From Zhouia amylolytica (GTDB lineage: Bacteria; Bacteroidota; Bacteroidia; Flavobacteriales; Flavobacteriaceae), in contig NZ_FPAG01000006.1 in the NCBI RefSeq assembly GCF_900116365.1, forward strand, positions 186,001 through 250,000: 64,000 nt of DNA, given 5' to 3'. This document shows positions 1-64,000 of the stretch, piece after piece. The notes beneath the pieces were generated by a model, which searched no databases, was not told where the DNA came from, and saw only the letters and a list, made by a program, of their open reading frames with translations. The first letter of the stretch is position 1. Every line of letters begins with the position of its first letter. Position numbers and translations under genes: made by a program.

Positions 1-957
1 AATTTAAGTCACGCTTCTGTTAAGGCTGAGTTGGTAAGTGTATTTCATTTTGGGATACAGCGTGAGATGTCTGATCGTTTTACATTAGGAGGGCGTCTTA
101 AGGTTTATTCAGGTATTGCTGATGTTTCGTCAACCAATAATAAAGGACGTTTTTTTACCGAGTTTGGCCAGCGAAATGAATATATACATTCCATTATAGC
201 GGATCTCGAATTACAAACCTCCGGGTACAAGATCATTGATGCCCTTGAAGACGGAGATAATATAGCAGACAACCTTTATCAACGATTTAAAGAACGTGCT
301 TTTTTTGGGGGTAATTTAGGTCTGGGGGTAGACCTGGGTTTTTCCTATCGTTTAGATGATCAATGGAAGTTAACTGCCAGTATCCTCGATTTAGGTTTTA
401 TACATCATTCGAAAGATGTTAAAAATTATACGTACAACGGAAGGTATGATTTTGAAGGGCTTGAGTTGTTGTTTCCAGGAGTGGTAGATGACAACAATGA
501 TGTATACGATTATTGGCAAAACCTGGTGGATGATCTCAGAGATCTTTATGATACAACTTCAACACGTTATACTACTTTAAGGCCAGTTAAGTTCAATAGC
601 AGTATTTCCTATTCTTTCGGAAGACCTGGCGGTAAAATATGTGATTGCAGGGCTACCTACAGGGATTATGTAAACAAGGTGGGAATGCATTTATTTATGA
701 TTCACAGGCCAAGATATCCGCAAACGGCACTCACGGCCTATTACCAAAGACGTTTAACAGACTTCCTTGATGTTAAGGCGACTTATACAATTGATAAATT
801 TTCGTATACGAACCTTGGAATTGGCATTTCTTCTCGTATTGGTAAATTTAATTTCTATATTTTAGCAGATAATCTACTGGAATATGAAAATCTGGCTGAG
901 GCGCACAATGCTTCGGTGCAATTGGGATTAAATTACATAGTTCCAGGTAGGAATTAA
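1..957 (+). CDS. DUF5723-type envelope protein, 3' part of gene
   Basis: The reading frame is open from the first base of the window, so the N-terminus lies upstream. A TTG at position 31 is in frame but there is no reason to think it is the start. About 318 residues are visible. They alternate polar and aromatic/glycine residues like an outer-membrane beta-barrel, with stretches such as LGVDLGFSYRLDDQW and ASILDLGFIHHS that recall the DUF5723 family of Bacteroidetes. It ends without a long tail after a GLNYIVPG strand. The next gene follows 26 bp later on the same strand and is probably co-transcribed. Function is unknown. Family assignment is from recall of motifs and is moderately sure. 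Confidence 0.7.
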   Translation, partial: NLSHASVKAELVSVFHFGIQREMSDRFTLGGRLKVYSGIADVSSTNNKGRFFTEFGQRNEYIHSIIADLELQTSGYKIIDALEDGDNIADNLYQRFKERAFFGGNLGLGVDLGFSYRLDDQWKLTASILDLGFIHHSKDVKNYTYNGRYDFEGLELLFPGVVDDNNDVYDYWQNLVDDLRDLYDTTSTRYTTLRPVKFNSSISYSFGRPGGKICDCRATYRDYVNKVGMHLFMIHRPRYPQTALTAYYQRRLTDFLDVKATYTIDKFSYTNLGIGISSRIGKFNFYILADNLLEYENLAEAHNASVQLGLNYIVPGRN

Positions 958-983
958 AATGAGTGTAAAATAAAAGTAGTTTT

Positions 984-1763
984 ATGAAAAAGTTTTTGAT
1001 TGTATTTTTAATCAGTGCTTATGGGTTTGCTCAGAGTTCGGTAAATGATTATAAATATGTGATCGTTCCTAAAAAATATGAATTCTTAAAGGAAGAGAAT
1101 AAATACAGATTGAACACCCTTACCAAGTTTATGCTTGAGGAAGGTAACTTTAATGCGGTGTATAGTGACGAAATGCCTGCAGATCTTAGATTAGACCCGT
1201 GCAAGGGTTTAAAGGTGGATGTGATTAATAACTCAGGATTGTTTACCACCAAATTGAATGTTGTTTTTAAAGATTGTGGAGACAGAGTAATATTTACTTC
1301 AGAAGAAGGAAAAAGTAAGATTAAGGAGTATCAAGGAGCTTATCACGAGGCTTTAAAAAGAGCTTTTGTTTCTGTTAAAGCTCTTAATTATAAGTATCAG
1401 CCTAAAGAAGAAAGTGTAACCGTAGCTGCTGTCCCGGCGACGCCTGTCACCCCTGCTGCTAAGGTAGAGAAACCTGTTGTAACGGAAAAGGAAGCTGTAA
1501 CTCCGGCAGTGGTTAATACGGAGGCCAGGGTAAGTAAGAGTGCTTTAGGTACGTTATATGCGCAGCCAATAGAGAATGGATATCAATTGGTAGATATGTC
1601 TCCAAAGGTAGTTATGTATTTAAAAGCTACTTCCCAACAACATATGTACATTGCTCAAAAAGGTTCATTAAGTGGAACTGTATATAAGGATGGCAGCAAT
1701 TGGTATTTTGAGTTTTATGAAGATGGAAAGTTAAAAAAGGAATTGCTCGATATTAAGTTTTAG
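984..1763 (+). CDS. secreted two-domain protein of unknown function
   Basis: A 259-residue protein with a clear N-terminal signal peptide (MKKFLIVFLISAYGFAQ, cleavage near residue 17) and no lipobox. An alpha/beta-looking N-terminal domain spans about residues 18-136 and contains two cysteines, C73 and C98, that could form a disulfide. Residues 140-185 are a low-complexity linker rich in Pro, Val, Thr and Ala. A compact C-terminal domain of about 70 residues (188-259) follows. It sits 26 bp after the DUF5723-type gene and is closed by a hairpin terminator, so the two look like the end of one operon. I recognise no enzymatic motif. Periplasmic or outer-membrane location is inferred from the signal peptide. 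Confidence 0.75.
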   Translation: MKKFLIVFLISAYGFAQSSVNDYKYVIVPKKYEFLKEENKYRLNTLTKFMLEEGNFNAVYSDEMPADLRLDPCKGLKVDVINNSGLFTTKLNVVFKDCGDRVIFTSEEGKSKIKEYQGAYHEALKRAFVSVKALNYKYQPKEESVTVAAVPATPVTPAAKVEKPVVTEKEAVTPAVVNTEARVSKSALGTLYAQPIENGYQLVDMSPKVVMYLKATSQQHMYIAQKGSLSGTVYKDGSNWYFEFYEDGKLKKELLDIKF

Positions 1764-1791
1764 TCTATTTAGTACAATTCATTTATATGTT

Positions 1792-1820
1792 AAAACACCG
1801 ATGTATAATCGGTGTTTTTT
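1792..1820 (+). terminator. intrinsic terminator after the 984-1763 gene
   Basis: A 9-bp perfect stem (AACACCGAT at 1794-1802 with ATCGGTGTT at 1808-1816) around a five-base loop is followed by a run of T. It lies about 30 bp after the stop codon of the secreted protein. Confidence 0.85.
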
Positions 1821-1859
1821 TATGGCTTATACTTGGCTTATGTAGATAATAGAATAAGG

Positions 1860-1912
1860 ATTACATAGGGATAATATGGGGATAATATGGGGATAACATG
1901 GGGATAACTATG
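1860..1912. repeat. short tandem repeat, about 11-bp unit
   Basis: Units read ATTACATAGGG (1860-1870), ATAATATGGGG (1871-1881), ATAATATGGGG (1882-1892), ATAACATGGGG (1893-1903), then a partial ATAACTATG. Two units are identical and the others differ by a few bases. The G-tracts are spaced exactly one repeat apart. Confidence 0.85.
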
Positions 1913-2191
1913 TAATAAGTAGTCTTATGCCTTGCTTTTTGTAGGTAAATTGCTTAAGGTATTTGTTTAGGTAAAGACTTCAATAGCTACTTTAACTGAT
2001 ACCATGGTTCAGCCGGCATAGAATTATTAAGTTGTTATGGTTTACCATTGATTATATTTAGATTTTGTGTATTTCTTTTTTGAATAGAGTCGTCAATCAT
2101 ACACCTGTAACCTTTGGTTGTCGGGCTTGAGTTCTTTATACGGGTAGTTCCGGGATAGACGATTGTTTGTCTTTTCTGAGAAGAGTGCTTA

Positions 2192-3469
2192 TTAATAGTT
2201 GTATTTGTCTTTCCAGCGATTTTTAAGAAACTCTCTTAATGCACTCTCTCGTTGATTATTTCCAGGTTCAAAAAACTTAGTGTTTTTAATTTCATCCGGT
2301 AAAAACTCCTGATCCACAAAATTGTTTGCGTAGTTATGGGAGTATTGATAGTCTTTCCCATAACCTATGTCTTTCATTAGTTTGGTAGGAGCATTTCTTA
2401 AATGTAAAGGAACAGAAAGGTCTCCGGTCTGTCTTACTTTTTGAATTGCCTCGTTAATGGCCATATACGAAGCATTACTCTTTGGAGATGTGGCTAAATA
2501 TACAGCGCATTGACTTAAAATGATACGAGCTTCTGGATAGCCGATGGTAGTTACTGCCTGAAAGGTATTGTTCGCCATAATCAGTGCCGTAGGGTTGGCG
2601 TTACCAATATCTTCTGATGCTGCAATAAGCATTCTTCTTGCAATAAATTTTACATCTTCACCACCTTCAATCATTCTCGCAAGCCAGTATACAGCCCCGT
2701 TTGGGTCACTTCCACGTATTGATTTTATAAAAGCAGAAACGATGTCATAATGCTGTTCGCCGGTTTTGTCGTAAAGGACGGTGTTTTTCTGGACTCTCTG
2801 TTGAACGATATCATTGGTGATGACGATATGATCTGAGCCATCAGCATTGATGATTAGTTCAAAGATATTTAATAGTTTTCTCCCGTCACCACCCGAAAGT
2901 CTTAGTAGGGCTTCCGTTTCTTTAAGCTCAACATTTTTTTTAGCTAATAGTGTGTCTTTTATTAAAGCACGATGTAATAAGTTTTCCAGGTCTGTTTTGT
3001 TGAAAGGATTTAGAATATATACCTGGCATCTTGAGAGTAGGGCGGGGATGACCTCGAAACTTGGATTTTCTGTGGTGGCACCAATTAATGTAACCCATCC
3101 TTTTTCAACAGCTGCAAGGAGCGAGTCTTGTTGTGCTTTGCTAAACCTATGAATTTCATCAATAAAGAGAATAGGGTTTTTAGTTGTGAAGAGACCACCG
3201 CTCTGCTTGGCCTTTTCTATAACTTCACGTACGTCTTTAACACCACTGCTTATAGCGCTGAGGGTATAAAAGGGTCTTCCACTTTCATTAGCGATAATGT
3301 TGGCTAAGGTCGTCTTTCCGGTACCTGGTGGGCCCCAGAGTATTAAAGATGGGATGATGCCATTTTTAATTTGTTGTGTTAACGATCCTGTTGGGCCAAT
3401 AAGATGCTTCTGACTGATATAGTCATCCAGCGTTTTTGGACGAATACGTTCTGCTAATGGTTCATTCAT
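2192..3469 (-). CDS. rarA: replication-associated recombination protein A (AAA+ ATPase)
   Basis: A 425-residue AAA+ ATPase of the RarA/MgsA/WRNIP1 family, which acts at stalled replication forks and is structurally related to clamp-loader subunits. The N-terminus opens with [17 protein letters not shown], characteristic of RarA and RuvB-like loaders. Walker A is GPPGTGKT at residues 46-53 and Walker B is DEIHR at 104-108. A sensor-1 region ([10 protein letters not shown]) and the C-terminal helical tetramerisation region (about 250-425) are present. Length is normal for the family. The ATG start at 3469 is followed directly by these conserved residues. It is transcribed alone, divergently from the rhomboid gene across a 99-bp gap. 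Confidence 0.95.
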
Positions 3470-3568
3470 GCTTTAAAATTACTATATTTCAATTGTAAAA
3501 AGGTGTTGAAAACCCAGAAATGCAAACTTAGCATTTATATTTAGGTTTTATTAAAGAAGGAATCCAGG

Positions 3569-4339
3569 ATGAAACGAGATTATGATTTTAAATTTGATAC
3601 AAGCGTTATAGCGTTGCCATTATTTTTTGTATTATTTATATGGTTGGTGTATTGGTTTGAAATTCGCTTTGGCTATGACTTTACTTCGTATGGGGTTTAT
3701 CCGCGAACTTTTAAAGGGTTAAGGGGTGTTCTGTTTAGTCCCTTTATTCATAGCTCAATAGAACATTTATATAACAATACAATACCTTCTTTTGTGATGT
3801 TGATGGCGGTTCGATATTTTTATCGGGACATTACCATCAAAGTTATCGTTATCGGAATCATTGCCAGTGGAGTTTTAACCTGGTTAATCGGGAGACCTTC
3901 TTATCATATAGGAGCCAGCGGATTAATTTATGCCCTGGTTAGTTTTGTTTTTTTTAAAGGAGTCATTACGCGATATTTTCGCTTAGTCGCCCTGTCCCTG
4001 ATTGTAGTTTTTCTTTATGGGAGTTTTCTATGGTATTTATTTCCTATAGAGGATGGGATTTCCTGGGAAGGTCATTTATCGGGATTTGTGGTAGGGCTAC
4101 TGATGGCGTTGTTCATAAAACGAAGTATACCGTTAGCAACTAAATATAAGTGGGAAGAGGACGGATACCAAGAGGATAACGATCCTTTTTTAAGACACTT
4201 TGATGAGCACGGAAACTTTATTCCTTCAAGTGAATTAGATAAGGATGTCGATTCCAATACGCATACCTTAGAAGCTGGGACACGTATCCATTATCACTAT
4301 ACCAGAAAGAAAGAAATCGGTGAAGATGATCAGTTATGA
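3569..4339 (+). CDS. rhomboid family intramembrane serine protease
   Basis: A 256-residue polytopic membrane protein. The rhomboid active-site elements are visible: H66-x-x-N69/N70 in IEHLYNN, the catalytic serine S117 in GASG (115-118), and the catalytic histidine H169 in WEGHLSG, each inside or next to a hydrophobic segment. Rhomboids cleave transmembrane segments of substrates within the bilayer. After the last membrane segment (ending near residue 185) a hydrophilic tail of about 70 residues, rich in Asp, Glu and His, probably lies in the cytoplasm. The gene runs convergently into rlmB and the two overlap by 6 bp. The substrate cannot be inferred. Confidence 0.9.
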   Translation: MKRDYDFKFDTSVIALPLFFVLFIWLVYWFEIRFGYDFTSYGVYPRTFKGLRGVLFSPFIHSSIEHLYNNTIPSFVMLMAVRYFYRDITIKVIVIGIIASGVLTWLIGRPSYHIGASGLIYALVSFVFFKGVITRYFRLVALSLIVVFLYGSFLWYLFPIEDGISWEGHLSGFVVGLLMALFIKRSIPLATKYKWEEDGYQEDNDPFLRHFDEHGNFIPSSELDKDVDSNTHTLEAGTRIHYHYTRKKEIGEDDQL

Positions 4340-5071
4340 TAAACGTTGTCGAACCACTTCGTATAAGAAGGCTCCACAAGCTACCGAAACGTTCAGGGAA
4401 CCTATAGAACCATACATAGGTAATTTGGCCTTATGATCGGTTAGCTTTAGAACTGACGGTGAAATACCAACATCTTCTGACCCCATAATGATCGCAGATG
4501 GTAATTTGAAATCTATATCGTAGATCATTTGCTCGGTTTTTTCAGTTGCAGCGACCACCTGAATACCTGATGCCTGAAGTTGAAACATCGCATCTTTTAT
4601 GTGGTCAACTTTACAGATAGGTATGTTAAATGCGGCTCCAGCTGATGTTTTTACCGTGTCTGCATTGATGGGGGCAGCTCCTTTTTTCTGAATGATAATT
4701 CCATTAACGCCTGTACATTCTGCTGTTCTTATAATCGCGCCAAAGTTGCGAACATCTGAAAGCTGGTCAAGAATTAAAAATAGTGGGGTTTTGCCGGATT
4801 CTATAACCTCGAGTACAAGATCATCAAGATTATGAAATTCTACGGGAGAAATATTGGCAACAACTCCCTGATGGTTTTGTTTAGATAATCTGTTAAGCTT
4901 TTCAACAGGAACATAGGAAGCACTGATGCCATTCTTACGAACCAGGGTTTCCAATTCAGCAATTAAATCTCCTCTCAATCCTTTTTGTATAAAAATCTTG
5001 TCGATGTCTTTATCACTGTTTATGGCCTCAATAACAGTTCTTATCCCGTATATCTGATATTCCTTTTTCAC
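4334..5071 (-). CDS. rlmB: 23S rRNA (guanosine-2'-O)-methyltransferase RlmB, SpoU/TrmH family
   Basis: A 245-residue SPOUT methyltransferase. The three SpoU motifs are intact: NFGAIIRTAE at 109-118, MGSEDVGIS at 196-204 and SLNVSVACG at 225-233, which form the trefoil-knot SAM site. An N-terminal substrate-binding domain of about 75 residues (YGIRTVIEAI...QGVVA) matches RlmB, which methylates G2251 of 23S rRNA in E. coli. The start is GTG at 5071; there is no in-frame ATG near it. Assignment to RlmB rather than another TrmH-family enzyme rests on that N-terminal domain. It ends by overlapping the rhomboid gene. Confidence 0.88.
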   Translation of the reverse strand: MKKEYQIYGIRTVIEAINSDKDIDKIFIQKGLRGDLIAELETLVRKNGISASYVPVEKLNRLSKQNHQGVVANISPVEFHNLDDLVLEVIESGKTPLFLILDQLSDVRNFGAIIRTAECTGVNGIIIQKKGAAPINADTVKTSAGAAFNIPICKVDHIKDAMFQLQASGIQVVAATEKTEQMIYDIDFKLPSAIIMGSEDVGISPSVLKLTDHKAKLPMYGSIGSLNVSVACGAFLYEVVRQRLS

Positions 5072-5114
5072 TTTGGTATCTTTCTTCAGCTTGATTTCAA
5101 GGCGTAAAGGTATG

Positions 5115-5142
5115 AAAAAACCGACTCGAATAGAGTCGGTTT
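5115..5142 (-). terminator. terminator downstream of the 5167-5853 gene
   Basis: A 9-bp perfect stem (AACCGACTC at 5119-5127 with GAGTCGGTT at 5133-5141, loop of five) is followed on the minus strand by a U-run encoded by the A-tract at 5115-5120. It lies between the stop of the secreted protein and the start of rlmB, so the two are probably separate transcription units. Confidence 0.85.
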
Positions 5143-5166
5143 AAATTATTTTGTTGTGAACTGTAT

Positions 5167-5853
5167 TTATAAGCTGTAATAATATTTAACTACAGGAACA
5201 AGATCGGCAGGTTCCTTAAGTTTAATGTTGTTATCTTTTAAATACTTTTTGATTTCATCTTTCTTATCTGCAAAAAAGTTCAACACAGAAGATTTATTTA
5301 ATTTAACCTCCTCGTATTTGTCGTATTTATTCATGACGAATACATTGGTGTCTTGATCGAATTCACCTCCTTTATTATTGTATCTGCTCGATTGCCAACC
5401 ACTAGCGTTTGGATCTTTAAAATCACTGCTGTATTCAACAATTACTTTTCTGTATGGTGGGTTTGCGATGCAATAGTATTTTGTTTTTTGCTTTGTATCA
5501 ACGAATTCTGAACTACTGATTTTACTAAAGATATATGTATTATTATCATGATTCAGAACAAAACCCGGGAAGGTGTTTCCATCAACCAGCTTTGGGTCTT
5601 CATTGTCATTTTTTCTAAAGAATAATTGGTTGTTGTAGGTGTTGTATATAAGTTGGGTTTGATCCAGAAACTTACCATTTTGGTCTACAACATTACCTTT
5701 AGACCAGGATTTAAGAAAGAAAGGACTTCCTTTAGCAGCTACCTGGCTTGAGGTGAAACCATCTGAAATTGATGAGGCACCTCTGTTATTAGTGATTTGT
5801 GCTGATGCGAATGTGATCAGCAGCATTAAGCAAATTGTAAATAAATTTTTCAT
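5167..5853 (-). CDS. secreted protein of unknown function
   Basis: A 228-residue protein with a type I signal peptide (MKNLFTICLMLLITFASAQ) and no lipobox. The mature part is rich in Asn, Lys, Tyr and Phe, contains a single Cys (in YYCIANPPYR) near the middle, and has no motif I recognise. The segment about residues 40-110 (GNVVDQNGKFLD, TFPGFVLNHD) looks like beta-strand. It is a single-gene unit bounded by terminators on both sides. Periplasmic or secreted location is inferred from the signal peptide. Confidence 0.75.
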   Translation of the reverse strand: MKNLFTICLMLLITFASAQITNNRGASSISDGFTSSQVAAKGSPFFLKSWSKGNVVDQNGKFLDQTQLIYNTYNNQLFFRKNDNEDPKLVDGNTFPGFVLNHDNNTYIFSKISSSEFVDTKQKTKYYCIANPPYRKVIVEYSSDFKDPNASGWQSSRYNNKGGEFDQDTNVFVMNKYDKYEEVKLNKSSVLNFFADKKDEIKKYLKDNNIKLKEPADLVPVVKYYYSL

Positions 5854-5884
5854 AATGTTTTGAGTATATAGTGGTTAATATACA

Positions 5885-5920
5885 AAAAAAACCTGCTTGA
5901 TTATAGCAAGCAGGTTTTTT
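5885..5920 (-). terminator. terminator after the first susD gene
   Basis: A long stem (AAAAAACCTGCTTG, 5885-5899 region, pairing with CAAGCAGGTTTTTT at 5907-5920) around a loop of about seven bases. It lies 19 bp after the susD stop on the minus strand and has T-runs on both strands, so it could act in both directions. Confidence 0.85.
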
Positions 5921-5938
5921 TAAGAATTCAAATTATTT

Positions 5939-7381
5939 TTATTGGTTAATCCAAAGAATAGTATCAAGGTTATCTGGTCCTTGTGCAGAAACAGCCGCAT
6001 TGTAATTCTCTTCGTTAAGAGCTCCTGCCGTAGCAGAATATGCGTGTCTCTGAGGGATTCCAGTTGCATTACTTAATAGATCGTCTGGAGCAGTCAATGG
6101 TCTTTCATAACCCATTGCTTTTTGTCTTCTCCATTCAGCCCAGCTATTGTATCCTTGAAGGAACATAGCAACCCACTTTTCATAAGCGATATCTTCTAAA
6201 GAAGAATATGGGTTTAATGTAATGTAAGCTGTAGCTTCAGTAGCATCTACACCCCATTGCTCCATAGAAGCAGCAATAGCCTGATCGTATAAAGCAGAAG
6301 CATCTTCAGAAGTCCACCCTAAAGCAGCAGCTTCAGCTCTAGCGAATAATACTTCAGAATACGTGTAAATGTAAAGTGGAGCATCACTTTTTGTAATGAT
6401 ATCAGCGGTAATGAATGAATAATCATCAGTAGCTGAGTTTGATTGCCCATAAGGTGCACCAACATAAGTACCTGAATTAGTTGCAGGATCAGCCATTTTC
6501 GTTAGTCTTGGATCTTCCGGTACAGTTGGAGTTCCAGAACCAATTAGGGCATCAGCAAAAACATCACTAATTAAATAATCTCTACGACCCTGATCTACGA
6601 AATGATCTTGATAAAAGTTATCATTTGTATCCTCGTTTAAGTAAGGGTAGTAAATGTTGTTGGCATTTGAAGAGATAGCATTGTTATACGCTTCATTGAA
6701 TTTAGCTGAACCTGTTGTAGGATCTGCGTTAGATAAACGTAATGCCATGGTCATTTTAATGGTATTACCAAATTCTCTCCATAATGTCATATCACCATTT
6801 AAAAGGTAGTCACCAGTTGGACCGTTACCAGAGTTGATCATTCCCAAAGCGCTGTCGATCTCATCGAATAATCCCATGTAGATAGACTCTTGCGAGTCAT
6901 ACTTTGGATATTGATTTTCTAAACCTTTAATCGCTTCAGTGTAAGGAATCATACCCCATCTGTCAGTCATATGGTGTAGTAAATACACTCTTAAGATGGT
7001 TGCTGCAGCAATCTGGTTGCCGTTTGAACCATAAGCCTGAGCATTAACTTTAGTAGCCTCATCCGTATTCAATTCAATAACTTTCTGAAGATCCACCAAA
7101 GTAGCATATAAGCCATTAAATCCCCAGTTTAAAGTTTGGTATCTCGATTCCTCATCGTATTGTCCGTTCGATAAATATTGAACGTAACAGTTCGTTGTAG
7201 TAGAAGAAACAATCCCGTCTAACGTTCTTTCCGCATTGGTAAGCAATGATGCAGAAGAAGCATCTGTCGGGCTGTTTGGATCTACGTTCATATCTCCAAA
7301 ATCTACTGTATCACAGGCTGTAAAAGAAAGAGATAAAGCCAGAATACAAAGCCAGATTTTATTTAAATTTATTTTTTTCAT
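5939..7381 (-). CDS. SusD/RagB-family nutrient-binding lipoprotein
   Basis: A 480-residue SusD-like protein, of the SusD-like_2 type judging from the motif VDPNSPTDAS soon after the lipobox. The signal peptide ends in SFTAC with the lipidated Cys near residue 23, followed by acidic residues (DTVDFGD) of the kind that direct Bacteroidetes lipoproteins to the cell surface. The C-terminal half carries family features such as EVLFARAEAAALGW and EKWVAMFLQGYNSWAEWRR. SusD proteins sit as lids on a SusC barrel and capture oligomeric nutrients. The partner susC ends 17 bp upstream. Neither sequence nor context shows the substrate. Confidence 0.92.
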   Translation of the reverse strand: MKKINLNKIWLCILALSLSFTACDTVDFGDMNVDPNSPTDASSASLLTNAERTLDGIVSSTTTNCYVQYLSNGQYDEESRYQTLNWGFNGLYATLVDLQKVIELNTDEATKVNAQAYGSNGNQIAAATILRVYLLHHMTDRWGMIPYTEAIKGLENQYPKYDSQESIYMGLFDEIDSALGMINSGNGPTGDYLLNGDMTLWREFGNTIKMTMALRLSNADPTTGSAKFNEAYNNAISSNANNIYYPYLNEDTNDNFYQDHFVDQGRRDYLISDVFADALIGSGTPTVPEDPRLTKMADPATNSGTYVGAPYGQSNSATDDYSFITADIITKSDAPLYIYTYSEVLFARAEAAALGWTSEDASALYDQAIAASMEQWGVDATEATAYITLNPYSSLEDIAYEKWVAMFLQGYNSWAEWRRQKAMGYERPLTAPDDLLSNATGIPQRHAYSATAGALNEENYNAAVSAQGPDNLDTILWINQ

Positions 7382-7398
7382 TTTCCTATAGCTTTATG

Positions 7399-10300
7399 TT
7401 AGAAAGTTAATTTTACGTTCACACCGAAACTTCTGGTGTTAGGCAACTGCCCACCTTCTGTCCAGTTTACACCGTTTGCCGTTTCTATCTCAGAAGGATC
7501 TAGACCTGGGATAGCAGAATCTATTAACCATACATTGTTAGCAAATACCCCTAAATTAACATCAGAGAAAGGAGTTTTCTCGATAAAGGCACTTGGAATA
7601 GAGTAGTCTAAACGTAAAGTTCTAAGTTTTACATAAGATGCATCGTATAACCATCTTTCGTGAAGAGCGAATAAACGTCCCCAGTATGTCTGAGCTTCAA
7701 CATAATATGAAGCCGGCTCTCCTGTGGTAACGTCAGCACCTTCGATCAAGATACCACCTGAATCAGCTCCAGCATCTGCGGCTGGTGTGTACCACCATCC
7801 ACCTGAACCTACGATAGCATCCCTTTCCGGGTTTCCTAAAGCGTTGTTTCCAACAGTTTCAGCACCTAAACCAGAGTAGTTGTTGAACATTCTCGTAACA
7901 GAGAATACTTTACCACCTTTCTGGAAGTCAAAGCTAAATTGGAAACTAAAGTTTTTATAACGTAACGTACCGAATGCACCCCCAGTAAAGTCTGGTAATA
8001 CATTACCTAAATATTGGTTGGTATCGTATTGAGGACTACCTGTACTAGATAGAAGGATTCTACCTTGGTCGTCTCTTTGGTATGCTCTACCGTAAATAGC
8101 TCCCCATTCTTCTCCAACTCTTTCTTGTAATTGAATACCTCTCCAGCTTGAAGATAGAACGTTTACATCAACACCGTCAGCGATTTTATTTACATAACGA
8201 TTTAAAGTAGCAATGTTGAATGACATATCCCATGAGAAGTTCTCTGTACGAACCGGAGTAACATTTAATGCAACTTCGATACCTTTATAGAACTGCTCTC
8301 CCTGGTTATCTCTTGTAGAGCTGTATCCTGTAGAACCATCAAGAGAAATCGGCACAGGTAATTCACTATCTGTTTTTTCGAAATAAGTGAAATCTAAACC
8401 GATTCTGTTGCTGAAGAACTGAACTTCACCACCAAGTTCTAATTCTTCTCTAACACCTCCTCTTAGGAATGGATTAGGGTAAGATGATCTTGTTGTTAAC
8501 GCACCATAGCTGCCGTAAGGAGTTCCTACAGCGTAAGTTTCTGAGTTTGCATATACACCTGGGAAGTTAGGTGCCTGAGCAAGACTCGCTCTTAATTTAC
8601 CAAACGTTAAAACGTTGTTTTCAGGTAATAATTTACTGAAGATGAAACTCGCTGAACCTCCATAAGTTTCAACTCTGTTGTCCTCTTCGTAAGCAGTAGA
8701 CTGCCAGTCTAAACGAGCTGAACCGTCTAAGTAAAGGATACCATCGAATAAACCTAAAGACGCTTTTGCGAACATTGATTTTCTTTGTGACTTAGATCTG
8801 TAGCTAGATACATTAGGTCTGTCAACAGATGTATTTAAGCTGTAAAAACCTTCAGTAGTTAATCCACCTACAGAGTTTGCATTGATGCTCTTGTAGTTAA
8901 ATGTACCGATCTCGAAACCTGCACTGGCAGAAAGGTCGATTGCATCAGTAAGATCTGTATCGTAGTTTGCGATACCAAAAATTTCATCTAAGCTATCTGT
9001 GCTTTCGCTTTCAGAATAACCTTCAACGCTTAGTCCACCAAAACCAGTTCGGCTGTTTGATTCATAAGTGTTCATTGATCTTCTTACTTCCACTGACGCA
9101 TTAAAGTCGTCTGTGAATTCATATGACATCCCAATTTTACTAAAGAATGCATTTTTATCCTGGAAGTTTAAGTTTTCATAAACTTCGAAGAAAGGAGAAT
9201 CCCAAAAAAGAGGTCTGGTGTTGGTAGGACTATTGATGTTCCAAGAAACGAATTCACCATTTCTTTTATAATCTCTCAATCTGTCGATATCCAACTGACG
9301 TTGCCACCACTGGTTAAAGTTTGAACCTAAGTTACCATACCCATTATCAGGGAAGTTCTTAGTTTGTCTTAACTGATAGTTAACGTTTGTAAAAGCAGTT
9401 AACTTTTCAGTAATATCAAAGGTAGCATTTACGGTACCTTGGATCGTGTTTCTGTCTGAGTTTGGAGAAACACTCTTTCTGTCGATGTTCTGGATCGATG
9501 CTCTAATTGAATAATCTTCACCACCTTTAGCAAATGTTAAAGAAGTGTTGTTCACAGAACCAGTCTGGTAAAAATCTTTAACGTTGCTTCCGTTTGGAGA
9601 AAAAGGTCTAAGCTTACCAAATTCAGGATCACCTACAATCCATGAATCCCAGTGACGAACCATTTGTCCTTCCATTCTTGGTCCCCAGCTTTCATCTGCA
9701 TAATATTCAACCATTTGCTGACCGTCGAAAGAAGCCCAGCTTGCAGGGTGTTGTGAAGGGTCATAGGTAAATGTGTTAAAGTCCTGGCTGTAACCACCAC
9801 CGTACTCATTCTGATAGTCAGGTAATAGGTAAACGTTTTCAATCGTAGAACTGTGGTTTACTGTAACTGAACTTACACCTTCTTTGGCCTTTTTGGTAGT
9901 TATGATAATTACACCATTGATACCTTGAGGTCCGTAAAGTGCTGTTGCAGCTGCACCTTTTAACACAGACATTTCTTCGATGTCATCAGTGTTAATGTCT
10001 GAAGATGCATTTACTTTAATACCATCAACGATATAAAGTACATTTGAATTACCTCTTAATCTAATTTGAGAGTTACCAAAACCTGTACTTGGAGCACCAA
10101 CAAACTGAACACCGGCAACTTTACCTGCTAAGGCGTTACTAATGTCTGTTTCTCTGGTTTGTACCAGGTCGTCACCTTTAACGGATTGTTGAGCGAAACC
10201 AATACTTTGACTTTCTCTTTTAATACCTAAGGCTGTTACTACAATTCCTTCCAGTTCTTCTGCAGCAACTTCTAACTGTACATTAATAGTGCTGGAAGCA

Positions 10301-10557
10301 CCTACTGATCTTTCTGTCGTTTTCATTCCGACATAAGAGAATACCAATACTTCTCCTGTAGACGCAGTAATTGAATAATTTCCATCGAAGTCTGTCTGAG
10401 TACCATTAGAAGTACCTTTGACTAGGATGTTAACGCCAGGTAACGGAAGACCGTCTTGGTCTGTAATGTTACCTGAGATCGTTTTTTCTTGTGCAAGAAC
10501 GACCTGCACCGCTAACGCTAGGAATAGCGTTAGTAATCCACTAAACTTTGTTCTCAT
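7399..10557 (-). CDS. SusC/RagA-family TonB-linked outer-membrane transporter
   Basis: A 1052-residue TonB-dependent transporter. After a signal peptide (residues 1-22) comes a carboxypeptidase-regulatory-like domain (about 24-98; GNITDQDGLPLPGVNILVKG). Then comes the SusC signature segment ELEGIVVTALGIKRE (101-115), a plug domain (about 115-225; VLYIVDGI, EEMSVLKGAAATALYG) and a 22-strand-type barrel ending in FGVNVKLTF. With the downstream SusD it should import a large ligand across the outer membrane using TonB energy. No glycan-degrading enzyme or peptidase is encoded next to it, so the substrate is open. Confidence 0.94.
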   Translation of the reverse strand: MRTKFSGLLTLFLALAVQVVLAQEKTISGNITDQDGLPLPGVNILVKGTSNGTQTDFDGNYSITASTGEVLVFSYVGMKTTERSVGASSTINVQLEVAAEELEGIVVTALGIKRESQSIGFAQQSVKGDDLVQTRETDISNALAGKVAGVQFVGAPSTGFGNSQIRLRGNSNVLYIVDGIKVNASSDINTDDIEEMSVLKGAAATALYGPQGINGVIIITTKKAKEGVSSVTVNHSSTIENVYLLPDYQNEYGGGYSQDFNTFTYDPSQHPASWASFDGQQMVEYYADESWGPRMEGQMVRHWDSWIVGDPEFGKLRPFSPNGSNVKDFYQTGSVNNTSLTFAKGGEDYSIRASIQNIDRKSVSPNSDRNTIQGTVNATFDITEKLTAFTNVNYQLRQTKNFPDNGYGNLGSNFNQWWQRQLDIDRLRDYKRNGEFVSWNINSPTNTRPLFWDSPFFEVYENLNFQDKNAFFSKIGMSYEFTDDFNASVEVRRSMNTYESNSRTGFGGLSVEGYSESESTDSLDEIFGIANYDTDLTDAIDLSASAGFEIGTFNYKSINANSVGGLTTEGFYSLNTSVDRPNVSSYRSKSQRKSMFAKASLGLFDGILYLDGSARLDWQSTAYEEDNRVETYGGSASFIFSKLLPENNVLTFGKLRASLAQAPNFPGVYANSETYAVGTPYGSYGALTTRSSYPNPFLRGGVREELELGGEVQFFSNRIGLDFTYFEKTDSELPVPISLDGSTGYSSTRDNQGEQFYKGIEVALNVTPVRTENFSWDMSFNIATLNRYVNKIADGVDVNVLSSSWRGIQLQERVGEEWGAIYGRAYQRDDQGRILLSSTGSPQYDTNQYLGNVLPDFTGGAFGTLRYKNFSFQFSFDFQKGGKVFSVTRMFNNYSGLGAETVGNNALGNPERDAIVGSGGWWYTPAADAGADSGGILIEGADVTTGEPASYYVEAQTYWGRLFALHERWLYDASYVKLRTLRLDYSIPSAFIEKTPFSDVNLGVFANNVWLIDSAIPGLDPSEIETANGVNWTEGGQLPNTRSFGVNVKLTF

Positions 10558-10585
10558 TTGTAAAATTATTTGAATTAGTCGATGC

Positions 10586-10616
10586 CAAAAGTGGTAAAAT
10601 GTTGTTAAAAATCCAA
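10586..10616 (-). promoter_or_regulatory. possible promoter of the first susC-susD operon
   Basis: On the minus strand TTG (10616-10614), 20 bases, then CACTTTTG (10593-10586) resembles the Bacteroidetes promoter pattern TTTG-N19-TAnnTTTG with one mismatch in the -7 part. It lies about 30 bp upstream of the susC start codon. It is a weak match and unproven. Confidence 0.3.
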
Positions 10617-11073
10617 CTTTTTTTTCTTAAATCTGTTAATTACATCTTAAAATGAAGCTAAATCTGTGTTTTTTTCAGACATGTTTGTAGTCTGTATCTG
10701 ACTTTTATGTAAAACGCTTTCTGTTTGGAGATTATTAATTTTTTTATTGAGGTTAGGGGGAAGGTTACAAGTGTTGGTTGTCTTTATTTAGTTAAGTGTT
10801 TGAAAATGAGATGTTAATGTGATTTTGGTGAAAGCGTTCTTTTTTTTGGGGTTGTATTTGCTGTTCTGTTGATGAGGTTAACTGATTAATTATGATTGAA
10901 TTGTTATTTTAATTTTAATAAAACTTTAAATTTTAGCAATAATTCAACCACTGAATCGTGGGCGACTGGTCTGTTTTTGGTAACGGTTTTTGAGCAATTT
11001 GGGCTCGATCTTAGTGGGTTATTCCGATAGGTTATTTTGTGCAGAAGTTATAATGGGATGTTTGTGTAAATTG

Positions 11074-11103
11074 AAAAAGCCATTCGGATTGCGAATGGCT
11101 TTT
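11074..11103 (-). terminator. terminator after the lipid-binding lipoprotein gene
   Basis: An 11-bp perfect stem (AAAGCCATTCG at 11076-11086 with CGAATGGCTTT at 11092-11102, loop GATTG). It lies about 20 bp past the stop at 11124 on the minus strand. A short U-run follows on the minus strand. Confidence 0.8.
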
Positions 11104-11123
11104 AAATCGTTCGTCAGATGATT

Positions 11124-11627
11124 TTAATGTTCGTCTTCCAGGAAACCGGATCTTTTGTGTCCTCCGAATTGATATACAGTACCGGGGTCCCAGTCAAATT
11201 CGGCTTCAAAATAAATGCTGTCAACTACAGTTCCTGTGGCTGATCCTCGTCCGCCATTTTTAATGATTTTTCCATTACTCACGGTGACGGTTCCGCCAGT
11301 AATGAGTTCTGGTGCATTTTCAGGACCAGAGAACACCAGGTCATCCAGGTCGGCTTGAACGGTAGTTTTAATTTCGAAAAATGCTCCATGGTCATCAATC
11401 CAGAAATTCTCATCATTAGCAGCCGTATTGGAGGTGGTGTATAAGACATATCCTCCGCCGTAGGCAATCGACCCGTCAGGGAAGTATCCTATGATGAACC
11501 AATCACCGTTAAAGTCTTTGGTTACGGCTTCGAAATTATCATAATCCTCATACCCTTCGTCATCATTACATGAAATCCAGAGCGTGGAGGTGACTATTGT
11601 GATTGCTATAAAAAGAAACTTTTTCAT
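11124..11627 (-). CDS. lipid-binding-family lipoprotein
   Basis: A 167-residue lipoprotein with lipobox WISC (Cys near residue 20) followed by NDDEGYEDYD, an acidic run fitting the Bacteroidetes surface-export signal. The rest resembles the Bacteroidetes 'lipid-binding' family (Pfam Lipid_bd) found in Sus-type loci: NGDWFIIGYF near the start of the domain, a beta-rich body, and a closing GGHKRSGFLEDEH. It is the last gene of the susC-susD-DUF5011 operon, 14 bp after the previous gene, and so is presumably an accessory surface protein of that transporter. The lipid-binding name is inherited from the family and not evidence of the ligand here. Confidence 0.75.
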   Translation of the reverse strand: MKKFLFIAITIVTSTLWISCNDDEGYEDYDNFEAVTKDFNGDWFIIGYFPDGSIAYGGGYVLYTTSNTAANDENFWIDDHGAFFEIKTTVQADLDDLVFSGPENAPELITGGTVTVSNGKIIKNGGRGSATGTVVDSIYFEAEFDWDPGTVYQFGGHKRSGFLEDEH

Positions 11628-11641
11628 GACTCTATTGATCT

Positions 11642-12289
11642 TTATTGTTTGTTAAATTCTATGCCAAAAACTCCAAATCCACCGACTCTCATGTTCCATC
11701 CTATGGTAGCATCGTCTATGATGAAAGCGCTTGTTTGCGGATCGGTATATTCATCTGCAATTACACTTCCAAAAACAGAAGACTGTTCAGGGATTACTAA
11801 TGTGGTGCCGTTTACTTGTCCAAAGACAACAGCAATACCATTAGGCGGGAAGGCGTCAGTTATATTGTAAAAGCCATCGGCAACTTTCGTGACTTCTGCG
11901 GCTCTGTCCGGATTATTACTTCTCCAATAGGTGCCGCTTAGATCGGTGTTTAACACATCATCGATTGATGAGGTTACGATCACGTTTCTGGTCGTGGTTG
12001 CTGAAAATCCATCCGAGTTGGTCGCTGAGTATTCCAGAATATAAAATCCTTCGGTGTTTGGGTCTACCGAACCGGTTACGGATACAGGGATTTCATTTTC
12101 GCCTTCATTTGCAATTACCCCGGGATCCGTAAAACCGGATCCTAATTCCGTAATTATGTAAGGTCCGTCAATCACCTCGAAGGTGGGATAATAGGTAATG
12201 TTAGACTTGATAGGCGACTTTTCTGAGCATGATAAAGCAATAATCCCAACGGTTATTAGAGTTATTATTTGTTTCATATAAATCTTCAT
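11642..12289 (-). CDS. DUF5011-type lipoprotein of a Sus-like locus
   Basis: A 215-residue lipoprotein. The lipobox is IALSC; a second ATG four codons in (12277) gives a more typical signal peptide (MKQIITLITVG) and may be the real start. Residues about 32-110 look like an immunoglobulin-like DUF5011 domain (GSGFTDPGVIANEGE, GSVDPNTEGFYILEYSATNSDG). Residues about 118-215 form a second beta-rich domain starting at LSGTYWRSN. Such proteins occupy the SusE-like position and probably help ligand binding at the surface. It lies 21 bp after susD and 14 bp before the lipid-binding lipoprotein gene. Confidence 0.78.
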   Translation of the reverse strand: MKIYMKQIITLITVGIIALSCSEKSPIKSNITYYPTFEVIDGPYIITELGSGFTDPGVIANEGENEIPVSVTGSVDPNTEGFYILEYSATNSDGFSATTTRNVIVTSSIDDVLNTDLSGTYWRSNNPDRAAEVTKVADGFYNITDAFPPNGIAVVFGQVNGTTLVIPEQSSVFGSVIADEYTDPQTSAFIIDDATIGWNMRVGGFGVFGIEFNKQ

Positions 12290-12310
12290 GACTTCTGTTT
12301 TTAAATAGCT

Positions 12311-13774
12311 TTATTCTTGTTTTTGATCCCACCATGCTTTCTCCAATAATGAAGATTTCTGAACCAAATTAGGGTTCCTGGTAACCTCACTATCTGGGTA
12401 AAACATTGAGTTAGGCGTTTGTGTTCCCGGAAGTATTGAGTTTATTGACGAAATAAGATTTCCTATACTATAGTCTTGAGCTCCAGGAGCTACAGTTTCG
12501 GGGTACTTAGTGCGTTTGACTTCGAAAAAGGCTTCAATGTTGTTGATGTAGGCGAGGGAGGCCCACTTTTGAACCATTACCTGTCTGACTGCAGTTTCGA
12601 TGTCTCCACTCGCAACATATTCGTAATCTCCGCCGGCAGCAATGAAAGGTTGAGCATCGGCCGGACTGAGTCCGTATGTCATAAATGACATTTCGATCCC
12701 GGTATTATATTTAGCGTCTGCTCCACTTCCTCCTGAATATCTTATCAGGGCTTCAGCCTGTAAAAAGTTGCTTTCTGCGACAGTCATGAAGTAAACAGGA
12801 GTTTGAGGTTCTATATTAGGTCTTGAAAAGTCTTGTGCCTGATCGTTGACAAAAGATTCCCGATCGCCCTGGTCCAGTCCTCTGAAGGCTGCACCATTGT
12901 TTAATCTGTATACGGAACTGATCCTTGGGTCTGAATGAATCAGGTAAAACTGCATCAAAGAATTACTGGCAACATTGTTAACGTCTCCGAGTCGGTCTAT
13001 TTGTACGTCATAAAAAGGATGACTCTTATTAATCTCTCCATCGTATGCTGCAAACATAGCATCGGAGGTTAAAAAGTTGTCGTCTGCTAATAAGGTGTTA
13101 ACCGCTGAAGGGTTGGCGCTTGAGGTGTATGCCATTCTTAAATGTAATTTTAACAGAAGGGTGTTGGCGAATTGAACCCAACTATCCATATCAGCCTCAT
13201 AAATTGCGTCTTGTTGGCCAACGGTCGATTCAACAGGATTGTTCAGGTAGTTGGACTTGGCGCTGTTGATCTCAGAGATTAGACTTTGGTATATGGATTC
13301 TCCTGCGTCAGGACTTGGTGTAATATTGTCATTTCCTTGCAAGGCTTCTGTATAAGGGACATCTCCAAATAGATCTGTTAAGACCTGGAAGGTGTAGGCT
13401 CTTAAAACAGTTGCGATTAAGACGGAACCTGTTTCGCCTTCTTCTCTGGAAGCATTAATAACGTAGTTTAAGTCATTTAGGCAACCTGCATATAACTCTG
13501 ACCATAGTCTGTTCGCATAGTCGGTATTTATATTATAGGTGTCTATATTTAGATATTGACTTGCACTCGGTGCCTGCGTGTGATATTGGGCAAAGAAGCC
13601 GCCCAGGTTCGTAAGGTCTCCGCCCATTATGGTGGCTAATGAACCTTCAGCTGCCGTAAGGATGTATCTTTTATCAACTTCAGCAGGTGTGTTAGGATTG
13701 GTGTTAATGTCTAACTCATCTTTACAAGATACCACCAGAACGAAGAAAAATAATATTTTTAATAATGTTTTCAT
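12311..13774 (-). CDS. SusD/RagB-family nutrient-binding lipoprotein (second system)
   Basis: The frame opens at a TTG at 13783, but an ATG at 13774 gives MKTLLKILFFFVLVVSC, a standard lipoprotein signal peptide, so I start there (487 residues). After the Cys comes KDELDINTNPNTPAEVD, with the NPNTP element shared by SusD-like_2 proteins. The C-terminal half has the family's EALIRYSGG, QVMVQKWASLAYINNIEAFFEVKR and a tail describing a PDSE...NPN loop. It partners the susC immediately upstream (gap 24 bp) and precedes the DUF5011-type gene. The ligand is unknown. Confidence 0.92.
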   Translation of the reverse strand: MKTLLKILFFFVLVVSCKDELDINTNPNTPAEVDKRYILTAAEGSLATIMGGDLTNLGGFFAQYHTQAPSASQYLNIDTYNINTDYANRLWSELYAGCLNDLNYVINASREEGETGSVLIATVLRAYTFQVLTDLFGDVPYTEALQGNDNITPSPDAGESIYQSLISEINSAKSNYLNNPVESTVGQQDAIYEADMDSWVQFANTLLLKLHLRMAYTSSANPSAVNTLLADDNFLTSDAMFAAYDGEINKSHPFYDVQIDRLGDVNNVASNSLMQFYLIHSDPRISSVYRLNNGAAFRGLDQGDRESFVNDQAQDFSRPNIEPQTPVYFMTVAESNFLQAEALIRYSGGSGADAKYNTGIEMSFMTYGLSPADAQPFIAAGGDYEYVASGDIETAVRQVMVQKWASLAYINNIEAFFEVKRTKYPETVAPGAQDYSIGNLISSINSILPGTQTPNSMFYPDSEVTRNPNLVQKSSLLEKAWWDQKQE

Positions 13775-13798
13775 TTTTATCAATTTTATAATTCTTTA

Positions 13799-16700
13799 TT
13801 AGAAGCTAGCTTTTAAAGTGACTCCAATACTCCTTGTACTTGGGTTGGCACTGAATTCTCCAAACTGGCTATTAAGGTCGGTACCGAAGGTAGAGACCTC
13901 TGGATCTATATATTGATTACTCTTAGGAGTAAATAATAATAAGTTTCTTCCAACTATGATAATGGATAGCTGGTCTAGTGGGGTTCTTTCGATAACCTTG
14001 GCCGGGAATCTATAGCCAAGGGTAACTTCACGCAACTTGATAAATGATTTTTCTATCACATTCTCTCTATCGAGGGCTGTTGCTCTGTAGTAATCGTCCA
14101 TATGTTCAGTATCTACTGCGATGTCATTTTCCACATAGGTGCCATCCTCAAGTTGTCTCACTGATCCAGGAACGATAAAAGGTTGTCTGTCGTTGATGAC
14201 CGTGGTAATAGAGTTACCCGTAAACCTTGTGATTTCTGCCGTTCTTGAATACATGAGTCCTCCTTCACGAATGTCGAAGGTAAATCCAAATGATAAACCT
14301 TTGTATGAGAATTCATTCGATATACCTAACGTATAGTCGTATTGGGTGTCTCCGTAGACTTCTTTAACGGAGGAGGCAATTGGAACACCATTATTGTCTA
14401 CAACGATATTTCCGTTAGGGTCTCTTAATGGAACGCTACCTTCCAGTAGCGCTAATGGTTCTCCTTCTTTAGCTATAAGTGAGGTGGTGCTAAGCCCTCC
14501 CAGAGCTACCTGATCGATACGTTCATCTAAGGTTTCCAGGATGGCGTCGTTAGTACCGTAGTTGAAGGTAGTTGTCCAGTTAAACCCGTCTATGTTTTTG
14601 AAAAAATCTATTCGCAATAAGGCTTCAATACCTTTATTGGAGATGGTACCGATATTTGCGGTTTGATTGGTATAACCAGAAGATGGAGACAGTGGAAGGC
14701 TTAAGATCTGATTTTCCACTTTCGCATCGTAGTAGGTAAAGTCTATTCCGATTCTGTTTTTAAAGAACTCTAATTCCGCTCCGATTTCAAACTCTTTTCT
14801 TCGTTCAGGTTCAAGGTTTGGATTTTCGGCTCTGTTACCTACCTCAAAAGCATTCAGGCCGCCGGTTGCGAACTGTAGTGTTCTAAAACCCTGGTTGTCT
14901 ATAGAGCCTGCAACAAATACCGGTAGTATTTGGTATGGGCCTGTGTCAACACCTGTTTCTCCATAACCAGCCCTTATTTTACCGTAGCTGAATATGTTTT
15001 TTAAGGGTTCGAAGGTTCTTGTGAAAACCCAGCTGGTATTGATACCTCCATAAAAGACAGATCTGTTTTCCTCGGGAAGGGTGGAGTACCAGTCATTTCT
15101 TGCGTTGACTGTTAAATATAACATATCCATGAAAGAAAGACTTGTGCTATTATAAAGTCCTGCCAGTCGCCTTTTGCTAATTGTGGAGTTCACTACGGGT
15201 GAGCTCGCTGAGTTGGTAAAGCCATAAAACCCTGGAATGTCCTGAGAAGATACGGTTGCGTTAGAGCTGTTAATGTATCGTTCGTTGTAGTTGAATCCTA
15301 TGGTTGATTGAAGGTTTAAATCCTCGGTTAGATCAAGGTCTATATTATATAGGATATCGTGATTAATTTGTTTTACGAAATTAATGGTTTCACCATATGA
15401 ACCTGGTTGTTCTGTACTGGATCCATCATTTGGACTTCCTGGTTCTGCATCTATAATAGGAGTCCAGATTTTTAAATAATCACTGTACTGGTCGAGACCT
15501 AATCGGTATGTGAATCTTGACCAATCGTTAAAATCTACGCTCACATCCAGTGACCCGTATATTCTTTCCTTTTTATAGTCACTTCCGTTTTCATTTAAAC
15601 TGAAGTAAGGGTTTGTAATTCCGTAAGGGGTGTAGTAATTGGAAACGTTGTTAAAAGGATCGTTAATATAATCTTTGAATTCCGTGATATCAAAATCGGT
15701 AGGAATTTGCATTAGGTCGTTATAAACAGAAGATGTTTGTCCGGTAGCAACAGCACTACCGTCGGTGCTTACATAATTAAGCGTACCTCCAAATGTTAAG
15801 TAGTCTACCTGTGATTGAAACCCTAAGGAAAGTGTGTTTCTTTCGAAGGCATCCGCTTCTGTAGGGTATATACCGTCGCTGGTAGAATTGGAAAATGAAA
15901 TTCTACCGGTGGTGCTTCCTTTACCCCCGGAAACTGCAACGTTCGTTATGAGGGAGTTTCCGATATCGAAGAAATTTCGTAATTGATCTTCCTGGAATTT
16001 ATATGGTTTTATTTTTTGGGCATTGTCAACGATATTCCCCCAGGGAATTACACGGCCGTCAAATCTTGGACCCCAGGAACCGTTTTCTATTAGGAAATGT
16101 TGCCCGTCCCAACCCTGACCAAAATCTTCCTGGTATTTAGGAGCTCTAAGCATATCTGAAAAGAAGACACTCGTTGAAAAATCTACTTTAAGCTTGTCTG
16201 CTTCACCGCGTTTGGTGGTTATAATGATAACCCCGTTTGCTGCCCTTGAACCATATAGAGCTGTACCGGATGCACCTTTTAATACGGTAATGGATTCAAT
16301 GTCTTCGGGGTTGATATCCCCTGAGCCTCGTCCGAAGTCGAACCCTCCATTAAGGTCGTTGGAAAAGTTTGTGTTATCATTGATAGGAGCGCCATCTACA
16401 ATATATAGTGGCTGGTTTGATCCTCCCAGGGTACTAAAACCTCTTATGATAACACCTGAGGATGAACCCGGATCGGTAGAAGCGTTTGAGATAACCACAC
16501 CTGCTACTTTTCCTTTCAGAGCGTTTGAAATGTCGGTTTGAGAACCTTCAGTGATTTCTTCCGAGTTAACGGTTGTGGTGGCAGATCCTACGGAGGATTT
16601 TTCTCTTCGGATACCCAGGGCGGTAACTACGACTCCTTCGAGTTCTTCTGCTGCGGCGAGTAGTTGGACGTTCATTTGGTTGGAGGCTCCAACTGTTTGT

Positions 16701-16945
16701 TCGACGGTCGTTAAGCCTACATAGGAGAAGACCAGAACTTGACCTACGTTAGCATTAATTGTGTAATTACCATCGAAATCGGTTTGCGTACCGGTGGTAG
16801 TTCCTTTAATCAAAACATTAACACCAGGTAAGGGTGATCCGAAATCATCGGTAACAGTACCGGTGATGGTTTTTTCTTGCGCAAAGGAGATATATGTCAT
16901 GCATGAAATGATTAGCAATATAACTTTGCTTAATTTTGTTCCCAT
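13799..16945 (-). CDS. SusC/RagA-family TonB-linked outer-membrane transporter (second system)
   Basis: A 1048-residue SusC protein. It has a signal peptide (about 1-22), a carboxypeptidase-regulatory-like domain (24-98; GTVTDDFGSPLPGVNVLIKG) and the segment ELEGVVVTALGIRRE. The plug (about 116-245) contains VIIRGFSTLGGSNQPLYIVDGAPI and SITVLKGASGTALYGSRAANG, and the barrel ends in GVTLKASF. It is closely similar in its N-terminal 110 residues to the SusC at 7399-10557, but the plug and barrel differ, so the two probably handle different ligands. It heads a four-gene minus-strand operon: susC, susD, DUF5011-type, lipid-binding. Confidence 0.94.
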   Translation of the reverse strand: MGTKLSKVILLIISCMTYISFAQEKTITGTVTDDFGSPLPGVNVLIKGTTTGTQTDFDGNYTINANVGQVLVFSYVGLTTVEQTVGASNQMNVQLLAAAEELEGVVVTALGIRREKSSVGSATTTVNSEEITEGSQTDISNALKGKVAGVVISNASTDPGSSSGVIIRGFSTLGGSNQPLYIVDGAPINDNTNFSNDLNGGFDFGRGSGDINPEDIESITVLKGASGTALYGSRAANGVIIITTKRGEADKLKVDFSTSVFFSDMLRAPKYQEDFGQGWDGQHFLIENGSWGPRFDGRVIPWGNIVDNAQKIKPYKFQEDQLRNFFDIGNSLITNVAVSGGKGSTTGRISFSNSTSDGIYPTEADAFERNTLSLGFQSQVDYLTFGGTLNYVSTDGSAVATGQTSSVYNDLMQIPTDFDITEFKDYINDPFNNVSNYYTPYGITNPYFSLNENGSDYKKERIYGSLDVSVDFNDWSRFTYRLGLDQYSDYLKIWTPIIDAEPGSPNDGSSTEQPGSYGETINFVKQINHDILYNIDLDLTEDLNLQSTIGFNYNERYINSSNATVSSQDIPGFYGFTNSASSPVVNSTISKRRLAGLYNSTSLSFMDMLYLTVNARNDWYSTLPEENRSVFYGGINTSWVFTRTFEPLKNIFSYGKIRAGYGETGVDTGPYQILPVFVAGSIDNQGFRTLQFATGGLNAFEVGNRAENPNLEPERRKEFEIGAELEFFKNRIGIDFTYYDAKVENQILSLPLSPSSGYTNQTANIGTISNKGIEALLRIDFFKNIDGFNWTTTFNYGTNDAILETLDERIDQVALGGLSTTSLIAKEGEPLALLEGSVPLRDPNGNIVVDNNGVPIASSVKEVYGDTQYDYTLGISNEFSYKGLSFGFTFDIREGGLMYSRTAEITRFTGNSITTVINDRQPFIVPGSVRQLEDGTYVENDIAVDTEHMDDYYRATALDRENVIEKSFIKLREVTLGYRFPAKVIERTPLDQLSIIIVGRNLLLFTPKSNQYIDPEVSTFGTDLNSQFGEFSANPSTRSIGVTLKASF

Positions 16946-17040
16946 GATTTAATAATTTGATTTCTAACTATAAAAATCAGGATTATTCTTTATATTTATC
17001 GCTTTTTTATTGTTAATATTTTGATAAATTAACATAATAA

Positions 17041-17068
17041 ATGTTAAAATGTTAAATATAATGTTAGA
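17041..17068. repeat. three copies of an ATGTTAAA-like word
   Basis: ATGTTAAA at 17041-17048 and 17049-17056 are back to back, and ATGTTAGA follows at 17061-17068 after TATA. They lie about 100 bp upstream of the second susC gene. They may be binding sites or just low complexity. Confidence 0.5.
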
Positions 17069-17339
17069 AAATTAAATAATTTTAATTTCAATATCCTTTG
17101 TTTGAGTGGTTTGGTGCTTGTGTTTGCTTTTTAATTATGTTTTTTTATTGTAAATAGTTGTCTTTCAAGTCCTTGGTTTATCTTGAATGTTGTAGCGAAG
17201 GTGTTCGAAGAGATTTTTTTTGTGTTTTCAAGATGGTGTTTGGTTCGGTGATGCGCTGTTTTGGGTAATAATAGATTGAGGTGCTTCGGTTTTGCAATTC
17301 ACATGAAAAGGAACTTTATTGAAAATTAATGTTTTAGGA

Positions 17340-17370
17340 TTTGAATTGTTGGAAAATATTTCTACCTTTG
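17340..17370 (+). promoter_or_regulatory. promoter of the rpsL ribosomal operon
   Basis: TTTG (17340-17343), exactly 19 bases, then TACCTTTG (17363-17370): a full match to the Bacteroidetes primary-sigma pattern TTTG-N19-TAnnTTTG. Transcription should start near 17376. There a small hairpin (CCTCT at 17375-17379 with AGAGG at 17384-17388) would form the 5' end of the message, about 50 bases before the rpsL start codon. Confidence 0.8.
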
Positions 17371-17424
17371 CCACCCTCTAAAAAGAGGCTTTTAACAATT
17401 TAAACAATTTTTGTAAAGTAAATT

Positions 17425-17805
17425 ATGCCAACAATTTCACAATTAGTACGAAAAGGAAGGGCCAAGATTACTAAGAAGAGTAAATCGGTTGCTTTGGATT
17501 CGTGTCCTCAAAGAAGAGGGGTTTGTACGCGTGTTTACACCACTACACCTAAGAAGCCTAACTCAGCTATGCGTAAAGTAGCAAGGGTTCGTCTTACAAA
17601 TGGTAATGAGGTGAATGCATACATCCCTGGAGAAGGTCACAACCTCCAAGAGCACTCGATAGTATTAGTAAGAGGCGGAAGGGTTAAAGACTTACCAGGT
17701 GTTAGGTATCACATTGTTCGTGGTGCTTTAGATACAGCTGGTGTAGAAGGTAGAACGCAACGTAGATCAAAATACGGTGCAAAACGCCCAAAAGACAAAA
17801 AGTAA
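17425..17805 (+). CDS. rpsL: 30S ribosomal protein S12
   Basis: A 126-residue S12, first gene of the long ribosomal run. S12 sits at the decoding centre and shapes translational accuracy. The conserved loop [11 protein letters not shown] carries lysines 43-44, the positions where streptomycin-resistance changes occur in other bacteria; here they are wild type. A second conserved loop ([10 protein letters not shown]) and the basic C-terminal tail are intact. Length is normal. The gene follows the strong promoter at 17340-17370, and rpsG follows after 20 bp. Confidence 0.98.
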
Positions 17806-17825
17806 TAACCTTTTAAGAACAAGAC

Positions 17826-18302
17826 ATGAGAAAAAGACAGGCGAAAAAAAGACCTCTTTTACCAGATCCAAGGTTTAACGATCAACTAGTGACTCGTTTT
17901 GTAAATAACCTAATGTGGGATGGAAAGAAGTCTGTAGCGTTCAAGGTTTTTTATGATGCGATTGATATCGTTGATCAGAAAAAACAAGATGATGAAAAAA
18001 CTGCTTTAGAGTTATGGAAGGATGCTTTATCTAATGTGATGCCTCACGTAGAAGTACGTAGTCGTCGTGTTGGGGGTGCTACTTTTCAGATTCCTATGCA
18101 GATCAGACCAGATAGAAAAGTTTCTATGGCTATGAAATGGTTGATTGGTTATGCGCGTAAGCGTAACGAGAAATCAATGGCTCAGAGATTAGCTTCAGAA
18201 ATCCTTGCTGCTGCTAAGGAGGAAGGTGCTGCAGTTAAGAAAAGAGTTGATACTCATAAAATGGCAGAAGCGAATAAAGCATTCTCTCACTTTAGATTTT
18301 AA
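17826..18302 (+). CDS. rpsG: 30S ribosomal protein S7
   Basis: A 158-residue S7, the primary assembler of the 30S head, which binds the 3' domain of 16S rRNA. Family landmarks [13 protein letters not shown] near the N-terminus, [13 protein letters not shown] and a [21 protein letters not shown]-terminal region are present. In E. coli it is also the translational repressor of the str operon; whether that holds here is not visible. It lies 20 bp after rpsL and 18 bp before fusA. Confidence 0.98.
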
Positions 18303-18320
18303 CATCACAACTAGAATAAA

Positions 18321-20447
18321 ATGGCAAGAGATTTAAAATATACAAGAAATATAGGTATCGCTGCTCACATTGATGCTGGTAAAACAACAACGACGGAGCG
18401 TATCTTATTCTATACAGGGGTTTCTCATAAAATTGGAGAGGTGCACGATGGTGCTTCTACAATGGACTGGATGGAGCAAGAGGCTGAAAGAGGTATTACG
18501 ATTACTTCTGCGGCTACAACTTGTGAGTGGCAGTTTCCAATGGAGAATGGTAAGCCGACTGCGGATGCAAATGCATACCGTTTCAATATTATAGATACTC
18601 CGGGACACGTTGATTTTACTGTAGAGGTAAACCGTTCATTGCGTGTACTCGACGGGTTGGTTTTCTTATTTAGTGCAGTTGATGGTGTTGAGCCTCAGTC
18701 AGAAACTAACTGGAGATTAGCTGACAACTATAAGGTGCCTCGTATGGGGTTTGTTAACAAGATGGATCGTCAAGGTTCTGATTTCTTGAATGTGTGTAAG
18801 CAGGTTCGTGAGATGTTAGGTTCTAAGGCGGTGCCAATCGTGTTACCTATCGGTGATGAAGCAGATTTTAAAGGTATTGTTGACCTTGTTAAGAACAGAG
18901 CGGTTGTTTGGCATGAAGATAACTTCGGTTCTACCTTTGATGTGGTTGAGATTCCTGCTGAAATGAAAGATGAGGTTCATCAGTATAGAGCGGAGCTAAT
19001 AGAGGCTGTTGCTGAATATGATGAGTCTTTAATGGAGAAGTTCTTTGAAGATGAGAGTTCAATAACTGAAGATGAGATTCACGCTGCTTTAAGAGCTGCT
19101 GTTATGGACCTTAGTATTATACCTATGGTTTGTGGGTCTTCATTTAAGAATAAGGGGGTACAGTTCTTATTAGACTGTGTTTGTAGATATTTGCCTTCTC
19201 CATTGGATAAGGATGATATCGTAGGTACAAACCCTGATACGGATGAGCAAATTACAAGAAAGCCGGATCCTAAGGCTCCGTTTTCTGCGTTAGCATTTAA
19301 AATTGCTACCGATCCTTTCGTAGGTAGATTAGCATTCTTCCGTGCGTATTCAGGTCACTTGGATGCAGGTTCGTATGTGTTGAATACGCGTTCAGGTAAA
19401 AAAGAGCGTATTTCCCGTATTTATCAGATGCACTCTAACAAGCAGAATGCTATCGATTTTATCGAAGCAGGAGATATTGGTGCAGCTGTAGGGTTTAAAG
19501 ATATTAAGACTGGTGATACTTTGTCAGATGAGAAGAATCCTATCGTATTAGAAAGTATGGACTTCCCTGATCCGGTAATTGGTATTGCCGTTGAGCCAAA
19601 GACTAAAGCAGATGTTGATAAGTTAGGTGTTGCTTTGGCTAAATTGGCTGAAGAGGATCCAACTTTCCAGGTTAAAACTGATGAGGCTTCAGGTCAGACT
19701 ATTATTTCTGGTATGGGTGAGCTTCACTTAGATATTATTGTTGATCGTCTTAGACGTGAGTTTAAGGTAGAAGTTAACCAAGGTCAGCCTCAGGTTGAGT
19801 ACAAAGAAGCTATTACTAATTCTGCAGATCATAGAGAGGTTTATAAGAAGCAATCTGGTGGTCGTGGTAAATTTGCTGATATTGTATTTACAATGGAGCC
19901 TGCCGAAGAAGGTAAAATAGGTCTTGAGTTTGTAAACACTATCAAAGGTGGTAACATTCCTAAAGAATATGTTCCGTCTGTAGAAAAAGGTTTCAAAGAG
20001 GCTATGAAAAATGGTCCTTTAGCTGGATTCGAGATGGATGCTATGAAGGTTACTCTTAAAGATGGTTCTTTCCACCCGGTGGATTCAGATTCACTTTCAT
20101 TCGAATTGGCCGCTAAAATGGGTTACAAAGCTGCTGCTAAAGCTGCACGTGCTGTACTTATGGAGCCAATCATGAAATTGGAGGTGTTAACTCCAGAGGA
20201 AAACATGGGTGATATTGTAGGTGACCTTAACCGTCGTCGTGGTCAGGTGAATAGTATGGGTGACCGTGCGGGAGCTAAGGTTATTAAGGCGGAGGTGCCG
20301 TTATCGGAAATGTTCGGATATGTTACTTCATTAAGAACATTGTCTTCTGGTAGAGCAACTTCAACAATGGAATTTTCTCACTACGCGGAGACTCCTTCAA
20401 ATATAGCTGAAGAAGTGATTAAGAATGCTAAAGGAGTTAACGCTTAA
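18321..20447 (+). CDS. fusA: elongation factor G
   Basis: A 708-residue translocase GTPase that moves tRNAs and mRNA through the ribosome. G1 is AHIDAGKT (15-22), switch elements include [12 protein letters not shown]3 is DTPGH and G4 is NKMD. Domains II to V follow in normal order, with a GRGKFAD region in domain IV and a closing [10 protein letters not shown]. Length and architecture are those of canonical EF-G, not the shorter mitochondrial or resistance paralogues. Unlike the E. coli str operon no tuf gene follows; rpsJ comes after only 11 bp. Confidence 0.98.
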
Positions 20448-20458
20448 TTATTAGAAAG

Positions 20459-20764
20459 ATGAGTCAAAAAATCAGAATTAAATTAAAATCATACGATCAT
20501 AATCTAGTAGATAAGTCTGCTGAGAAGATTGTAAAGACAGTAAAAACTACTGGAGCGGTTGTTACGGGGCCAATTCCTTTACCAACTCATAAAAAGATCT
20601 TTACTGTGTTGCGTTCTCCTCACGTAAACAAAAAATCTAGAGAGCAGTTTCAGTTGAGCTCTTATAAAAGATTATTAGATATCTACAGTTCATCTTCAAA
20701 AACTATCGATGCTCTTATGAAGTTAGAGCTTCCTAGTGGAGTTGAGGTAGAGATCAAGGTGTGA
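20459..20764 (+). CDS. rpsJ: 30S ribosomal protein S10
   Basis: A 101-residue S10 of the 30S head. It keeps the family features [14 protein letters not shown], the loop [29 protein letters not shown] and the final [11 protein letters not shown]. It directly follows fusA, so the str and S10 groups are joined. After it comes the first wide gap of the run (144 bp), which holds two hairpins. Confidence 0.98.
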
Positions 20765-20773
20765 TAATACATA

Positions 20774-20873
20774 AGACGATTTAAAGAATCGTTTACATGT
20801 CCTGAGCTTTGTGCAAGGGAAAAACGGAGAAAAAATGGATTTCAGGGTTGATCGTATTTTTTTCAGCCCTGAA
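20774..20873 (+). promoter_or_regulatory. two-hairpin leader between rpsJ and rplC
   Basis: The first hairpin pairs AGACGATT (20774-20781) with AATCGTTT (20787-20794; one G-U) around TAAAG. The second is an 11-bp stem, TTCAGGGTTGA (20841-20851) with TCAGCCCTGAA (20863-20873; one G-U), around an 11-base loop. No U-run follows, so it is not a standard terminator. It ends 35 bp before the rplC start and could be a ribosomal-protein binding site or processing signal. That role is inference. Confidence 0.5.
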
Positions 20874-20908
20874 GTTTTGTAAATAAGTAATATTAATAAA
20901 TAATAATT

Positions 20909-21526
20909 ATGTCTGGGTTAATTGGTAAGAAAATTGGTATGACCAGTATCTTCGACGAAAACGGTAAAAACTTACCGTGTACAGTAATTGAAGCTGGTCC
21001 ATGCGTAGTTACCCAAGTCAGAACCAAAGAGGTTGACGGGTATGAAGCTCTTCAGCTTGGTTTCGATGACAAGGCAGAAAAACGTGCTAACAAGGCCGAG
21101 TTAGGTCATGCTAAAAAAGCAGGTGTTTCTCCTAAGAAAGCAGTTGTTGAATTCCAAGATTTTGAAGGCGATTATAAATTAGGTGATACCGTAACGGTAG
21201 AGAACTTTGTAGAAGGAGAGTTTGTTGACGTATCAGGTACGTCAAAAGGTAAAGGATTCCAAGGTGTTGTTAAGAGACATGGTTTTGCTGGTGTAGGACA
21301 AGCTACTCACGGTCAGCATAACCGTCTTAGAGCTCCTGGTTCTATTGGTGCAGCTTCTTATCCTGCGAGAGTATTCAAAGGAATGAGAATGGCTGGAAGA
21401 ATGGGTGGAGAAAAAGTAACAGTTCAAAACCTGAAGGTATTGAAAGTAGTTCCAGAAAAGAACCTTATCGTTGTTAAAGGTTGTGTTCCTGGACATAAAA
21501 ACAGTTATGTAATCATTCAGAAGTAA
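20909..21526 (+). CDS. rplC: 50S ribosomal protein L3
   Basis: A 205-residue L3, an early 50S assembly protein reaching the peptidyl-transferase centre. The start [17 protein letters not shown], the central [20 protein letters not shown] loop and [15 protein letters not shown] are conserved. The glutamine of the loop (ATHGQ) is the residue methylated in some bacteria. Its stop codon overlaps the start of rplD by one base (TAATG), implying coupled translation. Confidence 0.98.
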
Positions 21527-22155
21527 TGGAAGTAGCAGTATTAGATATAAACGGAAAAGAAACCGGAAGAAAAGTAACACTTTCTGATTCGGTTTTTGGT
21601 GTAGAGCCTAACAATCATGCTATTTACTTAGATGTTAAGCGTTACTTGGCTAATCAACGTCAGGGAACTCACAAGTCTAAAGAAAGAGCTGAGATAGCAG
21701 GAAGTACTCGTAAGATAAAGAAGCAAAAAGGTACAGGTACTGCGAGAGCAGGTAGTATCAAGTCTCCTGTATTTGTAGGTGGAGGTAGAATTTTTGGACC
21801 AAGACCAAAAGATTATACACAAAAATTAAATAAGAACGTAAAAAGATTAGCTCGTAAATCTGCGCTTACTTTGAAAGCAAAAGAGCAATCTGTAATCGTT
21901 TTAGAAGATTTTAATTTCGACGCTCCTAAGACTAAAAATTTCACTAACGTTTTGAATGCTTTGGGGTTAGCCGGTAAAAAATCATTGTTTGTGTTGGGTG
22001 ATACAAATAATAATGTATATTTGTCGTCACGCAATTTAAAGAGCTCTGAAGTTGTAACTAGCTCAGAATTAAGTACTTACAAGATTGTTAACGCTAACAG
22101 TATAGTGCTTTTAGAGGGTTCTTTAGAAGGAATTGAGTCGAACTTAAGTAAATAA
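21526..22155 (+). CDS. rplD: 50S ribosomal protein L4
   Basis: A 209-residue L4, whose extended loop lines the peptide exit tunnel. The loop region [18 protein letters not shown] and [26 protein letters not shown] are typical. L4 autoregulates the S10 operon in E. coli through the leader upstream of rpsJ; here the only structured gap nearby is the one before rplC. The ATG overlaps the rplC stop by one base and rplW follows after 8 bp. Confidence 0.98.
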
Positions 22156-22163
22156 GAAGCCAA

Positions 22164-22454
22164 ATGAGTGTGTTGATTAAACCAATTATTACGGAAAAAG
22201 TGACCGCTGATAGCGAATTGAATAATCGTTATGGTTTCATCGTTAACCCAAAAGCTAACAAGCTTCAGATTAAAGAAGCTGTTGAGAGTACTTATGGGGT
22301 GACTGTTGAAAAAGTTCGTACTATGAATTGCGGTCCTGAAAGAAAAACACGTTACACAAAAACTGGAATTCAGCATGGGAAGACCAATGCTATAAAGAAG
22401 GCGATTGTTCAAGTAGCGGAAGGAGATACTATTGATTTATATAGTAATATTTAA
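22164..22454 (+). CDS. rplW: 50S ribosomal protein L23
   Basis: A 96-residue L23 at the tunnel exit, where trigger factor and SRP dock. The N-terminal VLIKPIITEKVT and the central FIVNPKANKLQIKEAVESTYGV are diagnostic. Length is normal. It sits between rplD and rplB with short gaps of 8 and 13 bp. Confidence 0.97.
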   Translation: MSVLIKPIITEKVTADSELNNRYGFIVNPKANKLQIKEAVESTYGVTVEKVRTMNCGPERKTRYTKTGIQHGKTNAIKKAIVQVAEGDTIDLYSNI

Positions 22455-22467
22455 GAAAGACTAAGAA

Positions 22468-23292
22468 ATGTCAGTAAGAAAATTAAAGCCAGTTACTCCT
22501 GGTCAGCGTTTTAGAGTAGTTAACGGTTATGATGCTGTTACTACTGATAAGCCGGAGAAGAGTTTACTCGCTCCGATAAAAAAATCAGGGGGTAGAAACA
22601 ACAGAGGTAAAATGACCATGCGTTATTTAGGAGGTGGTCATAAAAGAAAGTATCGTGTGATTGACTTTAAAAGAGCTAAAACAGGTGTTGAGGCTACTGT
22701 AGAGTCTATTCAGTACGATCCTAACAGAACTGCATTTATTGCATTGGTGCAATATACGGATGGTGAGAAATCATACATCATTGCTCCAAACGGTTTGCAA
22801 GTTGGTCAAACTGTAGTTTCCGGTGCTGGGTCAGCTCCGGAAATCGGTAATGCTATGCCGTTGAGAAATATGCCGCTTGGTACGATTATTTCTTGTATCG
22901 AGTTACGTCCTGGTCAAGGTGCTGTAATGGCGCGTTCAGCTGGTGCGTTTGCTCAGTTGATGGCACGTGAAGGTAAGTATGCAGTGGTTAAGTTGCCATC
23001 TGGTGAAACCAGATTGGTGTTAGCAGACTGTATGGCTACTATTGGTGCTGTATCTAACTCTGATCATCAATTGTTAGTATCTGGTAAAGCAGGTAGAAGC
23101 AGATGGTTAGGTAGAAGACCGAGAACTAGACCGGTTGTGATGAACCCTGTAGATCACCCAATGGGTGGTGGTGAAGGTAGAGCTTCAGGAGGTCACCCAA
23201 GATCTAGAAAAGGTTTACCAGCTAAAGGTTATAGAACTCGTTCTAAGACAAAGGCTAGTAACAAGTATATCGTAGAACGTAGAAAGAAATAA
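22468..23292 (+). CDS. rplB: 50S ribosomal protein L2
   Basis: A 274-residue L2, needed for subunit joining and peptidyl transfer. Conserved segments include [25 protein letters not shown] near the N-terminus (split here as [11 protein letters not shown] and [12 protein letters not shown]), [20 protein letters not shown], and the C-terminal [17 protein letters not shown] with its functionally important histidine. Length is normal. Gaps to rplW and rpsS are 13 and 12 bp. Confidence 0.98.
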
Positions 23293-23304
23293 AAGTATTA
23301 AGAG

Positions 23305-23583
23305 ATGGCACGTTCATTAAAAAAAGGACCTTTTGTTCACTATAGTTTAGAGAAGAAGGTTCAAGCTAATATAGAGTCTGGAAAGAAAACGGTCATTAAA
23401 ACATGGTCTAGAGCGTCTATGATTACGCCGGACTTTGTTGGTCAAACCATAGCGGTTCACAATGGTCGTCAGTTTGTTCCTGTATATGTAACAGAGAACA
23501 TGGTAGGACATAAGTTAGGAGAATTTTCACCTACAAGATCTTATAGAGGTCATGCTGGTGCAAAAAATAAAGGAAAAAAATAA
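23305..23583 (+). CDS. rpsS: 30S ribosomal protein S19
   Basis: A 92-residue S19 of the 30S head. It begins [19 protein letters not shown] and contains [22 protein letters not shown] and [16 protein letters not shown], all typical. A short GGAGG-like sequence just before the next gene (rplV) is one of the few Shine-Dalgarno-like sites seen in this run. Confidence 0.97.
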
Positions 23584-23592
23584 TAGGAGGCT

Positions 23593-24000
23593 ATGGGAGT
23601 TCGTAAAAGAGAAAGAGCAGAGCAAATTAAAGATGCTAAGAAGAATTTAGCTTTTGCTAAGTTGAATAACTGCCCGACTTCACCTCGAAAAATGCGTTTA
23701 GTTGCGGATTTAGTAAGAGGTCAGAAAGTTGAAAAAGCACTTGCTATTTTGAAGTTTAGCCAGAAGGAAGCTGCAGGTCGTTTAGAGAAGTTATTGCTAT
23801 CGGCTATTGCAAACTGGCAGGCTAAGAACGAAGATGCTAGTCTTGAAGACGCAGATCTAATCGTTCAGGAGATCAAAGTTGATGGTGGTAGTATGTTGAA
23901 AAGACTTCGTACTGCACCTCAGGGTAGAGCACACAGAATTAGAAAACGTTCTAATCACGTAACTATCGTGCTTGGAGCTAATAATAACACGCAAAGTTAA
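23593..24000 (+). CDS. rplV: 50S ribosomal protein L22
   Basis: A 135-residue L22 that lines the exit tunnel with a long beta-hairpin. The fold starts at [23 protein letters not shown], and the hairpin [28 protein letters not shown] is intact. An N-terminal extension of about 15 charged residues ([16 protein letters not shown]) precedes the core, making it longer than the E. coli protein. Its start is preceded by AGGAGG at 23584-23590. Confidence 0.97.
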
Positions 24001-24008
24001 GGTAGACA

Positions 24009-24719
24009 ATGGGACAAAAAACAAATCCAATAGGAAATCGCCTTGGTGTCATTAGAGGATGGGAATCTAACTGGTACGGAGGTAACGACTACGGCGATAA
24101 ATTAGCCGAAGACGATAAGATTAGAAAGTATATCCATGCTCGTTTATCTAAAGCTAGCGTATCACGTGTAATCATAGAGCGTACTCTTAAACTTGTAACC
24201 GTTACTATCACCACCGCTCGTCCTGGTATCATTATTGGTAAAGGCGGACAGGAGGTAGACAAGCTAAAAGAGGAGCTTAAGAAAATTACTAACAAAGAAG
24301 TTCAGATCAATATCTTTGAGATCAAGAGACCAGAGCTTGATGCCAACCTGGTTGCTGCGAGTATCGCTCGTCAGATCGAAAACAGGATTTCTTACAGACG
24401 TGCAATCAAAATGGCTATTGCAGCGGCTATGAGAATGAATGCTGAAGGTATTAAAATTCAAATCTCAGGACGATTGAATGGTGCTGAAATGGCAAGATCT
24501 GAGGCTTATAAAGAAGGTAGAATTCCTTTGTCTACATTTAGAGCAGATATTGACTATGCTCTAGAGGAAGCTCACACTACTTATGGTAGATTGGGTGTTA
24601 AGGTGTGGATTATGAAAGGCGAGGTTTACGGTAAGAGAGAACTTTCACCGTTAACAGGTTTATCTAAGAAACAAGGAGGTAAAGGTTCTGGGAACAAGAA
24701 GTCTCGTCGTAGAAAGTAA
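24009..24719 (+). CDS. rpsC: 30S ribosomal protein S3
   Basis: A 236-residue S3 at the mRNA entry channel. It starts [24 protein letters not shown], has the KH-domain segment [15 protein letters not shown] and the C-terminal [30 protein letters not shown] (each typical). The tail is lysine and serine rich. It follows rplV after 8 bp and precedes rplP by 19 bp. Confidence 0.98.
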
Positions 24720-24738
24720 TTTTTTAAAGTAAAGAAAA

Positions 24739-25158
24739 ATGTTACAACCAAAAAGAACAAAATACCGTAAGCAGCAGAAAGGCCGCATGAAAGGTAACTC
24801 TCAAAGAGGACATCAGCTTTCAAATGGTATGTTTGGTATAAAGTCTTTAGATTCAAAATTCATTACTTCTCGTCAGATCGAAGCAGCGCGTATTGCAGCT
24901 ACTCGTTACATGAAAAGAGAAGGTCAGTTGTGGATTAAAATCTTCCCGGACAAGCCAATTACTAAAAAGCCTCTCGAGGTGCGTATGGGTAAAGGTAAAG
25001 GTGCTCCAGAATATTGGGCAGCAGTTGTGAAACCAGGTCGAATTATGTTCGAAGTTGGAGGTGTTCCTATGGATGTTGCTAAAGAAGCATTACGTTTAGC
25101 AGCTCAAAAGCTTCCTGTAAGAACTAAATTCGTTGTAGCAAGAGATTACTCAGCTTAA
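24739..25158 (+). CDS. rplP: 50S ribosomal protein L16
   Basis: A 139-residue L16 near the A site of the large subunit. Conserved parts are [43 protein letters not shown] and [19 protein letters not shown]. The conserved Arg of RMKG is the position hydroxylated in E. coli. Length is normal. Gaps are 19 bp before and 11 bp after. Confidence 0.97.
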
Positions 25159-25169
25159 TTAATTGAAAG

Positions 25170-25367
25170 ATGATTATGAAACAGTCGGAAATTAAAGAAT
25201 TGTCTGTTGCTGAGCTACAAGAAAAGCTTGGTGAGTTTAAAAAACAGTATGCAGATTTAAAATTGGCTCACGCTGTTACTCCGCTTGAGAATCCACTTCA
25301 GTTAAGAGGTGCGAGAAGAACAGTAGCGAGGTTAGCGACAGAGCTTACTAAAAGAGAATTACAATAA
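25170..25367 (+). CDS. rpmC: 50S ribosomal protein L29
   Basis: A 65-residue L29, a helical hairpin near the tunnel exit next to L23. It shows [18 protein letters not shown] and [22 protein letters not shown]. Two ATGs lie two codons apart (25170 and 25176). The second gives the usual MKQSEIK start, so the true protein may be 63 residues. Confidence 0.95.
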
Positions 25368-25384
25368 TTCGATTCTGCTTTAAG

Positions 25385-25642
25385 ATGGAAAAAAGAAGTT
25401 TAAGAAAAGAAAGAGTAGGGGTTGTTACAAGTAACAAGATGGAGAAATCTATCGTTGTTTCTGAGGTAAAACGAGTTAAACACCCTATGTACGGTAAGTT
25501 CGTGTTGAAAACTAAGAAATATGTTGCGCACGACGAAAAGAACGATTGCAACATTGGTGATACAGTTAAAATAATGGAGACACGTCCATTGAGTAAAACC
25601 AAGTGTTGGAGATTAGTTGAAATCATTGAAAGAGCTAAATAA
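25385..25642 (+). CDS. rpsQ: 30S ribosomal protein S17
   Basis: An 85-residue S17, an OB-fold protein binding the 5' domain of 16S rRNA. Typical segments are [38 protein letters not shown] and the C-terminal [21 protein letters not shown]. It lies 17 bp after rpmC and only 3 bp before rplN. Confidence 0.97.
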
Positions 25643-25645
25643 ATT

Positions 25646-26014
25646 ATGGTACAACAAGAATCTAGACTAAGAGTAGCTGATAATACCGGAGCTAAAGAAG
25701 TACTTACTATCAGAGTTTTAGGGGGTACTAAAAGAAGATATGCTTCTGTTGGCGACAAGATTGTTGTTAGCGTTAAAGAAGCGACTCCGAACGGAAGCGT
25801 TAAAAAAGGACAGGTATCTACTGCGGTAGTAGTTCGTACCAAAAAAGAGGTGAGAAGACCTGATGGTTCTTACATCCGTTTCGATGATAATGCTTGTGTA
25901 TTACTTAACCCTGCTGGTGAAATGCGCGGAACACGTGTATTTGGTCCTGTAGCAAGAGAATTACGAGACAAGCAATTTATGAAAATTGTATCATTAGCAC
26001 CTGAAGTGCTTTAA
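25646..26014 (+). CDS. rplN: 50S ribosomal protein L14
   Basis: A 122-residue L14, at the subunit interface near L19. It starts [19 protein letters not shown] and has [30 protein letters not shown] and the final [10 protein letters not shown]. Length equals the E. coli protein within a residue or so. Gap to rplX is 15 bp. Confidence 0.98.
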
Positions 26015-26029
26015 TACATTAACGTAGAG

Positions 26030-26344
26030 ATGACAAAGCTAAAAATAAAATCAGGAGATACTGTAAGAGTTGTTGCCGGAGACCACAAAGGTGAAGAGGG
26101 CAAGGTTGTTACTGTAGATCGTGAGAAGAACAGAGCGATTGTTGAGGGTGTTAATTTAGTGTCTAAACACACTAAGCCTAGTGCACAAAATCCTCAAGGA
26201 GGAATCGTTAAGAAAGAAGCTCCTGTTCATATTTCTAACCTTTCGTTGATTGATCCTAAATCTGGAGAAACAACAAGAGTAGGGTATGAAGAGAGAGACG
26301 GTAAGAAAGTGAGATTTTCTAAAAAATCTAATGAGGTTATCTAG
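26030..26344 (+). CDS. rplX: 50S ribosomal protein L24
   Basis: A 104-residue L24, an assembly initiator with a KOW motif ([21 protein letters not shown] split across residues about 4-25). [21 protein letters not shown] and the closing [11 protein letters not shown] are typical. rplE starts 2 bp after its stop. Confidence 0.97.
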
Positions 26345-26346
26345 TT

Positions 26347-26898
26347 ATGGCTTACATTCCAAGATTAAAAACAGAATATAAAGAGCGCATTGTTGCAGCT
26401 CTTAGAGAAGAGTACGGTTACGAAAATGTAATGCAAGTTCCAAAACTTGAAAAGATTGTAGTAAGCCGAGGTGTTGGTGCAGCTGTTGCCGACAAGAAAC
26501 AAATAGACTATGCAGTTGACGAGCTAGGTAAGATTACCGGTCAAAAAGCCGTTTCTACTATGTCTAAAAAGGACGTTGCTTCTTTTAAACTTCGTAAAGG
26601 TATGCCGATTGGGGCAAAAGTGACTTTGCGTGCTGAAAGAATGTGGGAATTCTTAGATCGTTTAATCACTACCGCGTTACCACGTGTAAGAGATTTTAAC
26701 GGGATTAGCGCTACCGGTTTTGATGGTAGAGGTAATTATAACCTAGGTGTAAAGGAACAAATTATTTTTCCTGAAATTGATATTGACAAAGTGCATAAAA
26801 TTTCAGGTATGGATATTACCTTTGTAACCACCGCTGAAACAGATAAGGAAGCGAAGTCATTATTAAGCGAATTAGGATTACCTTTTAAAAAGAACTAA
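26347..26898 (+). CDS. rplE: 50S ribosomal protein L5
   Basis: A 183-residue L5, part of the central protuberance with 5S rRNA. Segments [34 protein letters not shown] ([14 protein letters not shown]) and [16 protein letters not shown] are diagnostic. Length is normal. rpsN follows after 3 bp. Confidence 0.98.
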
Positions 26899-26901
26899 GA
26901 C

Positions 26902-27171
26902 ATGGCTAAAGAATCAATGAAAGCCCGTGAGGTTAAGAGACAAAAGTTGGTAGATAAGTACGCTGCTAAACGTAAAGCTTTAAAAGAGGCTGGCGATTAT
27001 GAAGCGCTACAAAAATTACCAAAAAATGCTTCTCCTGTACGTTTACACAATCGTTGTAAATTAACAGGAAGACCTAAGGGGTATATGCGTACTTTTGGAG
27101 TTTCCAGAGTTATGTTCAGAGAAATGGCTAACAAAGGATTGATTCCAGGAGTTAAAAAAGCAAGTTGGTAA
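26902..27171 (+). CDS. rpsN: 30S ribosomal protein S14, zinc-free type
   Basis: An 89-residue S14 of the long, zinc-independent type. It lacks the CxxC...CxxC zinc ribbon of the short 61-residue form: only one Cys occurs, in [15 protein letters not shown]. The C-terminal [25 protein letters not shown] is canonical. A 62-bp gap with a hairpin separates it from rpsH. Confidence 0.97.
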
Positions 27172-27183
27172 AAAATTTTAATT

Positions 27184-27219
27184 GGTAGCAAGTTCGGTGT
27201 TAAGCCGAAAACTGTTACC
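27184..27219 (+). promoter_or_regulatory. hairpin in the rpsN-rpsH gap
   Basis: TTCGG (27193-27197) pairs with CCGAA (27205-27209) around the loop TGTTAAG, and GGTA (27184-27187) can pair with TACC (27216-27219) as an outer stem with internal loops. It lies directly before rpsH. No U-run follows. A regulatory site for S8, which represses the spc operon in E. coli, is one possibility, untested here. Confidence 0.4.
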
Positions 27220-27233
27220 GCAAATAGATACAG

Positions 27234-27632
27234 ATGTATACAGATCCTATAGCAGATTATTTAACAAGAATCAGAAACGCTAACAGCGCAGGACACAGAG
27301 TGGTAGAAATACCAGCTTCAAATTTAAAAAAAGAGATAACAAAGATCCTTTTCGATCAGGGTTATATCCTAAGTTATAAGTTTGAAGATAACAATACCCA
27401 GGGTACTATTAAGATAGCTTTAAAGTACGACAAGGTATCAAAAGAGCCTGTAATTAAGAAGATCCGACGTGTGAGTAAACCAGGTTTACGTAAATATGTT
27501 GGTAATGCAGAACTTCCACGAGTTTTAAATGGTTTAGGGATTGCAATAGTTTCAACTTCTCATGGAGTGATGACTAGTAAGCAAGCTCAGCAAGAGAACG
27601 TAGGTGGAGAAGTTTTATGTTACGTTTACTAA
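27234..27632 (+). CDS. rpsH: 30S ribosomal protein S8
   Basis: A 132-residue S8, a primary binder of the central domain of 16S rRNA. It starts [21 protein letters not shown] and ends with [31 protein letters not shown], the conserved C-terminus (STSxG motif). The start is clear since the frame begins at the canonical Met-Tyr-Thr-Asp. Confidence 0.98.
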
Positions 27633-27651
27633 TTTATAAAGACAAGAAGAA

Positions 27652-28194
27652 ATGTCAAGAATAGGTAAAAGTCCAATTAACATCCCTGACGGAGTGACTG
27701 TAGCTATCGATAACGGTGTAATCACTGTTAAAGGTAAGATGGGCGAATTAACTCAAGAGGTTAAAGACATTACAGTTAAGCAAGAAGAAGGACAATTAAT
27801 ACTTGAGAGACCTAACGATTCTAAAGATATCCGTGCTAAGCACGGTCTTTACAGAGCGTTGCTAAACAATATGATAGAAGGTGTTTCTCAAGGATTTACT
27901 AAAGAGTTGGAGTTAGTAGGTGTTGGTTACAGAGCCAGCAACCAGGGTCAGAAGTTAGATCTGGCTGTCGGTTTTTCTCATAACATTGTTTTGGAGTTAG
28001 CACCGGAAGTTAAGGTTGAAACAATATCTGAAAAAGGTAAAAACCCTATCGTAAAGCTTACTTCACACGATAAACAATTAGTTGGCCAGGTAGCTGCTAA
28101 AATTCGCTCGTTCCGTAAGCCAGAGCCTTACAAAGGTAAAGGTATTAAGTTTGTAGGTGAACAAATTAGAAGAAAAGCAGGTAAATCAGCTTAA
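27652..28194 (+). CDS. rplF: 50S ribosomal protein L6
   Basis: A 180-residue L6, near the factor-binding site of the 50S subunit. It starts [17 protein letters not shown] and ends with [27 protein letters not shown], which is diagnostic. The two tandem L6 domains are complete. It follows rpsH after 19 bp. Confidence 0.98.
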
Positions 28195-28205
28195 TAATTA
28201 GCGTT

Positions 28206-28562
28206 ATGGCATTAACAAAGACTGAAAGAAGACAGAGAATTAAAAACAGAATTAGAAAAGTGGTTAGCGGATCAGAGGCTAGACCAAGATTATCTGTTTT
28301 TAGAAGTAATAAGGAGATCTATGTGCAGTTGATCGATGACACTAATGGTGTTACTTTAGCTGCTGCATCTTCAAGAGATAAAGAAATTAGTTCTGCTGAA
28401 GGGACTAAAAGCGAAATTGCTAAACTAGTAGGTAAGGCAATAGCTGAGAAAGCTCTAAAAGCTGGAGTTGATACCATTTCTTTTGATAGAGGAGGGTATT
28501 TATATCACGGAAGAGTAAAATCATTAGCTGAAGGAGCTAGAGAAGCAGGACTCAAATTCTAA
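28206..28562 (+). CDS. rplR: 50S ribosomal protein L18
   Basis: A 118-residue L18, a 5S rRNA-binding protein. Typical parts are [35 protein letters not shown] and the closing [26 protein letters not shown]. Length is normal and gaps are 11 bp before and 6 bp after. Confidence 0.98.
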
Positions 28563-28568
28563 GAAAAC

Positions 28569-29093
28569 ATGTATCAGAATTATAAAAACGTAGAAACAGT
28601 GAAGCCGGGCGGACTTGAATTAAAAGACCGTTTGGTAGGTGTGCAAAGAGTTACAAAAGTTACTAAAGGTGGTAGAGCTTTTGGTTTTTCTGCTATAGTT
28701 GTAGTAGGTGACGAAAACGGCGTTGTAGGACATGGTTTAGGTAAATCTAAAGAGGTTGCCGATGCTATTTCTAAAGCCGTTGAAGACGCAAAGAAAAACT
28801 TAGTTCGAATTCCATTGAATAGCGGTACATTACCTCACGAGCAAAAAGGAAAATACAGTGGTGCAAGAGTATATCTTCAGCCTGCTTCACACGGTACCGG
28901 AGTTATTGCTGGTGGTGCTGTGCGTGCAGTACTGGAAGCTGTTGGGGTTCACGATGTATTGTCTAAGTCTCAAGGTTCTTCAAATCCTCATAATGTTGTA
29001 AAGGCAACTTTTGATGCTTTATTACAACTTAGAGATGCGAAAACTGTAGCAGCTCAAAGAGGCATATCTCTGGAAAAAGTATTTAAAGGATAA
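28569..29093 (+). CDS. rpsE: 30S ribosomal protein S5
   Basis: A 174-residue S5, at the mRNA entry and decoding side of the 30S. The double-stranded-RNA-binding part contains [19 protein letters not shown] and [22 protein letters not shown]. The C-terminal domain contains [19 protein letters not shown] and [13 protein letters not shown]. It precedes rpmD by 13 bp. Confidence 0.98.
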
Positions 29094-29106
29094 ATCAAGG
29101 ATTACC

Positions 29107-29286
29107 ATGGGAAAGATTAAAGTTACACAAGTAAAAAGCCAAATCAAACGTCCTCAGGATCAGAAGAGAACGTTGGAAGCTCTTGGGCTTAGAAAAATAG
29201 GCCAGGTAGTAGAGCATGATACTACGCCAAACATCCTTGGTATGATCAACAAAGTTAAACACTTGGTTTCTGTAGAAGAAGCTTAA
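29107..29286 (+). CDS. rpmD: 50S ribosomal protein L30
   Basis: A 59-residue gene read directly from the sequence between rpsE and rplO. It begins [20 protein letters not shown] and continues to an L30-typical [12 protein letters not shown], then [20 protein letters not shown]. Position (rpsE-rpmD-rplO) and length match L30 of other bacteria. The gap to rplO is 16 bp. Confidence 0.96.
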
Positions 29287-29302
29287 AATAACAATAGTAG
29301 TT

Positions 29303-29755
29303 ATGAGTTTAGGTAACTTAAAACCTGCTAAAGGTTCAGTACATAAAGACGGAAAAAGAGTTGGTAGAGGACAAGGTTCCGGTAAAGGAGGCACTGCTAC
29401 TAGAGGTCATAAAGGAGCTAAATCTCGTTCTGGTTATTCTAAGAAAATTGGTTTTGAAGGTGGTCAAATGCCGCTTCAAAGACGTGTTCCTAAATTTGGA
29501 TTTACAAATATCAACAGAAAGGAATATGTTGGAATCAATTTAAAAAGATTACAGGAGTTAGTTGATAAAGGAGTTGTTACTGATACAGTTGATATGAACG
29601 TTTTAGTAAGCAACGGATTAGCTAATAAAAGAGATCTAGTAAAAATATTAGGTGGCGGAGAACTTAATGCTAAATTATCAGTTACAGTTCACAAATTTAC
29701 TGCTAGCGCCAAAGCGGCTATCGAAGCAGCAGGAGGAGAAGCAGTAAACCTATAA
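29303..29755 (+). CDS. rplO: 50S ribosomal protein L15
   Basis: A 150-residue L15, a late-assembly 50S protein with a glycine- and basic-rich N-terminal extension (LKPAKGSVHKDGKRVGRGQGSG, then GHKGAKSRSGYS). The conserved GFEGGQMPLQRRVPKFGF follows. It precedes secY by 13 bp, the usual order. Confidence 0.98.
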   Translation: MSLGNLKPAKGSVHKDGKRVGRGQGSGKGGTATRGHKGAKSRSGYSKKIGFEGGQMPLQRRVPKFGFTNINRKEYVGINLKRLQELVDKGVVTDTVDMNVLVSNGLANKRDLVKILGGGELNAKLSVTVHKFTASAKAAIEAAGGEAVNL

Positions 29756-29768
29756 CCAACCATTTACC

Positions 29769-31112
29769 ATGAAGAAATTTTTTGATACTTTAAGCAACAT
29801 TTGGAAGATAGACGAACTTAGAAACAGAATTATACTAACATTAGGATTATTGTTGGTATATCGTTTCGGAGCACACGTAATTTTACCAGGTGTTGATGGC
29901 GATCAATTGGCAGCTTTAGATAGTAAAACCAGTAGTGGTTTATTAGGTATATTAGATGCATTTACAGGAGGGGCGTTTGCCAAGGCTTCTGTTTTTGCAT
30001 TGGGAATTATGCCTTATATCTCAGCTTCAATTGTGGTTCAGCTAATGGGAATAGCTATTCCTTACCTGCAGAAATTACAAAAGGAAGGAGAAAGCGGAAG
30101 AAGAACGATCAATCAGATTACACGTTGGTTAACCATCGGTATTTGTATTGTTCAGGCTCCAGCCTACCTTTATGGTTTAGGTGCTTTAGGTGTTCCTGAT
30201 AGTGCTTTTATATTAGGTAAAGGTTTAGATTTCATAATTCCATCTGTAATTATATTGGTTACAGGTACCATATTTGCTATGTGGCTTGGAGAAAAGATTA
30301 CTGACAAAGGTATTGGTAATGGTATTTCCTTACTGATCATGATCGGTATTATCGCTCGTTTGCCTCAGTCATTTGCCCAGGAATTTGCATCTAGAGTATC
30401 AGAAAATAATGGTGGTTTGATGCTGATTCTTATTGAAGTGATTATTTGGTTTGTGGTAATACTTGCTTGTATTATGCTTGTTATGGCTACGCGCCAGATA
30501 CCAGTTCAATACGCAAGAAGAACTGCAACCGGAGGATATGAGAAGAATGTAATGGGAGCAAGACAATTTATTCCATTGAAGTTAAATGCTTCTGGGGTAA
30601 TGCCAATTATTTTTGCTCAGGCCATTATGTTCGTTCCAAGTGCTTTAGCAAGTTTGTCCGATTCTGAAACTGCACAATCAGTACAAGCAGCTTTCGGTGA
30701 TATTTTCGGATTTTGGTATAACTTGGTATTTGCATTATTAATCATAGTGTTCACGTTCTTTTACACGGCTATCACGGTGCCGACAAATAAAATGGCGGAT
30801 GATCTTAAAAGAAGTGGTGGTTTTATACCAGGGACGCGTCCAGGTAAGGAAACCGGCGATCTTTTAGATAAAATAATGTCATTAATAACCTTTCCGGGTT
30901 CAGTATTTTTAGCGATTATAGCTGTTTTACCAGCTATCGTAGTTAAGATTGTTGGAATTCAGCAGGGTTGGGCATTGTTTTACGGAGGTACATCATTGTT
31001 GATTATGGTAGGAGTTGCTATCGATACCATGCAACAGGTAAATTCATACTTGTTGAACAGACACTATGATGGATTAATGAAAACCGGTAAAAATAGAAAA
31101 GTTGTAGCTTAA
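29769..31112 (+). CDS. secY: preprotein translocase subunit SecY
   Basis: A 447-residue, ten-helix membrane protein forming the channel of the Sec translocon. The N-terminal [20 protein letters not shown], the helix 2 region [18 protein letters not shown] and the cytoplasmic loop near [11 protein letters not shown] (pore/ribosome-contacting loops) are recognisable. It is flanked by rplO and infA, the latter 2 bp after its stop. Unlike the E. coli spc operon or the Bacillus order, no adk or map lies between secY and infA. Confidence 0.98.
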
Positions 31113-31114
31113 TT

Positions 31115-31330
31115 ATGGCAAAACAACCAGCAATAGAACAAGACGGAACTATAATCGAGGCATTGTCTAATGCAATGTTCAGAGTAGAACTTGAAAATGG
31201 TCATGTGGTAACAGCACATATCTCAGGTAAGATGCGTATGCATTATATCAAATTATTACCAGGAGATAAGGTGAAACTCGAAATGAGTCCATATGATCTT
31301 ACTAAAGCAAGAATAACATACAGATATTAA
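31115..31330 (+). CDS. infA: translation initiation factor IF-1
   Basis: A 71-residue single OB-fold protein that occupies the A site during initiation. Conserved features are [43 protein letters not shown] and the closing [10 protein letters not shown]. Length is that of canonical IF-1. rpmJ follows after 11 bp. Confidence 0.98.
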
Positions 31331-31341
31331 AGATTAGTTAG

Positions 31342-31458
31342 ATGAAAGTAAGAGCATCACTAAAGAAAAGAAGTCCCGAGTGCAAAATTGTGCGTCGTAA
31401 GGGGAGATTGTACGTAATTAATAAAAAGAATCCTAGATTTAAACAAAGACAAGGATAG
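31342..31458 (+). CDS. rpmJ: 50S ribosomal protein L36, without the zinc ligands
   Basis: A 38-residue gene read directly from the sequence between infA and rpsM. It starts [20 protein letters not shown] and ends NPRFKQRQG, so the L36 ends are canonical. Of the CxxC, C and H zinc ligands of the common form only one Cys (residue 14) remains, replacing the others by Ser, Asn and Arg. This is the zinc-free type usual in Bacteroidetes. rpsM begins 2 bp after its stop. Confidence 0.96.
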
Positions 31459-31460
31459 TT

Positions 31461-31835
31461 ATGGCAAGAATCGCAGGGGTAGATTTACCAAAAAATAAAA
31501 GAGGTGTAATTGGATTAACTTACATCTTCGGAGTTGGTAAAAGCAGAGCAAAAGAGATTTTAGCTCAAGCTCAAGTAAACGAAGACACTAAAGTATCAGA
31601 GTGGGCTGACGATGAAATCGCCAGAATACGTGAAGCTGTTGGTAGCTACAAGATTGAAGGAGAATTACGTTCTGAAGTTCAATTAAACATTAAACGTTTA
31701 ATGGATATCGGATGCTATAGAGGTATCCGTCACAGAAATGGTTTACCTTTAAGAGGTCAAAAGACCAAGAACAACTCTAGAACGAGAAAAGGTAAGAGAA
31801 AAACTGTTGCTAACAAGAAAAAAGCAACTAAATAA
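31461..31835 (+). CDS. rpsM: 30S ribosomal protein S13
   Basis: A 124-residue S13 of the 30S head, contacting the P-site tRNA and bridging to the 50S. It starts [21 protein letters not shown] and has the [22 protein letters not shown] segment and a lysine-rich tail. It is followed by a 103-bp gap holding a long imperfect inverted repeat, before rpsK. Confidence 0.98.
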
Positions 31836-31932
31836 TTAGACATTAGTCATTAGTGTTTGGTAGTTAGATGAATCTGTTTGAAATAGAAATGTTTAGGATT
31901 CTAACAACTAAAAACTAACAACTAGAAACTAA
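31836..31932. repeat. 32-bp imperfect inverted repeat in the rpsM-rpsK gap
   Basis: Left arm 31836-31867 and right arm 31901-31932 match in reverse complement at about 23 of 32 positions. The inner 18 bp match at 15 positions (TTAGTGTTTGGTAGTTAG against the complement of CTAACAACTAAAAACTAA). Each arm is built from TTAG/CTAA words, so it looks like a short repeat-derived hairpin inserted between two ribosomal genes. Confidence 0.7.
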
Positions 31933-31938
31933 AATAAT

Positions 31939-32331
31939 ATGGCAAAGTCAAATACAAAAGCTGCTAAAAAGCGCAATGTTGTAGTAGAAGCTGTTGGAGA
32001 AGCACATATCTCAGCAACTTTTAACAATATCATTATCTCTTTAACTAATAAAAAAGGAGATGTGATTTCATGGTCTTCAGCAGGTAAAATGGGATTCAGA
32101 GGTTCTAAAAAGAACACTCCTTATGCTGCTCAGGTAGCTGCAGAAGATGCTGCAAAAGTTGCTCAGGAAGCAGGTCTTAGAAAAGTTAAGGTTTACGTTA
32201 AAGGTCCTGGTTCAGGTAGAGAGTCTGCGATCAGAACTATCCACAATGCTGGAGTTGAAGTAACAGAAATTATTGATGTTACTCCACTACCGCATAACGG
32301 ATGTCGTCCACCAAAAAGAAGAAGAGTTTAA
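31939..32331 (+). CDS. rpsK: 30S ribosomal protein S11
   Basis: A 130-residue S11 of the 30S platform. Typical features are [42 protein letters not shown] (short parts thereof) and the C-terminal [16 protein letters not shown]. The start ATG at 31939 follows the inverted-repeat gap. rpsD follows after 89 bp with no recognisable signal. Confidence 0.98.
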
Positions 32332-32420
32332 TTTATTTATTTTAAATTAGAGGATTTTAATATAGGATTATCGAAGGATTGCCTTAATTCATAATCAAAA
32401 TTCTCATAAACCAATAAGAA

Positions 32421-33026
32421 ATGGCAAGATACACAGGACCAAAAACTAAAATAGCTCGTAAATTCGGAGAAGCTATATTTGGTGATGATAAATCTTTTGA
32501 AAAAAGAAATTATCCTCCGGGGCAACACGGAAACTCTAGACGTAGAGGTAAAAAATCTGAATATGCTATTCAGTTAATGGAGAAGCAGAAGGCTAAGTAT
32601 ACTTATGGTATCTTAGAGCGTCAGTTTAGAAACATTTACAAAAAAGCAAACAGTAGTAAAGGTGTTACCGGTGAGGTATTACTACAGTTGTGTGAATCTC
32701 GTTTAGACAATGTTGTATATAGAATGGGAATTGCCCCTTCTAGAAGAGCAGCACGTCAATTAGTTTCTCACCGTCACGTTACCGTGAATGGTGAAATCGT
32801 AAACATTTCATCTTACCAATTAAAGGCAGGTGATGTTGTTGGCGTTAGAGAAAAGTCTAAGTCTTTAGAGGCTATAGAGAATTCATTGGCTGCTAACTCA
32901 AGCGTATATGAGTGGATTACTTGGAATAATGAGAAGAAAGAAGGGACGTTTGTAGCGGTACCGGAGCGTATTCAAATTCCGGAAAACATCAAAGAACAAT
33001 TAATCGTCGAGTTATACTCTAAATAA
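32421..33026 (+). CDS. rpsD: 30S ribosomal protein S4
   Basis: A 201-residue S4, an early 30S assembler. It starts [21 protein letters not shown], includes [22 protein letters not shown], and an S4 RNA-binding domain with [29 protein letters not shown] (read in parts). The N-terminal zinc cysteines of some S4 proteins are absent. In E. coli S4 represses the alpha operon; the 89-bp AT-rich gap before this gene shows no obvious pseudoknot by eye. Confidence 0.98.
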
Positions 33027-33047
33027 TAATTAGACAGCAGTCGTACT

Positions 33048-34040
33048 ATGGCAATACTAAATTTTCAAAAGCCCGACAAAGTAATAATGATCGATTCAAC
33101 CGATTTCGAAGGGAAGTTCGAATTCAGACCTTTGGAACCTGGTTATGGATTGACAGTGGGCAACGCACTACGAAGAGTTCTATTGTCCTCACTAGAGGGT
33201 TTTGCAATTACATCAGTAAGAATGGACAATGTAGAACACGAGTTCTCAACCATTGATGGTGTAGTTGAAGACGTTACAGAGATCATCTTGAACCTAAAAC
33301 AAGTTCGTTTTAAGCGTCAAATAGATGATATCGATAACGAAACAGTATCAATTTCTGTAACAGGCAAAGAACAAATTACTGCTGGAGATTTCCAAAAGTT
33401 TATTTCAGGTTTCCAGGTATTAAATCCAGATCTAGTAATCTGTAACCTTGATGCTAAAGTAAACATCAATATGGAGATTACTATTGAAAAGGGTAGAGGG
33501 TATGTGCCAGCGGAAGAGAACAAGAAGGCAAATGCGCCTCTTGGAACTATTTTTACTGATGCTATCTATACTCCGATCAAAAACGTTAAGTATAGTATTG
33601 AGAACTATCGTGTAGAACAAAAGACAGACTACGAAAAATTAGTTTTCGAAATTGTTTCTGACGGTTCTATACATCCAAAAGATGCCTTAACAGAAGCTGC
33701 TAAAATCTTAATTCACCACTTCATGTTATTCTCTGACGAGCGTATCACTTTAGAAGCGGATGAAATTGCACAAACTGAAACATATGATGAGGAATCTCTT
33801 CACATGCGTCAGTTGCTTAAGACGAAATTAGTAGATCTTGATCTTTCAGTACGTGCTTTAAACTGTTTAAAAGCTGCAGAAGTAGATACGTTGGGCGATT
33901 TGGTTGCGTTTAATAAGAACGACTTAATGAAATTCAGAAACTTTGGTAAAAAGTCTTTAACCGAATTAGAGGAACTTGTGAACAACAAGGGGCTTAGTTT
34001 CGGAATGGATTTAGCAAAGTATAAATTAGATAAAGACTAA
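33048..34040 (+). CDS. rpoA: RNA polymerase alpha subunit
   Basis: A 330-residue alpha subunit. The N-terminal assembly domain contains [28 protein letters not shown] (in parts). The C-terminal domain, from about residue 250, has [22 protein letters not shown] and [19 protein letters not shown], the helix-hairpin-helix region that binds upstream promoter DNA and regulators. Length is normal. rplQ follows after 65 bp. Confidence 0.98.
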
Positions 34041-34050
34041 CACCTGCATA

Positions 34051-34080
34051 GTTTGCGCTCCGTATTAAGCGGATTGAAGC
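34051..34080 (+). promoter_or_regulatory. small hairpin in the rpoA-rplQ gap
   Basis: TCCG (34059-34062) pairs with CGGA (34070-34073) around the loop TATTAAG; outer TGC and GCA can add a few pairs. The seven-base loop differs by one base from the loop of the hairpin before rpsH (TGTTAAG). The stem is short, and its role is unknown. Confidence 0.3.
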
Positions 34081-34105
34081 AAGATGAAGGTTAAACGAAA
34101 ATGTC

Positions 34106-34612
34106 ATGAGACACGGAAAGAAATTTAATCACTTAGGTAGAAAGACTGCTCACAGAAGAGCAATGCTTGCTAATATGGCTAGCTCACTAATAGAGCACAA
34201 GCGCATTAACACTACCTTGGCTAAAGCTAAAGCCTTAAAGGTTTTTGTTGAGCCGTTGGTTACTAAGGCAAAACCTAGTAACAACACTGAAACTGATAAG
34301 AGAAATCATAACATGCGAATTGCTTTTAGTTATCTAAGAGATAAGCAGGCGGTTAATGAGCTTTTTAAAGAAGTTGGTGTGAAGGTTGGTGATCGTCCAG
34401 GAGGATATACCAGAATTATTAAGTTAGGTAATCGTTTGGGAGATAACGCTGATATGGCCATGATCGAGTTTGTAGATTTCAACGATACTTACACAGCTGA
34501 AAAAGTTGCTAAGAAATCTACGAGACGTGGTAGAAGCAAGAAGGCTAAGTCTGAGGTTGAAGAAGCTCCGGCACAGGAGAATACTGAAACTAAAGAAACT
34601 TCACAAGAATAA
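34106..34612 (+). CDS. rplQ: 50S ribosomal protein L17 with acidic C-terminal extension
   Basis: A 168-residue L17, last gene of the ribosomal run. The core [21 protein letters not shown] and [14 protein letters not shown] ... [21 protein letters not shown] is standard. After about residue 130 the chain continues with a basic then acidic low-complexity tail ([21 protein letters not shown] region), absent from the 127-residue E. coli protein. A strong terminator follows. Confidence 0.97.
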
Positions 34613-34635
34613 TGATTAATGTGAACAATCATATT

Positions 34636-34670
34636 AAAAGGGTAAACGTTTTCGTTTATCCTTTTTTTTT
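34636..34670 (+). terminator. terminator of the ribosomal operon
   Basis: AAAAGGGTAAACG (34636-34648) pairs with CGTTTATCCTTTT (34653-34665, one G-U) around TTTT, followed by further T. It lies 24 bp after the rplQ stop and ends the 17-kb plus-strand ribosomal run. Confidence 0.92.
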
Positions 34671-34674
34671 ATAT

Positions 34675-34682
34675 TATTTTTG
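34675..34682 (+). promoter_or_regulatory. -7 promoter element upstream of carA
   Basis: TATTTTTG matches TAnnTTTG exactly and lies 26 bp before the carA start, just past the ribosomal terminator. No good TTTG is visible 19 bp upstream, so only the -7 part is supported. Confidence 0.5.
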
Positions 34683-34708
34683 CTAAACTTTTAAACACAA
34701 TTTGTTAA

Positions 34709-37116
<2,408 letters not shown>

Positions 37117-37137
37117 TTGAATGTTTTAGATATTAAA

Positions 37138-37170
37138 AGAGCGGGTGTTGTAAAAGCATCCGCTTTTTTT
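37138..37170 (+). terminator. terminator after eno
   Basis: GCGGGTG (37141-37147) pairs with CATCCGC (37157-37163, one G-U) around a nine-base loop and is followed by seven T. It begins about 20 bp after the eno stop. Confidence 0.85.
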
Positions 37171-37216
37171 ATGGTGTTATAAGGAATAGTAATGAACTTA
37201 ACCCAATATTAACACA

Positions 37217-37224
37217 TAATTTTG
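37217..37224 (+). promoter_or_regulatory. -7 promoter element upstream of gltA
   Basis: TAATTTTG matches TAnnTTTG exactly, 43 bp before the gltA start codon. The -33 TTTG is not recognisable, so confidence is moderate. Confidence 0.5.
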
Positions 37225-37267
37225 TAAATTCGCAACACTTACAAAAAATTAAAATTCAACTTAACAT

Positions 37268-38551
37268 ATGTCAGACACAGCTACTTTAGAGTATGATGGA
37301 AAAAAATATGAATTCCCTGTAGTTAAAGGTACTGAAAACGAATTAGCAATTGACATTAAGTCGTTGCGTGCGCAATCAGGTATCATTACGATAGATCCTG
37401 GTTACAAGAACACTGGTTCTTGCGAAAGTGCGATTACCTATCTCGATGGTGAGGAGGGAATATTGCGCTATAGAGGTTACTCTATTGAAGATCTTGCTGA
37501 AAAGGCAGATTTCTTAGAGGTTTGTTATTTATTGATTTTTGGAGAACTTCCAAACAAAGAGCAATTACATAAGTTTCACGAAGATATCAAGGCACAGTCA
37601 ATTGTTGCTGAGGATATGAAGAAGATCCTCGATGGTTTTCCTCAGTCTGCGCACCCGATGGGTGTGTTATCGTCATTAACAAGTGCATTGGTTGCTTTTA
37701 ATGCGTCTTCTGTAAACGTGTCTTCTGAAGAGGAGATGTACAAAGCTATTGTGAAAATATTAGCCAAGTTTCCTGTATTGGTAGCTTGGGCTCACCGTAA
37801 AAAAGAAGGTTTACCATTAGAATATGGTGATGATTCACTTGGTTATGTTGAGAACATCGTGAAAATGATGTTTAAAAAGCCTAACAAGGAGTACAAAAAG
37901 AATCCAATTGTAATTAATGCTTTGGATAAGCTATTAATATTGCATGCCGATCATGAGCAAAACTGTTCAACTTCGACTGTACGAATTGTTGGATCTTCAC
38001 ATGCTGGATTATTCGCTTCTCTATCTGCTGGAATTTCTGCCCTTTGGGGACCTCTTCATGGTGGTGCCAATCAGGCGGTGATTGAAATGCTTGAAGGTAT
38101 TAAAAATGATGGGGGAGATACTAAAAAGTATATGGCTAAGGCTAAAGATAAGAATGATCCTTTCAGATTAATGGGCTTTGGGCATAGAGTTTATAAGAAT
38201 TTTGACCCTAGAGCAAGAATTATCAAAAAGGCTGCAGATGAAGTATTAGGTGACTTAGGAGTGGAAGATCCGGTTCTTGATATTGCAAAAGGTTTGGAAA
38301 AAGAAGCTTTAGAAGATCAATATTTTGTAGACAGAAAACTTTATCCGAATGTGGATTTTTATTCAGGAATTATCTATAGAGCCCTTGGAATACCTACGGA
38401 AATGTTTACAGTAATGTTTGCATTGGGTCGTTTACCTGGATGGATTGCTCAATGGAGAGAAATGAGATTGAGAAAGGAGCCAATTGGAAGACCACGTCAG
38501 GTGTATATAGGTGAAAATCTAAGACCTTTTTTAGACATAGATAAGCGTTAA
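37268..38551 (+). CDS. gltA: citrate synthase
   Basis: A 427-residue type II citrate synthase condensing oxaloacetate and acetyl-CoA at the entry of the TCA cycle. Signature regions are GSCESAITYLDGEEGILRYRGYSIEDL, LHADHEQNCSTSTVR with the conserved His, GPLHGGANQAVIEML and MGFGHRVYKNFDPRA with the second catalytic His. The N-terminal extension before FVVKGTEN-like residues is as in Gram-negative hexameric enzymes. It is a single-gene unit with its own promoter and terminator. Confidence 0.97.
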   Translation: MSDTATLEYDGKKYEFPVVKGTENELAIDIKSLRAQSGIITIDPGYKNTGSCESAITYLDGEEGILRYRGYSIEDLAEKADFLEVCYLLIFGELPNKEQLHKFHEDIKAQSIVAEDMKKILDGFPQSAHPMGVLSSLTSALVAFNASSVNVSSEEEMYKAIVKILAKFPVLVAWAHRKKEGLPLEYGDDSLGYVENIVKMMFKKPNKEYKKNPIVINALDKLLILHADHEQNCSTSTVRIVGSSHAGLFASLSAGISALWGPLHGGANQAVIEMLEGIKNDGGDTKKYMAKAKDKNDPFRLMGFGHRVYKNFDPRARIIKKAADEVLGDLGVEDPVLDIAKGLEKEALEDQYFVDRKLYPNVDFYSGIIYRALGIPTEMFTVMFALGRLPGWIAQWREMRLRKEPIGRPRQVYIGENLRPFLDIDKR

Positions 38552-38571
38552 TTATCTAACGAAATATTCAT

Positions 38572-38605
38572 AAAAAAAGCTTCATTTAACAATGGAGCTT
38601 TTTTT
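38572..38605 (+). terminator. terminator after gltA
   Basis: AAAAAAAGCTTCATT (38572-38586) pairs with AATGGAGCTTTTTTT (38591-38605, one G-U) around TAAC. It ends at the -7 element of the next gene. Confidence 0.85.
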
Positions 38606-38612
38606 ATATTTG
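38605..38612 (+). promoter_or_regulatory. -7 promoter element upstream of the amidinotransferase-like gene
   Basis: TATATTTG matches TAnnTTTG exactly, 19 bp before the start codon. Its first base abuts the T-run of the gltA terminator, so terminator and promoter share sequence. Confidence 0.5.
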
Positions 38613-38631
38613 CTCAAACACTAAAAACTAT

Positions 38632-39546
38632 ATGTTGAAACTTAATGTAAAAGACGAAACATCGAGGCTTCGTGCAGTTGTTTTGGGCACTGCTAAGAAT
38701 AATGGTCCAATCCCTACCATTGAGGAAGCGTACGATCCGAAATCTGTTGAACATATTTTAGCAGGAACCTATCCTAAGGAAGAAGATATGATCAAAGAAA
38801 TGGATGCGTTCGCTGCTGTGTTCGAAAAATATGACGTTAAAGTTTTTAGACCTGAAGTTATTGCGAATTGTAATCAGATTTTCTCCAGAGATATAGCTTT
38901 TGTTATCGATGACGTATTTATTAAATCAAATATATTGCCTGATCGCGAAAAAGAGCTCGAGGCTATTCAGTATGTGATAGATCAGATAGCACCGTCTAAA
39001 GTTGTAAAACCACCAAAGGAAGTTCATATTGAAGGAGGTGATGTGATGTTATGGGGCGATTTCATTTTTGTTGGTACTTATAAAGGTGAAGATTATCCTG
39101 ATCATATTACTGCAAGGACTAATATGAATGGAGTAGCCTTTTTAAAGGAGTTGTTTCCTCATAAAACGGTTAAGGAGTTTGATTTGGTCAAGTCCAAAAC
39201 AGAGGCCAGAGATAATGCTTTGCATCTGGATTGTTGCTTTCAGCCTGTAGGCAATGATAAGGGGATAGTTTATAAAGGAGGATTCAGAAATATTGAAGAT
39301 TATAATTACCTGGTTGACTTGTTTGGAGAAAATAATTTGTTCCATATCACCCGGGATGAGATGTATTACATGAATAGCAATGTTTTTTCAATTGATAAAG
39401 ATATTGTGGTTTCAGAACGAAATTTTACACGATTGAATACGTGGCTTAAAGCTCAGGACTTTATTGTGGAAGCAATACCATATGCAGAAATTGCCAAGCA
39501 GGAGGGATTACTTCGATGTTCAACTTTACCATTAATCAGAGACTAA
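38632..39546 (+). CDS. amidinotransferase / dimethylarginine dimethylaminohydrolase superfamily enzyme
   Basis: A 304-residue member of the guanidine-modifying (pentein) superfamily. The Glu-Gly-Gly-Asp element is at 134-137 (HIEGGDVML), the catalytic histidine is probably H198 (DNALHLDCC) and the nucleophile C296 sits eight residues from the C-terminus (LLRCSTLPL). These enzymes attack the guanidino carbon of arginine-like substrates. The C-terminal motif is more like amidinotransferases than arginine deiminases, but the exact reaction is not decided by sequence. Its stop overlaps the start of ctlX by one base (TAATG), so the pair is coupled and probably works in arginine/citrulline metabolism. 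Confidence 0.82.
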   Translation: MLKLNVKDETSRLRAVVLGTAKNNGPIPTIEEAYDPKSVEHILAGTYPKEEDMIKEMDAFAAVFEKYDVKVFRPEVIANCNQIFSRDIAFVIDDVFIKSNILPDREKELEAIQYVIDQIAPSKVVKPPKEVHIEGGDVMLWGDFIFVGTYKGEDYPDHITARTNMNGVAFLKELFPHKTVKEFDLVKSKTEARDNALHLDCCFQPVGNDKGIVYKGGFRNIEDYNYLVDLFGENNLFHITRDEMYYMNSNVFSIDKDIVVSERNFTRLNTWLKAQDFIVEAIPYAEIAKQEGLLRCSTLPLIRD

Positions 39547-40484
39547 TGAAAACGCAAATTACCAATACTATTCTAATGATTCGTCCGGTTAATTTCCGAA
39601 TGAACGAACAAACAGCGGTTAATAATTATTTTCAAACAACGATAGATTTGCAAAATAATGCCATTAATCGCAAAGCCACGGAGGAGTTTGACGTTTTTGT
39701 AGAGAAACTCAGAGAGGTGGGGGTCAATGTTATTGTGATAGAAGATACCACAGAGCCAAATACTCCAGATTCTATATTTCCAAATAACTGGATTTCTTTT
39801 CATCAGGAGGGAACAGTTGCAGTTTATCCAATGTTTGCTGAAAACAGAAGATTCGAACGTAGAGAAGATGTTTTAGAAAAAATTGAGGAGAATGGTTTTG
39901 TTATAGATAATGTTGTGGATTATACGAGTGCTGAGGAGGAAGGAGTTTTTCTTGAGGGTACAGGTAGTTTAATTCTGGATAGGGTAAATAGGAAGGCATA
40001 TTGCGCTTTATCACCACGTGCTGATGAAGAATTGGTTATTGAATTCTGCGAGGACTTTGAATATACTCCTGTAATTTTTACCGCAAATCAAACAGTGAAT
40101 GGTAAGCGGCTGCCTATCTATCATACAAATGTTATGATGGCTATCGGAGACACTTTTGCAGTTATTTGTCTTGATACAATTGACGATAAAAAAGAACGAA
40201 AAAATGTTGCAAAACATCTTTCGGAAGATGGGAAAGAAATTATTTCAATCACAGAAGCACAAATGCAGCAATTCGCTGGAAACATGTTACAGGTTAAAGG
40301 GAACGATGACAGATCTTATTTGGTGATGAGTGAGGCTGCCTATAAATCTTTAACCCCTAATCAGATTTCAAAAATAGAAGCTCATAGTAATATACTATAT
40401 AGTTCTTTACATACGATAGAAACATGTGGAGGTGGAAGTGCCCGATGTATGATGGCAGAGGTGTTTTTACCAAAAAAAAATTAG
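39546..40484 (+). CDS. ctlX: citrulline utilisation hydrolase-type enzyme CtlX
   Basis: A longer frame from 39516 exists, but the ATG at 39546 overlaps the preceding stop (TAATG) and gives MKTQITNTILMIRPVNF, the family's usual start; 312 residues result. Pentein-fold features are PDSIFPNNW (74-82), FLEGTGSLILDR (135-146), H193 in YHTNVMM and the nucleophile C301 in GGGSARC. CtlX is reported to hydrolyse citrulline to ornithine in Francisella. The family is widespread in Bacteroidetes, where annotation varies between CtlX and amidinotransferase. It follows a related enzyme gene and precedes an Rrf2 regulator. Confidence 0.85.
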   Translation: MKTQITNTILMIRPVNFRMNEQTAVNNYFQTTIDLQNNAINRKATEEFDVFVEKLREVGVNVIVIEDTTEPNTPDSIFPNNWISFHQEGTVAVYPMFAENRRFERREDVLEKIEENGFVIDNVVDYTSAEEEGVFLEGTGSLILDRVNRKAYCALSPRADEELVIEFCEDFEYTPVIFTANQTVNGKRLPIYHTNVMMAIGDTFAVICLDTIDDKKERKNVAKHLSEDGKEIISITEAQMQQFAGNMLQVKGNDDRSYLVMSEAAYKSLTPNQISKIEAHSNILYSSLHTIETCGGGSARCMMAEVFLPKKN

Positions 40485-40522
40485 TATATTGGCAGAACTA
40501 ATTAATGTTATACAGATAATTA

Positions 40523-40936
40523 ATGCTTTCCAAGAAAACTAAATACGGACTTAAGGCGCTTACTTATATGGCAAAAAAGGGTGATGGAAAAACACCTATT
40601 CTTATTGCTGAAATAGCGGAGCAGGAAAATATTTCTAAAAAGTTTCTTGAGATGATACTCCTACAACTGAAAAACACCGGATTTCTTGGTTCCAAGAAAG
40701 GAAAGGGTGGAGGTTATTATTTGCTAAAAGAGCCAAAGGATATTACAGTGGCCGCTTTGATGAGGGTATTAGAGGGACCAATTGCAATGTTGCCATGCGT
40801 AAGTTTAAATTTTTACGAGAAATGTGATGATTGTAAAACTGAAGAAGAATGTTCCTTAAACCGCGTTATGGTTGAGGTTAGGGACAATACATTGCGGGTG
40901 TTGGAAAATAAAACTTTAGCAGATTTAACAAATTAA
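40523..40936 (+). CDS. Rrf2-family transcriptional regulator
   Basis: A 137-residue winged-helix regulator of the Rrf2 family (IscR, CymR, NsrR). The DNA-binding half starts LSKKTKYGLKALTYMAK and has ENISKKFLEMILLQLK and GSKKGKGGGYYLLK. Four cysteines lie in the sensing region: C92, C101, C104 and C110, compatible with an Fe-S cluster or thiol sensing. It lies just upstream of the DUF2061-cysH-cysD-cysN genes, so control of sulfur assimilation is the natural inference. A palindrome at 40961-40984 is a candidate operator. Confidence 0.92.
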   Translation: MLSKKTKYGLKALTYMAKKGDGKTPILIAEIAEQENISKKFLEMILLQLKNTGFLGSKKGKGGGYYLLKEPKDITVAALMRVLEGPIAMLPCVSLNFYEKCDDCKTEEECSLNRVMVEVRDNTLRVLENKTLADLTN

Positions 40937-40958
40937 TAAAAAAAATTTATTCCTTTAG

Positions 40959-40990
40959 TCTACTAATTCGATAGAGTATTAGTATATTTG
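40959..40990 (+). promoter_or_regulatory. promoter and overlapping palindrome of the cys operon
   Basis: TATATTTG (40983-40990) is an exact TAnnTTTG element 23 bp before the DUF2061 start. The perfect inverted repeat TACTAAT (40961-40967) and ATTAGTA (40978-40984), spacer 10, overlaps its first bases. A second, smaller pair, TCTA (40959-40962) with TAGA (40972-40975), is interleaved. A regulator bound here would block RNA polymerase; the Rrf2 protein encoded just upstream is the obvious candidate. Confidence 0.55.
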
Positions 40991-41013
40991 ACCCCTGATT
41001 AGTTAGTTATATT

Positions 41014-41292
41014 ATGATTACAGAGATAATTAGATCGTACAAAACGGGTGCCGGTAAGGACCAGGAAGAATTACAGTCGCCTAAAATAGTTGTTAAGGGA
41101 TCCAACCATAAGATATCTGTTTTGAAAACAATATCGTGGCGGATTATAGGTACTATCGATACCATGATTATCTCCTATATCTTAACTGGTAATTTCACTG
41201 TTGCTCTGGGAATCGGAGGTATTGAAGTTGTTTCGAAAATGATCTTGTATTATTTACATGAAAGAGCCTGGAACAAGATAACAAAAGAATAG
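41014..41292 (+). CDS. DUF2061 small membrane protein
   Basis: A 92-residue protein whose C-terminal 60 residues match the DUF2061 family: KISVLKTISWRIIGTIDTMIISYILTG (in parts) followed by a second hydrophobic stretch GIGGIEVVSKMILYYLHERAW. Two membrane segments are likely. The first 30 residues are polar and not conserved-looking. It is the first gene after the cys promoter and 4 bp ahead of cysH. DUF2061 genes are often found with cysteine/sulfate genes in Bacteroidetes, but their role is not established. Confidence 0.85.
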   Translation: MITEIIRSYKTGAGKDQEELQSPKIVVKGSNHKISVLKTISWRIIGTIDTMIISYILTGNFTVALGIGGIEVVSKMILYYLHERAWNKITKE

Positions 41293-41296
41293 ATAT

Positions 41297-41920
41297 ATGG
41301 ATATTCAAAAAATAAATTTAGAGTTAAGAGATAAATCGCCGTCAGAAATAGTTGCATGGGCTATCAATTTCGCTCAAAAGCCGGTGGTTACTACTAATTT
41401 TAGACCGTATGAGGCGGCAATATTACATGTTGTTTCGAGAGTTAAGCCTGACATTGATGTTGTTTGGTGCGATACCGGTTATAATACGCCTCAGACTTAC
41501 AAGCATGCAGAACGGATAATTCAGCAATTGAAATTGAATATTGATTTATATGTGCCCAAACAAACTGCGGCCTACAGAGATGCCATTTTTGGTATCCCTG
41601 ATGTTGACTCACCTTTGCATCAGGTTTTTACGGAGCAGGTAAAACTTGAGCCTTTTCAGAGAGCAATGAATCATCACAAACCCGATGTTTGGTTTACCAA
41701 TTTACGTAAAGGACAAACGGCACTTAGAGACTCCTTGGATATTGTCTCTCAGGGATCAGATGGTATGTTGAAGGTAAGCCCTTTTTACCATTGGTCAGAT
41801 GAACAATTAGATGTTTATATGGAGGAACATCAATTAGAGAATGAATTTAAATACTTTGACCCAACCAAAGTACATGCAAATAGAGAATGTGGGTTACATG
41901 TAACAACAACTAAAAATTAG
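41297..41920 (+). CDS. cysH: phosphoadenosine phosphosulfate reductase-type enzyme CysH
   Basis: A 207-residue PAPS/APS reductase-family protein that reduces activated sulfate to sulfite. Diagnostic parts are WCDTGYNTPQTYKHAERI, DVWFTNLRKGQTALRDSL and the C-terminal ECGLH with the catalytic Cys near residue 199. The CC and CxxC cysteines that hold the [4Fe-4S] cluster of APS reductases are missing, which fits the thioredoxin-type PAPS reductase. The N-terminal loop (VTTNFRPYEAAIL) deviates from the usual SxxG sequence. It is followed by cysD. Confidence 0.88.
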   Translation: MDIQKINLELRDKSPSEIVAWAINFAQKPVVTTNFRPYEAAILHVVSRVKPDIDVVWCDTGYNTPQTYKHAERIIQQLKLNIDLYVPKQTAAYRDAIFGIPDVDSPLHQVFTEQVKLEPFQRAMNHHKPDVWFTNLRKGQTALRDSLDIVSQGSDGMLKVSPFYHWSDEQLDVYMEEHQLENEFKYFDPTKVHANRECGLHVTTTKN

Positions 41921-41927
41921 ATTGCTT

Positions 41928-42827
41928 ATGTCGGTACAGAAACATTTACAGACGTTAGAGGAAGAAAGTATATATATAATCAGAGAAGTAGCCGCTCAGT
42001 TTCAAAAGCCGGTGTTATTGTTTTCTGGTGGAAAAGATTCCATAACGATGGCGCATTTAGCCAAAAAGGCCTTTTATCCGGCTAAAATTCCGTTCCCTTT
42101 TTTACATATTGATACAGGTCATAATTTTCCTGAAACCATTGAGTTTCGCGATAAATTAATGGATGAGCTTGGTGTTGAGTTAATCGTTCGTTATGTCCAG
42201 GATTCAATTGATCAAAATAAAGTGAAGGAGGAAACAGGTAAATATGCCAGCCGTAATTCTTTACAGACTGTGACATTGCTGGATGCCATAGAAGAGCTGG
42301 GATATGATGCATGTTTGGGTGGAGCACGAAGGGATGAAGAAAAGAGCAGAGCGAAGGAAAGAATCTTTTCGGTACGCGACGACTTCGGACAGTGGGATGC
42401 AAAAATGCAACGTCCGGAATTATTTCAAATTTTGAATGGTAAAATAAACTTTGGAGAAAATGTAAGAGCATTTCCGATTAGTAACTGGACCGAAGAAGAT
42501 GTTTGGAATTATATTGAGCGTGAGGAATTAGAATTGCCTAGTATATATTTTGCTCACGAGCGAAAAATGGTTAAGCGAGATGGATCTTATCTGGCGCATT
42601 CATCGTATTTAAACCTGGTTGAGTCTGATGAAATTGTTGATAAAATAGTCAGATTCAGAACAGTAGGAGATATGACTTGTACAGCAGCAGTTCCATCAAC
42701 AGCAGATACTATTGAATCTGTGATTAGAGAAAACAAGGCCTCTAAGAGTAGTGAAAGAGGTGCGAGAATAGACGATAAGAGAAGCGAATCAGCTTTAGAA
42801 TTAAGAAAGAAAGGAGGGTATTTTTAA
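41928..42827 (+). CDS. cysD: sulfate adenylyltransferase subunit 2
   Basis: A TTG two codons upstream (41922) is in frame, but the ATG at 41928 gives the usual MSVQKHLQTLEEESI start, so 299 residues. CysD is the catalytic ATP sulfurylase subunit making APS from sulfate and ATP. It has the PP-loop SGGKDS (33-38), FLHIDTGHNFPETI, and ACLGGARRDEEKSRAKER. Length is normal. The stop overlaps the cysN start by one base. Confidence 0.97.
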   Translation: MSVQKHLQTLEEESIYIIREVAAQFQKPVLLFSGGKDSITMAHLAKKAFYPAKIPFPFLHIDTGHNFPETIEFRDKLMDELGVELIVRYVQDSIDQNKVKEETGKYASRNSLQTVTLLDAIEELGYDACLGGARRDEEKSRAKERIFSVRDDFGQWDAKMQRPELFQILNGKINFGENVRAFPISNWTEEDVWNYIEREELELPSIYFAHERKMVKRDGSYLAHSSYLNLVESDEIVDKIVRFRTVGDMTCTAAVPSTADTIESVIRENKASKSSERGARIDDKRSESALELRKKGGYF

Positions 42828-44071
42828 TGGATTTACTAAGAATAAGTACGGCAGGTAGTGTAGATGATGGTAAGAGTACCCTTATTGGGCGTTTACTTTA
42901 TGACAACAATGCACTTACAAAAGAGCAGGAAGAATTAATTGAAAAGAAAACCGCTGAGAAGGGTTTGCAGGATCTTGATTTTTCAGTTATAACGGATGGT
43001 TTGATAGCAGAGCGCGAACAGGGTATTACCATTGATGTTGCTCATATTTATTTCTCTACTCAAGATAGAAAGTTTATCATTGCTGATAGTCCCGGTCATG
43101 TTGAGTATACCAGAAATATGGTTACCGGTGCTTCTAATGCTGAAGCCTCTATAATTTTGATTGATGCCAGAAAGGGATTGTTGGAACAGAGCTACAGACA
43201 CTATTTTATAAGTCAGCTATTGAGATTGCATACTGTTGTTTTCTGTGTGAATAAAATGGATTTAGTTAACTATGATGAAGATGTATTCTTGAAGATTGCA
43301 GCTGAGGTAAAGCAAATGACTGCACAGTTTGAGCATAGCACTCCTGAAATTCAGATTATCCCTATTAGTTCGTTAAAAGGTGATAATGTCGTTTTCCCTT
43401 CTGGAGAAACATCTTGGTACCAGGGACCAACATTGAATGAAGTACTTCATGAAATTTCTTCGAAAAAAGAGGATGAAAAACCATTTAGGTTTGAGGTTCA
43501 GAATGTTTTGCATGTTCAAAATGAAGAATTTGTAGATTTTCGAGGTTATGCGGGTAAAGTTGCAAGTGGTTCCATTAAGAAAGGAGATGAAGTTGTCGTT
43601 TTGCCTTCCGGAAATAAATCTACTGTAAAGGAGATTCGGAAATATGATCGAACATTTGATGAAGCCAATGCAGGGGAGTCAATTGTTTTAAGTCTGAATG
43701 ATGATATTGATGCCAGTAGAGGTACCGTGTTTTCCCTTCCTGATGAAGCACCTTCGAGCGATAAGACTTTAGACGCCACCCTGGTTTGGCTCAATGAGCA
43801 AAAAGGAGTTTTTGGTGGAAGATATCAGCTGCAGGCAAGTAGTAGAACCGTGCAGGCCAAGTTGCAACAGATTCATTATGTTGTACCTCCGGAGAAGCCA
43901 TCGCTTAAAGTTGATGCCTCTGAATTGAAGTTAAATGATATTTCAAGAGTGTCATTTAAACTTGCCCAACCATTATTTGTAGATGCTTATGCAAATAATA
44001 AGGCAAATGGAGCATTTATTGTCATAGATACACAAACCAATAACACTGTTGCTGTTGGATTTGTTGAATAA
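42827..44071 (+). CDS. cysN: sulfate adenylyltransferase subunit 1 (GTPase)
   Basis: A 414-residue GTPase that drives APS formation with CysD. G1 is GSVDDGKST (10-18), followed by REQGITIDVAH, DSPGHVEYTRNM and NKMD. Domains II and III follow (FRGYAGKVASGSIKKGDEV). The protein stops after the EF-Tu-like part: there is no fused APS kinase, and no cysC gene follows. It ends the operon before a terminator. Confidence 0.96.
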   Translation: MDLLRISTAGSVDDGKSTLIGRLLYDNNALTKEQEELIEKKTAEKGLQDLDFSVITDGLIAEREQGITIDVAHIYFSTQDRKFIIADSPGHVEYTRNMVTGASNAEASIILIDARKGLLEQSYRHYFISQLLRLHTVVFCVNKMDLVNYDEDVFLKIAAEVKQMTAQFEHSTPEIQIIPISSLKGDNVVFPSGETSWYQGPTLNEVLHEISSKKEDEKPFRFEVQNVLHVQNEEFVDFRGYAGKVASGSIKKGDEVVVLPSGNKSTVKEIRKYDRTFDEANAGESIVLSLNDDIDASRGTVFSLPDEAPSSDKTLDATLVWLNEQKGVFGGRYQLQASSRTVQAKLQQIHYVVPPEKPSLKVDASELKLNDISRVSFKLAQPLFVDAYANNKANGAFIVIDTQTNNTVAVGFVE

Positions 44072-44099
44072 ATAGAGTAATTATTTATAATTATTTTTT

Positions 44100-44133
44100 A
44101 AAGGGATGTATTGAGGGATGCATCCTTTTTTTA
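44100..44133 (+). terminator. terminator after cysN
   Basis: AAGGGATGTAT (from 44101) pairs imperfectly with ATGCATCCTTTTT (to about 44131) and is followed by T. It lies between the convergent genes cysN and marC and overlaps the end of marC. Confidence 0.7.
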
Positions 44134-44757
44134 TGGAATAAGTTTTAGAATATCAGTTATGGAGGAGGAGATATATTCAATACCAATAGCAATTACAATA
44201 AACCCAATAATTCGAGAGACCGCATTGATTCCGGATGCTCCCAACCATTTTACGATAAGATGAGCACCCCTGAGTATTAAAAATACGCAAGCACAAACAC
44301 TCAGAATCGCCAGCAAAGTGGTGAAAATTTGAATCGTTTGGTTGTACTCCTGATAATAGCTGATCAAGAGTGATATGGAACCGGGTCCTGCTAACATTGG
44401 AATTGCCAATGGGGTTAAAGAAATGTCATCTCGATGAAAGGCATCGTCTTTTACCCTACCATCGATACCTTTGTGTTTTGTAAACTTTCCTGTAAGTAGC
44501 GCAAAACCTGAGGAGGTAATGATGAGGCCACCTGCTATTCTTAAGGAGTTAAGACTGATGCCGAAAAAGGACAGTAAATATTTTCCAGTAAAAAAAGATA
44601 GTATGAGAATAATTAAAGTGTTAATCGCTGTCCAGAGTGCCGTTCTTGAAAGTGCTGATCTGGATTCATCCTGTGTCAATCCAACAAAAATAGGAACGGT
44701 GCCGAGTGGATTTATGACTGAAAATAAGGCCGCAAAAATGTATAGAAATAACTCCAT
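44131..44757 (-). CDS. MarC-family integral membrane protein
   Basis: A 208-residue protein with six hydrophobic segments, typical of the MarC/YhgN family. Characteristic parts are ALFSVINPLGTVPIFVGLT at the N-terminus, GKYLLSFFGISLNSLRIAGGLII, TPLAIPMLAGPGSISLLI and IGFIVIAIGIEYI near the C-terminus. The N-terminal PLG and the central PLAIPMLAGPG are the family's repeated elements. Function in bacteria is unknown despite the historical antibiotic-resistance name. It is convergent with cysN. Confidence 0.93.
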   Translation of the reverse strand: MELFLYIFAALFSVINPLGTVPIFVGLTQDESRSALSRTALWTAINTLIILILSFFTGKYLLSFFGISLNSLRIAGGLIITSSGFALLTGKFTKHKGIDGRVKDDAFHRDDISLTPLAIPMLAGPGSISLLISYYQEYNQTIQIFTTLLAILSVCACVFLILRGAHLIVKWLGASGINAVSRIIGFIVIAIGIEYISSSITDILKLIP

Positions 44758-44852
44758 GTTTTTTGCGCAAAATTGAAGTGATTTTCAGTTTAAAAGATTA
44801 AAATAGTGTTATTAAAAAGTTGTTATTTAAACGAAGTGTTTCTCTTTAATGA

Positions 44853-45281
44853 TTAATTATAATCATCTAAAAAGTGACTCGATAGATCAGATTTTTTATC
44901 TAGAATTTTTCTCATGAACTCATGCGTTTCTTTCGTTTTAGCAGCTACTTTTATATGGTAATGATCGCGATGTATAGAATATTCCTGAGCTCTGCCTTTA
45001 TACAAGGATAATTTGTAATAGGGGATGATTAAAGCATAAGTTTCGAGTAAAGATCTAAATCGAATGATGATTCCTTTTGGTCTGATTTCAATATTACATG
45101 TGTTTATATTGTTGTCAAGCGTAAGTAGGTTTCTAATTTGTAAGCTGGAGGAAGTAATAAATAGTTTAGGCGATCCGGTGCCATTCATTTTTAATCGCTC
45201 CCATAAATTAAATGGTTTCCCAACTTCATTGTTTATGCGTTCAAATAAGGATTTATCGTTATAAGAGATGTTAACAAGCAC
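44853..45281 (-). CDS. small protein of unknown function
   Basis: A 142-residue cytoplasmic-looking protein; no signal peptide or membrane segment. The frame starts at GTG 45281 (VLVNISYNDKSLFERI); the next Met is at residue 32, inside the domain, so the GTG is preferred. Visible segments are GSPKLFITSSSLQIRNLLTLD, IEIRPKGIIIRFRSLLETY and YSIHRDHYHIKVAAKTKE (read in parts), suggesting a mixed alpha/beta fold. I do not recognise the family. It stands between marC and argS, divergent from argS, with 144 bp between. Confidence 0.7.
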   Translation of the reverse strand: MLVNISYNDKSLFERINNEVGKPFNLWERLKMNGTGSPKLFITSSSLQIRNLLTLDNNINTCNIEIRPKGIIIRFRSLLETYALIIPYYKLSLYKGRAQEYSIHRDHYHIKVAAKTKETHEFMRKILDKKSDLSSHFLDDYN

Positions 45282-45397
45282 AACAGTTTTTATTTTAAAT
45301 TTATGCTTTTTAGTTCAATTTATAGTTAATCAAATATTAATAAGAAATCGAAATTAGGTTTTAAACGCTAACGATATTTAAAATCATCAATTAAATG

Positions 45398-45405
45398 TAT
45401 CTTTG
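45398..45405 (+). promoter_or_regulatory. -7 promoter element upstream of argS
   Basis: TATCTTTG matches TAnnTTTG exactly, 20 bp before the argS start. A TTTA at 45376-45379 may serve as a weak -33 element. Confidence 0.55.
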
Positions 45406-45425
45406 CACCTCTAAATTCCGAAGTA

Positions 45426-47198
45426 ATGAATATCCAGAACATTTTATCATCAAAGGTAAAAGAAGCAGTAAAAAATATTTTTGAGATCGATATAGATGTG
45501 GTAGAGTTTCAGCCTACACGTAAAGATTTTGAAGGTGATATTACTTTAGTTGTTTTTCCGTTGTTAAAACATATTAAAGGAAATCCTGTTCAAATCGGTC
45601 AAAAGCTGGGAGCCTATTTAGAAGAGCATGTTTCTGAGGTTAGTCGTTTTAATGTTGTAAGCGGATTCTTGAATTTAGTAATCGATGATTCTTTTTATAT
45701 CGATTTATTTTACGAAATCAATAACCAAACTGATTTTGGATATGTTACAAATACGGCAAATGAAGCCATCATGGTTGAGTATTCTTCTCCAAATACAAAT
45801 AAACCACTTCACCTTGGGCACATACGTAATAACTTGTTAGGGTATTCTGTAGCGGAAATATTAAAAGCATCGGGTAAAAAGGTTTATAAAACTCAGATTA
45901 TCAATGACCGGGGTATTCATATTTGTAAGAGTATGTTGGCCTATCTTAAGTTCGGTAATGGAGAAGTACCTTCGGCTGAGTTGAAAGGGGATAAATTGGC
46001 AGGAAACTATTATGTGGCCTTTGACAAAGCATACAAGGCAGAAATCGAAGAAATGGTCGCCAATGGTGTAGATAGAAAAGTAGCAGAAAAAGAGGCTCCA
46101 TTATTACTTGAAGCTCAGGAAATGTTGCGCAAATGGGAGGCCGGTGATGATGAAGTGGTTGCTTTGTGGAAAAAAATGAACGCTTGGGTATATGAAGGTT
46201 TTAATGAAACCTACAAGAACTTAGGAGTTGATTTTGATACCTTATATTACGAAAGCGACACCTATCTTTTAGGTAAGGATGTCATCGCTTCAGGATTGGA
46301 AAAGGGTGTTTTTTATAAAAAGGAGGATGGTTCCGTTTGGTGTGATCTTTCAGAGGATGGACTTGATGAAAAGTTGGTGTTAAGGGCAGACGGTACGGCT
46401 GTATACATGACTCAGGATATAGGTACCGCAATTCAACGTGTAAAAGATTATCCGGATATCTCGGGAATGGTTTATACCGTAGGGAATGAACAGGATTATC
46501 ATTTTAAAGTGTTGTTTTTAATTCTCCAGAAATTGGGATATTCATGGGCAGCACATTTATACCATCTTAGTTATGGAATGGTCGACCTTCCAAGTGGAAA
46601 AATGAAGAGTAGAGAAGGTACTGTTGTTGATGCAGATGACTTGATGTTAGAGATGGCTAATACAGCAGAAGAGATTTCTGAGGAACTTGGAAAACTGGAG
46701 GGGCTCACGGAAAATGCAAAGAAGGAATTATATAAAACAATTGGGATGGGTGCGCTTAAGTACTATATTCTTAAAGTTGATCCTAAAAAGCGCATTTTGT
46801 TTGACCCTAAAGAGTCGATCGATTTTCAGGGGAATACAGGGCCTTTTATTCAGTATACCTATGCGAGGATTCAATCGATTTTAAGAAAAGCTGATTTTGA
46901 TTTTTCACAGCAAGCTACCGTTACTACCTTACATGAAAAGGAGAAGGAATTATTAAAGCAAATTCAGTTATTTCCGGAAACTATTCAAAATGCTGCCGAC
47001 AACTTTAGTCCTGCGGTAATTGCTAACTATACTTATGACTTGGTTAAAGAGTTCAATTCATTCTATCAGAATGTTTCTATACTAGGTTCGGACAAGGAAA
47101 GTGATAAGATCTTCAGAGTTCAATTATCTAAAAAAGTTGGTGAGGTAATAGCTTCATCTTTTAGATTGTTAGGAATTAACGTCCCTGAACGTATGTAA
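45426..47198 (+). CDS. argS: arginyl-tRNA synthetase
   Basis: A 590-residue class I synthetase charging tRNA-Arg. The HIGH-type motif is HLGH at 129-132 within EYSSPNTNKPLHLGH. The KMSKS-type motif appears as GKMKSREGT in the C-terminal third of the Rossmann part. An N-terminal Add1 domain (about 1-110) and the DALR anticodon-binding domain (about 460-590; YTYARIQSILRKA) complete the family architecture. It is monocistronic, with an upstream TAnnTTTG element. Confidence 0.97.
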   Translation: MNIQNILSSKVKEAVKNIFEIDIDVVEFQPTRKDFEGDITLVVFPLLKHIKGNPVQIGQKLGAYLEEHVSEVSRFNVVSGFLNLVIDDSFYIDLFYEINNQTDFGYVTNTANEAIMVEYSSPNTNKPLHLGHIRNNLLGYSVAEILKASGKKVYKTQIINDRGIHICKSMLAYLKFGNGEVPSAELKGDKLAGNYYVAFDKAYKAEIEEMVANGVDRKVAEKEAPLLLEAQEMLRKWEAGDDEVVALWKKMNAWVYEGFNETYKNLGVDFDTLYYESDTYLLGKDVIASGLEKGVFYKKEDGSVWCDLSEDGLDEKLVLRADGTAVYMTQDIGTAIQRVKDYPDISGMVYTVGNEQDYHFKVLFLILQKLGYSWAAHLYHLSYGMVDLPSGKMKSREGTVVDADDLMLEMANTAEEISEELGKLEGLTENAKKELYKTIGMGALKYYILKVDPKKRILFDPKESIDFQGNTGPFIQYTYARIQSILRKADFDFSQQATVTTLHEKEKELLKQIQLFPETIQNAADNFSPAVIANYTYDLVKEFNSFYQNVSILGSDKESDKIFRVQLSKKVGEVIASSFRLLGINVPERM

Positions 47199-47232
47199 AA
47201 AAAATGCCGTTGCAACCTTGTTGCAACGGCTG
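47199..47232 (-). terminator. terminator between argS and the 47266-47610 gene
   Basis: A perfect 10-bp stem GCCGTTGCAA (47206-47215) with TTGCAACGGC (47221-47230) around CCTTG. The U-run is on the minus strand, encoded by the A-tract just left of the stem, so it primarily terminates the minus-strand gene. argS ends in that A-tract. Confidence 0.8.
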
Positions 47233-47265
47233 ATTTCAAACTAACCACTTAAACAAATACAAGTA

Positions 47266-47610
47266 TTAATTCAGGTATATATTATAATCAATGTCCATTA
47301 GTTTTAAAAATGGATGATTATCTTCAGATACTAAATGTTTTAATTCTTTTACTTCTACCTTGTCCAATAATATCAATAAATTTGATTGGATGGTTGGAAT
47401 GGGAATCCGCTTCGTAAATATTGAATTCTTATATTCCCTTTCCCAAAATTCAGTATCTGTATTCTTTACATATGCACTAAAGCTTTTAAATTCAACCTTG
47501 GTGAAATTAAAATTTAGATTATTGAATAATAAATGATAAATATTATTATACGTGCAGTATAGCAATATTCCATTTTTAGTCTGGTTTACTATTTTAAGAG
47601 TTTTACACAC
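47266..47610 (-). CDS. small conserved-type protein, possibly DUF6686
   Basis: A 114-residue soluble protein starting at GTG (VCKTLKIVNQTKNGILLYC). The pattern NGILLYCTYNNIYHLLFNNLNFNF (in parts) and FSAYVKN resembles the Bacteroidetes DUF6686 family as I recall it, but this is tentative. Two cysteines lie near the N-terminus (C2 and C19). The remaining part has KRIPIPTIQSNLLILLDK. Function is unknown. It lies between argS and the TonB receptor gene, both of which end or begin independently. Confidence 0.65.
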   Translation of the reverse strand: MCKTLKIVNQTKNGILLYCTYNNIYHLLFNNLNFNFTKVEFKSFSAYVKNTDTEFWEREYKNSIFTKRIPIPTIQSNLLILLDKVEVKELKHLVSEDNHPFLKLMDIDYNIYLN

Positions 47611-47703
47611 TTAATTCTGAATTTTCAATTCAAAAGTAATAAATTTATTTAGACTGGTTAAAAATAAAGCGCTAAAAATAGCAAGGTTTAAATAGATTCT
47701 TTC

Positions 47704-50265
47704 CTAGAAATAAATTCTGAAACTAAAATTAGGAGTAGTTCCCAGAGAGACGTAATCGACTTGTTGAATTTTATTGCTTTTTTCGTCTTCAAGACGATAA
47801 TAGCGGTCTAAAGTATTTTTTTCATTTAGAATGTTTAATAACGAAACTCCAATAGACCCATTTATACTTTCGGAAAAATCAAATTTGTATGTTGCTGAAA
47901 AATCAGTTCTTAAATAGTTTGGTAGATTACTGCTATTTGGTTCTTCGTAATTGATGTAATTTCCCGTGTTGCTAACGGTAACTGAATTGTTCTCCCTGGG
48001 TTTTGTGTAGGGTTTGCCTGTGCGCCAATTTGCTCCTAAAGCGAATTTTATACTGTTTAAGGTATAGGTGCCTGCAAATGACATTGAGTGTTTAATGTCA
48101 AGGTTATTTGGGAACGTAGCAGGAGTAAGGGACTTGAAGGTGTAATTGTTATTATTGTAGGTGTAGCTTAGCCAGGTGCTAAAAGTTTTAGTCTTTTTAT
48201 TGATCAGGAACTCAATACCATTAACTTTATAACTTCCACTTGTGCGCTGAAATTGATTTTGATTTTGGAACCCCTGGTTCGACGTGGTAATACCATCTAC
48301 TTTTTTATAAAAACCTTCAATGGCCATGTATAAATTGTCGTGGTTGTAGTTAAAACCAATGGAGGCCTGTTTACTCTGAGTAACGGGCAAGTCTTTATTG
48401 TTGGCAAGTATCCACCTGCGTTTTTCAATTCCCAGAAAATCCCTTTGAAAGTCTATGATCTGGTTCGTTACCTGATTCTTCATTTCGCCGAGAATTTCAA
48501 CCGAAAATTTAGTATTGAGTCGCTGGTTAAAACTTACTCTGGGTTCTAAAATAAATTTTCCAAAACGTTCAATGTAATTTAATCTTCCTCCTAATTTTAA
48601 ATATGTATTCTTGTTTGCGGACAGGAAGTTCATTTCGGAAAAGAGCGCATGATTTCGGACTACACCTTTAATTTTACTGTAAAAGAAAGGATTGTTAACG
48701 TTTTGAATATTTGTGATCCCAACCTCATAGAATTGATACCCGTTTAATAGAGAAATAGAATGACTTGCTTTATATTTTGTCGTTAATTTTCCACCAAGTT
48801 CCAGGACCTCGTTGTTTTGAATCAGTCTCTGATCAGTCTCCAGAGCTAAATTAGTTGCATCGAGGTTATAATTGGTATAATAACCACTTATAGTTGTAGA
48901 GAATCGCGTATTCCAATAACTTTTCAGGCTACCTCCAAAAGCAAAATTAGTTTGATCCAAAGAACTTTGTTTGGTTTCAGAAGTGTCTTTTTGTGTAAGG
49001 GTTTCTTCATAATCAAGGTGATTGTTCATGGCAATAATATTAGCCCTGAACTGATGTTTTTCATTAGGATCATAAAGTATTTTTAAACTTGTATCATAAA
49101 AGAAGAAGTCTTCGCTTTGTGTACTGTTTTTAGCAACTTCTTCATTTTCGAAGTTGGTTATTTTAGTGTCTTGGAAAGCCCTGTCGAAAAAGCTGTTGTA
49201 GGTAGGTGTTTTAAGCCAGTCGGTGATTGATCTCCTTGCCGAAACCTGAATTCCCAACTTTTCGTTTAGAGGGATGTGTGCATATCCATCGGTACTTATC
49301 AGGTTGAACCCGATGCCCCCAAATGCTTCGCCTTTCAATTGATTGAATGTTTCAATATCTATCGTGCCGCTAACACCATCAGTATAGGAGGCTGAGGTGC
49401 CATTTTTAATGATAGATACTTTTTCTGTTAAATGTGGGTTGAAAGCAGATATTAAGCCGAAAAAATGGCCGGATTGATACATCTTGATCCCATCCCACAG
49501 CAAAAGATTCTGATCGTTAGTACCGCCTCTAATGTTTATGTTTGATACCGTTTCACTGATACTTTCAACTCCCGGTAAGGCTTGTGCTGTTTGTAATACA
49601 TCTGGGTCCGTTAGGCCAGGTAATATCCCAAAATCTTCGGTGATTATCTCAATACTCCCACTTCTTTGTTTGGAAAGTCCGTTGGTTAAATACTGATAAA
49701 CCACTACTTCACTAAGTAATTCTGTTCGGTGATCCATATAGATATGTTCACATGAATCTGGTTTTAGGATTATTTTCTTTACTTCTATGAAGTAATTGTT
49801 GTAACCCAGAGACTGAATTTTAACGATGCTGTTTCTTGCTATTTTATTCAATCTGAAATAACCTGATTTATTAGAGATCGTCCCTTTTCCGTTAATGGTG
49901 ACGGAGGCTCCTTCAATTGGTGAATTTGAAAAAGTTTCATATATATAACCACATATGTCTACAGTAGCACTTTTGGTAATTATATAATTGTTGGAATCTA
50001 TTTGTTTGATCTCTAAATCTGTATTCCTGATTATATAGTTAAGGGATGCTTCTAGTGATGGTTGAGGCTTATATGCAAGAGTGATATTTGCGATAGTTTC
50101 ATCCGCATAGGAAAAAGACACCTGGTGCGTAGTTTCAATCTCCTTCAAAGTTTTTATTAATGCAACCTGAGCGACTTCTATATCTTGTCCCAATGAAAAA
50201 GAAGTAAAAATAAAGGCGGTAAAGTATATGAGTTTCAGGGCAGCCTTCTTAAATTTAGTCTGCAT
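47704..50265 (-). CDS. TonB-dependent receptor with N-terminal STN signalling domain
   Basis: An 853-residue outer-membrane receptor. After a signal peptide (1-26) comes an STN-type signalling domain (about 30-98; IETTHQVSFSYADETI and NYIITKSATV). A carboxypeptidase-regulatory-like domain follows (about 103-185; IEGASVTINGKGTI), then the plug (about 185-310; INIRGGTNDQNLLLWDGI) and a barrel ending in FSFRIYF. The STN domain marks a transducing receptor that signals ligand uptake through the FecR and ECF sigma encoded upstream; its start overlaps the fecR stop by 11 bp. The ligand is unknown; iron complexes are not implied by sequence. Confidence 0.9.
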   Translation of the reverse strand: MQTKFKKAALKLIYFTAFIFTSFSLGQDIEVAQVALIKTLKEIETTHQVSFSYADETIANITLAYKPQPSLEASLNYIIRNTDLEIKQIDSNNYIITKSATVDICGYIYETFSNSPIEGASVTINGKGTISNKSGYFRLNKIARNSIVKIQSLGYNNYFIEVKKIILKPDSCEHIYMDHRTELLSEVVVYQYLTNGLSKQRSGSIEIITEDFGILPGLTDPDVLQTAQALPGVESISETVSNINIRGGTNDQNLLLWDGIKMYQSGHFFGLISAFNPHLTEKVSIIKNGTSASYTDGVSGTIDIETFNQLKGEAFGGIGFNLISTDGYAHIPLNEKLGIQVSARRSITDWLKTPTYNSFFDRAFQDTKITNFENEEVAKNSTQSEDFFFYDTSLKILYDPNEKHQFRANIIAMNNHLDYEETLTQKDTSETKQSSLDQTNFAFGGSLKSYWNTRFSTTISGYYTNYNLDATNLALETDQRLIQNNEVLELGGKLTTKYKASHSISLLNGYQFYEVGITNIQNVNNPFFYSKIKGVVRNHALFSEMNFLSANKNTYLKLGGRLNYIERFGKFILEPRVSFNQRLNTKFSVEILGEMKNQVTNQIIDFQRDFLGIEKRRWILANNKDLPVTQSKQASIGFNYNHDNLYMAIEGFYKKVDGITTSNQGFQNQNQFQRTSGSYKVNGIEFLINKKTKTFSTWLSYTYNNNNYTFKSLTPATFPNNLDIKHSMSFAGTYTLNSIKFALGANWRTGKPYTKPRENNSVTVSNTGNYINYEEPNSSNLPNYLRTDFSATYKFDFSESINGSIGVSLLNILNEKNTLDRYYRLEDEKSNKIQQVDYVSLGTTPNFSFRIYF

Positions 50266-51169
50266 AAATCACAACCGTTTTGTCATCTTTCAGTTTATAC
50301 TGTAATTGTAACGGGAGGGTTATGGTTTTTAGTGCCTTGTTAATATCATTATGGTTAAACTCTCCGGTAAAATGATAATTAAGGTCAACATTGTTTGCGC
50401 TTATAGTCACATTAAATATACGTTCAAACTCTTTCAGAACCATTTGATATGGAATGCTGCTGAACTTGCTTCTGTTTTGTAGCCAATCTGGTTGGTTTGA
50501 TAATAAATGATCTTCGTTTTCTGTAACTATCCCGTTAATGACCAGGAATGATTTCCCTTTAGTGATTAGTTTGGTGAGGTCGTTGTATTGGACTCTTACG
50601 ATCCCTTCAAAGCATTTTATTTCATAGAAATTCTCACGATTCTTAACGTTAAATTGCGTTCCAACGACCGAAACAATTCCATCCTTGGTTATGACATCAA
50701 ATTTTTCCCCATGGGCCACTTCAAAAAAAGCTTCACCATCTAATTTCAATGCTCTTCTCTTGTTCCATTGTTTTTTACTGTATTCAGCTTTTGAGCTTGC
50801 ATTTAATTTTACAATGGAATGGTCTGGAAGATTAAAAGTTTCCTTCTTACCCTTCTCTGCAATAACAACAGTATTTGATTCATTGAAGAATAAAACCGTG
50901 GTTAGAATTACCGCAATGGTAGCGGCTATACCTGCTATGGCCTTCCAGGGTTTAATCTTTTTTATTTTAGGTTGCTTGTTAGTAAGACCAGTCTTCTTTT
51001 TTAAGCTTTCTAATTGCACATCTTCATTATATAAGGGAGATTGAAAAAGTGCAGTTTTTGCTATAATTTTTTCATATACCGATAGATCTTCAAGCTGTTT
51101 TAATGCTTGAAGTTCATCGGGAGTAATCTCTCCGCTTAACCATTTGGCAAGTAGGTGCTCTTTATTCAT
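50255..51169 (-). CDS. FecR-family anti-sigma factor
   Basis: A 304-residue inner-membrane regulator. The N-terminal cytoplasmic part is about 75 residues (LLAKWLSGEITPDELQALKQL). One membrane segment spans about 76-95. The periplasmic FecR domain contains DHSIVKLNASSKAEYSKKQW and GEAFFEVAHGEKFDVIT, and a C-terminal DUF4974-type domain runs from about 235 (FTGEFNHNDINKALKTI). It relays the signal from the receptor STN domain to the sigma factor. The sigma gene lies 78 bp upstream and the receptor gene overlaps its end. Confidence 0.93.
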   Translation of the reverse strand: MNKEHLLAKWLSGEITPDELQALKQLEDLSVYEKIIAKTALFQSPLYNEDVQLESLKKKTGLTNKQPKIKKIKPWKAIAGIAATIAVILTTVLFFNESNTVVIAEKGKKETFNLPDHSIVKLNASSKAEYSKKQWNKRRALKLDGEAFFEVAHGEKFDVITKDGIVSVVGTQFNVKNRENFYEIKCFEGIVRVQYNDLTKLITKGKSFLVINGIVTENEDHLLSNQPDWLQNRSKFSSIPYQMVLKEFERIFNVTISANNVDLNYHFTGEFNHNDINKALKTITLPLQLQYKLKDDKTVVIYAD

Positions 51170-51247
51170 TTTGTAATTTCCTCTAAGTCTTTCAGTCTAA
51201 CTTCTTATTCTATAACAGGTTAAAATTATAATACCCTACTGTAGAAG

Positions 51248-51763
51248 TCATATATTTTCAATTTCTTTTCTTAAACTAATCAATGCTCCGCTAATTCGCT
51301 TTTCAACAGCTTTTACCGAAATATTTAGCATTTCTGCAATCTCTTTGTATTTTTTCCCGTCGATGCGATTTAACAGGAAGGCGGTCCGTTGTGCTTCCGT
51401 AAGATTGGCAATGGCGGTTTGTAGTTTCATCATATACTCTTGTTCTTCGAGTATGAATTGTGGTGTTTCATTTGAGGCTTTATTTTTAGGTTGTTTTTCT
51501 GCATATTTTAATACAACCTTTTGGTGAGCGACGGTGTTTAAAAATGCATTATTAGCTACGGTATATAAAAATGACTTTGCCTTTTCGAAAGGTACATTTT
51601 TACAGTTAGTCCAGAGCTTTATAAAGGCCTCTTGGGTAATATCATTGGCTTCGTTTTCATTCCCGCATTTGTAAAAAATAAAGTTCCGAATGCTTTTACT
51701 ATAGGTTCTGAATAGCCTGTTAAAATTGTGTTCTTCGCAAACTGAATTGTTTATTTGGGGCAT
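51248..51763 (-). CDS. ECF RNA polymerase sigma factor (FecI type)
   Basis: A 171-residue sigma-70 of the extracytoplasmic-function class. Region 2 includes FRTYSKSIRNFIFYKCGNENEANDITQEAFIKLW (read in parts) and region 4 has AQRTAFLLNRIDGKKYKEIAEML with a helix-turn-helix (ISVKAVEKRISGAL). Region 3 is absent, as usual. Together with fecR and the STN-bearing receptor downstream it forms a cell-surface signalling cassette. A lipoprotein gene starts 98 bp away on the other strand, a likely regulatory target. Confidence 0.93.
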   Translation of the reverse strand: MPQINNSVCEEHNFNRLFRTYSKSIRNFIFYKCGNENEANDITQEAFIKLWTNCKNVPFEKAKSFLYTVANNAFLNTVAHQKVVLKYAEKQPKNKASNETPQFILEEQEYMMKLQTAIANLTEAQRTAFLLNRIDGKKYKEIAEMLNISVKAVEKRISGALISLRKEIENI

Positions 51764-51861
51764 TGAATTACTTTTGGAGGCTAAATTTATTGATTTTTTT
51801 TGAACCCTGTGGGAGGTAGGGTTTATTGTTTGTAATATGTTATTATAATAAACAGGAGTTT

Positions 51862-52575
51862 ATGAAAGTTATAAGAAAGATGAGGCGTAATACGATCATA
51901 AGTACAGTTTTTACATGCTTAACTTTAGGAACCTTGGTTTCATGCCAGGAAGAAGTGGAAGATATACGTGAAGGGGAAGAGGAAGCTGTTATCACATCAA
52001 ATTCTTCTTTGGTGCGGTTAATTCAGCGATCTACAGAAAGTAATGGTTATAAGGATGATTTTTTGGATCACTTTAGTTGTGGTTTCGTTTTGCCACCGTT
52101 TTCTGTAATCATTAATGGTACATTGATTGATATTCAGGATGAGGACGATTATCAAATTGCATTTGATATTATAAATGAGTTGGGTAACGAGTATGAAGTT
52201 GCTTTTAAATTTCCCCTTAAAATCAGAATGAATAATTATGCGGAGATTCAGGTAAATAATCAGTCTCAGTTTGAAGGTTTGATTTCTGAATGTGAGAACA
52301 GTAATGAAGGAGACCAGGGAATTCGGTGCTTAGACTTTCAATATCCTGTTACATTTTACACTTTTAATAACAATAGTGAACAAATAGGTAGTATTAGTGT
52401 AGGTATGGATGAAGAGATGTATCTTTTTATGGCGGATTTAAATGCAAGCTTTAGTGCGAGTTTTCAGTACCCGATAACTGTAACATTGTCGGAAGGAGAT
52501 GCCATTCGGGTACACAACAATTCAGAGCTGGAAACTGTTTTGATAGAAGCGAGAGGTAATTGCTCAGAAAATTAA
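51862..52575 (+). CDS. lipoprotein with a duplicated Cys-bracketed module
   Basis: A TTG frame opens at 51826, but the ATG at 51862 is preceded by CAGGAG and gives a clean lipoprotein signal (lipobox LVSC, Cys 28), so 237 residues. After an acidic linker come two related modules: residues 73-144 and 156-234, each beginning and ending with a Cys. Each also carries a similar block, VAFKFPLKIRMNNYAEIQVNN against ASFQYPITVTLSEGDAIRVHNN (short parts). I do not know a named family. It is divergent from the ECF sigma gene and probably exported to the cell surface, so it may be the cargo of that regulatory cassette. Confidence 0.78.
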   Translation: MKVIRKMRRNTIISTVFTCLTLGTLVSCQEEVEDIREGEEEAVITSNSSLVRLIQRSTESNGYKDDFLDHFSCGFVLPPFSVIINGTLIDIQDEDDYQIAFDIINELGNEYEVAFKFPLKIRMNNYAEIQVNNQSQFEGLISECENSNEGDQGIRCLDFQYPVTFYTFNNNSEQIGSISVGMDEEMYLFMADLNASFSASFQYPITVTLSEGDAIRVHNNSELETVLIEARGNCSEN

Positions 52576-52686
52576 ATGGAATTAATTTACCACATATTTA
52601 AAGTTATTTCCTATGAATGTCGATTAGGAAGATTTGCTTTCATTTTAATTTGTAAATTTATCGAAATTTAATTCGAGAAGGTTATC

Positions 52687-53445
52687 ATGAAAAAAGCCCT
52701 GTACCTGCTATTGTCGTTGTATATTTTTATTGGATGTTCTAATGATTCATCAACGAATGATGAAGATATTAAAAGAGCTAACCGACAAACAACAGGGGCT
52801 TCAGCAAATGACTTTTTATCAGATGATAATTTTAATAGTCTTACCATAGAGTTGATTTATGTAACCGGTTACAGACCGAATCAGTCTTCAATAGATAATT
52901 TAGAAAGTTTCATTCAAGAGCGAACTTATAAACCTGGGGGGATTAATTTTGTAGAAAGAGCGATTGCTTCACCGGCAAATTCACCATATACCATTCAGGA
53001 AATTGCCGATCTCGAAAATGATTACCGAGAAGAATATAACATGGGGGATAACCTTACCTTAAGCATTATGTTTATTGATGGAAAGTCTGATCAGGATGAG
53101 GGGAATTCTGTTGTTTTAGGGACGGCCTACAGAAATACTTCTATGGTTATTTATCAAAACACCCTGGAGCAAAATAGTAATGGAGTAGGTGAACCTGACA
53201 GGGTAATGCTTGAATCTACAGTCTTAAGACATGAATTGTCACATTTATTCGGATTGGTCGATTTAGGAACCCCGATGCTTCAGGACCATAAAGATGAGGC
53301 AAATGGGCATCATTGTGATGTTCAGGATTGCCTGATGAATTATCAGGTCGAGGCCGGAAGTGTTTTTGATATGGCTTCAGGAGGTACCATTCCTTCATTG
53401 GATCCACTATGTTTGGCTGATTTAAAAGCCAATGGAGGTAAATAG
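52687..53445 (+). CDS. lipoprotein with archaemetzincin-like zinc protease motif
   Basis: A 252-residue lipoprotein (lipobox Cys 17 in FIGCSND). The zinc site is HELSH at 182-186, followed by LFGL, and after an insertion of about 15 residues HHC (208-210) and CLM (215-217); a further Cys is at 242. This resembles the archaemetzincin pattern HExxHxxGxxHCx4CxM but with a longer spacer, so family and activity are inferred. Flavobacterial relatives are sometimes labelled membrane metalloprotease. It follows the duplicated-module lipoprotein after 111 bp. Confidence 0.78.
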   Translation: MKKALYLLLSLYIFIGCSNDSSTNDEDIKRANRQTTGASANDFLSDDNFNSLTIELIYVTGYRPNQSSIDNLESFIQERTYKPGGINFVERAIASPANSPYTIQEIADLENDYREEYNMGDNLTLSIMFIDGKSDQDEGNSVVLGTAYRNTSMVIYQNTLEQNSNGVGEPDRVMLESTVLRHELSHLFGLVDLGTPMLQDHKDEANGHHCDVQDCLMNYQVEAGSVFDMASGGTIPSLDPLCLADLKANGGK

Positions 53446-53503
53446 TTATTCAATCTTAAATAAAACTTAGCGTTTAATTTTATTAATCTTCGTTACAAAT
53501 CCT

Positions 53504-53511
53504 TAAATTTG
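53504..53511 (+). promoter_or_regulatory. -7 promoter element upstream of ffh
   Basis: TAAATTTG matches TAnnTTTG exactly, 26 bp before the ffh start. No clear -33 TTTG is present. Confidence 0.45.
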
Positions 53512-53537
53512 CGATTCTTAAAGCAAGAAGGATTACT

Positions 53538-54875
53538 ATGTTTGATAATTTAAGTGAAAAACTCGATGGCGCCCTCCATAAATTAAAGGGACATGGTCAG
53601 ATTACGGAGATCAATATAGCAGAAACGCTAAAAGAAGTGCGACGTGCACTTTTGGATGCCGATGTTAATTATAAGATAGCCAAAGAGTTTACCAACAATG
53701 TAAAGGAAAAGGCATTAGGTCAGGACGTATTAAATTCGTTAAAGCCTGGTCAATTGATGGTGAAGTTGGTAAAAGACGAACTGACCCAGCTTATGGGAGG
53801 GGATGCTGTAGGTATTAATTTATCGGGAACACCATCTGTAATCTTGATGTCTGGTTTACAAGGGTCGGGTAAAACAACTTTTTCTGGTAAACTGGCAAAC
53901 TTCCTTAAAAATAAGAAAACAAAGAAACCTTTATTAGTAGCTTGTGATGTATATCGTCCTGCGGCGATTGATCAGTTGCACGTCTTGGGAGAACAACTCA
54001 ATATTGATGTTTACTCAGATAAGGGGAATTCTGACGCGGTAGCCATAGCGAAGGCCGGTGTGGCTCATGCAAAGGCAAATGGTCATAACGTAGTGATTGT
54101 CGATACTGCAGGTCGATTGGGTATCGATGAGCAAATGATGAATGAAATAGGAAACATTCATGCTGCAATCGCACCAAGTGAGACCTTGTTTGTTGTGGAT
54201 TCAATGACAGGTCAGGATGCTGTGAATACGGCCAAGGCTTTTAATGATGTTCTTGACTTCGATGGGGTTATTTTGACAAAGCTCGATGGAGATACCCGTG
54301 GTGGTGCTGCTTTGTCAATTAAATCGGTCGTAGATAAGCCTATTAAGTTTATTGGTACCGGAGAAAAAATGGAGGCTATCGATGTGTTCTATCCGGAGCG
54401 TATGGCTGATAGAATCCTTGGAATGGGTGATGTGGTATCCTTGGTTGAACGAGCACAAGAACAATTCGATGAAGAGGAAGCGCGTAAGCTTCAAAAGAAA
54501 ATAGCCAAGAATAAGTTTGGTTTTGATGATTTCTTGAATCAAATTCAACAGATCAAAAAAATGGGTAACATGAAGGACCTCCTTGGAATGATACCCGGTG
54601 CGTCAAAAGCCTTAAAAGGAATAGACATAGATGATGATGCTTTTAAAGGCATCGAAGCTATAATACACTCAATGACTCCTGAAGAACGTTCGAATCCGTC
54701 TGTGCTTAATGCTAGCCGTAAAAAGCGAATAGCTAAAGGAAGTGGAACTACCATTCAGCAGGTAAATCAATTATTGAAGCAATTCGATCAGATGGGAAAA
54801 ATGATGAAAATGATGCAAGGTGGCGGCGGTAAGAAGATGATGCAAATGATGGGTGGAATGAAAGGAATGAGATAA
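53538..54875 (+). CDS. ffh: signal recognition particle protein Ffh (SRP54)
   Basis: A 445-residue SRP GTPase that targets nascent membrane proteins with FtsY and 4.5S RNA. The N domain is 1-85, the G domain has GLQGSGKTT (106-114), DTAGR and TKLDGD, and the M domain (about 300-445) is methionine-rich with a tail of MMKMMQGGGGKKMMQMMGG-type low complexity. The start ATG is followed by FDNLSEKLDGALHKLKG, the usual opening. folD follows after 86 bp and a terminator. Confidence 0.98.
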   Translation: MFDNLSEKLDGALHKLKGHGQITEINIAETLKEVRRALLDADVNYKIAKEFTNNVKEKALGQDVLNSLKPGQLMVKLVKDELTQLMGGDAVGINLSGTPSVILMSGLQGSGKTTFSGKLANFLKNKKTKKPLLVACDVYRPAAIDQLHVLGEQLNIDVYSDKGNSDAVAIAKAGVAHAKANGHNVVIVDTAGRLGIDEQMMNEIGNIHAAIAPSETLFVVDSMTGQDAVNTAKAFNDVLDFDGVILTKLDGDTRGGAALSIKSVVDKPIKFIGTGEKMEAIDVFYPERMADRILGMGDVVSLVERAQEQFDEEEARKLQKKIAKNKFGFDDFLNQIQQIKKMGNMKDLLGMIPGASKALKGIDIDDDAFKGIEAIIHSMTPEERSNPSVLNASRKKRIAKGSGTTIQQVNQLLKQFDQMGKMMKMMQGGGGKKMMQMMGGMKGMR

Positions 54876-54891
54876 AAAAAAATCAACAGGC

Positions 54892-54922
54892 TCCCGCATA
54901 CTTATGCGGGATTCTTTTTTAT
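54892..54922 (+). terminator. terminator after ffh
   Basis: TCCCGCAT (54892-54899) pairs with ATGCGGGA (54904-54911) around ACTT, followed by TTCTTTTTT. It lies 17 bp after the ffh stop. Confidence 0.85.
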
Positions 54923-54961
54923 AGTAATTATAGTAACCAAAACCGATTAACAACACAAAAG

Positions 54962-55852
54962 ATGGAGTTGCTCGACGGAAAAAAGATTTCTAATCAGATT
55001 AAAGATGAAATTGCAGCTGAAGTTTCTAAAATGAAAGAAAAAGGGGAGAAGGTTCCTCATTTAGCAGCAGTAATAGTGGGTAGCGATGGCGCTAGTCTAA
55101 CATATGTTGGTAGTAAAGTGAAAGCATGCGAACGTGTAGGTTTCGAATCTACATTGATTAAAATGCCAAGCACTACCAGTGAAATTGAATTGTTAAAGAA
55201 AATAGATGAACTGAACAAAAACGATGATATTGATGGTTTTATAGTTCAGTTACCTTTACCTCCACAAATTGATGAACAAGAGGTTTTGATGGCTATTGAC
55301 CCTGATAAAGATGTGGATGGGTTTCATCCTATGAACTTTGGGAAGATGGCTTTGGATATGAGTACTTTTATTCCGGCAACACCCTTTGGGATTCTTGAAT
55401 TATTAGAGCGCTATAATGTTGAAACTAAAGGAAAGCATACGGTAGTAATAGGTCGTTCTCATATTGTAGGTAGGCCAATGAGTATTTTAATGGGGAGAAA
55501 AGGATTTCCTGGTAATTCGACTGTAACATTAACACACAGTCATACTAAAAACATTACTCAGATAACCTCTCAAGCCGATATTATTATAACAGCACTTGGA
55601 AGACCACACTTTTTAAAAGCAGAAATGATCAAGGATGATGCCGTAATTATTGATGTCGGGATTACAAGAGTTGCGGATGAAAGTACGCCTAAAGGTTACA
55701 GAATTGCCGGAGATGTGGATTTTGAGAATGTAAGTAAAAAGGCAAGTTATATTACTCCGGTTCCAGGAGGAGTAGGACCAATGACTATTGCCATGTTGCT
55801 GAAAAATACATTATTGGCAAGGGAGCGCCGAAGAACCAAGGAAGGTAAATAG
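54962..55852 (+). CDS. folD: bifunctional methylenetetrahydrofolate dehydrogenase/cyclohydrolase
   Basis: A 296-residue FolD that interconverts methylene-, methenyl- and formyl-tetrahydrofolate for one-carbon metabolism. Conserved parts are YVGSKVKACERVGF with the catalytic Lys, IVQLPLPPQI, DPDKDVDGFHPMN, VIGRSHIVGRPMS and the final PGGVGPMTIAMLL. Length is normal. It has its own position between two terminators, so it is likely monocistronic or read with ffh only by leak-through. Confidence 0.97.
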   Translation: MELLDGKKISNQIKDEIAAEVSKMKEKGEKVPHLAAVIVGSDGASLTYVGSKVKACERVGFESTLIKMPSTTSEIELLKKIDELNKNDDIDGFIVQLPLPPQIDEQEVLMAIDPDKDVDGFHPMNFGKMALDMSTFIPATPFGILELLERYNVETKGKHTVVIGRSHIVGRPMSILMGRKGFPGNSTVTLTHSHTKNITQITSQADIIITALGRPHFLKAEMIKDDAVIIDVGITRVADESTPKGYRIAGDVDFENVSKKASYITPVPGGVGPMTIAMLLKNTLLARERRRTKEGK

Positions 55853-55871
55853 TTAAGAAATTATCTTAATA

Positions 55872-55902
55872 AAAAAAGGGAAGCAAATGGCTTCCCTTTT
55901 TT
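55872..55902. terminator. bidirectional terminator between folD and the barrel gene
   Basis: AAAAAAGGGAAGC (55872-55884) pairs with GCTTCCCTTTTTT (55890-55902) around AAATG. T-runs occur on both strands, fitting the convergent genes folD and the minus-strand barrel gene. Confidence 0.88.
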
Positions 55903-55928
55903 GTTTTTGGTTAGGATGTGATACGTGA

Positions 55929-57671
55929 TTACATATCGAATTTATATGAAACACCTGCTAACACCTGAAAACCTTGTACCATGTAGTTAGACCAACGGGT
56001 GTATTCATTATTTGCAATATTATTTGCTTTGAGGTATACAGAAAACTGATCATTGATGCGATATCCTGCCTTTGCATTAATGTCAAAGAAGCTGTCAAGA
56101 TCCACTACCTGCATATTAAATGTCTCTCCGGGGTTTGTGCCTGTATCTTGTCTGAAAAGCCCTGAACGTTCACCAGTGTAGAAGATGTTAGCTCCCAGAA
56201 ACCACTTATTGTTTATCTGGTAATCCATAAATAAAGAACCTTTAATACTCGGCAGGTTCCAGGCCTCTTCTTCATCATCTGTATTGTAGTCTAATATTTC
56301 AGCATTTATTCCTAATTGAAAATCTCTGTTTACATCAACGCTGATTTCTCCAAAAACTGAAATGGTAGTTATGTCATCATATATGAGTCCGAAAGAATTC
56401 GCATAAGCATACCCTTCAGTATTATAATTTATGGTGCCCGTTTCCGGATTCATGGCAAAGAGCGGTTTGTTTGACTCGTTGATATAAGATCCTCTGAGGT
56501 TGTAACTTAAGTTCGGTAAAAACTTCCCCTTTACTCCCACATACCCATCATATGTTTTGTCTGTTGGTAGAATATTTAATGTTGGGGAAATGTATGGGTT
56601 TTCCTCTTGAAAACCATGATAAGAATTTTGCTTCAAATCGCCTTCAAGGCCACCGTATACCGTTACATATTCTTGGACTAACCTATATGAAGCAGTAATA
56701 TTTGGATAGAAGTAAATATCGCTGTCGCTATTTTCTATATCAAATTTATAGGCAACCGTAGCTCCCAGGTTCACAGTTAAGTCATCTTTTAAAATGACCA
56801 AATTAGGCGAGGCCTTGGTGATTAGATTGCTGTATTTAAGCTGTTCTGTGGTGTAGTAGTTGCGATCGAATTTACCGTTTAGGTAATCAAGGGAAAGGTT
56901 GAGGTTGATCCATTCTTCTCCAACCGGAAGCTCAAATTTTGGATTTAATACGATGTTGCTCTCTCCCGAGCTAAAGGCATCAAAAAAGTATCTTAAGCTT
57001 ACATCCCCTCCCGTGAAGAAAGAATCTTCAATAACTAAATCGGCACCTAAATTCGCAGTATAGTAACTTTGTTTTTCATCGATACTGTTAAGGGTCGATT
57101 CATCGTAAAATCCTAAAGGAACACCATACCAGTTATATAATTGATGGCTAAATCCACCCTCTACACCCCAATCAATATAACGATCGTCTCTATTGTATGC
57201 AGCAGCTAATTTTGTTTTGAAAAACTTATCATCCAATTCAACCCCATCAATACCACCTTGTGAAGAATGGTGGTTTAATGAAAAATCTAAAGTTTCGTCT
57301 CTGTTTAAAGCGCGACTTGTATAGAAATCTGCCGTAGCATTATTGTAATTCCCAACTGCCAGCGATGCATAAGAATTATAAACGGATTCTCTTGGAGCTC
57401 GTTTTAACCCTGTTGCTTTACCTTTGGCGGGTACAAAAGTCGACGCTACCGGTACTGAAAATATATTATACGATATTTTCTTTTTGGCTGCCGTTACAGA
57501 GTCATCTAATCTCGGTGTTTCTTTAATTTTAAAGGCATCTGATAATGTCGGAGAATATGGTTTAACAACATTCACCACTTCAGTTCCAATATTTTTTTCT
57601 TTCTCTTTCTCTTGAGAAAGCAGTGTAGATGAAGTTGAAAGTATAATTAGGGTTATGAATAGCTTTCGCAT
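55929..57671 (-). CDS. TonB-dependent-receptor-like beta-barrel without a plug
   Basis: A 580-residue outer-membrane barrel. Signal peptide (1-20) is followed by a short acidic-basic segment and TEVVNVVKPYSPTLSDAFKIK, where a TonB-dependent receptor would start its plug. No plug signature (no LRGG-like or DGIxxxG element) follows; beta-strand repeats begin near residue 95. The C-terminal half has YRINDQFSVYLKANNIANNEYTRW, typical of TonB-receptor barrels. It is shorter than usual receptors. It follows the TPR gene after 45 bp on the same strand, so the two probably form one functional unit. Confidence 0.78.
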   Translation of the reverse strand: MRKLFITLIILSTSSTLLSQEKEKEKNIGTEVVNVVKPYSPTLSDAFKIKETPRLDDSVTAAKKKISYNIFSVPVASTFVPAKGKATGLKRAPRESVYNSYASLAVGNYNNATADFYTSRALNRDETLDFSLNHHSSQGGIDGVELDDKFFKTKLAAAYNRDDRYIDWGVEGGFSHQLYNWYGVPLGFYDESTLNSIDEKQSYYTANLGADLVIEDSFFTGGDVSLRYFFDAFSSGESNIVLNPKFELPVGEEWINLNLSLDYLNGKFDRNYYTTEQLKYSNLITKASPNLVILKDDLTVNLGATVAYKFDIENSDSDIYFYPNITASYRLVQEYVTVYGGLEGDLKQNSYHGFQEENPYISPTLNILPTDKTYDGYVGVKGKFLPNLSYNLRGSYINESNKPLFAMNPETGTINYNTEGYAYANSFGLIYDDITTISVFGEISVDVNRDFQLGINAEILDYNTDDEEEAWNLPSIKGSLFMDYQINNKWFLGANIFYTGERSGLFRQDTGTNPGETFNMQVVDLDSFFDINAKAGYRINDQFSVYLKANNIANNEYTRWSNYMVQGFQVLAGVSYKFDM

Positions 57672-57716
57672 ACGACGTAAAATTTTTAAATCAATCTATT
57701 TTTATAAAACGTGCCA

Positions 57717-60700
57717 TTAATCTTGATCGTTTGGAGATACTGATGAGTTTCTCAACGATTCCTGAGTTTTAATTTTTTGAAGCTCAGTTTCTGCTTCCTC
57801 AACAATTTCGGAGTAAGTCGCGAAATTGGTGATTACATTTTCTAGTATGTATGTAGCTTGAAAAGCGTCATCGAGAGCATGGAAGTTCTTAGCCATAATA
57901 ATAAGTCCTTTGGCTCCAAATTCTTTATATCCTGCATAATCTTTCGCCAGTTTTTGAACAGCAGTATTAGAAGCTTCGTACAACCCGTCCTTATTTTTAA
58001 AGTATGCATCGTAGTAAAGAGCCTCCGCAGCTAATGCTCCTGTAGCAATTTTTTGTACCTCCTGATAGGCAGTTTTCGCCAAATCTTCATTATTGGTTTT
58101 AATGGCTGAGCGGGCAATCATTATTTGAGCATCACTTTTAATTCTATTGTCTATTTTTGGATTGCTCAGTACTTTTTTTGCATAAGTGAGAGTTTCACTG
58201 TAATTCCCCAAATCATAATTGATTTTCATTAGGTTCGATTGTGCAAAAGTTATATTTTGAGGGTAATCGGCCTGTGTTTCTAATTGTTTTAATACAGGGA
58301 TGGCAGCTTCTTTTTGTTCATTGTCGATATATATTTGACTTAATCTGGCCAGGGCTTGTTCTGTAAATTCATTTCTGTCTTTAATTACATTTTTATAATG
58401 TGGAATTGATTTTTCAGGTTCACCTGTATTGAAATAAGATTGAGCTAAATAGAAATTTGCATTTAAAGCATGGCCTCCGTTAGGGAATTGTTTTAAATAA
58501 TCTTCGAATCCTTTAATTGAGGCTTTGGTTTCACCTTGAACAAACTTACGTTCCGCAGATTCATACGCCGCATTTTCAATTTCGCTATCTGAAATTTCAA
58601 CAAAATCTAACTGCTTTACCCAGTTGGCATATTCATTTACGCGTCCTTCATCGACATAAATCATTTTAGCCGTAGAGACTGCTTGAACTGCTTCTTGGGT
58701 GTCCGGATAGTTTTTAACGACCTGTTTGAATTTTATAAGAGCATCACTGTTCTGACCCCCATTATAATATACAAGTCCTTCTTTGAGTATTGCTTTGGGA
58801 ACATACGAGCTCATTCTGTATTCTTCAGCCAGTTTATTGTAAGCGGCAATTCCTTTACTTGTTTGATTGTTATTCACATAAGTATTTCCCAGTTCGTAAT
58901 AGGCATCATCCCTCAATGTAGATTTAGGATAATTGCTTACAAATTTTTCGAGTTCATCAATTTTTTGACTCGTTCTGTCTACGAAGCCATAACTAATGGC
59001 TTTTTGAAAGTGAGCATAATCGGTGTCAGCTTCGTTTAATGTAATTGCTTGGTTGTAAAATTCCATTGCAGGCCAGTATTTACTGGTTACAAAATGACTG
59101 TCCCCAAGCCTGAGGTAGGCATCGTTTAAACGCTGTAGGTCTTGCTTTTCTTTGGTAGTATATTTTTTAAAATATGCAATGGCCTGATCGTAATTCTTTT
59201 GCTTGAAATAAGCATACCCTAAATTATAAAATAAGTGTTTGTATTCGGGTGTTGAAGTGGATGCAGAGTTTTGTTCAAATTGTTTAAATCCAACCACTGC
59301 TTCTGAATACTTGTTTAGAATATAATCTGCTTCTGCATTCCAGAAAGTTGCTCTTGCCGTAAAAGATTGGTCTTGAGCTTCTTTAAGAGATTTGTCAAAA
59401 TAATCAATGGCTTCTTGATAGTTTCCGTCATTCAAAAGTTCAAGTCCACGGTAAAATGCCACTTTCTGATAGGTGGTTTTGCTACTAAAATTTCTATTCT
59501 TTTCCAGAAGTTCCAGTGCAGCATCATAATTCTTTGAAGTAATATATGAATCCACCAGGAGTTCCTGTATCTCCTGTTTGTTAGGGCTGTCAGGGTAATT
59601 GTTTATAAAGTTTGTGAGTACCTGAGGTACATTTTCATAAGGGTTTCCTATTTCGTAACTCAGCTTGGCATAGTTAAGGGCGGCGTCTTTTTGAATTTGA
59701 GCTTCGAAATTCATTTGTGAAGCATTTTTAAAAGCATTTAAGGCTTGTTGCTTCTTGTCGGTTTTAATGTAACATTCAGCAAGGTGATAATATGCGTTTT
59801 GAGCAACGGGATCGTTTCCGTCAATGATTTTATTAAATTGCCCAATAGCATTTTCAAAATCATTTTGTTTGTAATATGCATATCCAAGCTGATAGAAGTC
59901 TACGTTATTCCATTTGCCGCTTTTACCTTTGTATTCTTTTAAGTACGGAATGGCTTCATTATATTGTTGTAGATTAAAATAACTTTCTCCAATAATTTTA
60001 TTAAGCTCTGACTTCTCTTTTGGGTCAGCTTTAGGTAATTGTTCCTGGGCCAATGCAATAGCCTTTTTGAAGTCTCCTTTTTTGAAGTTCATGTCGGCTT
60101 GATAATAAGAGAGCTTGTCATTTAAATTGTCATTGCCGGAGACTTGACTGAAATAAGAGTCGGCTTCACCATAGTTGTCACTTTCGTAAGCAATATATCC
60201 GATATAATATTTTGCTTGTGAACCATATTCTTCTGAAGTAATAACCTGATTAAGGTAGGATTTTGCGTCTTTATATTTTCTGGCTTTAAACAAAGAGTAG
60301 CCCTTTTTAAAATTAAAGGTTTCTCTTTCGCTATAGCTCATGCTTTGGTCTTCAGCTTTGTCAAACCATTTGAGTGCATTGGCATATTTACCCTGATCAA
60401 AATAATAATTGGCAACATCTATAAAGGCTGAATTACGTTTGGTAGATGTAGGGTAGGTGTCAACAAAGTTTTCCATCAATCGCTCAGCTCCCAGTTGATT
60501 TAGCCTGATAGCAGCATTCGCAATATAATAGGAGCAATTTGCCTTGGTTTCAATATCGGTGGTTTTTTCCTGAACTTCACTAAAAATTCTCTGTGAAGCC
60601 TGATATTGACGTTCATTGTATAATTCCAGTGCTTTTAGGTAATTCTTAGAGGGGTTGGTATAGATGGCCGATTCTTGAGCGAATCCGGAAAGCGATATTG

Positions 60701-60737
60701 TAATAATAGAAAGGTAAGCAAGTTTACGAATCTTCAT
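57717..60737 (-). CDS. large tetratricopeptide-repeat protein, exported
   Basis: A 1006-residue protein with a signal peptide (MKIRKLAYLSIITISLSGFAQ) and TPR units along nearly its whole length. Typical repeats are YYIANAAIRLNQ, FKKGYSLFKARKYKDAKSYLNQV, YYQLGYAYYKQNDFENAI and LGYAYFKQKNYDQAI. TPR arrays are protein-binding scaffolds; in this position the protein is probably periplasmic and could hold the barrel encoded directly downstream. It starts a minus-strand operon, divergent from the 61119 metalloprotease across 381 bp. Confidence 0.9.
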   Translation of the reverse strand: MKIRKLAYLSIITISLSGFAQESAIYTNPSKNYLKALELYNERQYQASQRIFSEVQEKTTDIETKANCSYYIANAAIRLNQLGAERLMENFVDTYPTSTKRNSAFIDVANYYFDQGKYANALKWFDKAEDQSMSYSERETFNFKKGYSLFKARKYKDAKSYLNQVITSEEYGSQAKYYIGYIAYESDNYGEADSYFSQVSGNDNLNDKLSYYQADMNFKKGDFKKAIALAQEQLPKADPKEKSELNKIIGESYFNLQQYNEAIPYLKEYKGKSGKWNNVDFYQLGYAYYKQNDFENAIGQFNKIIDGNDPVAQNAYYHLAECYIKTDKKQQALNAFKNASQMNFEAQIQKDAALNYAKLSYEIGNPYENVPQVLTNFINNYPDSPNKQEIQELLVDSYITSKNYDAALELLEKNRNFSSKTTYQKVAFYRGLELLNDGNYQEAIDYFDKSLKEAQDQSFTARATFWNAEADYILNKYSEAVVGFKQFEQNSASTSTPEYKHLFYNLGYAYFKQKNYDQAIAYFKKYTTKEKQDLQRLNDAYLRLGDSHFVTSKYWPAMEFYNQAITLNEADTDYAHFQKAISYGFVDRTSQKIDELEKFVSNYPKSTLRDDAYYELGNTYVNNNQTSKGIAAYNKLAEEYRMSSYVPKAILKEGLVYYNGGQNSDALIKFKQVVKNYPDTQEAVQAVSTAKMIYVDEGRVNEYANWVKQLDFVEISDSEIENAAYESAERKFVQGETKASIKGFEDYLKQFPNGGHALNANFYLAQSYFNTGEPEKSIPHYKNVIKDRNEFTEQALARLSQIYIDNEQKEAAIPVLKQLETQADYPQNITFAQSNLMKINYDLGNYSETLTYAKKVLSNPKIDNRIKSDAQIMIARSAIKTNNEDLAKTAYQEVQKIATGALAAEALYYDAYFKNKDGLYEASNTAVQKLAKDYAGYKEFGAKGLIIMAKNFHALDDAFQATYILENVITNFATYSEIVEEAETELQKIKTQESLRNSSVSPNDQD

Positions 60738-61118
60738 GAAACTCTTCTTTTAAATTTAGGATCAAATATAGGATAACAGTCACACTAATAACGCAATATT
60801 TCTAAGATAATTATACAATCAAAATGGTTGTTATCCACTTTTTTCAAACTGCAATAGATTTTTTTAATTGAATAGCAGGGTTGTCTTGAATAAAACCGCC
60901 TTTTCAAGACGTTCTAATACTTCGTTTTACTACCTAATTAGCAGTATTTTTCTTCTTTTTTATGAAAAAACAGGTTGTTAATTTAGTGTTAATCAAATAT
61001 TATTTTGTATAATTCACTTCCGTAATTAATTGAAAGATATTTAATTACGATATATTTTAATTATTGTAAATGTATGTTATAGGATAAAATAAGAAACCAA
61101 TAATAACTTTATATAACT
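60738..61118. other. 381-bp divergent intergenic region
   Basis: No gene or RNA is apparent. A perfect 8-bp hairpin, GTCTTGAA (60883-60890) with TTCAAGAC (60903-60910) around a 12-base loop, lies in the middle. The right half is very AT-rich and should carry the promoter of the 61119 gene, but no exact TAnnTTTG was found there. Confidence 0.5.
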
Positions 61119-62708
61119 ATGAAAACTAAATTTTATTTAAAAACTGTTTGTCTGTTTGCGCTTCTATTCATTGTTTCATGTTCTAAGGACCAATTCTCGG
61201 AAACGGAAGAAGTGTTAGTGCCTGAAGCCGTTGGAAAGCCTGTCGGCAATGAATGGGAGGATAACCCTTATAAACTCAATGTGGTTTATTTTGTTCCCAA
61301 TGATATGACTCCTGTTTCAAACTATGAATCCCGTATTGAGGAGATTATGTTTGACGCTCAGGAGTTTTTTGCTGTAAATCTTGACAGGGAAGGTTATGGC
61401 AGGACTTCCTTTGGGTTGAACATTCGCAAGAATAATGGTAAGCTCAACATCATAACGGTTAATGGCCAACAAGGAAAAAGTGCCTATCCTTATAGTGGTG
61501 GCGGTGGTACCGTGATTAATGAGTTAGAAGCTTATTTCAATCAGCATCCTAATGAAAAGAAAAGTGAGCATACGCTTGTATTTTTGCCCTCTACTTCCGG
61601 CGATCCATTAAATCCCGGAGGTGTTCCATTTTATGGCTTAGGAAAATATTGTTTCGCTTTAGATTACGAATATTTTGATTTACAATATTTAGGTGAAAAT
61701 ACCAATCTGGGCGACTTAGCGACTAAATGGATCGGTGGGATGGTTCATGAATTAGGACATGGACTCAATGCTCCGCATAATAAAGAGTGGAGTAGTTTAC
61801 AGGCAACTTTAGGAACTGCTTTAATGGGATCTGGTAATTTTTCATATGGTAAAAATCCAACTTTTATTACAGCTTCTAATGCTTCGATTTTTGCAAATTC
61901 ACAACCATTTAGAAATGATACCAGATCCGATTGGTATTCTGGTGTTACTGCTAATATTACAAAGTTGAAAGGAAGTGTTCAAAATAATAAGATTGTTATT
62001 TCTGGTAATTTCAGCTCTTCAGGAACGGTATCCGCGATTAATGTATGGCATGATCCGTATCCTGCCGGTGGTAATAAAGATTATGACGCACCATCCTTCA
62101 CCTCAATCCCCATTGGTTCGGATAGTTTATACATTGAGAGTCCCCTGTCTGAATTTTATAATTTGGATGGTCAGTATCAACTTAGGATCGGATTTATCCA
62201 TGAAAATGGCTCTCGTGTTACCAGAGCTTACGAGTATGAGTTTGTAAATGGCGTTCCTAATATAGAGGTGATTAACACGAAAGATTTATTGGACAGATCA
62301 GCATGGTCCATTATTGAGGTAGACAGTGAAGAAGATACCGGAGCTGCTTCTCAAATGTTAGATGGAGACCTGTCGTCTGTTTGGCATACGGAATGGAAGA
62401 GTAGTTTGCCTGATCACCCCCATTATTTTGTTTTAGATATGGGTGTGGTAACATCTGTAAAAGGGTTCGCATTCGAAAACAGGTCCAACTTAAATGGAGC
62501 GATAAAAGATTTTGAAATGTTTAAAAGCGATGATGGTTCAAATTGGACCAGTCTGGGAACTTATAGTTTGAATCAAGTGCAGAATATACAATATGTAGAC
62601 TTGTCGGCTACACAGTCTTTCAGGTATATGAAATTAGTTACCCAAAATTCCCACGGAGATTTCAATTATACCCATTTAGCAGAATTAAACGCTTACAGTG
62701 ATCAGTAA
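61119..62708 (+). CDS. surface metalloprotease lipoprotein with discoidin-like C-terminus
   Basis: A 529-residue lipoprotein (lipobox Cys 21 in IVSCSKD, followed by acidic residues). The zinc motif HELGHGLNAPH (210-220) is of the HExxHxxNxxH kind, giving two zinc His and a third at 220; the catalytic Glu is E211. Residues about 275-380 form a beta-rich middle region. Residues about 391-527 look like a discoidin / F5/8 type C domain (MLDGDLSSVWHTEW, HYFVLDMG, FRYMKLVTQNS), which usually binds glycans or membranes. An extracellular, glycan-attached peptidase is a reasonable reading. It is transcribed alone and ends at a terminator. Confidence 0.82.
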   Translation: MKTKFYLKTVCLFALLFIVSCSKDQFSETEEVLVPEAVGKPVGNEWEDNPYKLNVVYFVPNDMTPVSNYESRIEEIMFDAQEFFAVNLDREGYGRTSFGLNIRKNNGKLNIITVNGQQGKSAYPYSGGGGTVINELEAYFNQHPNEKKSEHTLVFLPSTSGDPLNPGGVPFYGLGKYCFALDYEYFDLQYLGENTNLGDLATKWIGGMVHELGHGLNAPHNKEWSSLQATLGTALMGSGNFSYGKNPTFITASNASIFANSQPFRNDTRSDWYSGVTANITKLKGSVQNNKIVISGNFSSSGTVSAINVWHDPYPAGGNKDYDAPSFTSIPIGSDSLYIESPLSEFYNLDGQYQLRIGFIHENGSRVTRAYEYEFVNGVPNIEVINTKDLLDRSAWSIIEVDSEEDTGAASQMLDGDLSSVWHTEWKSSLPDHPHYFVLDMGVVTSVKGFAFENRSNLNGAIKDFEMFKSDDGSNWTSLGTYSLNQVQNIQYVDLSATQSFRYMKLVTQNSHGDFNYTHLAELNAYSDQ

Positions 62709-62732
62709 AATATTATGAACCTGGTAGTTTTT

Positions 62733-62763
62733 AAAAGCATCAATTAAATTTTGGTGCTTTTTT
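62733..62763 (+). terminator. terminator after the discoidin metalloprotease
   Basis: AAAAGCATCAA (62733-62743) pairs with TTGGTGCTTTT (62751-62761, one G-U) around a seven-base AT loop, followed by more T. It lies 24 bp past the stop. Confidence 0.85.
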
Positions 62764-62858
62764 TAGTTCGTTGAATGAATAGATTTTTATAAAAGAAATT
62801 TGATCACAATTTTTATTAAAATTTATTGTTAGTACATTTACCATGTAATATTTACACT

Positions 62859-63551
62859 ATGAATCAGGACAAAAATCAAATTCTGGAACTTCGGGATGTT
62901 GCAGTTTATCAGCGCGAAAATCTAGTTTTAAGTGAAGTAAACCTAAGTATTGATGAAGGTGAATTTGTGTATTTGATAGGTAAAACAGGAAGTGGTAAGA
63001 GTAGTTTTATGAAGACACTTTATGGTGATTTACCACTAACTCAAGGATCAGGTAGTATTGTTGGGTATGATTTAAAAGGGCTAAAAGAAAAAGATATTCC
63101 TTTTTTAAGAAGAAAACTTGGGGTGGTATTCCAGGATTTTAAATTATTACCTGACAGGAATGTGAATGAGAACCTGATTTTTGTCCTAAAAGCTACGGGG
63201 TGGAAGGACAAGGAGAAAATGAATAAAAAAATAGAAGAGGTGCTGGATAAAGTTGGGATGAAAACCAAAGGCTTCAAATTTCCGCATCAATTGTCTGGGG
63301 GGGAGCAACAGCGTGTTGCTATAGCCAGAGCATTACTGAATGATCCTGAACTGATTTTAGCAGATGAACCTACAGGAAACCTTGATCCTCAAACCAGCGT
63401 TGAGGTGATGAAAGTGTTACAGGATATCAACAAAAATGGAAGAACCATTTTAATGGCAACCCATGATTATGCTTTATTGTTAAAATATCCGTCCAAGACC
63501 TTAAAATGTGACGGGAGTAAGGTTTTTGAAGTGGTACAAAAGAATGTTTAA
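62859..63551 (+). CDS. ftsE: FtsE-type cell-division ABC ATPase
   Basis: An upstream ATG-like start at 62826 would add LVHLPCNIYT, which resembles no family N-terminus; the ATG at 62859 gives [18 protein letters not shown] and 230 residues, normal for FtsE. Walker A is GKTGSGKS (41-48), the signature LSGGEQQ is at 145-151, Walker B is LILADE (165-170) followed by PTGNLDP. FtsE with FtsX activates septal peptidoglycan hydrolysis. ftsX is not adjacent: the next gene is on the opposite strand and overlaps this stop by 4 bp. LolD-type ABC ATPases are similar, so the name is likely but not certain. Confidence 0.82.
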
Positions 63552-63790
63552 GCGTCAGTAGCTTTCTTTAACTTAAGTAGGTAAAAACCATTCACTATAA
63601 AAATTGCAAGGTTAGTTATAATGATTGGCCAGGAAGTTTGTAGCATAAAACCGTAAGCCACAAATAAAGCACAGCCAATCATGTTTACAGTTCTTAAGGT
63701 GGTAATGTTTTTCATTAAGAATGACAACAAAACACCAAGGGAGGCAGCATAGCCTACCCATTCGGTAAGTGGTATTGCTAAAATTTCCAT
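63548..63790 (-). CDS. small three-helix membrane protein, YgjV-like
   Basis: An open frame extends to 63856, but that start falls inside a terminator hairpin. The ATG at 63790 gives MEILAIPLTEWVGYAASLGVL, the usual opening of this Bacteroidetes family, and 80 residues. Three hydrophobic segments are visible (YAASLGVLLSFLMKN, MIGCALFVAYGFML, WPIIITNLAIFIVNGFYLL). Database entries of this family are often mislabelled uroporphyrinogen decarboxylase; there is no such enzyme here. The stop overlaps the ftsE stop by 4 bp on the opposite strand. Confidence 0.75.
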   Translation of the reverse strand: MEILAIPLTEWVGYAASLGVLLSFLMKNITTLRTVNMIGCALFVAYGFMLQTSWPIIITNLAIFIVNGFYLLKLKKATDA

Positions 63791-63856
63791 ATGGAAGGTG
63801 TTAAAATGATGGGTTAACAATTCCATTAAAAGTAAGAAGGAAATATATAAAAACAC

Positions 63857-63885
63857 AAAAAATCCCGAATTAACGGGATTTTTTT
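63857..63885 (-). terminator. terminator after typA
   Basis: AAAAAATCCCG (63857-63867) pairs perfectly with CGGGATTTTTT (63874-63884) around AATTAA. The U-run for the minus strand is encoded by the A-tract on its left. It lies 24 bp beyond the typA stop, so it ends that gene and separates it from the small membrane protein. Confidence 0.88.
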
Positions 63886-63908
63886 ATGTTGATTATGATT
63901 GACTGAGA

Positions 63909-64000
63909 TTAACCCAGTTCTTTTTCTCTACGCTTACGTTCATTCTCATCTAAGAATATTTTTCTTAAACGGATCGACTCTGGTGTTACTTCAACATATT
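63909..64000 (-). CDS. typA: translational GTPase TypA (BipA), C-terminal end only
   Basis: Only the last 29 codons and stop are in the window (63909-63998 in frame, gene continues to the right). They read YVEVTPESIRLRKIFLDENE then RKRREKELG, matching the C-terminus of TypA/BipA proteins (TPESIRLRK is diagnostic). TypA is a ribosome-binding GTPase involved in ribosome assembly and stress growth. A perfect terminator follows. Confidence 0.9.
   Translation of the reverse strand, partial: YVEVTPESIRLRKIFLDENERKRREKELG

Follow-up and report, generated by a model that had tools for sequence, protein, structure and literature searches.

A Plug-less TonB-Receptor-Type Barrel and Its TPR Partner as Candidate Parts of a Tol-like Machine in Bacteroidota

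What is the role of an outer-membrane barrel that resembles a nutrient receptor, appears to lack the plug and is encoded next to a giant exported repeat protein? The question is raised by a gene pair in a 64,000-nucleotide stretch of the genome of Zhouia amylolytica (contig NZ_FPAG01000006.1, positions 186,001 to 250,000), called the window below. A preliminary description, made from the letters of the window, had taken the pair for an unusual transporter or secretion element.

The Gene Pair in the Window

The features under study are, in positions of the window:

55929..57671, minus strand: predicted plug-less 22-strand TonB-receptor-type outer-membrane barrel, 580 aa, unnamed family (ORF, AlphaFold model, fold searches)
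57378..57614, minus strand: tail at the N-terminus of the mature barrel, predicted to be disordered, residues 20-98 (pLDDT; mature start by eye)
57717..60737, minus strand: exported TPR protein of about 26 repeats, 1006 aa, first gene of the pair (ORF, TPR families, model)
62826..63551, plus strand: FtsE-like ABC ATPase, divergent neighbor of the TPR gene (best NCBIfam model, position)

In the ORFs of the window, the TPR gene comes first and the barrel gene follows 45 bp downstream on the same, minus strand. Both products have a signal-peptide-like start and the TPR protein has no lipobox, as judged by eye, and the earlier claim of an exported TPR protein of 1006 residues directly upstream of the barrel stands on the shared strand, the 45-bp spacing and that start. 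Between the TPR and FtsE-like genes lies an exported 529-aa ORF (61119-62708) with an HExxH stretch and a discoidin-like C-terminal part, and a row of ORFs at 47704-51763, sigma factor-like, FecR-like and plug-bearing TonB receptor-like, resembles a surface-signaling cassette (both by eye).

Fold of the Barrel

Sequence searches place the barrel in no family. Against Pfam at E<=1 there was a single weak match, to a kinase domain, and none to the Plug or TonB-receptor models; NCBIfam likewise gave no family above its cut-off, and a sequence search against solved structures found nothing at E<=10. The AlphaFold2 model, built from 80 sequences (pLDDT 76.9, pTM 0.74), contains 22 strands within residues 100-578, counted by hand on the DSSP line with strands broken by bulges merged, while residues 13-91 fall below pLDDT 50. 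The top Foldseek matches of the model are TonB-dependent receptors, the best being BtuB (3m8b; E 2.2e-17, TM 0.58 of the query), and VIA-align places residues 97-578 of the model on BtuB 135-594 (Z 20.5, rmsd 3.3, 389 residues). Such trimmed alignments cover the BtuB barrel beyond the plug, which ends near residue 132. Some untrimmed VIA-align rows, among which the top one is FhuA with Z 20.9, begin within the low-confidence tail, at model residue 45, and thus place a few tail residues on the plug region.

As the model contains no plug and the trimmed alignments lie beyond that of BtuB, the preliminary description of a 580-residue barrel with TonB-receptor-like strands and no plug holds: there is no Plug match, the tail is predicted to be disordered, and prediction of the barrel alone, proposed as a way to uncover a hidden plug, reveals none. 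The modeling confirms a predicted TonB-receptor fold without a plug, which carries a disordered tail of about 75 residues instead.

The TPR Protein

The TPR protein matched 28 Pfam families at E<=1, the best 25 of the 28 being mostly TPR models, and its predicted structure has 53 helices forming about 26 repeats (pLDDT 88.3), with a pTM of 0.45 that leaves the overall curve unsure. The tol_pal_ybgF model scores 203.1 bits over nine stretches (cut-off 90.1), and OM_YfiO (BamD) is also over its cut-off, at 89.4 versus 81.4. An identity with the T9SS protein PorW/SprE was rejected, the NCBIfam equivalog giving 91.9 bits versus a cut-off of 250. Length varies little, with 1003-1012 aa in 74 of the 77 complete copies at named family loci, and mean column identity is 51% for the TPR protein (alignment A2) versus 37% for the barrel (A1), the two alignments covering partly different genomes. 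At one locus (L102), the TPR ORF adjoining the barrel has 1708 aa versus the usual ~1000.

Distribution of the Barrel

A single-sequence search found the barrel in 139 of the 149 genomes of the window's family and in 122 of the 125 good ones, mostly as one full-length match; for comparison, the window's genome holds 61 Plug matches. Eight of the 10 family genomes without a match do not exceed 2.2 Mb; in reduced genomes the barrel may have been lost or may have diverged beyond the reach of such a search. With a profile (A7), a barrel match was present in 254 of 296 phylum genomes at 1e-12, and 72 of the 73 genomes of the window's class (the window's own, 29 of its family, six of its order and 37 other class members) were matched at E<=1e-100. 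As 28 of the 73 contributed rows to A7, they match by construction; among the other 45, the threshold was reached by 44. Matches in family f17 are all weaker than 1e-20 and were taken as generic. A looser tally of 235 of the 296 phylum genomes was discarded as an overcount: its low-scoring matches at the C-terminal end were ordinary receptors in the loci checked (L226, L227 and L236). Gene labels and counts, here and below, rest on reading by eye and home-made profiles. With 72 of 73 sampled class genomes encoding it, the absence of a family name for this outer-membrane protein is a plain annotation gap.

The sole class genome missing the 1e-100 threshold (G411; 1.9e-15) is 99% complete and in one contig. 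It also has no match to the TPR protein or to the TonB-type transducer described below; HU-CCDC81 was not lost along with these, and its match is retained.

Linkage of the Two Genes

The preliminary description had proposed to check co-occurrence and to ask whether the two genes separate in most relatives. In the window's family, a TPR gene adjoins the barrel gene upstream on the same strand at 50 of 50 loci, coming from 49 of the 139 genomes, and is directly upstream at 78 of 80 named loci, contig ends cutting off the remaining two; these family loci are the best-scoring ones plus 20 picked separately, most of which are distant. Outside the family, a TPR gene lies upstream within 4.5 kb of the barrel at 54 of 58 loci, with one gene between the two in L234. 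The 58 are what was counted from 63 loci selected for diversity and score, not at random; left out were three generic matches (L226, L227, L236), a placeholder (L110) and a locus at which the barrel, at 1.1e-15, missed the limit (L231). The four loci without an upstream TPR gene all belong to family f23, in which a TPR protein of ~1000 aa matching the same profile is encoded elsewhere in six of six genomes tested. The pair is thus kept together in most relatives examined, and the linkage extends across the phylum in these loci.

Neighboring Genes

Outside the window's order, many loci continue downstream of the pair with SPOR or HU-CCDC81-SPOR, MotA/TolQ/ExbB, ExbD/TolR and a protein with a TonB-type end, in that sequence, often followed by a Mur-ligase-type enzyme. 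Among the 58 loci outside the family, SPOR/HU was found downstream in 42, a TolQ-like gene in 25, a TolR-like gene in 25, a transducer in 34 and any of these in 44. TolQ-like genes linked to the barrel turn up in nine of the sampled families, though relatives are not independent, and chance is an unlikely cause of the linkage given that the window's 3.9 Mb genome has two MotA_ExbB genes. Such SPOR/Tol-like linkage is absent in 14 of the 58 outside loci as well as in the 20 wide and 80 named loci of the family; the window's genome has its TolQ-TolR-transducer-ligase run on another contig (L134) and an HU-HU-SPOR protein on a third (L136). The opposite arrangement occurs in family f23, where the barrel stays with the SPOR/Tol-like genes in four of four loci and the TPR gene is elsewhere, so that the closest tie of the barrel there is to the motor and not to the TPR protein.

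On the other side of the pair, the FtsE-like ATPase, for which FtsE is the best NCBIfam model with 245.2 bits (below the cut-off of 264.85), is encoded directly beside the TPR gene in 17 of 20 family loci and at most three genes before it in 70 of 78 named ones. Its position suggests a link to the machine considered below. Amidohydrolase, asparagine synthase and gyrase B genes are less regular neighbors in parts of the window's family.

Two further observations concern gene content. Four loci of other classes (L101, L102, L104, L109) have a gene of the UDP-glucose/GDP-mannose dehydrogenase type downstream of the transducer gene. In the window's genome, a 4HBT thioesterase gene comes after the one for the HU-HU-SPOR protein (L136:5982-7669). 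The relevant section of one review describes a thioesterase gene, ybgC, within the tol-pal operon of Escherichia coli (PMC8928145).

Motor and Transducer

The TolQ-like and TolR-like proteins match Pfam MotA_ExbB and ExbD above the cut-offs. Among the more specific models, all below their cut-offs, tolQ is best for the TolQ-like protein (3e-24, versus 6.7e-16 for exbB), while the TolR-like protein scores better with ExbD (3e-13) than with tolR (3.6e-10), which counts against settling Tol over Ton by sequence. The transducers share a layout, represented in profile A8, in which a single membrane stretch at the N-terminus is joined by a linker rich in Pro, Glu and Lys to an end domain of the TonB type. 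TonB_C is matched above its cut-off only in L107 (4e-7) and below it in L101 and L083, and no Pfam family was matched by the transducers of the window's genome and L087; the two transducer groups were joined by profile comparison (97.7%).

The transducer also co-occurs with the barrel in genomes where the genes are unlinked. A8 matched in 11 of 13 barrel-positive genomes, one of the 13 being the window's own, which contributed a row to the profile, and in none of the 11 genomes, G411 among them, that had no barrel match below 1e-20. In all 11 positives, the transducer gene is on another contig or hundreds of kilobases away from the barrel. The barrel-positive genomes without an A8 match are G187 and G434; the profile was built from class members, and misses in other classes may reflect divergence.

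No TolB or Pal gene was recognized in the gene runs. TolB_N has no match in the window's genome and is matched in 19 of the 296 phylum genomes, among them one of the 73 class genomes, and also in the control Bacteroides ihuae. A clean swap between TolB and the barrel was rejected: some TolB_N genomes also carry the barrel, which is therefore not a clean TolB substitute.

The Barrel Tail

Two segments of the tail are conserved, at about residues 30-53 and 66-86. Both lie above the barrel mean in alignments A1, A3 and A5 and only the first does so in the widest, A7; some rows of A1, A3 and A4 begin within the signal peptide. Within the family (A1, A5), the two segments thus surpass the barrel in conservation, as binding motifs should. 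Tails from several other classes contain segments such as PEVIVTGRE and PEFLITGQE, which have the look of a TonB box. We compared tails with their shuffles, using 30 plug-bearing receptors from nine genomes as the comparison set, and the signal was weaker by this test than by eye: 5 of 18 tails from other classes reached p<0.05 and 4 of 18 p<0.01, the numbers for the window's class being 7 of 35 and 2 of 35, and a TonB box in the window's own tail was not significant (p 0.63). Strand addition holds both TonB boxes and the N-terminus of TolB, according to the relevant sections of two reviews (PMC12905483, PMC8928145). Together with the TonB-box-like tails elsewhere, this common mode makes a docking of the barrel tail on the transducer plausible and, if real, ancestral.

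Discussion

A plug-less barrel is present in nearly every genome sampled from the class, and its company of motor, transducer, SPOR protein and long TPR protein leads us to a Tol-like reading. From the sequences at hand we think it somewhat probable that the barrel and the TPR protein do not form a transporter and that they belong instead to a Tol-like, division-associated machine driven by protons, as its arm in the outer membrane and periplasm. The ancestor of the barrel would be a TonB-dependent receptor; with its plug lost, it would have turned into a fixed anchor in the outer membrane. The transducer would grasp the barrel tail, or the TPR superhelix (like CpoB/YbgF in kind), by strand addition, as TonB does with TonB boxes and TolA with the TolB N-terminus, and the motor would use the proton gradient to pull on whichever is grasped. 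A SPOR protein may bring the machine to where the cell divides, and the outer membrane would then be drawn in along with the septum, and the barrel would do the outer-membrane job that TolB-Pal has in E. coli.

We count in favor of the Tol-like reading the plug-less fold, the linkage at outside loci, the co-occurrence with an unlinked transducer, the joint absence in G411 and the TonB-box-like tails in other classes. Against it stand the 14 of 58 outside loci and the family loci without linkage, the p value of 0.63 for the window's tail, the missing transducer matches in G187 and G434, the better ExbD score of the TolR-like protein, the transducers without a Pfam match, the TolB_N matches in some barrel-positive genomes, the family genomes (most of them small) without a barrel match, and the fact that G411 lives without the barrel.

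A TPR superhelix that collects a lipoprotein, protein or polysaccharide and an open barrel that passes the substrate out would form an exporter. In its favor, the two genes adjoin each other in almost all of the relatives examined; a dehydrogenase-type gene, of a kind used for polysaccharides, follows in four loci, and, in the relevant part of a study of BAM loss in F. johnsoniae, there is no evidence for surface lipoproteins piling up inside (PMC12611786). We nevertheless regard an exporter as improbable: the barrel has a 22-strand TonB-receptor fold and no Slam-, BcsC- or AlgE-type Pfam match, SPOR/HU or Tol-like genes lie downstream in 44 of 58 loci, and in f23 it is the TPR gene that is unlinked while the Tol-like genes stay. 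Nor did the neighborhood support the transporter or secretion element of the preliminary description, as the 20 neighbor proteins searched for their families include no transport or secretion gene save the ABC ATPase nearest to FtsE.

Closer to the original idea, that the TPR protein could close or gate the barrel from inside, would be a TonB-dependent uptake channel with the TPR protein as a plug supplied in trans and with its own motor and transducer. The nutrient-receptor fold, the TonB-box-like tails in other classes and the TonB-type transducer and ExbD-like protein alongside the barrel all suit uptake, but the SPOR and FtsE-like neighbors point to the wall and division, and the family genomes mostly have one full-length copy compared with 61 Plug matches; a single copy alone does not exclude uptake, which we consider slightly less probable still than export. 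Assembly or tethering of the outer membrane without force, with the barrel as a static anchor, the TPR protein as a scaffold for peptidoglycan or other partners and the Tol-like genes as mere neighbors, is in our view about as unlikely as the exporter. A scaffold fits the near-constant length of the TPR protein (1003-1012 aa, 74 of 77) and its conservation above that of the barrel, and the BAM complexes described for the phylum hold other subunits in the relevant parts of two papers (PMC12611786, PMC12578637). The linkage and the unlinked co-occurrence with motor and transducer across deep branches argue against a tether free of force.

Returning to the Tol-like machine, its fullest form is more tentative than the general reading: Bacteroidota and sister classes might run a Tol-type machine on a gutted TonB receptor, in which a barrel gripped by its tail is pulled through the giant TPR protein by a dedicated motor and transducer and is placed by HU-SPOR. 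The HU-SPOR protein could then tie the chromosome, the septal wall and the outer membrane together. A Tol-type proton-driven motor pulls the two membranes together in cell division, and Ton and Tol are usually two machines. If true, the proposal would make a separate solution to outer-membrane constriction, with Ton and Tol merged in one machine, and a nutrient receptor turned into a mechanical anchor. By word search, outer-membrane constriction in this phylum is not covered in three reviews of Tol or of Ton and Tol (PMC7391070, PMC12905483, PMC8928145), whose main text contains no word starting with 'bacteroid', and none of the matches listed was, going by its title and the opening of its abstract, a paper on the TPR-barrel pair or on a Tol-type system of the phylum. 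With these genes in hand, the question can be put directly to the test in a flavobacterium grown in the laboratory.

Comparison with Known Systems

Periplasmic TPR repeats and an outer-membrane barrel are paired in the exporters Slam, AlgK-AlgE, BcsC and PgaA, and the pair studied here resembles them in this respect. The barrels of those exporters are smaller, of other types and encoded with export genes. Neither the barrel nor the TPR protein gave a Slam-, BcsC- or AlgE-type Pfam match at E<=1, and, unlike in Slam, the TPR and the barrel are separate proteins and the fold is that of a TonB receptor.

The BAM of Bacteroidota (BamA, D, G, H and others) is similarly a phylum-wide outer-membrane machine with unusual subunits, but its BamG is described, in the relevant part of one paper, as a 14-strand FadL homologue (PMC12578637). 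We rejected a BAM subunit as an identity for our proteins: by their description in parts of two papers, the added subunits are a FadL homologue, surface lipoproteins and periplasmic proteins, and the words TPR and tetratricopeptide are absent from the text (PMC12611786, PMC12578637). The Pep25/Lbp26 colony-spreading genes were also rejected, TPR, tetratricopeptide, barrel and TonB being absent as words from the relevant part of their paper (PMC9950754).

With the TonB-dependent transporters BtuB and FhuA, the barrel shares the 22 strands and, in some other classes, TonB-box-like tails. It differs in having no plug in its model, a predicted disordered tail of about 75 residues, mostly one copy per genome and, where it is linked at all, SPOR/Tol-like neighbors.

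The likeness to Tol-Pal lies in the TolQ/ExbB and TolR/ExbD proteins, the transducer with its membrane stretch, linker and TonB-type end, the periplasmic TPR protein and the division-type neighbors (SPOR, FtsE-like); motor pair and transducer are encoded with the outer-membrane part in 25, 25 and 34 of the 58 outside loci and in a separate run in the window's genome. In the relevant sections of one review, the named holders of the classical tol operon include Chlorobi and not Bacteroidetes, and the Tol-Pal TPR protein CpoB, which has three repeats compared with about 26 here, binds TolA and couples wall synthesis to constriction (PMC7391070). The machine proposed here would not be Tol-Pal proper: no TolB or Pal is recognized in its gene runs, and at the outer membrane it would have an integral barrel.
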